From NCBI GenBank assembly GCA_025351485.1, contig JANXVU010000152.1, positions 1-33,222 of the forward strand: a stretch of 33,222 nt of DNA. Reading direction: 5' to 3'. Each line of letters begins with the position of its first letter. The stretch's first letter is position 1. Below, piece by piece: positions 1 through 33,222 of the stretch. The notes below the pieces were generated by a model. The model saw nothing but the letters and a program-made list of their open reading frames with translations. It had not been told where the DNA came from and did no database searches. The stretch comes from Candidatus Eiseniibacteriota bacterium. Its GTDB lineage: Bacteria; Eisenbacteria; RBG-16-71-46; JACRLI01. The translations under genes and the position numbers were made by a program.

Positions 1-788
1 GGCGTTGATTGACCTGATGGCCAGTCGTGACACGCAAGCACTGCGTTTAGCCTGCGGAGTTGAGCCTTGATTCGATCGCCGCTCGCCGGCCGCCGATCAC
101 TTTTTGTGCCGGGAATCGGATCGGTGATGGCTTCCGCGAGGATGTGGGAGGTGGTCACGGTGAGCGCCTCCAGGAGACGCAGCCCGGCCGAGCAACCGTG
201 GCAGCTCGGGAACGGAACCACTCCGTAGAGGATCTGCCCGCAGATGCTGTCGTGGTAACCGCAGAACGACTGGCAGGAGCGCGCCCCTCCCATCACGGCG
301 CACACGCCCGGAGGCAGGAAGATCAGGTAGAAGGTGTCCAGCGTCGGCTGGGGCAGCGAGGCGTTGGAGCCGAGCTGGTTCATCAGCATGTGCTGCAGCG
401 AGTGGTCGGTCAGTGCGTGCCGGGCGCCCCCATGGGCAAGCGTCGCGGTGCCGAGCAGCCGGCCGCCCTCGATCTGGCAGCCGGGCACGCCGTATTCACC
501 CAGTTGTTCCATGGCCGAAGAGCCCAGGAACGCCGGAATGAAGCGGTTCAGGTCATGGGCCAGGTCGCGGTGTGGAAGCCGGGTCCACGCCGTCCCCGAG
601 AACACGGTGAAGACCTTGAGATCGGAAATCACCGGGCCGCCGCGGTAGATCATGTGAGGCGAGGGCGTATAGAGGCCCCCCACGTGCTCCGGCAGGTTTC
701 CGGAAACATGCATCGGAACGATGCGCACCGCATCCGCCGGCGCCGCCGGAACCGAGGCAAGTCCCGGGTCTTCGCGCACGGGTTGCAT
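1..788 (-). CDS. EXORDIUM/phosphate-induced-like secreted protein, 3' end lost or off-window
   Basis: The gene starts at ATG 788-786 after a strong GGAGGGGAGG ribosome site and stays open to the left edge (262 codons). Recognisable pieces are HMIYRGGPVISD near residue 46, SSAMEQLGEYGVPG near 90, FLPPGV, a Cys-rich SCQSFCGYHD, and SHILAEAITDPIPG near 219-232. Together these match the bacterial relatives of plant EXORDIUM proteins, whose function is poorly known. Relatives usually read SHELAEA and continue with GWYDD and a Cys-containing end. Here the first Glu is Ile, and after IPG the sequence turns basic and unlike the family. The last 35 or so codons may be read-through into inserted DNA. 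No clear signal peptide is seen. It lies 43 bp downstream of the AAA-fragment gene, probably in the same transcript. Confidence 0.6.
   Translation of the reverse strand, partial: MQPVREDPGLASVPAAPADAVRIVPMHVSGNLPEHVGGLYTPSPHMIYRGGPVISDLKVFTVFSGTAWTRLPHRDLAHDLNRFIPAFLGSSAMEQLGEYGVPGCQIEGGRLLGTATLAHGGARHALTDHSLQHMLMNQLGSNASLPQPTLDTFYLIFLPPGVCAVMGGARSCQSFCGYHDSICGQILYGVVPFPSCHGCSAGLRLLEALTVTTSHILAEAITDPIPGTKSDRRPASGDRIKAQLRRLNAVLACHDWPSGQST
2..70 (+). CDS. Possible C-terminal fragment of a gene entering from the left
   Basis: Frame 2 of the plus strand is open from the window edge to a TGA at 68-70 and encodes 22 residues ending in ACGVEP. Only about half of its codons end in G or C, against a strong G/C bias in neighbouring genes, so the segment looks foreign. 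It faces the broken end of the EXORDIUM-like gene. The A-rich stretch on the minus strand near 100-112 (CACAAAAAGTGATCGGC) resembles ends of some IS21-type elements. One reading is therefore the right end of an insertion sequence. The piece is too short to identify, and it may also be chance. Confidence 0.2.
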   Translation, partial: ALIDLMASRDTQALRLACGVEP

Positions 789-831
789 GATCCTCCCCTC
801 CTGGGAGCCCGGCAGTCCGGGCTGGCGAATC

Positions 832-1356
832 TTAGACATGCGGCGAATTCGACAGGTTCACTCTCCAGACGTCCAGGCTGTCGAGGAGAGTGGGAAGAAG
901 ACTGTCGGTGGGCCGGTCATCATGACCACTTCGAGTGCGAACCTCGTGAATCCCGGCCATCACCCGACAGTGCCTTGGAGCAGCTCCCATCGCCAGGCGG
1001 GCCTGCCCCTCCATCCAGGCCAGAAGCCGCCGCTGGCGGGCCTCGGGTAAGTCTTCGATCGAATCCAGGAACAGGGCCCCGTGTTCCGGCGCACCCTCGT
1101 GCTCCCACATCCAGGGAAGATCCGCGTCGGTGGCAATGAGCCGGCAGTCCGCAGCCAGGAAACTTCCATCCCGGGTGGGGCCGTGCTCGAAGATGAGCCG
1201 GGCCACGCGGGCACGCTCCTCCGGTTCGCCCCCCAACAGCAGGACCGGCACGGCACGGTATCGGGAGCGTTCCAGACGGGTCGTGAAATCTTCCAACCAC
1301 TCCTGGGTCGCCGATCGGATCAGCTCCGGCCGAAAGCCTCGGGCTAGATGAACCAT
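832..1356 (-). CDS. Small stand-alone degenerate NtrC-type AAA fragment
   Basis: This 174-residue protein resembles the first half of a sigma-54-activator AAA+ domain. VPVLLLGGEPEERARVARLI (residues 36-55) sits where Walker A should be but lacks the GxxxxGK[ST] lysine. HGALFLDSIEDLPEARQRRL (92-111) matches the Walker B region, with DS in place of DE. LLDSLDVWRVNLS (157-169) recalls the LYHRLNVFRI segment. ATP binding is therefore doubtful. There is no HTH and no receiver domain. Its start overlaps the end of the upstream secreted-peptide gene by 13 nt, suggesting translational coupling; the ribosome site (GAAGG) is weak. A role as a partner or decoy for the large upstream regulator is speculation. 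Confidence 0.6.
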   Translation of the reverse strand: MVHLARGFRPELIRSATQEWLEDFTTRLERSRYRAVPVLLLGGEPEERARVARLIFEHGPTRDGSFLAADCRLIATDADLPWMWEHEGAPEHGALFLDSIEDLPEARQRRLLAWMEGQARLAMGAAPRHCRVMAGIHEVRTRSGHDDRPTDSLLPTLLDSLDVWRVNLSNSPHV

Positions 1357-1547
1357 GCCTTCAAATACAGAAAGCCCGTGTGAAAGAGCATCCTGCCCAG
1401 GTTGAGGTGGAGTATCTGCGTCGGCGCGAGCTTGAACGCTCCGGGTTTGGGGCTGGTGATCGGGGGCGTATCGTCCGCTCTTGCCCCGGCTGCCGGAACA
1501 AGGATGGAAAGGGCCAGGATCCCGGCGATGATGTAGCGGTTCTTCAT
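1344..1547 (-). CDS. Small secreted peptide (67 aa) with signal sequence
   Basis: The start at ATG 1547-1545 is chosen because GGAGG lies 8-9 nt upstream and a signal peptide follows at once: MKNR, a hydrophobic stretch, then a likely cut after ARA at residues 22-24. The mature part would be about 43 residues, begins DDTPP and has no cysteine or known domain. It is the first gene after the regulator's 359-bp downstream gap and overlaps the next gene. No family was recognised. Because the gene is short, the ribosome site and signal peptide are the main evidence for it. Confidence 0.55.
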   Translation of the reverse strand: MKNRYIIAGILALSILVPAAGARADDTPPITSPKPGAFKLAPTQILHLNLGRMLFHTGFLYLKAWFI

Positions 1548-1621
1548 GGGTCGGTGCCTCCGGTGACGCCCCGCGGGGCTTCCAAGGGTTCGCGCGGATG
1601 GAATGCCGCGAGAACTCCTAT

Positions 1622-1637
1622 GGCACCGAACGTGCCG
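1622..1637 (-). promoter_or_regulatory. Sigma-54-like promoter, also a palindrome
   Basis: Read on the minus strand, CGGCACGTTCGGTGCC aligns to TGGCACGN4TTGCW with the GG and GC dinucleotides at the correct 12-nt step. It would start transcription about 60 nt upstream of the secreted-peptide gene. The site is also an inverted repeat (GGCAC-N5-GTGCC), so it reads similarly on the plus strand, where no gene follows. The alternative is a protein-binding dyad. Confidence 0.3.
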
Positions 1638-1752
1638 GGGTCGACGGGGACACCTGCGGAGGTGGTTTTGTAGCTCCAATGCCTTTAGCGAAAGGGAGTT
1701 GCGAATTCGCTGCGATCCATCCGAAGACCGCCGGGAAATTCGCAACGAGGAA

Positions 1753-1875
1753 CTACGAGGTCGGAATTCGTAGGAGTCTACGAGGCAGGACGGGCCATGG
1801 TGCGGAGCAACGGGCGTAACGCTCGATGTTTCAAAGGGGTATGGATTCGTAGGGCGACTGGGGAAATACTCGTAG
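1753..1875. promoter_or_regulatory. Cluster of five CTACGA/TCGTAG sites (candidate enhancer)
   Basis: CTACGA occurs at 1753-1758 and 1778-1783, and its complement TCGTAG at 1768-1773, 1847-1852 and 1870-1875. Near matches lie at 1899-1904 and 1907-1912. The 1768-1783 pair forms a perfect dyad with a 4-nt spacer. Another inverted repeat, GTTGCGAATT/AATTCGCAAC, lies at 1698-1707/1737-1746. The 359-bp stretch 1548-1906 holds no convincing gene. The cluster is 115-255 bp upstream of the sigma-54-like promoter, the usual distance for enhancer sites of NtrC-type activators. Confidence 0.4.
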
Positions 1876-1906
1876 CTTTGTTGGGAGCTTCGCAGGAATT
1901 ACGAAT

Positions 1907-4900
1907 CTACGGCTTCATCGGGGATCGCCGCCGGGATTTCTTCGGGTTGAGGACTCCGTGCTTCTTCATGCGGCCGCGTACCGTCCCCTCGCACACTCCC
2001 AGGAGCGCCGCGGCCTTGCTTTGATTCCATCCCGCTTCGACCAGCGCTTCGAGCAGAATCGTTCGCCCGCCCGGATCGGAGGAGACTCGAAGATCCGGAG
2101 TCTCCGCTACCTGCACAACCGCCCCTGCATCCCGCGGCGGCACCAGCACCGGGCCGGACTGATCGATCAGCAGCCGGTCGATCTCATGCTGGAGTTCACG
2201 GACGTTGCCCGGCCAGCGGCGCGACGTCAACCAACCCCGGAGGGCCGGTGAGAGTGCCGGACACGCGACGCGCATGGCAGCTGCGCCCAGGGCCGTGAAG
2301 TGCTCCGCCAGCGGGATCACATCCTCCGGCCGGACACGCAAGGGCGGCACGGAAATCACCTTGCCCTCCAACCGGTGGTAGAGGTCCAGGCGAAACGTCC
2401 CGGCCTCGATCATGGCCTTCAGGTCCCGGTTGGTCGCGGCCACCACGCGGATATCCACGCTGATGGGCGTGATGGTCCCGATCCGCTGGACTTCACCCCG
2501 GTCCAGGACCCGAAGCATCTTGGCCTGCGCGCCCAGGTCCAGGTCCCCGATCTCATCCAGGAAGATCGTCCCGCCGTGGGCCTGCTCAAAGTAGCCGGGC
2601 CCGGCATCCACTTCGCCCACGACCCGCTTGCCGATCCCGAACAACTCGCGCTCGATCAGGCTCGGAGGAAATGCCGAGCAATTCACGGCCACAAAAGGGC
2701 CCTCGGCGCGGCGGCTGCGGTAGTGGAGTCGCCGAGCGAGCTGCTCCTTTCCCACCCCGGTTTCCCCCAGGATGAGAACGGGAAGCTTGTGCGAGGCCGC
2801 GCGGTCGACCTGGTCCAGCACGTCCCGCATCAGCCTGGAAGCAACGATGTAGGGCATCTCCTCGTGCGCGTCCCGGACCTCCTTGCGAAGCACCACGTTT
2901 TCCTTTTCCAGCAACTGGCGCACACGAGCGAGTTCCGCGCGGTCCCGCGCCTGTTCAATGGCCACCGCGATCAGGCTGTTGAATCCCCACAGAAGTCGGC
3001 GATGGATTCCCGTGAAGACGTCTCCGCGCCGCCGGTCGTCGAGATAGACGGCCCCGATGACCCGGCCCTTCGCGCCGCCGGAAAGCAGCACCATGCACAG
3101 CGCCGACTTGATCCCGAGCCGCACCACGCTGGGGCGCTCGGACAGCGGGGATTGAATCCGCGGATCCCCCAGGATCACGGTTTCCCCGGTTTCGGCGGCC
3201 CGCCGGACCGCGCCGAGGCTCATCTCCAGGGCCACATCCAGAACGGCATCGCCCGCCCCGCGCGCCGCGGCAACGCGCAATTCGCCCTCCAGGGAATCCG
3301 AAAGCAGAAGCACGCAGCGTTCCGCGGGCAGGAACTTCAACAGCAGGTCCATGGACTTCTCAAGCAGATCCGGGAGCGAATCCATGGAGTGAACCAGGCT
3401 TGAAAGCTCCAGCAGCATTTCCGCGGGGATTTCGCCGGTCGCGGAGGCGGAAGAAAGCCGGATCACTTCAAACAGCCGATCCGCCGCCCTGCGGCGCAGG
3501 TGGTCCACCCCGAGGCTCTGGTAGGCCACCGCGGCCTCCATGAACGCGGCGCGCGCGTCGGCCCACTTGGCCTGCATCGCGTTCAGGCGGCCGCGCATTT
3601 CCCGCGCCTCCGCCCGTTCCAGCGGCGCGTTCGCGGATTCGCACAACTCCTCGGCCCGTGACAGGGCGGCATGGGCGAGCTTGGCATCCCCGCGAATCGT
3701 CGCCAGCTCGGCGCGCGCAAGGTCCGCGCGGAATTCGACGGCCTTCAGATCCAGCAAGGGCGTGGCCGTGCCCAACTCGCCGAGCAACGACTCCGCCGCA
3801 TCCAGGTTCCCGAGGAAGATGTGGGCCTCGGCCCGGGCAACCTGAAGCTCGCAGTGGTTGCGTATCCCCAGGGATTCGGCCTGCAGCCCGGCGGCCTCTT
3901 CCAGCCATCGCAGCAGGCCCGGACGGTCCCCGCTCTCCGAGAGGAATTTCAGGATCGAGCCCAGGGCGGCTGCGGCCGATCCGGGGGTCTCGTTCTCGCG
4001 CCGCATCCGGTAGGCCCGGCGCATCAGCACGGCGGCACGGCGCGGGTCGCCGGAAAGCCGCGCCGCCTCGGCCCGGGCGCCCAGCACGAATGTGCGATCA
4101 AATTCCGTCAGGTGCGCAAAGTCATCCTCCAGCAGCGCGGCCGCCGTGGCCCATCGGCCGCAGTGCACGACGGTCCCGGCCAGCGCGAGCCTGGCCAGTT
4201 CCGCCTGGCGGGGGATCCCGCCTGCTTCGGCCATCTGCGCCGCCTGCTCGGCGTAGTGCAGGGCCTCCACGTTCCTGAACTGGGCCCTGGAGATGGCGCT
4301 GAGCTGGGCCAGCAGGTTGCTGCGGTGCGAGGCCCAGCCGGGAAGCCCCTCCAGGTCCCGGATGGCCCGCTCTCCGATCGTCCGGGCTTCCTGCAGGCGA
4401 CCCTGGTCGCTGAGCACTCCGAGCAGGTTGACCTGCACGCCCAATCGCACCTGCCGGGACTTTGCGGCCTCCGCGAACTTCGCGGCCTGCTCGAGCGACT
4501 CCGAGGCGGCCTGGAGATGCCGCCGCAGCCACAGGACCACGCCCAGCCGGTTGTGCAGACAGCCCAGGGTGTCGAGCGCCCCGGGCGGCGCCAGGCCGAT
4601 CCCCTCTCGAAAGAATTTCTCGGCTCCGTCCAGCCGATCCGCCGCCCGTTCGATCCAGCCCAGGTCCGCGAGCACTCGCGCATGCTGTTCGGGATTTGCC
4701 TGCGCGGCCTGGAGCGCCCTTTCCAGCCATTCCTTCGCGGCGGCTTCGCGTCCCCTGGAGAAATGCATCCAACCCGTGCGGCGCCACAGGTTCGCGCGGG
4801 CTTCCGAAGGCACGGGAAGCTCCAGCCTCAGCAACAGCGCGCGCGCCTCGTCCACGCCGGCCTCCGCCATCGCCGCGGCAGCGAGAATTTCGTCCAAAAG

Positions 4901-6739
4901 CTCCGAGCGTCCCGCGTCGGCTGGAAGGCAATCCAGGAGCATGGTCCAGAGGGCGGGCGTCCCGGTGGAGCGGGCTTCCCGGAGCAGGATCCCGCGGCAG
5001 CCTTCGAGGTCTCCGGCGGCCGTCGCGAGTTCCGCCCGGGACATCGCCGGGAGCGCGCCGGAAAGTCGGAGCGTGTCGTGGGCAAGTGCGCTCCGGTCGC
5101 TTTTCGGAAGGAGCGAATCCAGGACCTGGCGCACCCTCAGGGGCTCGCGAAGCCATGCTCGGGTCGCGGCGATGGAGAGCGGCGGGCGCAGCGGAGGAGA
5201 ATAGGAGGCCGACTCGCGGAGCGCCCCATCTTCTCCGAGCCAGGTGGCGACCCACAGGAAGTGCCGATCCTCCGCGGCCAGGGACCCCAACCGCTCCACC
5301 AGCGGGTCTGTTTCGGGCCCGGGGCTCCACGCCGCCAGCGCGGCCGGATCGCAGGTGAATCCGGCAGAAGATCGCTTTACGATTCCACGAGCGCGCAGCG
5401 CCCGGGCCAGGGATAGCAACCGCCCGGGGCGCCCCCCGCACTCCTGCATCAGCCGCGCCTCCAGATCTGGACGGCCATGGCCCGGAAATTCCCTTTCCAC
5501 CAGCGCCTGGAGAGAAGCCGGCGGCAATGGCCCAAGCCGGATCAGGCGGGCTGCGGGCGCCACTCGCAGCAGGAACGCGCGGCCAGCCCCGGCCAGCAAC
5601 GATTCGTCAAAGCCGATCCCGAGCGCCGCGGGCGGGAAGTTCCGGAGCCACTCTTCGAGCGCGGCGATTCCGGGCTCGTCCAGCAGGTGCAGGTCGTCCA
5701 GGAGCACCACTTCCTTCGGCTGGCCCAGGACTGCCGCCGGCTCCGCGCTCCCCAGGGACAGGATCCGCGCGCTCTTCTCCCCCAACTGCAGCCGCGCCGC
5801 GACCGCGCGGAGCATGGAACTCCGGCCGGAGCCGCCGGGCCCGGAGAGGCGCACGCTTTCGGGATCCGGGCTGTCCAGGAACTCCAAGAGCCTTCGGAGC
5901 TCTTCTTCGCGGCCGAGGAGCTTTCCCTCGGTGGATCGCCGGCTGAGCTCGGCCCAGGCCGGAAACAGCCGGCGCACTTCGCTGATACTGTTGGGGCGGA
6001 CGTCGGGCCGGGGCGAAAGCATGAGTTCGATCACCTGCTCGAGTTCCGGGTCGGCTGCGCGCAGGGCCTCGCGGTCCCACGAGAAGTCCGGATACGCGCG
6101 CGGATCACCCGGTTCCCAGTTTGCCCCAAAGCACGGCTTGCCGGTCAGGAGCAGATAGATCAGGGCGCCGGCAGAAAAGATGTCAGCCTCGGGCCCGGCC
6201 GGTTCACCCCGGAATACCTCCGGGGCGGTGTATCCCGGAGTGCCGCCGCGTGCTCCATGGCCAGGGGCGCCCGAGAGCCCGAAGTCGGCGAGCTTGAGAT
6301 TGGCGTCGGGAAGAAGCGAGTCGAACAGGATGTTCCGGGGTTTCACGTCCAGGTGGAGCACGCCCTGCGAATGCAGGAACTCCAGCGCGTCCAGGATCTG
6401 CGGAATCCAACGGTCGGCGTCCCTGGGGTCCGCGGGCAGCGACCTCTTTTCCAGCGTGCCGCCCTCGAGAAACTCGAGGGAAAGGAACGCCCTTCCATCG
6501 GCCAGCCGGCCGAAGTCGTGGGCCTCGACCATGTGCGGGTGGCGCAGGGCGACCAGCAGCTCGAACTCGTGACCGAGGCGCGCCCGCGCGCCGATGTCCC
6601 CCCCGGCTTTCAGGATCTTGAGCGCGCGAAGCTCCCCCACGTCCAGATCCCGGGCAAGGTGGACCTCCCCCTCCGCCCCGTCTCCCAGCAGGCGGATCCA
6701 TTCATAGCGGGAAGGGAGCGGCGGGGTGGGGAAAGGCAT
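1907..6739 (-). CDS. Kinase-STAND-TPR-GAF-NtrC AAA+-Fis mega-regulator (1610 aa)
   Basis: Domains in order: Ser/Thr kinase, about 12-260, with Lys41, HLDVKPRN at 129-136 (a non-RD kinase, Leu for Arg) and DFG at 152-154; a STAND/AAA ATPase with Walker A GPGGSGRSS at 300-308 (Arg for the usual Lys) and a VVLLDDLHLLDE Walker B; a long helical TPR-like region to about 1120; a GAF domain about 1130-1270; an NtrC-type AAA+ domain with Walker A GETGVGKE at 1325-1332 and FLDE at 1393-1396; and a Fis-type HTH at about 1572-1595. The GAFTGA loop reads KRVVGEVD (1371-1378), so contact with sigma-54 is uncertain. The frame continues 131 codons upstream, but homology begins at ATG 6739, directly behind a good promoter and without a ribosome site. 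It is presumably a cytoplasmic signal integrator; its input and targets are unknown. Confidence 0.9.
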   Translation of the reverse strand: MPFPTPPLPSRYEWIRLLGDGAEGEVHLARDLDVGELRALKILKAGGDIGARARLGHEFELLVALRHPHMVEAHDFGRLADGRAFLSLEFLEGGTLEKRSLPADPRDADRWIPQILDALEFLHSQGVLHLDVKPRNILFDSLLPDANLKLADFGLSGAPGHGARGGTPGYTAPEVFRGEPAGPEADIFSAGALIYLLLTGKPCFGANWEPGDPRAYPDFSWDREALRAADPELEQVIELMLSPRPDVRPNSISEVRRLFPAWAELSRRSTEGKLLGREEELRRLLEFLDSPDPESVRLSGPGGSGRSSMLRAVAARLQLGEKSARILSLGSAEPAAVLGQPKEVVLLDDLHLLDEPGIAALEEWLRNFPPAALGIGFDESLLAGAGRAFLLRVAPAARLIRLGPLPPASLQALVEREFPGHGRPDLEARLMQECGGRPGRLLSLARALRARGIVKRSSAGFTCDPAALAAWSPGPETDPLVERLGSLAAEDRHFLWVATWLGEDGALRESASYSPPLRPPLSIAATRAWLREPLRVRQVLDSLLPKSDRSALAHDTLRLSGALPAMSRAELATAAGDLEGCRGILLREARSTGTPALWTMLLDCLPADAGRSELLDEILAAAAMAEAGVDEARALLLRLELPVPSEARANLWRRTGWMHFSRGREAAAKEWLERALQAAQANPEQHARVLADLGWIERAADRLDGAEKFFREGIGLAPPGALDTLGCLHNRLGVVLWLRRHLQAASESLEQAAKFAEAAKSRQVRLGVQVNLLGVLSDQGRLQEARTIGERAIRDLEGLPGWASHRSNLLAQLSAISRAQFRNVEALHYAEQAAQMAEAGGIPRQAELARLALAGTVVHCGRWATAAALLEDDFAHLTEFDRTFVLGARAEAARLSGDPRRAAVLMRRAYRMRRENETPGSAAAALGSILKFLSESGDRPGLLRWLEEAAGLQAESLGIRNHCELQVARAEAHIFLGNLDAAESLLGELGTATPLLDLKAVEFRADLARAELATIRGDAKLAHAALSRAEELCESANAPLERAEAREMRGRLNAMQAKWADARAAFMEAAVAYQSLGVDHLRRRAADRLFEVIRLSSASATGEIPAEMLLELSSLVHSMDSLPDLLEKSMDLLLKFLPAERCVLLLSDSLEGELRVAAARGAGDAVLDVALEMSLGAVRRAAETGETVILGDPRIQSPLSERPSVVRLGIKSALCMVLLSGGAKGRVIGAVYLDDRRRGDVFTGIHRRLLWGFNSLIAVAIEQARDRAELARVRQLLEKENVVLRKEVRDAHEEMPYIVASRLMRDVLDQVDRAASHKLPVLILGETGVGKEQLARRLHYRSRRAEGPFVAVNCSAFPPSLIERELFGIGKRVVGEVDAGPGYFEQAHGGTIFLDEIGDLDLGAQAKMLRVLDRGEVQRIGTITPISVDIRVVAATNRDLKAMIEAGTFRLDLYHRLEGKVISVPPLRVRPEDVIPLAEHFTALGAAAMRVACPALSPALRGWLTSRRWPGNVRELQHEIDRLLIDQSGPVLVPPRDAGAVVQVAETPDLRVSSDPGGRTILLEALVEAGWNQSKAAALLGVCEGTVRGRMKKHGVLNPKKSRRRSPMKP

Positions 6740-6746
6740 GGCAAAA

Positions 6747-6775
6747 ATTATGAACCCGCAGCCGGGTGAAGTCAA
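6747..6775 (-). promoter_or_regulatory. Sigma-70 promoter of the mega-regulator, leaderless
   Basis: TTGACT (6775-6770), a 17-nt spacer and CATAAT (6752-6747). The start codon begins 8 nt after the -10 box, so transcription would begin at or one base before the A of ATG. There is no Shine-Dalgarno sequence. Confidence 0.65.
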
Positions 6776-6779
6776 ACCG

Positions 6780-6795
6780 GCGACTGTAGAGTCGC
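6780..6795. promoter_or_regulatory. Perfect dyad between divergent -35 boxes (candidate operator)
   Basis: GCGACTGTAGAGTCGC is a perfect 6-bp inverted repeat with a 4-nt spacer. Its centre (6787.5) is the midpoint between the two divergent -35 boxes (6770-6775 and 6801-6806). This position suits a regulator controlling both genes, possibly by autoregulation. Confidence 0.45.
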
Positions 6796-6800
6796 GCCTT

Positions 6801-6829
6801 TTGACAATGGTCCCTGCCGACCCTATGGT
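6801..6829 (+). promoter_or_regulatory. Sigma-70 promoter of the SRPBCC gene, leaderless
   Basis: TTGACA (6801-6806), a 17-nt spacer and TATGGT (6824-6829). The predicted +1 at 6836 is the A of the ATG. The GGTGGGGAG just before the ATG would lie upstream of the transcript, so it would not act as a ribosome site if this start is right. Confidence 0.6.
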
Positions 6830-6835
6830 GGGGAG

Positions 6836-7291
6836 ATGCCACCCCGCCTGCACCTCCTGGAGTTCGAGCAGTTCCTCCCGGCTGCGCTGGAGGAAGTGTT
6901 CCCGTTTTATGCCGACGCCCACAACCTGGAAACCATCACCCCGCCGTGGCTGAAGTTCAAGGTCCTCACCCCGGCCCCCATCGACATGCGCCCGGGCGCC
7001 CGGATCGACTACCGGCTCCGGATCCGGGGCATCCCCATCGGCTGGCAGAGCGAGATCACCGCCTGGGACCCTCCGCACCGGTTCGTGGACGAGCAGCGCC
7101 GTGGCCCCTACCGGGCCTGGATCCACGAGCACACGTTTACCCGCGAAGGAGCCGGCACCCGGGTCCGGGACAGCGTCCAGTATGCCGCCCCGGGCGGAGA
7201 GCTGGTGCGGCGGCTGTTCGTGGAGCCGGACGTGCGGCAGATCTTCGCCTTTCGCCAGGAATTCCTGGCCCGGCGCTTCCCGGCGCGCTAG
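6836..7291 (+). CDS. SRPBCC-fold ligand-binding protein
   Basis: A 151-residue protein of the START/polyketide-cyclase-like (SRPBCC) superfamily. The N-terminal strand-helix FEQFLPAALEEVFPFYADAH, the NLETITPPWLKFKV segment, and IGWQSEITAWDPPHRFVDEQ around residues 68-87 are typical of the small SRPBCC proteins related to the N-terminal domain of some YfcH-like epimerase fusions. They form a cavity for a hydrophobic ligand, which is usually unknown. There is no signal peptide, so it is likely cytoplasmic. It is transcribed divergently from the mega-regulator, with a shared dyad in the 96-bp gap. A regulatory link is possible but unproven. Confidence 0.8.
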   Translation: MPPRLHLLEFEQFLPAALEEVFPFYADAHNLETITPPWLKFKVLTPAPIDMRPGARIDYRLRIRGIPIGWQSEITAWDPPHRFVDEQRRGPYRAWIHEHTFTREGAGTRVRDSVQYAAPGGELVRRLFVEPDVRQIFAFRQEFLARRFPAR

Positions 7292-7379
7292 CCCCAGGGC
7301 CCGGCCGGAGGCCGCTTCCGGGGGGCGGCGAGCCTCCCGACCGGCTCCGCCCGAATCCCGTAGCCATCTCCCGCCCCCC

Positions 7380-7408
7380 TAGACAATCCGCCCCTTCCCT
7401 GCTATAAA
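7380..7408 (+). promoter_or_regulatory. Sigma-70 promoter of the pyrophosphatase gene
   Basis: TAGACA (7380-7385), a 17-nt spacer and TATAAA (7403-7408). Transcription would start near 7415, giving a leader of about 200 nt. Nothing else was recognised between 7292 and 7379. Confidence 0.6.
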
Positions 7409-7414
7409 CCGTGG

Positions 7415-7616
7415 GTCCTTTGGCGGGCCTCCTCGGGGGCCTTTATTACTGCTATCCCTGCGGTTTCCGCCGGAGGACGGGCGCTGAAGCGTCTGCCATG
7501 TGAGCAGACGGCCAACCCCTTGTGTCCACGGGCCTTCGCCCGCAGCGCGCGACCCACCTCATCGCACGCCGCTCGCGGAGCTTGGCCGTTTGTTTCCATT
7601 CCCTCAGGAGATCCCA
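7415..7616 (+). promoter_or_regulatory. Structured 5' leader of the pyrophosphatase mRNA
   Basis: A terminator-like hairpin (7426-7441, GGCCTCC pairing with GGGGGCC through one G-U) is followed by TTTATT at 7442-7447, directly after the predicted start. A second perfect hairpin, CGTCTGC-N7-GCAGACG, spans 7490-7510. The first could attenuate the leader, or it could end transcripts from the SRPBCC gene. No known riboswitch class was recognised. The ribosome site AGGAG lies at 7606-7610. Confidence 0.4.
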
Positions 7617-10223
<2,607 letters not shown>

Positions 10224-10250
10224 CAGCCGTACAAACAAGCCTGCAAACCA

Positions 10251-10286
10251 GCCGCCTCCGGGTTCGCCCGGGGGCGGCTTTTTCTT
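10251..10286 (+). terminator. Rho-independent terminator of hppA
   Basis: GCCGCC-T-CCGGG pairs with CCCGG-G-GGCGGC around a TTCG tetraloop (10251-10278), followed by TTTTTCTT. It is the strongest terminator in the window. Confidence 0.9.
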
Positions 10287-10352
10287 AACCCGGACCGGGT
10301 TAAAGGACCCCGGCCATGAAGATGCCGGCAGGCCCAAAGTGCTTCTTTAGCC

Positions 10353-10381
10353 TTGACTTAGAGAAGATCTTCGGGTATCCT
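10353..10381 (+). promoter_or_regulatory. Sigma-70 promoter of the surface-protein operon
   Basis: TTGACT (10353-10358), a 17-nt spacer and TATCCT (10376-10381). Transcription would start near 10388, about 158 nt before the chosen start codon of the beta-helix gene. Confidence 0.55.
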
Positions 10382-10387
10382 TTGTGT

Positions 10388-10545
10388 GTCCCGCTTGCGC
10401 TCAAGTTCGAGCGGCGATGCCGGCTGTGGGGTCTGGCGCATCTCCTGCTAACTGCTTTTCGCCTTGGACTGCTGAGCCGGCGCCCGCCTCTAGCGGGTGC
10501 AGCGGCATGGACCCTGATAATTTGAAGCCGACCTACGCTCTACGT
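10388..10545 (+). promoter_or_regulatory. Long 5' leader of the surface-protein operon
   Basis: The leader contains a strong hairpin, GCGCCCGC-CTCTA-GCGGGTGC (about 10479-10499), flanked by GCCG/CGGC. No clear Shine-Dalgarno sequence precedes the ATG at 10546. I compared it by eye with cobalamin, c-di-GMP and c-di-AMP riboswitches and 6S RNA and could not match it. A structured regulatory leader is possible. Confidence 0.3.
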
Positions 10546-13419
10546 ATGTCTTCAAGGGCGCGTTGCCCGCAGTCTGTGTCCCGCCAGCCACGGACGGGCC
10601 GCTTGATCGCTTCCATCCTCGCGCTGGGCCTCCTGCTCCTTCGTTTCCAGGTCGCCACCGCCACCATTCTGGATGTTCCTTCCGGCTACGCCACCATCCA
10701 GGCCGCGGTGAGCGCAGCGTCGCCCGGAGATACCGTGCGGGTGGCCGCGGGGACCTTTGGGGAGAACGTTGTGGTCAACCTCCCGCTGGTCCTCCTGGGG
10801 GCCAACGCCGGCCTGGACGGCCGGGGGATCCGCGGCGCGGAAACGGTCGTGGATGCCGCCGGCTCGGGGACTCCGCTCAGGATCACCGCCGCCGGGGTGA
10901 GCGTGGACGGCCTACGGCTGCAGGGCGGTCAGGGCGGCCTCAGCGGCGCCGGCATCGAACTTGGCGGCTCCGCCGGGTCGGTCCTGGTGCTGAACTGCGT
11001 CCTGGCCGACAACTCGACCGGGGCGCTGGCCGAGGGGGCCGGGTCGGCCACCTTCCGGCGAAACCTGTTTGACGCGAACAACCGTCCGGGCCCGCATGGC
11101 GGGACGGGTGTCTCCTCCACCCACTCCATCTCGGTCACCGTGGACGACAATGAGCTTCGCGCGCACTCGCTCGCGGCGCTGGATTTCGAGTTCAGCGGCC
11201 CCTCTTGCCACTCCAACCTCTCGCTGACCGGAAACAGCATCCACAACAACGCGAACGGCGCCATCCTCCTGGGGGCCTCCGGGTGCGGCTTCGCGCGCAA
11301 CGATGTCACGGTCTGCAGCCAGAACGCCGTGGTGCTGGGCGGCGGGTGCAACCACTTGCAGTTCCTGAACAACCGGGTGTTCCTGAACACCGCCGGGCTG
11401 CTGGTCGAGGACTACGGCATGGGCGCCGGCAACAACTCGGACGTCATCGTCTCGAACAACAGTTTCACCGGGAATTCCCTGTACGCCATGGAACTCCAGG
11501 GCGCCTACGACGGAACGCTGTACGCCCGGGACAACTGGTGGGGATCCGTGACCGGCCCGTCCGGGATTGGGGGGAGCGGCTCCGGAGACAAGGTGATGAC
11601 GGACGTGGGGATGTCCGCCGCGCTGTACGGGTGGCGCACGAGCGGAACCGACAACAGTCCTGCCGCGGGCTTCCAGCCGGACGCCGACAATCCGATCTTC
11701 GTGCCGCAGCTGCCGCTCAGCCAGTGCCTGTCCACCAGCCGCCCGTGCCTGTCGCTCCCGATCAACATCCACCGCAGCGACTCCTCGCCCCTGCGCGGCT
11801 TCAGCCTGAACCTGCGCCTGTCGGGAAATCTGCAGCTGTGCTCGGGCCTCTCCAGCATCCAGGAGTTCACCTACATGTTCCAGGGCGGGAACACCACCTT
11901 CCTGGTCACCGACAACGGCGGTGGCTCGTACACCGTCGACTGCACCATCCTGGGGGCCGACTGCGGCGCGAACAATCCGAACGGCACGCTGCTCCTGGCC
12001 AACGTGCGGGCCAACGGCCCCGATGGCTCGGGCACGATATGGGTGTCCGACCTGATCCTGCGCAACTGCGACAACGACTCGGTGCCCACCAGCTCCCGCG
12101 CGGCGTCGGTGGTTCCGATCGATGTGACCCCGCCCGCGGCCATCGCCGACCTGGCCGCCACGCAGGTGAAGAGCGGCAACGACACCGACGGCACGACGAA
12201 GATCCGCCTCACGTGGACTTCGCCCGAGCCCGGCGCCACGGCCCAGGTGTACCGGGCCAAATTCGGCAACTATCCCTGGTACGACAACTCACCGAACTCC
12301 GGCTCCGTGCCCGTGACCCCGTCCTATCCGCCCCCGGCCCCATGGCAGCTCACCGCCGTGAACGCCTCGGGGAGCTCCGAGGAGACGACGAGCCGTGACG
12401 TCTATTTCTACGTGGCGTTCGCCGCGGACGCATGCGGCAACCGCGCCGCGGTGTCGAACAAGACCGGCGGCACGCTCAATTACCACCTGGGTGACGTCAC
12501 CAACGGGGCGGTCGCCGGAACGGGCGACAACGCCGTGAGCCTCGCCGACATCACCTACCTGGGCGCGAACTACGGCGCCTCGCTGCCGGCTTCCAGCCCC
12601 TTGAGCGTGCTGGACGTGGGGCCGACCACCGACGCCACCGTGGATGGCCGGCCGACCACCGACAACGTGCTGGACTTCGAAGACCTCATGATCTTCACCC
12701 TGAACTACAAGACCGTCTCCAAGCCGTCCATGTCCCGGCAGGACGCTACAGCGGACCAGGTGACGCTCCGGGTCGATGGCGGCGCCGAGGCGGGCGGCAC
12801 GCTGCTGGCCACCATGCGCATGACCGGTACCGGGACCATCCACGGCATCTCGACGAGGCTGCGCTGGAACCCCCGGGTGGTGCAACCGATGGGCGCCTCG
12901 GCCGGCCCGTGGCTTTCCTCGCAGGGCGGACTGGCGCTGTCGCCCGCGGGAGGTTCGATGGACGCCGCGGTGCTCGGCTCGCAGTCCGCGGGCCTTTCGG
13001 GCGAGGGCGACCTGGCCACCGTGAGCTTCCGGCGGATCGCGCCGGGGGACCCCGGAATCGAACTCGCCGCGCTCAGCGCCCGCGACGCGAGCAACCGCCC
13101 GGTGACCGTGGGCGCGCAAGGAGGCGCTCCGACTCTTCCGGCCGTCACCATGCTGGAGCCGGTGGCCCCCAACCCGAGCCGCGGGCCTTCCACCGTGCGG
13201 TTCCAACTGGCCCGAGGCGGCTTTACCGACCTGGCGGTCTACTCCGTGGAAGGACGGCGCGTTCGCTCGCTGGAGAGCGGCTCCCGCCCCGCCGGCCGCC
13301 AGCAGGTCTCCTGGGACGGCTCGGATTCGCAGGGACGGCATGTGCCGCCCGGCGTCTACTTTGTCAGGCTCCTGACCGCGGACGGAGTGTACAAGCGCTC
13401 CGTGACCGTGTTGCGTTGA
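10546..13419 (+). CDS. Secreted beta-helix protein with dockerin, cohesin-like modules and FlgD-like tail
   Basis: 957 residues. Signal peptide 1-39 (cut after ATA). A right-handed beta-helix, about 40-375, opens with the pectate-lyase-like YATIQAAVSAASPGDTVRV and includes RDNWWGSVTGPSG. A cohesin-like beta module spans about 393-525 and an FN3-like module about 526-645. A dockerin-like pair of segments follows at 648-677 and 688-722, ending in SLADITYLGANYG and DFEDLMIFTLNY. A second cohesin-like module (about 737-855, LRWNPRVVQ and GDLATVSFR) leads to the FlgD Ig-like/type-A sorting tail (866-957, APNPSRG to GVYFVRLLT). Upstream in-frame starts lack a signal peptide at the right distance, so ATG 10546 is chosen. 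It is likely exported and surface-attached; the beta-helix suggests polysaccharide binding or cleavage, with no catalytic residues assigned. It leads a three-gene operon. Confidence 0.85.
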   Translation: MSSRARCPQSVSRQPRTGRLIASILALGLLLLRFQVATATILDVPSGYATIQAAVSAASPGDTVRVAAGTFGENVVVNLPLVLLGANAGLDGRGIRGAETVVDAAGSGTPLRITAAGVSVDGLRLQGGQGGLSGAGIELGGSAGSVLVLNCVLADNSTGALAEGAGSATFRRNLFDANNRPGPHGGTGVSSTHSISVTVDDNELRAHSLAALDFEFSGPSCHSNLSLTGNSIHNNANGAILLGASGCGFARNDVTVCSQNAVVLGGGCNHLQFLNNRVFLNTAGLLVEDYGMGAGNNSDVIVSNNSFTGNSLYAMELQGAYDGTLYARDNWWGSVTGPSGIGGSGSGDKVMTDVGMSAALYGWRTSGTDNSPAAGFQPDADNPIFVPQLPLSQCLSTSRPCLSLPINIHRSDSSPLRGFSLNLRLSGNLQLCSGLSSIQEFTYMFQGGNTTFLVTDNGGGSYTVDCTILGADCGANNPNGTLLLANVRANGPDGSGTIWVSDLILRNCDNDSVPTSSRAASVVPIDVTPPAAIADLAATQVKSGNDTDGTTKIRLTWTSPEPGATAQVYRAKFGNYPWYDNSPNSGSVPVTPSYPPPAPWQLTAVNASGSSEETTSRDVYFYVAFAADACGNRAAVSNKTGGTLNYHLGDVTNGAVAGTGDNAVSLADITYLGANYGASLPASSPLSVLDVGPTTDATVDGRPTTDNVLDFEDLMIFTLNYKTVSKPSMSRQDATADQVTLRVDGGAEAGGTLLATMRMTGTGTIHGISTRLRWNPRVVQPMGASAGPWLSSQGGLALSPAGGSMDAAVLGSQSAGLSGEGDLATVSFRRIAPGDPGIELAALSARDASNRPVTVGAQGGAPTLPAVTMLEPVAPNPSRGPSTVRFQLARGGFTDLAVYSVEGRRVRSLESGSRPAGRQQVSWDGSDSQGRHVPPGVYFVRLLTADGVYKRSVTVLR

Positions 13420-13432
13420 GGAAGGATCGTCC

Positions 13433-15610
13433 GTGAAGAACTCCCACGCCACTTCCCGTCTGCCGGCCCTGATGCTGGCCCTGCTCGCGCTGGTCGCCTG
13501 CGCCGGGGTCTCCGCGGCCGCCACGGGCGTCAAGGTGGCCCTGCAGCCGGCCCTGACCTCGGTTTCGCCGGGAGACACGTTCTATCTGGACATCAACGTC
13601 ACCCGCGCCGGGTCGGCGTTCAACGGCTACACGGCCGTGATCGGGTTCGATCCCTCGGTGCTGCAGTTCCTGCCCACCTCCCCGCTCAGCCAGCAGGAAG
13701 GCGCGCTGATGACCGGGGCCTGCGGGAACACGTTCCACCAGTTCACCGCCGGCGCGAGCCAACTCGGGATCGACCACTCGCTTTTGTGCAACGGCGTTTC
13801 GCTCACCGGCCCGGGGCAGGTGTACCGGCTGCGGTTCAAGGCCCTGGCCGGCCTCACCACCACCCAGGTGCGCTTCCTCTCCGGGCTCCAGTTCTACAAG
13901 GCGGGCGTGGCGGTCAATCCCGATTCGTCCGTGGACGCCACCGTGCAGCTTCCGAGCTTCCCCATCACCGCCTCCGCCGGCGCGGGCGGCTCGATCACGC
14001 CTTCGGGCACGATCAACGTGGTCGATGGCGGGGGCCAGGCCTTCACCATCGCCCCGAACACCGGCTTCCATTTGGTGGACGTGCTGGTGGACGGCTCCAG
14101 CGTGGGCGCGGTCCCGAGCTACACCTTCACCAACGTCCATGCCGCGCACACGATTTCGGCCAGCTTCGCGGCGAACACTTTCACCATCATCGCCACCGCG
14201 GGCTCGGGCGGCCTTATCTCGCCCTCCGGGGCGGTGAGCGTGAACCAGGGCGCGAGCCAGGTGTTCACCATTTCGCCTGATCCGGGCCACCACGTGGTGG
14301 ATGTCCAGGTGGACGGCCTGAGCGTGGGAGCGGTCACCTCCTACACCTTTAACAACGTGCAGGCGGACCACGCCATCTCGGCCACCTTCGCGATTCCTAC
14401 CTTCACCATCACGGCCAGCGCGGGCGCCAACGGCTCCATCACTCCCTCGGGCGCGGTCGGGGTGAGTTTCGGCGGGAGCCAGGTCTTCACCATGATGCCG
14501 GCCGCCGGCTATCACGTGCTGGACGTGCTCGTGGACGGGGTCTCGGTGGGCGCCGTGACGAGCTACACCTTCAACAGCGTAAGCGCGAACCACACCATTG
14601 CCGTCACCTTCGCGATCAACGTGTACACGATCACCGCCAGCGCCGGCGCCAACGGATCCATCACGCCCTCGGGCGCGGTCCCAGTGAATTTCGGGGGGAG
14701 CCAGACCTTCACCATGACGCCGGCCACCGGGCACCACGTGCTGGATGTGCTGGTGGACGGGGCCTCGGTGGGCGCGGTGACGAGCTACGCCTTCAGCAGC
14801 GTGAACGCGAACCACACGATTTCCGTCACCTTCGCGATCAACGTGTACACCATCACCGCCGGCGCCGGGGCCAACGGAAGCATCTCCCCCTCGGGCGCGG
14901 TGGCGGTCCCGCACGGCGGCAGCCAGGCGTTCACCGTCACCCCGGATGCCCACTACCACGTGACCGGGGTCAAGGTGGACGGCTCGACAGTCGGGGCCGT
15001 TCTGGGTTATACTTTTTCGAACGTGATCGGCAACCACACCATTTCGGCCACCTTCGGGATCGACTCGCTGACCGTGACGGCCACCGCTGGGCCGGACGGA
15101 TCCATCAGCCCGGCGGGGCCGGTGGCGGTTCCCTACGGAGCGAACCGCGGCTTCCTGATCACGCCGAATGCCGGGTTCCACGTCTCGGACGTGCTGCTGG
15201 ACGGGATTTCGGTGGGGCCGGTGCCCCAATACGCGTTCACCTACACGCTGAGCGCGGTCGCGGCCGACCACACCCTCCAGGCCCTGTTCGACGCCGGCAC
15301 GCCGGTGGGGGTCGAGGGCGATCCCTCCACGGCGGGGTCGCTCCGGGTGCGGGCCTTCCCGAACCCCTCGAGGGGCGCGGTCGAGCTCACGGTCCGTTCG
15401 CCGGGGCCGGGAACGCAGATTTTGGAAGTGTTCGACATGACCGGCCGCAGCGTCCGCCGCCTGGAGAGCGGCTCGTACCTGGCCGGCATGAGGAGAGTGG
15501 CCTGGGATGGCCGGGATAAATCCGGTTCCCGAGTAGCTTCGGGGATCTACCAGGTATTGCTGACGTCCGGAAGCATGCGCGCCCGGACACGGATCACTCT
15601 ACTGCGCTAG
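13433..15610 (+). CDS. Secreted cohesin-like protein with six 74-residue InlB-type repeats and FlgD-like tail
   Basis: 725 residues from GTG 13433, behind GAGGAAGG and 13 nt after the previous gene. Signal peptide 1-29. A cohesin-like domain, about 33-172, shows SVSPGDTFYLDINV, YTAVIGFDPSVLQFL and GQVYRLRFKAL. Six repeats of exactly 74 residues start at 176, 250, 324, 398, 472 and 546. Each runs [FYL]T[IV]TA.AG..GSI.PSG, then a GF/YHV.DVLVDG.SVGAV turn, then HTI.ATF, matching divergent InlB B-repeat (bacterial repeat) domains. The FlgD-like tail runs about 633-725 (FPNPSRG to SGIYQVLL). It is likely an extended surface stalk that displays a cohesin, a possible partner for the dockerins of the flanking genes. 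Confidence 0.85.
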   Translation: MKNSHATSRLPALMLALLALVACAGVSAAATGVKVALQPALTSVSPGDTFYLDINVTRAGSAFNGYTAVIGFDPSVLQFLPTSPLSQQEGALMTGACGNTFHQFTAGASQLGIDHSLLCNGVSLTGPGQVYRLRFKALAGLTTTQVRFLSGLQFYKAGVAVNPDSSVDATVQLPSFPITASAGAGGSITPSGTINVVDGGGQAFTIAPNTGFHLVDVLVDGSSVGAVPSYTFTNVHAAHTISASFAANTFTIIATAGSGGLISPSGAVSVNQGASQVFTISPDPGHHVVDVQVDGLSVGAVTSYTFNNVQADHAISATFAIPTFTITASAGANGSITPSGAVGVSFGGSQVFTMMPAAGYHVLDVLVDGVSVGAVTSYTFNSVSANHTIAVTFAINVYTITASAGANGSITPSGAVPVNFGGSQTFTMTPATGHHVLDVLVDGASVGAVTSYAFSSVNANHTISVTFAINVYTITAGAGANGSISPSGAVAVPHGGSQAFTVTPDAHYHVTGVKVDGSTVGAVLGYTFSNVIGNHTISATFGIDSLTVTATAGPDGSISPAGPVAVPYGANRGFLITPNAGFHVSDVLLDGISVGPVPQYAFTYTLSAVAADHTLQALFDAGTPVGVEGDPSTAGSLRVRAFPNPSRGAVELTVRSPGPGTQILEVFDMTGRSVRRLESGSYLAGMRRVAWDGRDKSGSRVASGIYQVLLTSGSMRARTRITLLR
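13958..15292 (+). repeat. Six tandem 222-bp coding repeats
   Basis: Units begin at 13958, 14180, 14402, 14624, 14846 and 15068, each 222 bp (74 codons). Units 3 to 5 are the most alike at DNA level, sharing long runs around the VYTITA and SVGAVTSY codons. The last unit carries a small insertion near its end. This suggests recent internal duplication or gene conversion. Confidence 0.9.
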
Positions 15611-15628
15611 TCCGAGAGATTCTCGGAC
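15610..15628 (+). other. Intercistronic perfect hairpin
   Basis: GTCCGAGA-GAT-TCTCGGAC forms an 8-bp stem with a 3-nt loop, starting at the last base of the preceding stop codon. There is no U-tract, so mRNA stability or differential expression within the operon is more likely than termination. Confidence 0.5.
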
Positions 15629-15642
15629 CTGCTGGAGGCCGC

Positions 15643-17445
15643 GTGTTGAATTCCCCTAAGTCTCGAATCGCCGGAATCTTTGCCGGAGCGCTGGCTCTGG
15701 CACTTGTGCTCACCGGCAGGGCCGTGGCGCAGGACACCGTCGCCGCCACGTTCCAACCCACCGACTGCATCTCCACCGTTCACACCTGTGTCTCGGTGCC
15801 GGTGGTCTTCAGTCGAACCGACACCACCGGCATGCGTGGATACAGCGTCACCCTCCAGCTTAGCGCCAACCTGGCGCTGTGCGGGAGCATCACCCGCGGC
15901 TCGTACCTGACCTCGGCCAACCCGAACACCAAGTTCATCGTGACCGACCTGGGCGGGGGCTCGTACCTCGTGGACGAGGTCATTCTGGGGGTGCCCTGCG
16001 GCGCGACCGGCAGCGGCACGCTGTTCACCATTCCCCTGACCAGTTCCTCGCCGGGCGGCATCGGCACGGTCAGCATCACCTCGGTCACCGCGCGCAATTG
16101 CGACAACGATTCCGTTCCGGCCTTCGCCGGCCTCGCCGGCTCGATCAAGATCGACAACGTCCCGCCCGCGGCCGTCACCAACCTGGCCTCCTCCCAGGTG
16201 AAGTCCGGAAACGATCCCGACAGCACCACCCGGGTGACGCTTACGTTCACCAACCCCGAGGCGGGCACTTCGATTTCAATTTACCGGGCCGGGTACGGCA
16301 GCTACCCGACCTACGCAGGCGGCTCGGTTCCCGCCGCCCCCACGGCCTATCCGGCTTCCGGTCCGTGGGCGCTGACCGGCGTTTCCGCCACCGGCCAGAC
16401 CGACAAGACCCCCGCGCGCAACTTCTACTACTTCGTGGCCATCACCCGGGATTCGTGCGACAACGCCACGGTGTCCAACCTCACTTCGGGCACGCTGAAC
16501 TACTTCCTGGGCGACTACGCCAACGGCGTTTCCCCCGGGAGCGGCGACAACGCGGTGAACACCACGGACCTGTCCCTGCTGGGCGCCCACTACGGGCTCT
16601 CCGGCGTAGCGGTCGCCCCTTACAGCTATCTGGACGTGGGTCCGACCACCAACCGCTCGGTCAACTCGCGCCCCGTGCCCGACACCAAGATCGGATTCGA
16701 AGACCTGATCCTGCTCTCCATCAACTTTGAAACCGTGAGCAAGCCGTCGATGGCCCGGGACGAAGCCCTGCCCGCCGGCAGCGACGAGCTCTCACTGCGG
16801 CTCGTGGGCGATGCGCCGGTGGGCGGCGTGCTGCGCGCTGCCATCGGCATGCGCGGCACCGGCCACATCCAGGGCCTGAGCGCCCGCCTGCGCTGGAACC
16901 CGGCGGCGGTCACGCCGAGCGGGATCTCCGCCGGCGAACTCCTGGAAAGCCAGGGCGGCGTTGCCCTGTCCGCGGAACCGGGCGTGGTGGACGCCGTTCT
17001 CCAGGGCGTTTCGCGCCGCGGGCTGACCGGCGAAGGAACCCTGGCCTTGGTCTCCTTCCGCCGCATCGCCGAAGGCGACCCGGGACTTTCCCTGGCCTCG
17101 GTGGACGCGCGCGACTCGCGCAACCAGACGGTGGAACTGGGGATGCTGCAGCCGAACGTTCGTCCCGCGGTGACCGGGCTTGCCCCCGCCTCTCCGAATC
17201 CCTCGCGGGGCGGAGCGACGTTGCGCTACAGCCTGGCGAAGGCGGGCCAGGCCGACCTCGCGATCTTCTCCGTGGACGGCCGCAAGGTGCGCCAGCTCGC
17301 CTCCGGTTCGCGGGGCGCAGGCTCTTACGAAGCGGCCTGGAACGGCCGGGACAGTGGCGGCCGGCCGGTGGCACCGGGCATCTACTACGCCCGGCTGCAG
17401 ACGCAACAGGGAAGCTTTACGAGGACCCTGACCCTGCTCAACTAG
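15643..17445 (+). CDS. Secreted dockerin/cohesin-like protein with FlgD-like tail, paralogue of the beta-helix protein
   Basis: 600 residues. GTG 15643 and TTG 15646 both follow GGAGG; TTG has the better spacing. The signal peptide ends near AVAQ (residue 30). From residue 38 on it matches the beta-helix protein module for module: cohesin-like about 40-170 (CVSVPVVF, GYSVTLQLSANLALC, RNCDNDSVP), FN3-like 172-285, dockerin-like segments 289-318 and 329-363, a second cohesin-like module about 381-500 (LRWNPAAVTPSG, GTLALVSFR), and tail 510-600 (SPNPSRGG to GIYYARLQT). It is in effect the beta-helix protein without its helix. Last gene of the operon, followed by a terminator. A role in surface-complex assembly is inferred. 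Confidence 0.85.
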   Translation: MLNSPKSRIAGIFAGALALALVLTGRAVAQDTVAATFQPTDCISTVHTCVSVPVVFSRTDTTGMRGYSVTLQLSANLALCGSITRGSYLTSANPNTKFIVTDLGGGSYLVDEVILGVPCGATGSGTLFTIPLTSSSPGGIGTVSITSVTARNCDNDSVPAFAGLAGSIKIDNVPPAAVTNLASSQVKSGNDPDSTTRVTLTFTNPEAGTSISIYRAGYGSYPTYAGGSVPAAPTAYPASGPWALTGVSATGQTDKTPARNFYYFVAITRDSCDNATVSNLTSGTLNYFLGDYANGVSPGSGDNAVNTTDLSLLGAHYGLSGVAVAPYSYLDVGPTTNRSVNSRPVPDTKIGFEDLILLSINFETVSKPSMARDEALPAGSDELSLRLVGDAPVGGVLRAAIGMRGTGHIQGLSARLRWNPAAVTPSGISAGELLESQGGVALSAEPGVVDAVLQGVSRRGLTGEGTLALVSFRRIAEGDPGLSLASVDARDSRNQTVELGMLQPNVRPAVTGLAPASPNPSRGGATLRYSLAKAGQADLAIFSVDGRKVRQLASGSRGAGSYEAAWNGRDSGGRPVAPGIYYARLQTQQGSFTRTLTLLN

Positions 17446-17490
17446 ACTCTTCGGGGGCCTGCCACGCAGCCCCGAAACTCGGTTTCACGA

Positions 17491-17528
17491 GCGGCCCCGT
17501 CTCCCCCGAGGCGGGGCCGCTTTCATTT
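17491..17528 (+). terminator. Rho-independent terminator of the surface-protein operon
   Basis: GCGGCCCCG pairs with CGGGGCCGC (9 bp, extended inward by CTC/GAG), followed by TTTCATTT. Confidence 0.8.
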
Positions 17529-17635
17529 GCCGACATTGCCCGCCGAAATCGGATGGTGGCATTCCGCCGCTCCGCGGTAGTCTTTCGCTCGTGACAAGGA
17601 TCCGATCCGGAAACTCGAAACGGAGGGAAACGGGA

Positions 17636-18751
17636 ATGATCAAGATCGACCCAGACCAGGAAGAGCGGTGGTGGCGGGTGATGGCCGCGCGCGACAAGTC
17701 CGCCCGGGGCGACTTCATGATGGGCGTGCGCACCACCGGGATCTACTGCACGCCGGGTTGCCCCGCGCGCACGCCGCTCCAAAGGAATGTGGAGTTCTTC
17801 GCCAGCGCCAAGGCCGCCGAGCTGGCCGGGTTCCGTGCCTGCAAGCGCTGCAAGCCATCGGGCGAGCTACCGCGCGATCCGGCCACCGCGAGGGTCCACC
17901 GGGCCTGCGACCGCATCGCCGCGCAGCTCGATCCCCCGCCTTCGCTCCGCGAACTGGCGCGGGAAGCCGGGGTGAGCCAGGACGCCCTGCGCCGCGATTT
18001 CGCGCGCGCGCTGGGGATATCGCCACGCGAGTATGCGGATGCGCTGCGCATCCGCGCGTTCAAGTCGAGTATTCGAAAGGGGACCGAAGTGACGGAAGCC
18101 ATCTACGAAGCGGGTTACGGTTCCAGCCGCGGGCTGTACGAGCGCGCCGGCAAGCAGCTGGGCATGACCCCCTCGGCCTACCGCCGCGGCGGCGAAGGCA
18201 TGGAGATCCGCTACGTGCTCACGAACAGCCCGCTCGGGCGGCTGCTGGTGGCCGGGACGCAGCGCGGGGTGTGCGCGGTGATGCTGGCGCGTCCCGATCG
18301 CGAGCTGGTCTCGTCGCTGAAGAAGGAGTATCCGAAAGCGGGGATCCGCGAGGGCCGCGAGGGTCTGGGCGCGTGGGTGCGGGAAGTGACCGCGCTGCTC
18401 CGCGGCCGCACACCGGCGCGCGAACTGCCGCTGGACCTGCGGGCCACCGCGTTCCAATGGCGGGTGTGGCGGGAGCTGACCCGTATTCCCACCGGGGAGA
18501 CCCGCAGCTACGCCGAAGTGGCCCGCCGGATCGGAAGTCCCAAGGGAGCGCGCGCCGTGGCCCGGGCCTGCGCCACCAACCCGGTGCCCTTGATCATCCC
18601 CTGCCACCGCGTGGTGCGCGGCACGGGAGCGCTGGGAGGATATCGATGGGGGATGAAAGTGAAGGAGGAACTGCTGGCGGTGGAAGAGCGTGCCGGCAGG
18701 AAGAGACGCCGGCCCGCGCCCCGAAAGACAGCGTCACGGCGGGCGGGCTGA
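17636..18751 (+). CDS. ada: Ada: methylation-responsive activator and O6-methylguanine-DNA methyltransferase
   Basis: 371 residues. The N-terminal phosphotriester-methyl acceptor domain keeps the four zinc cysteines at Cys38, Cys42, Cys69 and Cys72, the same numbers as E. coli Ada. An AraC-type HTH region follows (about 85-185, LRELAREAGVSQDALRRDF). The C-terminal methyltransferase has IPCHRVV with acceptor Cys323, and a short basic tail ends the protein. It repairs alkylated DNA and, once methylated at Cys38, should activate its own and related genes. The start at ATG 17636 follows GGAGGG by 8 nt; a GTG at 17591 is a less likely alternative. No alkA or alkB lies beside it, and no E. coli-like Ada box was seen in 17529-17635. 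Confidence 0.93.
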   Translation: MIKIDPDQEERWWRVMAARDKSARGDFMMGVRTTGIYCTPGCPARTPLQRNVEFFASAKAAELAGFRACKRCKPSGELPRDPATARVHRACDRIAAQLDPPPSLRELAREAGVSQDALRRDFARALGISPREYADALRIRAFKSSIRKGTEVTEAIYEAGYGSSRGLYERAGKQLGMTPSAYRRGGEGMEIRYVLTNSPLGRLLVAGTQRGVCAVMLARPDRELVSSLKKEYPKAGIREGREGLGAWVREVTALLRGRTPARELPLDLRATAFQWRVWRELTRIPTGETRSYAEVARRIGSPKGARAVARACATNPVPLIIPCHRVVRGTGALGGYRWGMKVKEELLAVEERAGRKRRRPAPRKTASRRAG

Positions 18752-18789
18752 ACCGTCTCTAGATCGGCGTCTCGATCACCCCGCCCGCC
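18738..18789. other. Inverted repeat across the ada/mnmA convergent ends
   Basis: GGCGGGCGGG (18738-18747) and CCCGCCCGCC (18780-18789) can pair as a 10-bp stem with a 32-nt loop spanning the 7-bp gap between convergent genes. It has no U-tract. It may slow polymerase from both sides, or it may be chance in GC-rich coding DNA. Confidence 0.25.
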
Positions 18790-19844
18790 AGCACCCGGTC
18801 GCCGTCGTACAACACCGCCGACTGCCCCGGCGTGACCGCGCGCTGCGGCGAATCGAATCGCACGTCGAACCCGTCGCCACGGCGAACGGCCGCAGCCGGC
18901 TGGGCGCGGTGCAGATAGCGGATCTGGCATTCCACCCGGCGCTCCTCGCCGTCCGACCAATCCACGAGGTAGTTGGCGCCCGCGGCTCGCAGGCCTGAGG
19001 CCAGCAACTCTTCCTCCAGCCCCACCACCACCGTGTTGGTCCGCGGCTGGAGCTCCACGACGTAGCGCGGACTGCCCACGGAAAGCCCCAGGCCGCGGCG
19101 CTGGCCCACGGTGTAGCGGGCCGAACCGGTGTGGTCCCCCAGCACCTTGCCTTGCGTGTCCACGATCCTGCCCGGGTCCAGCGTGGGCGCCCCGCCGGCG
19201 CGTCCGCGCAGGAAGGACTCCACGTCGCCATCCACCACGAAGCACACGTCCTGGCTTTCCTGCTTGTCCGCGTTGGCCAAGCCCATGGCGCGGGCTTCCG
19301 CGCGGGCCTCTTCCTTGCCCAGATCTCCCAGCGGAAAGACCACCCGGCCCAACCGCTCGCGGCGGATCCCCCACAGCACGTAGCTCTGGTCCTTGGCCCG
19401 CTCCACGGCTCGCAGCAACGCCGGCTCGCCGTCCACTACGCTGCGACGCGCGTAGTGCCCGGTGGCCACCAGGTCCGCGCCCACCTCGAGCGCGCGCTGG
19501 AACAGGAAGTCGAACTTCATGTGGGTGTTGCAGCGCACGCACGGATTGGGGGTGCGGCCGGAAAGGTAGTCGTCCACGAACGGGTTCATCACGTTCTCGG
19601 CGAAGGCCTTCTCGGCGTCCAGGATGTAGTGCGGAAATCCCATGCGCTGGGCCACCCGGCGGGCGTCGCCGATGGATTCCACCGAGCAGCACGGCCGGTC
19701 GGTGGTGCCCTCGCCGAAGCACCACAGCTTTAGGGTCAGGCCCACCACGCGCTCGCCGGCGCGCGCCAGCAGGGCGGCGGCCACGGAACTGTCCACGCCG
19801 CCGCTCATGGCGACGGCGGTGAGGGGCTTCAGGCTTTCGGTCAT
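18759..19844 (-). CDS. mnmA: tRNA-specific 2-thiouridylase MnmA
   Basis: 361 residues. It adds the 2-thio group to the wobble uridine of Lys, Glu and Gln tRNAs, activating the base with ATP and taking sulfur from a cysteine desulfurase relay. The PP-loop SGGVDSS is at 14-20, the two catalytic cysteines are Cys102 (PNPCVRCN) and Cys201 (SQDVCFV), and the TGHYAR motif is at 128-133. The length is normal. The start ATG (19844-19842) overlaps the stop of the upstream cysteine desulfurase as ATGA. That coupling fits the desulfurase supplying its sulfur. Confidence 0.95.
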   Translation of the reverse strand: MTESLKPLTAVAMSGGVDSSVAAALLARAGERVVGLTLKLWCFGEGTTDRPCCSVESIGDARRVAQRMGFPHYILDAEKAFAENVMNPFVDDYLSGRTPNPCVRCNTHMKFDFLFQRALEVGADLVATGHYARRSVVDGEPALLRAVERAKDQSYVLWGIRRERLGRVVFPLGDLGKEEARAEARAMGLANADKQESQDVCFVVDGDVESFLRGRAGGAPTLDPGRIVDTQGKVLGDHTGSARYTVGQRRGLGLSVGSPRYVVELQPRTNTVVVGLEEELLASGLRAAGANYLVDWSDGEERRVECQIRYLHRAQPAAAVRRGDGFDVRFDSPQRAVTPGQSAVLYDGDRVLAGGVIETPI

Positions 19845-21004
19845 CGGTTCCCGGTGTGGGGGGCGAGGGATCGGAGCCGCTCCAGGGCGGCGGGAAGAAT
19901 CTCGAGCACGCGGTCCACCTGGGCCTCGGTCGTGCCGCGGCCCAGGCTCATGCGCACCGCGCTCTGGGCCAGTTCCGCGGAAACCCCCATGGCCGCCAGC
20001 ACGTGCGAGGGATCGGTGGAGCCGGCGGCGCACGCCGCGCCGCTCGAGACCTCGATGCCCTCCATGTCCAGGTTCAGGATCAGCGACTCCCCGTGCACCC
20101 CCTCGAAACAGCAGTTGAGCGTGTTGGGGGTGCGGGGCGCGGCCTGGGCCATGACGTGGATCCCGGAAACTCGCTCAAGGAGGCCCGCCTGCAGCCGGTC
20201 GCGCATCGCGGTCAGCCGGATGGACACTTCGGGCAGTTCGGCCTGCGCCAGCTCGGCGGCCGCGCCCATGCCCACGATGCCCGGCACGTTGAGCGTCCCG
20301 GGTCGCAGCGCCTTTTCCTGCTCGCCGCCAAACTGCACCGCCCGCACCTGCACGCCCTTGCGCAGGTAAAAGATGCCCACGCCCTTGGGCCCGTAGAACT
20401 TGTGCGCGGACAGCGCCAGCGTGTCCACGCCCAGCGCCTTCACATCGATCGGGATCTTGCCGGCGGCCTGCACCGCATCGGTGTGGAACAGGATGCCACG
20501 GGCGCGCAGCTCGGAGGCAAGCTCCGCCAGCGGCTGGATGGTGCCCACCTCGTTGTTAGCCAGCATCACCGTCGCGACCGTGGTGTCCGGGCGGAGCGCC
20601 TCCAGGAAGCGCCGCGGATCCAGCATGCCGTCGGACTCCACGGGGACCAGCGTGACCAGGAAGCCCTCGCGCTCCAGCGCCTCCAGGGTCTGTAATATCG
20701 CGTGGTGCTCGAAAGCGGTCGCCACCAGGTGCCGTCCCCGCTCCGCCCGCAGCCGGGCGCCCCCGAAGAGCGCCAGGTTGTCGGCCTCGGTCCCGCCAGA
20801 GGTGAAGGTGATCTCGCCCGGCGAGGCCCCGATCAGCCGCGCCACCTGGTCGCGCGCCTCCTCCACCGCCCCCCGGGCCTGCTGGCCGAAGAAGTGCACG
20901 CTGCCGGCGTTGCCGAAGGCCTCGGTAAAATAGGGGGCCATGGCCTCGAAGACTTCCGGGGCCACGGGAGTGGTGGCGTTGTGGTCCAGATAGATGCGAT
21001 CCAT
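19841..21004 (-). CDS. iscS: Cysteine desulfurase (IscS/NifS family)
   Basis: 387 residues. A PLP enzyme that converts cysteine to alanine and holds the sulfur as a persulfide. The start MDRIYLDHNATTP is typical; the PLP lysine is Lys202 (LSAHKFYGPKG) and the persulfide cysteine is Cys325 (SSGAACAAGST). The length and flexible Cys loop fit group I (IscS-like). No iscU or iscR is adjacent, and with mnmA overlapping downstream the main job may be tRNA thiolation. The frame stays open upstream, but homology starts at ATG 21004. There is no ribosome site, and a TATACT box sits 8 nt before the ATG, suggesting a leaderless mRNA. Confidence 0.93.
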   Translation of the reverse strand: MDRIYLDHNATTPVAPEVFEAMAPYFTEAFGNAGSVHFFGQQARGAVEEARDQVARLIGASPGEITFTSGGTEADNLALFGGARLRAERGRHLVATAFEHHAILQTLEALEREGFLVTLVPVESDGMLDPRRFLEALRPDTTVATVMLANNEVGTIQPLAELASELRARGILFHTDAVQAAGKIPIDVKALGVDTLALSAHKFYGPKGVGIFYLRKGVQVRAVQFGGEQEKALRPGTLNVPGIVGMGAAAELAQAELPEVSIRLTAMRDRLQAGLLERVSGIHVMAQAAPRTPNTLNCCFEGVHGESLILNLDMEGIEVSSGAACAAGSTDPSHVLAAMGVSAELAQSAVRMSLGRGTTEAQVDRVLEILPAALERLRSLAPHTGNR

Positions 21005-21011
21005 GCAGCAG

Positions 21012-21017
21012 AGTATA
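21012..21017 (-). promoter_or_regulatory. -10 box of the cysteine desulfurase promoter, leaderless
   Basis: TATACT on the minus strand ends 8 nt before the A of the ATG, so transcription would start at or beside it. No good -35 box was found; its place falls inside the left arm of the inverted repeat. Confidence 0.5.
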
Positions 21018-21026
21018 ACACTCAAT

Positions 21027-21218
21027 TTGTGGTTCGAAGAATGTGTCTCGGAAGAATTTGGCTCGGCGTAATCCATTATTCCACTGTGCGTTACGGCTCC
21101 GGACGTCGGAAGTCCGGCGCTGATAGGCGATCTTTGCATGAGTCGAGGGCGGGAACTCGTGTGCCAGCGGCCAGGCGAGGGCCCCCCATTTCTGCCGGAC
21201 ACATTCTTCGAACCACAA
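21027..21218. repeat. 192-bp region bounded by 24/25-nt inverted repeats
   Basis: The left arm (21027-21051) begins TTGTGGTTCGAAGAATG. The right arm (21195-21218) is its reverse complement, with 21 matching bases in a row and one extra base in the left arm before CGG. About 7 of the next 10 inward bases also match. The interior (about 143 bp) shows no convincing gene. It may be a MITE-like element, though no target-site duplication is visible, or a paired regulatory site between the divergent genes. Confidence 0.7.
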
Positions 21219-21225
21219 CCTACGT

Positions 21226-21256
21226 TTCAGATTCGATGCCGGTTTGCCGATATATT
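21226..21256 (+). promoter_or_regulatory. Weak candidate promoter of the aspartyl-protease gene
   Basis: A TTCAGA box (21226-21231) precedes an AT-rich GATATATT (21249-21256). Taking TATATT or GATATA as the -10 puts the start at 21261-21263, again at the ATG. No ribosome site precedes the ATG at 21261. Confidence 0.35.
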
Positions 21257-21260
21257 TGCC

Positions 21261-23114
21261 ATGCGCCAATTAATGAAATGGCTTTGCCTTAGCTCAATTC
21301 TACTTATGCCTGCCGGGCTTGCTCCGCCGGCCGGTGCGGCACCCCTTGGCCTCGAGGAAGTGGTTACCCGGTGGCTCCACGCCCTTGGGGGCGAGGGAGC
21401 GTTGCGGGCCATCCAAGGCACCTACGTTTGGTCCCGGTTCACCAACGGCGACCTCAATGGCCGGAGCGAGGAGTGGAGCACCCTGGATGGGCGTCTCCGC
21501 TCGGTCACCGATTTCAATTCCTTCAAGCGGATCACCGGCTTTGACGGCGCCCACGGCTTCGTAGTGGACGAGAACGGCAAGGTGCAATCCCTTACCGGCC
21601 CCTCGCTGGACCAGCTGCGCGCCGAGAGTTACATCGCCGCCAACGCCGTGTTTTTTCCGGAGCGGGTGAAAGGCACGGCCGGGTACGCCGGCGAGGGCGT
21701 GGTGAACGGCCACCTGTGCCACATGGTGGACCTCGCGGCCGACGGGAGCCACGCGGTCCGGATCTACCTGGACGCCCGCACTTTCCTGCCGGCCTTTGCG
21801 CGGCAGTTCGAGGACGCCGACACCATCTGGACCTTCTACACCAACTACAAGCCGGTAGATGGGGTGATGGAGCCTTTCGAGCTCCGCACCGTCACCTCCG
21901 GCCGCACCGACGAGACCCGCTTCACGGTGGAGGCCCTGCAGCACCTGAAGCAGGCGCCGCCGGCCGCATTCTTCGCGGTTCCGCCGGACACGCTGCGAGA
22001 CTTCGCATTTGATGGCGGGGCCGGCTCCGCGGAAATTCCGTTCGAACTTTGGGACGACCACGTGGTGGTGTTCGCGCGCTCGCACGGCGTGGGCCCGCTG
22101 CCTTTCCTGGTGGACACGGGAGCCGAGGCGAGCGACGTGGATGCGGCCATCGCCCGTTCCTGGCGCATGCTGGACGAGGTCCCCCTGCAGATCCAGGGCA
22201 CAGGCGGGACGCAGAGCGCCACGCTGGCCCGGTTGGACACGCTCTCGCTACCCGGACTCACGCTGGTGGACCAGCGCGTGGTGGCCCTGGATCTTTCCGG
22301 TCTGCGCCCGGCGGGCAGGGCCCTTGCCGGCGTGCTGGGCTATGATTTTCTGAGCCGGTTCGTGGTGAAGTTCGACTTCATGCACGGGATGATGACCGTA
22401 CTGGATCCCGCTTCCGCGCCGGAGAGCGAGGGCGAGGTCGTCCCCTTCAACCTGGATTCGTTCGTTCCGCGCGTGACCGCGATGGTGAACGACTCGATAC
22501 CGGCCCAGTTCCAGGTGGACACCGGGGCGCCAACCACGGCGGTGTTCTTCCGGCCCTTCTGGCAGGCCCACAAGCTGCTCTCCCCCAGGACGGCGCAGCG
22601 CACCGTGGAAACTGCCGGCGTGGGTGGGCGGGCCACCAGCACCCAGGCCCGTTTCGCGGCACTGTCGGTGGGACGGCTGCGGGTGGAAGGGCCGCTGGCC
22701 TACTTCAGGGACAGCGAGGCGGGCGCCACGCGCAGCGTGGACGACGCGGGACTTTTGGGAATGGCTTTCTGGAAGCGCTTCGACGTGACCCTGGACTACG
22801 GTCGCCGTCACATGGTGCTCAAGCCCAATCGTGCCTTTGCGGGCCGCGAAGAGTGCGACATGAGCGGGCTCAGCCTGGCGGCCGTCGATGGACGCGTCAT
22901 GGTGGTCGGCGTGGAGCCGAAGTCGGCGGGCGAAGTGGCAGGAGTGAAACCGGGCGATCTCGTCGCAGGCCCCGACCTCGGGATCTCCGCGACCGACCGG
23001 GTGGCCGCCCTGGAGCGCGCGCTGCGCGCCGGGGACGGCAAGGAAGTGAGCGTGAAGCTGGAGCGTTCGGGGCGCCCGTTCGAAGCGGTGGTGAGGCTCC
23101 GGAAACGCCTCTAG
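21261..23114 (+). CDS. Secreted protein with two retropepsin-like aspartyl-protease domains and a PDZ domain
   Basis: 617 residues. The signal peptide ends near residue 27 (PAGAAP). The N-terminal half (about 30-240) resembles LolA/LolB-like lipoprotein-binding folds. Two clan-AA aspartyl-protease-like domains follow: FLVDTGAEAS with Asp285, later GVLGYDFLSRF; and FQVDTGAPTT with Asp420, later GLLGMAFWKRF. A C-terminal PDZ domain (about 535-615) contains AGVKPGDLVAG. Retropepsins work as dimers with one DTG each, so two DTG domains in one chain could form an internal pair, as in pepsin-like enzymes. It is exported to the periplasm or surface; substrates are unknown. ATG 21273 is a second possible start. 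Confidence 0.85.
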   Translation: MRQLMKWLCLSSILLMPAGLAPPAGAAPLGLEEVVTRWLHALGGEGALRAIQGTYVWSRFTNGDLNGRSEEWSTLDGRLRSVTDFNSFKRITGFDGAHGFVVDENGKVQSLTGPSLDQLRAESYIAANAVFFPERVKGTAGYAGEGVVNGHLCHMVDLAADGSHAVRIYLDARTFLPAFARQFEDADTIWTFYTNYKPVDGVMEPFELRTVTSGRTDETRFTVEALQHLKQAPPAAFFAVPPDTLRDFAFDGGAGSAEIPFELWDDHVVVFARSHGVGPLPFLVDTGAEASDVDAAIARSWRMLDEVPLQIQGTGGTQSATLARLDTLSLPGLTLVDQRVVALDLSGLRPAGRALAGVLGYDFLSRFVVKFDFMHGMMTVLDPASAPESEGEVVPFNLDSFVPRVTAMVNDSIPAQFQVDTGAPTTAVFFRPFWQAHKLLSPRTAQRTVETAGVGGRATSTQARFAALSVGRLRVEGPLAYFRDSEAGATRSVDDAGLLGMAFWKRFDVTLDYGRRHMVLKPNRAFAGREECDMSGLSLAAVDGRVMVVGVEPKSAGEVAGVKPGDLVAGPDLGISATDRVAALERALRAGDGKEVSVKLERSGRPFEAVVRLRKRL

Positions 23115-23117
23115 CCG

Positions 23118-23142
23118 GGGCGGGCGAGCGGACGGCCCGCCC
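23118..23142. terminator. Hairpin between convergent genes, weak terminator candidate
   Basis: GGGCGGGC pairs with GCCCGCCC around a 9-nt loop in the 39-bp gap between convergent stop codons. There is no clear U-tract on either strand. Confidence 0.35.
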
Positions 23143-23153
23143 GGCGGGGCGGG

Positions 23154-23987
23154 CTACTTCTTCGTGGTGGTCTTCTTCGTGGTGGTCTTCTTAGAAGCCG
23201 ACTTCTTTGCGCCCGGCTTGGCCGGGGCCGGCTTGAGCTTGTGTTCCGTGGGCGGCTGGGCCTGGCCCCCCTGGATGGCCTTCAGCTTGCCCAGAAATTC
23301 GGGCTCCTCGGCAAAAAACGCGTACACCGTTTCCAGATTGTCCTGCGCCAGCTTGGACTCCGCGGCGCCGGGTCCCCCGAAGAGCTGCACCGTCTTCCAC
23401 TCCCGCACCGCCTGCCGGTACATCTCCTGCTCGGCGAAGGCATTCCCAAGCATGAAGTGGGCTTCCAGGCACTTGGGGTCGATCGCCAGGGCGTTGCGGT
23501 AATTGTCCATCGCGGTCGCCACGTCGCCGTGGGCGTAGGATGAGTTGGCCAGCTTCACATAGGCGAAGGTGTCCTTGGGCTGGAGCTGGATGGCCTTCTT
23601 GAACGCGGTGGTCGCCAGTCCGATCTTGGACAGCTCGTCGTTCACCGTCCCGATGTTGACCCATGCCTTCCAATACGTGGAGTCCAGGGCCACCACCTTG
23701 TTGAACTGGATCAGCGCCTCGTTGAGCCGCCCCTGGTCGTAGTAGGCGTTGCCCAGGTCGAAGCGAGACTGGAGCCTGGTGCTGTCGGCGGCCACCTTGG
23801 ACTCGAGTTCCTTGATCTGGGCGGAAGTGAACTTGGAGTCGACCCTGGGAACAACCGGGGCCGCCGCGGAATCCGCAGTCGCTACGGGAACGGCCGCGGC
23901 AGCCGGCGGGTCATCGGCCCGGGACGCCGGCGCGAGGGCCAGGAGCATCGCGAGGACGGGCAGGGCAAGGGCAAATCGGGACTTCAT
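23154..23987 (-). CDS. Secreted TPR protein with lysine-rich tail
   Basis: 277 residues. ATG 23987 follows GGAGGTGGA and starts a signal peptide (cut near SRA, residue 24). After an Ala/Val-rich linker come about four TPR units (roughly 75-210; for example LGNAYYDQGRLNEALIQFNK and AYVKLANSSYAHGDVATAMD). The last about 30 residues are rich in Lys, Pro, Ala and Thr and end KKTTTKKTTTKK, like histone-H1-type basic tails. TPRs usually hold partner proteins; the tail may bind anionic polymers such as cell-wall or nucleic-acid material. It follows the PLP gene by 129 bp and has its own promoter candidate. Confidence 0.8.
   Translation of the reverse strand: MKSRFALALPVLAMLLALAPASRADDPPAAAAVPVATADSAAAPVVPRVDSKFTSAQIKELESKVAADSTRLQSRFDLGNAYYDQGRLNEALIQFNKVVALDSTYWKAWVNIGTVNDELSKIGLATTAFKKAIQLQPKDTFAYVKLANSSYAHGDVATAMDNYRNALAIDPKCLEAHFMLGNAFAEQEMYRQAVREWKTVQLFGGPGAAESKLAQDNLETVYAFFAEEPEFLGKLKAIQGGQAQPPTEHKLKPAPAKPGAKKSASKKTTTKKTTTKK
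23157..23192 (-). repeat. 15-nt tandem repeat coding the Lys/Thr tail
   Basis: A 15-nt unit (plus-strand CTTCTTCGTGGTGGT) occurs at 23157-23171 and 23172-23186, with a third partial copy to 23192. Each unit codes for two Lys and three Thr. Such a tract can change length by slippage without shifting the frame. Confidence 0.8.
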
Positions 23988-24051
23988 TCCACCTCCGAAG
24001 GTCAATTCCAGTTTCCGGGGCCCCGGCCGGGCGGGGCGCGAATCGCCGCTC

Positions 24052-24080
24052 AGTTTACCATCGGAAGGCCCGTCGGTCGA
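24052..24080 (-). promoter_or_regulatory. Candidate promoter of the TPR gene
   Basis: TCGACC (24080-24075), a 17-nt spacer and TAAACT (24057-24052) with an upstream TG (extended -10). The start would be near 24045, 58 nt before the ATG. Confidence 0.4.
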
Positions 24081-24116
24081 GGCCTCCCCGTGTTGCTGCT
24101 CCACTGCGCCCCGGGC

Positions 24117-25352
24117 TCACTTCCGGCCGCGAAGGGCCTGGTCCAGGTCGGCGATCAGGTCGGCCGGATCCTCGATCCCGCAAGAGAGGCGCAGCATGCC
24201 GTCCCGGATCCCGGCCTTGCGCCGGGCCTCGGCCGAAACATACAGGTGCGAGGTGAGCGGCGGCTGCGAAACGATCGATTCCACGCCTCCGAGGCTCGGT
24301 GCCAGCCGAACCAGCTTGAGCCGGTCCGCCACCCGGCTCGCGCCCTTCACGCCTCCCCGAACTTCGAACGTCACCATCCCCCCGTAGCCCTTGAGTTGCT
24401 TCTTCGCCAGCACGTGCTGCGGGTGGCTCTTGAGGCCCGGGTAAAGCACGCTGAGCACGCCGGGGCGCCGCTCCAGCCAGCGCGCCACCTCCATGCCCAC
24501 TTCGTTCTGGCGCCTGACGCGAACCGTAAGGGTGCGCATGCCGCGCGCCAGGAGCCACGCCTGGTGCGGGTCGGCCACGCAACCCAGGGTCTTTCGCATG
24601 TTGCGGATCCTGGCGATCAGCGGGCGGCTCCCGCACACCGCGCCGGCGATCAGGTCGGCGTGCCCGCCCAGGTACTTGGTGGCGCTGTGAATCGCCAGCG
24701 TCGCGCCGAATTTCAGGCTCTGCTGGTTGACCGGGGAGGAAAACGTGGCGTCCACCAGGAAGGGCAGCTTGCGCCGCGCCGCCATCCGGCCGAGGCGCAA
24801 AAGATCCAGCACCCGCAGCGTGGGGTTCACCGGAGACTCGGCGTAGACCAGCCGGGTGTTCGCCCGGGCCAGCGCCATGAAGCGGTCCGGATCGGACGGG
24901 TCGCCGAAGCTCACCTCGACGCCGAACCGGGGCAGCACTTCCAGCAGGAAGCTCTGGGCATTTCCGTAGATGGCATCGGAGCTCACCACGTGGTCGCCGG
25001 CGCGCAGCATGGCCAGCAAGGATGTGGTGATGGCGGCCATGCCGCTGGAAAAGAGCAGCGCGTCCCCGGCCTCGTCCAGCGCGGCCAGCTTGCGTTCCAC
25101 GGCCCGCGTGGTGGTGTTCCCATAGCGGGTGTAGAAGTTGCCTTCCTGGCGGCCCTGGGAAATGGCGATCATCTCGCGGGTGGTGCGGGAGCTGAACGTG
25201 GCCGACTGGTAGATCGGCACGGTCAGGCTGCCGGAGTCCGCGTTGCGGGGCTCTCCGGCGTGGACCGCCCGCGTGGCCATGCCCTGCGCGGCTTTCCCGG
25301 CCCGTGAACCTGTCCCGGCACGCCGGGCGCTGCGCTTCTTCACCGGACTCAT
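24117..25352 (-). CDS. Cys/Met-metabolism PLP enzyme (cystathionine synthase/lyase family)
   Basis: 411 residues. Fold-type I PLP enzyme of trans-sulfuration: cystathionine gamma-synthase, beta- or gamma-lyase or methionine gamma-lyase. It shows TRAVHAGEP near the N terminus, YTRYGNTTTRAVE, SSGMAAITT, and the PLP lysine in IHSATKYLGGHAD. The C-terminal APSLGGVESIVSQPP is typical of the family. These motifs do not separate the activities. The start ATG (25352-25350) follows GGAGG and overlaps the upstream gene's stop as ATGA. An N-terminal basic, Arg/Lys/Gly-rich extension of about 25 residues is unusual. Confidence 0.92.
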   Translation of the reverse strand: MSPVKKRSARRAGTGSRAGKAAQGMATRAVHAGEPRNADSGSLTVPIYQSATFSSRTTREMIAISQGRQEGNFYTRYGNTTTRAVERKLAALDEAGDALLFSSGMAAITTSLLAMLRAGDHVVSSDAIYGNAQSFLLEVLPRFGVEVSFGDPSDPDRFMALARANTRLVYAESPVNPTLRVLDLLRLGRMAARRKLPFLVDATFSSPVNQQSLKFGATLAIHSATKYLGGHADLIAGAVCGSRPLIARIRNMRKTLGCVADPHQAWLLARGMRTLTVRVRRQNEVGMEVARWLERRPGVLSVLYPGLKSHPQHVLAKKQLKGYGGMVTFEVRGGVKGASRVADRLKLVRLAPSLGGVESIVSQPPLTSHLYVSAEARRKAGIRDGMLRLSCGIEDPADLIADLDQALRGRK

Positions 25353-26971
25353 CGCGTTCCCTCCGGGCCCCGGCCCAGTTCGTCCAACCTCACCAGGCGC
25401 CGCAACTCGGCCACCAGGGCCGTGCGCGTGGGCCGGGTTTCCCCGAGTTTCCGTGCGAGTCCCGGGGCGTCCAACTCGGCGCCCGGGGCCCACAATTCTT
25501 TCAAGTAAGCGCCCGCCGCCGGCTTCATGAAGTAGTCCGCCCCAAAGCGGGCGCGGAGCTTCGCCTGCAGCATGGCCGAGAGGAACCACGCCTGCAAGTA
25601 GTCCGCCTCCTCCAGGCTGCCGTCGTCCGCCAGCGCGTGGAGGGCGTCGTGGTCGTCCATGGGATAGCGCAGCGCCGATCCCATCTCGCGCAGGTAGGCC
25701 GGGCCGGGCTCCTCGCCCCCCCGGTGAAGCGCCAGCTGGTAGAGGAACTTCCCTGCGAAGCGGCGGATCAGCATCAGCCGCACGAATCCGGCCCGGGCCA
25801 GATACAGCCGGGCGGTGGGTGCGGACATGCCCAGGCGCTCGCCCACCCACGCCGGGTCTTCCAGCAGATACTCGTTCAGGAAGGCCATGCATCCGGGAAC
25901 CGCCCCATCGCCCAGACAGCGAAACTCCAGGCGGTCCTGCCGGGTGCAGGCGGCCCCCTCGGCATCGCCCAGTTCGTGAAAGAGATTTTCGTAGTCGGCC
26001 AAGCCTCCCTGGGGCTTCACCGACACCCGGATGTCGTTGGGCACGCGCACCCGGAAGCACGCGGCGCGGGGATTCTTGAGTTCGCGCGTTTCGGCATCGA
26101 CCAGGATGTTGCGCTGCCGATCCAGATCGATGCCGAGATCTGCCAGGCTTTTGCGCGCCAGGGGGAGCAGCTGCTGCTGCGGAAAGTAGGCGTCGAACTC
26201 CACCAGGCGGTTGAGGCGGACCACGTCGGGGCGCCGCAGCTCCTCCCGCCGGATCCCCAGGCGCGCGCCGCACTCGGCGGTCAGCGCGGAATCGTAAAGC
26301 GTCTCGGTGTCCTTGAGGAATCCGCGCACCTCCTGCTCCAGCTCCTCGTAGCCTCCGCCCGAAGTAGCTCGATAGAAGTCCAACCGGGTGGGGTAGCCCA
26401 GCGCGGCAGCCTCGCGGGCCGTGATCTTCAGCACCTGGCGCCGGAGGGAATCAGCCTGGATCATCACCGAGTCCTGGGCCAGGAAGACGCGCATGCGCCG
26501 GGCGTGGCCCTCGGAGTTGGCGATCAGGGCGCCGCTCTGGAAGAACGGCACGCGCACGGTGTCCACCGCCACGGTGGCGGCAATCTCGAGATTGGCGATG
26601 CTGTCGCGCAGGTCGGCGGTCTTCTGCCGGACGTACTCGCCTTCCACGTAACGGCGGAGGTAGAGGACCGCCTTGCGCTCGCGGGGATTGGCGGCGCGGG
26701 AGAGCGCGCCGCGCACCCGGTCGATGCTGGCGCGGGAAAAGAGGCCCGGGTAGCGGTGGTAGAGATCGGCCGCGTTGGCCTCGTCGCCCCGGGTCCAGCT
26801 GTTCCAGGCGTCCAGGTTGGCGTCCGCCAGCATGGCCTCCGCCTGGGTCCGGATATCCCGCAGCTCATCGCGACCCCCGGCATGCCCGGGCTCGGGCGAG
26901 GCCGGAGCGGCCAGCGCGAGCGCGAGCACGGCGAACACCATCCCGACAACGCTCCGGTGGCGCTGGTTCAT
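25349..26971 (-). CDS. Exported M3/M32-like peptidase homologue with broken zinc motif
   Basis: 540 residues with a signal peptide (about 1-31). The all-helical layout, the DYENLFHELGDAEGAA segment (327-341) and a later AFLNEYLLEDPAW (363-375) match gluzincin carboxypeptidase/oligopeptidase relatives, in which the first segment normally reads HExGH and the later Glu binds zinc. Here the second His is Asp336 (HELGD), so normal zinc binding is doubtful; Glu367 is kept. It may be an inactive relative with a binding role, or it may use Asp as ligand. The start has a strong GGGAGGAAGG ribosome site. It overlaps the next PLP gene by 4 nt, so the two are made together. Confidence 0.75.
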   Translation of the reverse strand: MNQRHRSVVGMVFAVLALALAAPASPEPGHAGGRDELRDIRTQAEAMLADANLDAWNSWTRGDEANAADLYHRYPGLFSRASIDRVRGALSRAANPRERKAVLYLRRYVEGEYVRQKTADLRDSIANLEIAATVAVDTVRVPFFQSGALIANSEGHARRMRVFLAQDSVMIQADSLRRQVLKITAREAAALGYPTRLDFYRATSGGGYEELEQEVRGFLKDTETLYDSALTAECGARLGIRREELRRPDVVRLNRLVEFDAYFPQQQLLPLARKSLADLGIDLDRQRNILVDAETRELKNPRAACFRVRVPNDIRVSVKPQGGLADYENLFHELGDAEGAACTRQDRLEFRCLGDGAVPGCMAFLNEYLLEDPAWVGERLGMSAPTARLYLARAGFVRLMLIRRFAGKFLYQLALHRGGEEPGPAYLREMGSALRYPMDDHDALHALADDGSLEEADYLQAWFLSAMLQAKLRARFGADYFMKPAAGAYLKELWAPGAELDAPGLARKLGETRPTRTALVAELRRLVRLDELGRGPEGTR

Positions 26972-26991
26972 TGCCTTCCTCCCGAATGGAA

Positions 26992-27023
26992 CCGGGCGGA
27001 AAGACCGAAGTCTTCCCGCCCGG
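26992..27023 (-). other. Intercistronic 14-bp hairpin
   Basis: CCGGGCGGAAAGAC pairs with GTCTTCCCGCCCGG with one mismatch and a 4-nt loop, between the S41 protease and the M3/M32-like gene. No U-tract follows on the minus strand, so it may protect or process the mRNA or only partly terminate. Confidence 0.5.
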
Positions 27024-27046
27024 GGTCCGTGTTGGAACAGCGGCCG

Positions 27047-28672
27047 CTACTTGTCCGTCTTGATGCTGTAGTGCGCGGTGAACTTCTGCAGCAGCGCACG
27101 CGCCTCGGGGAAGTAGGTCAGGGCCTTCTGGAACTGGGTGTCGCGCTCGATGACCACCCGATAGAAGCTGTTCCGGTCCCACACCACGCCCGCGAGCTCG
27201 GCCTTGAGGTAGTTGTTGATGCTCGGAAGGTCGGACTGCCACTCCTCCGGCGTGAACGCGACCTTCTTGGCGGTCGCAAACTGCTGGAACTCGGCCACCA
27301 TTTCCGGGCTCGGCTTGTAGGTGCTCACGAACTGCTCCTGCCGGGTCTTGTCGATGGCCTCCAGGTGCTTGGGCACCCACTTGGAGGCGTACTCGAAGAA
27401 CAGCCGCTGCGAGACCATGGCTGTCATCAGGCGGGAGTAGCGCGCCGGGTAGGTGTCGAACTTGTCCGGCGTGATTCCGCCGCCGCCGTAAACCGTGCGG
27501 CCCGAAGTGGTCTTGAACTTCGGCCGCTTGGCCAGGGCCGTGTCCGAAGGCGCCACCGAATCGTCGTAGGCAGCGCGCAGGTAGGCCTGGCGGTCGGTGT
27601 AGTCGCGCTGGATCAGCCGCCCGCTGGGCGTGTAGTAGCGCGCCACGGTCAGGAGAATGGCCGACGAGTCGGGCAGCCGCACCTGGTTTTGCACCAGGCC
27701 CTTGCCGAACGTGGGCAACCCCACCACCAGGGCGCGGTCCAGGTCCTGCAGCGCGCCGGAGGTGATCTCGGAGGCGCTGGCGCTGCCGTGGTCCACCAGC
27801 ACGATCATCGGGAAATTCAGGTGCTTGGTGCCCTCGCCCGATGAGTAGTAGTCGCTGTTGGAGTCGCGGGTGCGGCCGCGGGTGTAGACGATCTTCTCGC
27901 CAGCCGGCACGAACTTTTCCACCACGTCGGCGGCCTGGTTCAGCAGCCCGCCGCCGTTGGAGCGGATGTCCAGCACCAGCTGCTTCATGCCGCGGCCTTC
28001 CAGGTCCACGATGGCCTTTTCCAGCTCGTCCGAGGTGGTGCCGGCGAAGCGCACCATGCGGATGTAGCCCGTCTCCGGGTTGACCATGAAGTGGTAGGGC
28101 ACGCTGTACAGGGGGATCTTCTCGCGGAAGATGTCCACTTCGATGTCTTCGTCCTGCCCGATGCGCTCGAGCGTGAGGTGCACCTTGGAGCCGTCGGCGC
28201 CGCGAAGCCGGTTGAACACGTCTTCGGTGGTCAGGTCGAACGCAGTCTTGCCGTCGATCTTGGTGATGCGGTCGCCGGGGCGCAGGCCCAGCCGGTAGGA
28301 CGGCGAGCCTTCGATGGGCGAGATCACGGTGATCCACTTGTCGCGGATCTCGAACTCGATCCCGATGCCCGAGTAGTTGCCGCGGAAGTCCTCGCTGAAG
28401 CGCGTGTAGCGCTGCTTGGGCAGATAGGAGCTGTGCGGGTCGAGCGTCTCCAACATGCCCGAGATGGCTCCTTCCATGAGCTTCTTGGGGTCCACTTCCT
28501 CGACGTAGTAGTTCTTGACCAGGTTCACCACGTAGCTGAACAGCTCCAGCTGCGCGTAGTAGGTCTCGCCGGCGGCCCTGACCCGGCCCCAGCTGAACCA
28601 CAGGGCCGAGGAGACCACCACGGCGCCCAGGGCGAGTCCGGTGAGCTTGCGGTGCTTCTGGAAGAAACTCAT
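27047..28672 (-). CDS. S41-family C-terminal processing peptidase (Ctp/Prc type)
   Basis: 541 residues. An N-terminal signal or anchor segment (about 10-34) places it in the periplasm. The PDZ domain is about 95-175 (RLGLRPGDRITKIDG). The S41 core shows LVLDIRSNGGG at 232-241, HGSASASEI with nucleophile Ser299, and TFGKGLVQ with general-base Lys324, the 25-residue Ser-Lys spacing of Ctp enzymes. An extra C-terminal region of about 140 residues follows the VYGGGGITPD segment. Such proteases trim or degrade exported proteins from the C terminus; the many secreted proteins here are possible substrates. ATG 28672 follows AGGAG. Confidence 0.93.
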   Translation of the reverse strand: MSFFQKHRKLTGLALGAVVVSSALWFSWGRVRAAGETYYAQLELFSYVVNLVKNYYVEEVDPKKLMEGAISGMLETLDPHSSYLPKQRYTRFSEDFRGNYSGIGIEFEIRDKWITVISPIEGSPSYRLGLRPGDRITKIDGKTAFDLTTEDVFNRLRGADGSKVHLTLERIGQDEDIEVDIFREKIPLYSVPYHFMVNPETGYIRMVRFAGTTSDELEKAIVDLEGRGMKQLVLDIRSNGGGLLNQAADVVEKFVPAGEKIVYTRGRTRDSNSDYYSSGEGTKHLNFPMIVLVDHGSASASEITSGALQDLDRALVVGLPTFGKGLVQNQVRLPDSSAILLTVARYYTPSGRLIQRDYTDRQAYLRAAYDDSVAPSDTALAKRPKFKTTSGRTVYGGGGITPDKFDTYPARYSRLMTAMVSQRLFFEYASKWVPKHLEAIDKTRQEQFVSTYKPSPEMVAEFQQFATAKKVAFTPEEWQSDLPSINNYLKAELAGVVWDRNSFYRVVIERDTQFQKALTYFPEARALLQKFTAHYSIKTDK

Positions 28673-28728
28673 GCAATCTCCTTGATGCCGGTAGAAGGGC
28701 CCGGCGCCGTTCCTTTTAAGCCGCCATT

Positions 28729-28753
28729 CGCCCGGCCCGTTTCCGGGCGGGCG
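28729..28753 (-). other. Hairpin upstream of the S41 protease gene
   Basis: CGCCCG-CCCG-GAAA-CGGG-C-CGGGCG on the minus strand folds into a 10-bp stem with one bulge in the 91-bp gap after the aminotransferase gene. No U-tract follows, so it may be a partial terminator or a processing site. Confidence 0.4.
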
Positions 28754-28763
28754 TCGATATCCG

Positions 28764-29972
28764 TTAAGACGCGGCCGCCCTGCCCGCGGTTGCCAAATAT
28801 TGTGACGCCTTGTCCTTGAGGGCCCCGAGCCGGGTGGCGGCGGCGTCCAGGGTGGCGTCGGTCTTGCAGAAGCAGAACCGGATCCACCGGGAGCCCCCCG
28901 GGGGCATCCAGAAGCTGGATCCCGGCACCACGGCCACCCCCACCTCGGTCACCAGGAAGCGGGAGAACTCCACGTCGTCCCGGAAGCCAAAAGAGGAGAT
29001 GTCCGCCAGGTAGTAATAGGCCCCCTCGGGTTTTCGGCACGAAAGGCCGGCTTCCTCAAGGATATGGCCCAGCTTTTCGCGGCGGGCGGTGTATTCCAAG
29101 TGCAACCGCGGGTAGTACGATTCGGCCTCGTCCAGGGCCGCCGCCGCGGCATCCTGCAGCGGGGCCGGGGCGCACACGGTCAGAAAGTCGTGCACTTTGC
29201 GGATGGCCAGGGTCAGGGCGGGCGAGGCCAGGCAATAGCCGATCCGCCAGCCGGTCACGCTGAAGGTCTTGGAGGGGCCGCCGATGGTGATGGTTCGATT
29301 CGCCATCCCCGGCAGGGTGGCGATGGACAGGTGCTCGCGGCCGTCGAACAGGATGTGCTCGTAGATCTCGTCGGTGATCACCACCACGTCGTGCCTGACC
29401 GCCATTTCCGCCAGGCGCGTGAGCTCTTCCCGGGTGAACACCTTGCCGGTCGGATTGTGCGGAGTGTTCAGCACCAGCGCGCGGGTCTTCGCATTGAAGG
29501 CGCGCTCCACCTGCTCAAAATCGATGCTCCACTCCGGAGGGCTGAGCTGGACAAAGCGCGGGGTCGCGCCGCACAGGATGGAGTCGGGACCATAGTTTTC
29601 GTAGAAGGGCTCGAACACGATCACTTCGTCCCCCGGGTCCACCACCGCCATGAGCGCGGCCATCATGCACTCGGTGGAGCCGCAGCCCACGGTGATCATG
29701 GTCTCGGGGTCCACCTGGATGCGGTTGAACCACGCGGCCTTTTTCGCAATGGCTTCGCGCAGCCGCCGGGAGCCCCAGGTGATGGTGTACTGGTTGATGC
29801 CGCGGGTCACGGCGTCGCGGGCATGCGCCTGGATGTTCTCGGGCGCCCCGAAATCGGGAAAGCCCTGGGCCAGGTTGACCGCCTTGTGGGTGGTGGCCAG
29901 CCGGGTCATTTCGCGGATGACCGATTCATTGAGCAGGTGGCTGCGCTTGGAAGTCAGGTCGCGGTCGGCCAA
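28764..29972 (-). CDS. Class I/II aminotransferase (kynurenine/methionine aminotransferase type)
   Basis: About 402 residues from a TTG at 29972. The ESVIREMTRLATTHKAVNLAQGFPDF opening region, the INQYTITWGSRRLREAIA stretch, NTPHNPTGKVFT and the PLP lysine Lys235 in GGPSKTFSVTGWRIGY place it with YbdL/kynurenine-oxoglutarate-like transaminases. The exact amino-acid substrate cannot be read. Methionine is one option, as in YbdL, and a cystathionine-type enzyme lies in the same run. The open frame extends to an ATG near 30059, but a promoter lies inside that extension and homology starts near the TTG, behind GGGGA. The usual S-x-SK is GGPSK here. Confidence 0.88.
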   Translation of the reverse strand: MADRDLTSKRSHLLNESVIREMTRLATTHKAVNLAQGFPDFGAPENIQAHARDAVTRGINQYTITWGSRRLREAIAKKAAWFNRIQVDPETMITVGCGSTECMMAALMAVVDPGDEVIVFEPFYENYGPDSILCGATPRFVQLSPPEWSIDFEQVERAFNAKTRALVLNTPHNPTGKVFTREELTRLAEMAVRHDVVVITDEIYEHILFDGREHLSIATLPGMANRTITIGGPSKTFSVTGWRIGYCLASPALTLAIRKVHDFLTVCAPAPLQDAAAAALDEAESYYPRLHLEYTARREKLGHILEEAGLSCRKPEGAYYYLADISSFGFRDDVEFSRFLVTEVGVAVVPGSSFWMPPGGSRWIRFCFCKTDATLDAAATRLGALKDKASQYLATAGRAAAS

Positions 29973-30027
29973 ATGGGATCCCCGGGTGGCAAGGGCTGCG
30001 GGCCCCGGAGCGGGGTCCCGATGGCGT

Positions 30028-30056
30028 ATAATAGCCCATCCGGCGGCGCCCGACAA
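30028..30056 (-). promoter_or_regulatory. Promoter of the aminotransferase run
   Basis: TTGTCG (30056-30051), a 17-nt spacer and TATTAT (30033-30028); the start would be near 30021. The same bases read TATAAT (30027-30032) on the plus strand and could serve the divergent GH3 gene, though no plus-strand -35 box was found. Confidence 0.5.
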
Positions 30057-30107
30057 CAAAGCCGGGTCGTAAATATTTGATTCGCAATCTCTTAGGGAGA
30101 TACTCCG

Positions 30108-31562
30108 ATGCCCCGGCCGGTCCGTGGAACAGAGCGCAGGTCGCTATCCAGGCTATTCATGACTCCGCTGCCCGGGAAGGCATCGGGCATGGCCGCCCAC
30201 GACCGGCACGGCATTCCGAATTTCATCGTCTTCTCCCGCGACTTTGAAACGGCCGGCGGGCTGCGCGACCTGTGCGCGGGCCTGGTGCGCCGCGGGCGGA
30301 CCGTGGGAGCCCCCCCCATCCTGGCCCTGGACGAAGAGGGCGGGCTGGTCTCGCAGTTGAAGACGCTGGATCTGGAATCGCCCGGGCCACGCACGATGGA
30401 GAGCGGCGGGGCTGCCCTTGCGCGCGCCAGCGGCGGGGCCACGGGCTCGCTGCTCCGCTCCCTGGGTTTCAATCTGAACTTCGCGCCGGTGGCCGACGCC
30501 GATACCGCCTCTTCGAGCCCGGTGATCGGGGTGCGCTCCCCATCGTCCGATCCGGCGGAGACCGGCCGGTGGTGCGCCGAATGGATCCGCGCGCACCAGA
30601 AGGCCGGCGTGGGCGCCACCGCCAAGCACTTTCCGGGACACGGCGACGCGGGCTCCGACTCGCACCTGACGCTCCCCGTGGTGGACGCTCCCCGCGCGCT
30701 GCTCAAGCGGCGCGAGCTGCCGCCCTTCCTGGACGCCCAGGGGGCCGGCGTCGCGGCGATGATGACCGCCCACGTGCGCTATCCGTCGCTCGACCCGCGC
30801 TGGCCGGCCACGCTTTCGCCCCGAATCCTCGGAATGCTGCGGGGCGTGATCGGGTTCCGGGGATTGGTGGTCTCCGACTCGCTCGACATGGCCGGCGTGC
30901 GCCGCTTCGGGGACTCCGAGGCGCCGGTGCGGGCGCTGCTCGCGGGATGTGACCTGTTGCTGTACGGACTTCCCGGACCCCTGTGGCAGAAAGGTCTGCG
31001 TGCCGTGGAGGAGGCCGCCCGCAAAGGCCATATCCCCACCGAGCGCGTGGAGGAAGCCCTGGCGCGGATCGAAGCCTTCCTCCAGATCTACCCCGCCGCG
31101 CCCTCCCGCAGGCTCGCCCGGCCCGCCGCCGCGCTCTTGCGCCGCTGGGACCGCGCGGTCGAGGGCGCGCTGGTGCTGGCCGGCCAGGCCCCGCCGGCGG
31201 GAACGGAAATCCACCTGTGGGGCGATGTCCCGCAGGCCGCCCGGCTGGCACTGGAGCTGCGCTCGCTGGGGCGAAAAGCCATGTCTTCCCCGCTGGAGAA
31301 AGCCTCCCGCGCCACCGGGCGGGCCTTCCACCTGGTGGTCGTTCCGGGGCGGAGCGGATACGCCGCCGGGGAGAAGCGCGCCCTGGAGCTGCTGCGCAGG
31401 GAGGGGCTCGCATTTGGATTGATCTCGTTGCTTTCCCCTCTCCGGCTGCACGAGCGGGAGGCCCGGGGAGCGCACCTTCTGGCCTGTCCGCTGGAGGACA
31501 CCACTCGCGCGGTCCGGGCCCTGGCCCGGGCGATTACCGGCCCCAAACCCCGTTCCCGATGA
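30108..31562 (+). CDS. GH3 family beta-N-acetylhexosaminidase (NagZ-like)
   Basis: 484 residues. The catalytic TIM barrel has LALDEEGG at 72-79, the KHFPGHGDAGSDSH motif at 173-186 (the His/Asp acid-base loop typical of NagZ), and the nucleophile Asp257 in VSDSLDMAG. NagZ enzymes remove N-acetylglucosamine from muropeptides during cell-wall recycling. There is no signal peptide, which fits a cytoplasmic recycler. Proteobacterial NagZ is about 340 residues; the additional about 140 C-terminal residues look like a second alpha/beta domain, as in longer bacterial GH3 hexosaminidases. ATG 30108 follows AGGGAGA. It is divergent from the aminotransferase run. Confidence 0.88.
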   Translation: MPRPVRGTERRSLSRLFMTPLPGKASGMAAHDRHGIPNFIVFSRDFETAGGLRDLCAGLVRRGRTVGAPPILALDEEGGLVSQLKTLDLESPGPRTMESGGAALARASGGATGSLLRSLGFNLNFAPVADADTASSSPVIGVRSPSSDPAETGRWCAEWIRAHQKAGVGATAKHFPGHGDAGSDSHLTLPVVDAPRALLKRRELPPFLDAQGAGVAAMMTAHVRYPSLDPRWPATLSPRILGMLRGVIGFRGLVVSDSLDMAGVRRFGDSEAPVRALLAGCDLLLYGLPGPLWQKGLRAVEEAARKGHIPTERVEEALARIEAFLQIYPAAPSRRLARPAAALLRRWDRAVEGALVLAGQAPPAGTEIHLWGDVPQAARLALELRSLGRKAMSSPLEKASRATGRAFHLVVVPGRSGYAAGEKRALELLRREGLAFGLISLLSPLRLHEREARGAHLLACPLEDTTRAVRALARAITGPKPRSR

Positions 31563-31602
31563 TAAGCTGAACAGGATGATTCACGATGCGCACCGGGCGC
31601 GG

Positions 31603-31618
31603 GGCCTCGCACGAGGCC
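31603..31618 (+). other. Intercistronic hairpin
   Basis: GGCCTCG-CA-CGAGGCC, a perfect dyad in the 90-bp gap between the GH3 and TlpA-fusion genes, without a U-tract. No promoter was recognised in this gap, so the two genes may be co-transcribed. Confidence 0.35.
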
Positions 31619-31652
31619 TCCCCGGCCGCCCGACCCCAAGGGAGAGTATTCC

Positions 31653-32846
31653 GTGTTCCTTCGCCGACTGATTCCGCTGCTCGCGCTGCTCCTTCTTCCG
31701 GCGGCCGCCGCCCGCGCCGACGCCCCCGCGGCGGCCGGGGCCAGGCCCACGGCCGGCGAAGTGCTGGGCCAGGTGGACACGCGCTACAAGACCATGAAGT
31801 CGGGCTGGTTCCTGGGCCGGATCGTCTCGCACGTCACCGGGGCCATGACCCAGGAGCTGGACGCTCCGGTCACCGCCGCACTGCGCCGCCCGGGCAGGCT
31901 GCGCTCCGAAATGCACGACGAGAAGAATGGCAGCATGCATCTGATTTCCGACAGCACCTCGTGGCTGTACGTTTCCAGCCTGAGGCAATACGTGATCACC
32001 ACCGGCGCGCCGCCCCCCCCGGAGGACGCGCTTCCTGACTTGCTCAAGGAGTTCAGCGGCCTCGCCGCCCGGCTCACCGACGCGGCCCTGGTGCGCGAGG
32101 AGCCGGTCACGGTGAACGGCGCCCCCTCGGATTGCTACGTGATCGAAAGCCACGCCCGGCCCGCGTTCGGCCAGGCCAAAGTGGACAGTTTTTCCTCCAC
32201 CTACTGGATCGACAAACAGCGCCTGGTGGTGGTGCGCGATTCCACCTACCTGGAAGTCACTCCGCCGGGCGCGCCCTCCAAGCTGAACGTGAATTCCATT
32301 TTCATCTTCGAACTGGTGAAGTTGGACGAGCCGATTCCCGACTCGCTGTTCGTCTTCAAGGTCCCCGCGGGCGCGCAGAAGGTGGACCGCATCGGCGCGC
32401 CGCAGCAGCAGGCGCCGCGCGCCGACTTCACCGGAAAGGAAGGCTTCGACTTCAAGCTGACTTCCCTGGAAGGCAAGCCGGTCAGCCTGAAGTCGCTGCG
32501 CGGAAAGGTGGTCATGCTGGACTTCTGGGCCACCTGGTGCGGCCCGTGTCGGCGCGAGATGCCGGTGATCCAGAAGCTCTCCAAGGAGCTGAAGGCCAAG
32601 GGCCTGCTGGTGTACGGGGTGAACAACGAGGCCGACCACGACAAGGTGAAGTCCTTCCTGGCCGAGAACAAGTACACCTTCCCCACCCTGATGGACCAGG
32701 AGGGCGCGGTTTCCAAGCAGTACCAGGTGAACGCCATCCCGACGCTGCTCATCGTGGGCCGGGACGGCAAGATCGTGGCCCACTACATCGGCGGGCAGGA
32801 AGAAGACGTGCTGCGCGGGGCACTGAAGCGGGCGGGGGTGCAGTAG
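31653..32846 (+). CDS. Secreted LolA-like domain fused to a TlpA/ResA thioredoxin
   Basis: 397 residues from GTG 31653, behind GGGAG. The signal peptide ends near ARA-DA (residue 22). Residues about 35-245 resemble the LolA/LolB-like DUF2092 type of outer-membrane lipoprotein-sorting fold (VDTRYKTMKS, YWIDKQRLVVVRDS). A thioredoxin domain follows, about 255-397, with FWATWCGPCR (Cys296, Cys299) and the cis-proline loop NAIPTLLIV. The TlpA/ResA part should keep exported cysteines reduced or move electrons outside the cytoplasm. The fusion suggests a redox enzyme targeted to lipoproteins or their cargo. A terminator lies 21 bp after the stop. Confidence 0.88.
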   Translation: MFLRRLIPLLALLLLPAAAARADAPAAAGARPTAGEVLGQVDTRYKTMKSGWFLGRIVSHVTGAMTQELDAPVTAALRRPGRLRSEMHDEKNGSMHLISDSTSWLYVSSLRQYVITTGAPPPPEDALPDLLKEFSGLAARLTDAALVREEPVTVNGAPSDCYVIESHARPAFGQAKVDSFSSTYWIDKQRLVVVRDSTYLEVTPPGAPSKLNVNSIFIFELVKLDEPIPDSLFVFKVPAGAQKVDRIGAPQQQAPRADFTGKEGFDFKLTSLEGKPVSLKSLRGKVVMLDFWATWCGPCRREMPVIQKLSKELKAKGLLVYGVNNEADHDKVKSFLAENKYTFPTLMDQEGAVSKQYQVNAIPTLLIVGRDGKIVAHYIGGQEEDVLRGALKRAGVQ

Positions 32847-32850
32847 AAGA

Positions 32851-33222
32851 CTAGCGGTGTTTCGGGGGGCGGGCTGCCGGTGCGGCCCGCCTCATTTCTT
32901 TGGCGGACGCACGGGCCCGGGACGCCCTGCCCGCGGATCTTCCCCACCCCCCGCCGCCCGGCGACTCGATCCGCAGCTCGTCCCCCGCGAACAGATCCAC
33001 CAGCACCTTGCCCGGCAACTCGTGCTGCTCATCACCCCGCACCAGGTAGTTGCGCCCCACCTCTCCCGCTTCCCCTCCGCGCAGCCCGTAGGGGCCGTAC
33101 ACCCGCCGCTCGGACAAGATGGCCGCACGGCACGGCGCCAGCGCGCGCACATGCCGCACCAGGCCGTCTCCACCGCGGCGGCGCCCCGCTCCACCGGAAC
33201 CGCGACGGATGGCATAGGTCAC
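32851..33222 (-). CDS. Hydantoinase B / oxoprolinase-type subunit, C-terminal part
   Basis: Open to the right edge, 123 residues seen. ILSERRVYGPYGLRGGEAG, the short strand-rich middle and LRIESPGGGGWG match the C terminus of HyuB-type subunits of ATP-dependent N-methylhydantoinase or 5-oxoprolinase, which cleave cyclic amides with a HyuA partner. The usual final glycine-rich motif is followed by about 27 basic, Ala/Arg-rich residues. The partner gene, if present, is outside the window. It converges with the TlpA-fusion gene, 4 bp between stop codons. Confidence 0.85.
   Translation of the reverse strand: MTYAIRRGSGGAGRRRGGDGLVRHVRALAPCRAAILSERRVYGPYGLRGGEAGEVGRNYLVRGDEQHELPGKVLVDLFAGDELRIESPGGGGWGRSAGRASRARASAKEMRRAAPAARPPKHR
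32868..32901 (+). terminator. Terminator of the TlpA-fusion gene, inside the hydantoinase 3' end
   Basis: GGCGGGC pairs with GCCCGCC around a short GC-closed loop (32868-32891), followed by TCATTTCTTT. It lies within the coding tail of the convergent hydantoinase gene. Confidence 0.6.

Follow-up and report, generated by a model that had tools for sequence, protein, structure and literature searches.

A putative enhancer and sigma-54-type promoter between a kinase-fused activator gene and a secreted-peptide operon in Candidatus Eiseniibacteriota

The closest described systems to the locus reported here are those of the enhancer-binding proteins NtrC, NifA and PspF, which it resembles in a AAA+ domain with Walker motifs, a Fis-type helix-turn-helix (HTH), the presence of rpoN in the genome and a dyad placed ~115-147 bp upstream of a GG-N10-GC element. 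It differs from them in that a kinase, a STAND-like AAA_16 domain and TPR repeats are fused in front of the activator, and in that the GAFTGA loop is replaced, by NVAT[G/D]V in related loci and by RVVGEV in the DNA studied here. In a large survey, changes of the central Phe and Thr of this loop mostly abolished sigma-54 activation (PMC3162934). A Phe-less altered loop is also carried by the activator DVUA0100 (GVATGV) of Desulfovibrio vulgaris, for which the relevant passages of PMC4641369 give a sigma-54 regulon with adjacent promoters, both predicted by comparative genomics; it targets operons for type III secretion, and those passages describe no dead AAA+ paralogue, unlike our locus, where the loop is changed further since Thr is missing as well. 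A shortened activator in a target operon is known from Rhodobacter sphaeroides, where FleQ switches on the operon encoding FleT, a protein without sensor and DNA-binding domains that then forms a complex with FleQ (PMC7277832; PMC3162934). Co-expressed partners that tune an activator complex are further found in HrpR/HrpS-HrpV and VnfA1/VnfA3/VnfZ, although VnfZ is not an activator-derived AAA+ protein (PMC9542535) like the one described below.

The DNA analyzed here, termed the window, is a stretch of 33,222 nucleotides from a Candidatus Eiseniibacteriota genome. All genes around the finding lie on the minus strand, and a gap of 359 bp separates the regulator gene from that of a small secreted peptide (Table 1). 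Sixteen related loci from the same order and class share this layout, in which the regulator is followed by a gap of 222-303 bp, the gene of a small secreted peptide and, usually, that of a degenerate AAA+ protein (adjacent or one ORF on), so that the compared set holds 17 regulator-peptide gaps, and this cassette recurs in four families of the phylum. With a probability of roughly 0.78, we consider that the whole is best explained if the window gap (1547-1906) contains a sigma-54 promoter that depends on an enhancer and is driven by the adjacent regulator.

Table 1. Features of the window at the regulator-peptide gap and its flanking genes
Feature	Position	Strand	Evidence or remark
Third ORF of putative operon, cut off at contig edge	3..839	-	No family match
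Mini-AAA, 174-aa degenerate sigma-54-activator AAA+ domain	832..1356	-	Translation, Pfam, alignment, model, structure search
Small peptide, 67 aa, signal-peptide-like N-terminus (MKNRYIIAGILALSILVPAAGARADD...)	1344..1547	-	ORF translation
-24/-12 sigma-54-type element GGCACGTTCGGTGC	1623..1636	-	Matrix score; 16 relatives have an element at the equivalent place
Degenerate dyad TAGTTCCTCGTTGCGA, one core mismatch	1740..1755	-	119 bp ahead of -24 GG
CTACGA half-site overlapping degenerate dyad	1753..1758	+	Exact motif match
Proposed primary enhancer (UAS), TCGTAG-N4-CTACGA = TCGT-N8-ACGA, TCGTAGGAGTCTACGA	1768..1783	.	Dyad conserved in relatives; unique in genome
Lone CTACGA half-site	1847..1852	-	Exact motif match
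Lone CTACGA half-site	1870..1875	-	Exact motif match
Possible secondary dyad TCGTAATTCCTGCGA, N7 spacing	1890..1904	-	Spacer-7 row of spacer scan
Regulator gene, ~1610 aa	1907..6739	-	Translation, Pfam, AAA alignment

The regulator, which we infer to start at 6739 within a frame open to 7132, has the domain order Ser/Thr kinase, AAA_16, TPR, GAF, sigma-54-type AAA+ and Fis HTH. This architecture is common to the window (family f1) and four of the relatives scanned (f2, f3, f8), two of which are cut before the HTH. The AAA+ domain is a Sigma54_activat match (PF00158, E 4e-55) with Walker A GETGVGK and Walker B GGTIFLDEI. A first-pass annotation of this DNA had named a Fis-HTH regulator just upstream with an altered GAFTGA loop; Pfam confirms the HTH_8/Fis domain (PF02954, E 1.4e-5) and the alignment places RVVGEV at the loop. 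Most relatives with the promoter carry NVAT[G/D]V or a close form, and the other activators of this genome mostly keep GAFTGA or a slightly altered form, for instance GSFTGA. Among cassette regulators only the window member has lost both sigma-54-contacting residues of the loop, Phe and Thr, and it is the most divergent cassette member in loop, dyad-to-promoter spacing (147 bp) and place in the tree, where its AAA+ domain groups on long branches with a paralogue of its own genome on C25 rather than with the NVAT[G/D]V regulators. That paralogue (L075, G000:C25, 2042-3022) is a second activator of the genome without GAFTGA, having the loop EGGSGA; it has no peptide or mini-AAA gene downstream, and a BshC-like ORF, recognized by eye, lies there. 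The altered loop had been read in the first-pass annotation as speaking against classical sigma-54 use. We do not follow that reading, because the NVAT[G/D]V relatives keep the -24/-12 promoter and nearly all have rpoN, with a precedent in the GVATGV activator and its predicted sigma-54 regulon (PMC4641369). The relatives thus argue that sigma-54 use survives the loss of the loop Phe, and we infer that it may extend to the window regulator despite the loss of Thr too.

The promoter-like palindrome, GG-N10-GC, that had been reported to face the peptide operon was recovered at 1636-1623, in the GGCAC context, oriented in operon direction and 75 bp ahead of the peptide start. Its general form GGCAY-N7-GY precedes the peptide gene in 17/17 gaps, in 16 of them within 35-110 bp, while 300 shuffle sets gave a mean of 0.39 and a maximum of 3. 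Such an element also occurs somewhere in 260 bp in 10/27 control regions lying downstream of the genes of other activators, so that it is the placement ahead of the peptide start that is informative. A promoter matrix was trained on the gaps of 15 relatives, and leave-one-out versions ranked the assigned promoter first in 15/15 training gaps. At 10.4 bits the window promoter is the best match in its gap, and sites at this level number 5 over both strands of the 33 kb window. The element is nearly palindromic, and the opposite-strand promoter was rejected at 4.3 vs. 10.4 bits, as was an alternative candidate at 1607-1594 (4.0 bits). The genome encodes RpoN on C170 (E 2e-62), and rpoN was found in 45/47 genomes of the phylum. 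The gap would then contain an enhancer and a sigma-54 promoter, and the neighbouring regulator is their most likely user.

Five exact CTACGA/TCGTAG copies in 123 bp, against a chance expectation of about 0.06, with one pair forming a perfect dyad, were the starting claim for this gap. The recount agrees, with copies at 1753(+), 1768(-), 1778(+), 1847(-) and 1870(-) within 1753-1875, and so does the genome-wide density (1682 copies in 3.44 Mb, which predicts 0.06 per 123 bp). The probability of four more copies near a given one is ~4e-7; however, the hexamer was picked post hoc, so that the cluster on its own is only moderately strong, namely moderately unlikely within 33 kb at about 0.02 by our own estimate after correcting for ~2080 hexamers. 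The perfect dyad at 1768-1783 begins 147 bp ahead of the -24 GG and is the sole exact copy in the whole genome, near-matches with up to 2 mismatches being at control level (137 vs. 141).

None of the 16 related loci has CTACGA as its motif; their gaps instead carry TCG[C/T]-N8-[G/A]CGA. What relatives with this gene order retain is therefore a dyad at a conserved place and not the hexamer. Counting the window, 17 copies of TCGY-N8-RCGA occur in 13/17 gaps, compared with 0-3 at any other spacer from 0 to 20 and a mean of 0.75 (max 3) in shuffled gaps, though the consensus was taken from the same gaps before counting and the counts are not fully independent, since the f2 gaps are related and many relatives belong to one family. 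The N8 peak is absent in 27 control regions that follow the genes of other activators (3 copies in 7020 bp). Of the 13 gaps having an exact dyad, 10 place its start 113-117 bp upstream of the -24 GG, with L061 (101 bp), L074 (127 bp) and the window as outliers; L063 and L066 have one-mismatch dyads 117 bp from the promoter, and L068 and L072 have the promoter and no dyad of the TCGY-N8-RCGA type. What carries the enhancer argument is that the counts peak sharply at one spacer and that the distance to the promoter is fixed, and the conserved order and spacing in relatives bear out the earlier remark that the sites lie at enhancer distance. By this comparison the conserved unit is the dyad, mostly TCGC/GCGA in relatives, and CTACGA was dropped as a conserved motif. 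The degenerate dyad of the window sits close to the relatives' dyad position and the possible secondary dyad lies directly past the regulator stop codon. Three window half-sites are left without explanation, which counts against the enhancer reading, as do the two relatives with the promoter and no such dyad and the divergence of the window member in loop, spacing and tree position.

The 67-aa peptide ORF overlaps the next ORF by 13 nt, which in turn overlaps the third by 8 nt; these overlaps make the arrangement operon-like, in line with the secreted-peptide operon named by the first-pass annotation. That annotation missed that the second gene, judged from its translation, is a AAA+ domain derived from sigma-54 activators, here called mini-AAA. 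Its kinship is seen in a Pfam PF00158 match, in a profile match to PDB FleQ (E 8e-21) and in Foldseek matches to FleQ/PspF (E ~1e-7) of the AlphaFold2 model (pLDDT 78.5, pTM 0.77), the best structural matches being the AAA+ domains of FleQ, PspF, FlrC and NtrC1. Across the 18 aligned members, the Walker A motif, catalytic Glu, sigma-contact loop, Arg finger and HTH expected of a functional enhancer-binding protein are missing or unconserved. Aligned with the regulators, they show GGTxxxR in place of GExGTGK, with loss of the Walker A Lys; L063, L068 and L074 still have Glu at the corresponding place in Walker B, and none keeps Walker A. These losses set mini-AAA apart from FleT, which is described as a sigma-54 activator. 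HrpV, unlike mini-AAA, is not an activator-derived AAA+ protein. The family (E < 1e-30) counts 18 copies in 17/47 phylum genomes, from families f1, f2, f3 and f8, and forms a single clade with 99/98 support on long branches, so that its parent among the activators is not fixed. Some sister pairs (L065/L069, L068/L072) match between the mini-AAA and regulator trees, which suggests that the two were inherited together. Mini-AAA probably acts on the regulator's ring. In L085 (G004:C117) a mini-AAA gene lies directly upstream of a receiver-domain activator, outside the usual layout.

Homology searches found no homologues of the third operon protein. Near its end (window 1-110) this ORF changes character, from ITDPIPGT to KSDRRPASG, perhaps as an artefact of the contig end or a rearrangement. 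A P[S/T]GG-like motif opens the mature peptide in many relatives and is weaker in the window. L066 (G001, 3710-4219) has an extra secreted protein of ~270 aa between the peptide and mini-AAA genes, and in L062 (from ~4340), L066, L067 and L083, all of f2, a degenerate receiver-like ORF (LLLSARPEAH...VRVARRPVRAL...LVLVDL) lies downstream of mini-AAA.

A strict composite of dyad and promoter gave 27 hits over 47 genomes. The clear intergenic promoters among them all belong to cassettes, namely to the gaps of G006, G007, G012 and G016, and the remaining hits lie mostly inside long open frames, as judged by stop-free frame and position. One intergenic dyad outside the cassette, TTCGCCATTATCGGCGAA at G011:C124:35084-35209 (L222/L235), is accompanied by a -24/-12-like element. 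A looser composite showed a ~2-fold excess over control in family f2, to which we attach no meaning because its listed hits were unsorted as to coding or intergenic position. The perfect dyad has no second copy in the window genome and the strict intergenic hits are nearly all cassettes, which fits a dedicated, local regulator.

Under the enhancer-dependent scheme, a regulator dimer would bind TCGT-N8-ACGA at 1768-1783, helped by the half-sites and the degenerate dyad, assemble its AAA+ ring and, by DNA looping, open RNA polymerase-sigma54 at 1636-1623. This would switch on the small secreted peptide, the catalytically dead AAA+ paralogue and, here, the third protein. The dead paralogue would most likely enter or cap the regulator's AAA+ ring and tune it, as feedback or as a partner subunit. 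Sequence and comparison support the dyad, the promoter, their conserved order and spacing, the gene order and the loss of catalytic motifs; that the regulator is the protein binding the dyad, that sigma-54 acts at the promoter and that the paralogue has this role are what the scheme would add. More tentatively, and with some doubt on our part, the locus might represent a phylum-specific cassette in which an ATPase-dead AAA+ copy joins the activator ring to inhibit or tune it, possibly offsetting the altered loop of a kinase-fused activator whose own enhancer drives the secreted peptide and that copy. The related NVAT[G/D]V/RVVGEV activators, all of them next to a conserved enhancer and -24/-12 promoter of their own, are a natural series in which to ask how much change of the GAFTGA loop sigma-54 activation can tolerate. 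The cassette also suggests that AAA+ activators may be controlled in a new way, through an ATPase-dead paralogue expressed with them, and it connects a family of small secreted peptides with regulation by sigma-54 in a phylum that has been little studied.

The dyads could alternatively be intrinsic terminators or RNA hairpins that end the regulator transcript, given that they lie 50-75 bp past the regulator stop in most relatives and that the complementary stems are longer in L069, L081 and L082. Symmetry is nevertheless confined to the 4-bp cores, flanking and inner positions pairing at 0.07-0.53, and most gaps show no consistent T-run after the dyad, for which reasons we predict a DNA-binding site rather than a hairpin. 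A terminator would not preserve the 8-base core spacing or the 113-117 bp to the promoter, and a terminator scan found nothing at the window dyad; the hairpin reading, its flanks not pairing, was set aside as quite improbable. That the CTACGA copies are a functionless chance cluster seems very improbable to us: the post hoc choice of the hexamer and its lack of conservation in relatives would speak for chance, and the conserved spacing and position of the dyad, seen in the spacer scan, largely refute it.

It is also conceivable that site and operon are real and that the RVVGEV regulator works here on sigma-70 polymerase in the manner of TyrR/VpsR, or as a repressor. The combined loss of Phe and Thr, peculiar to the window among cassette regulators, and the survey of loop changes (PMC3162934) point that way, but the -24/-12 element is kept as the best such site in the gap, a scan found no sigma-70-like promoter in the region, and the intact Walker A and B would be needless for a non-remodelling regulator, so we regard this as unlikely. 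With ~22 strong sigma-54-activator domains in the genome, another Fis-type activator might instead bind the sites, the neighbouring regulator being a bystander. This we find improbable, as dyad and promoter follow this regulator type and gene order across families, the strict composite occurs elsewhere almost only in long open frames, and a dyad unique in the genome is what a dedicated local regulator would have. The comparison thus sides with the first-pass annotation in making the adjacent regulator the obvious candidate binder.

Further along the window (10384-17445), three large secreted-looking proteins are encoded in a row, with beta-helix, InlB-like repeat, cohesin-like and FlgD_ig C-terminal domains.
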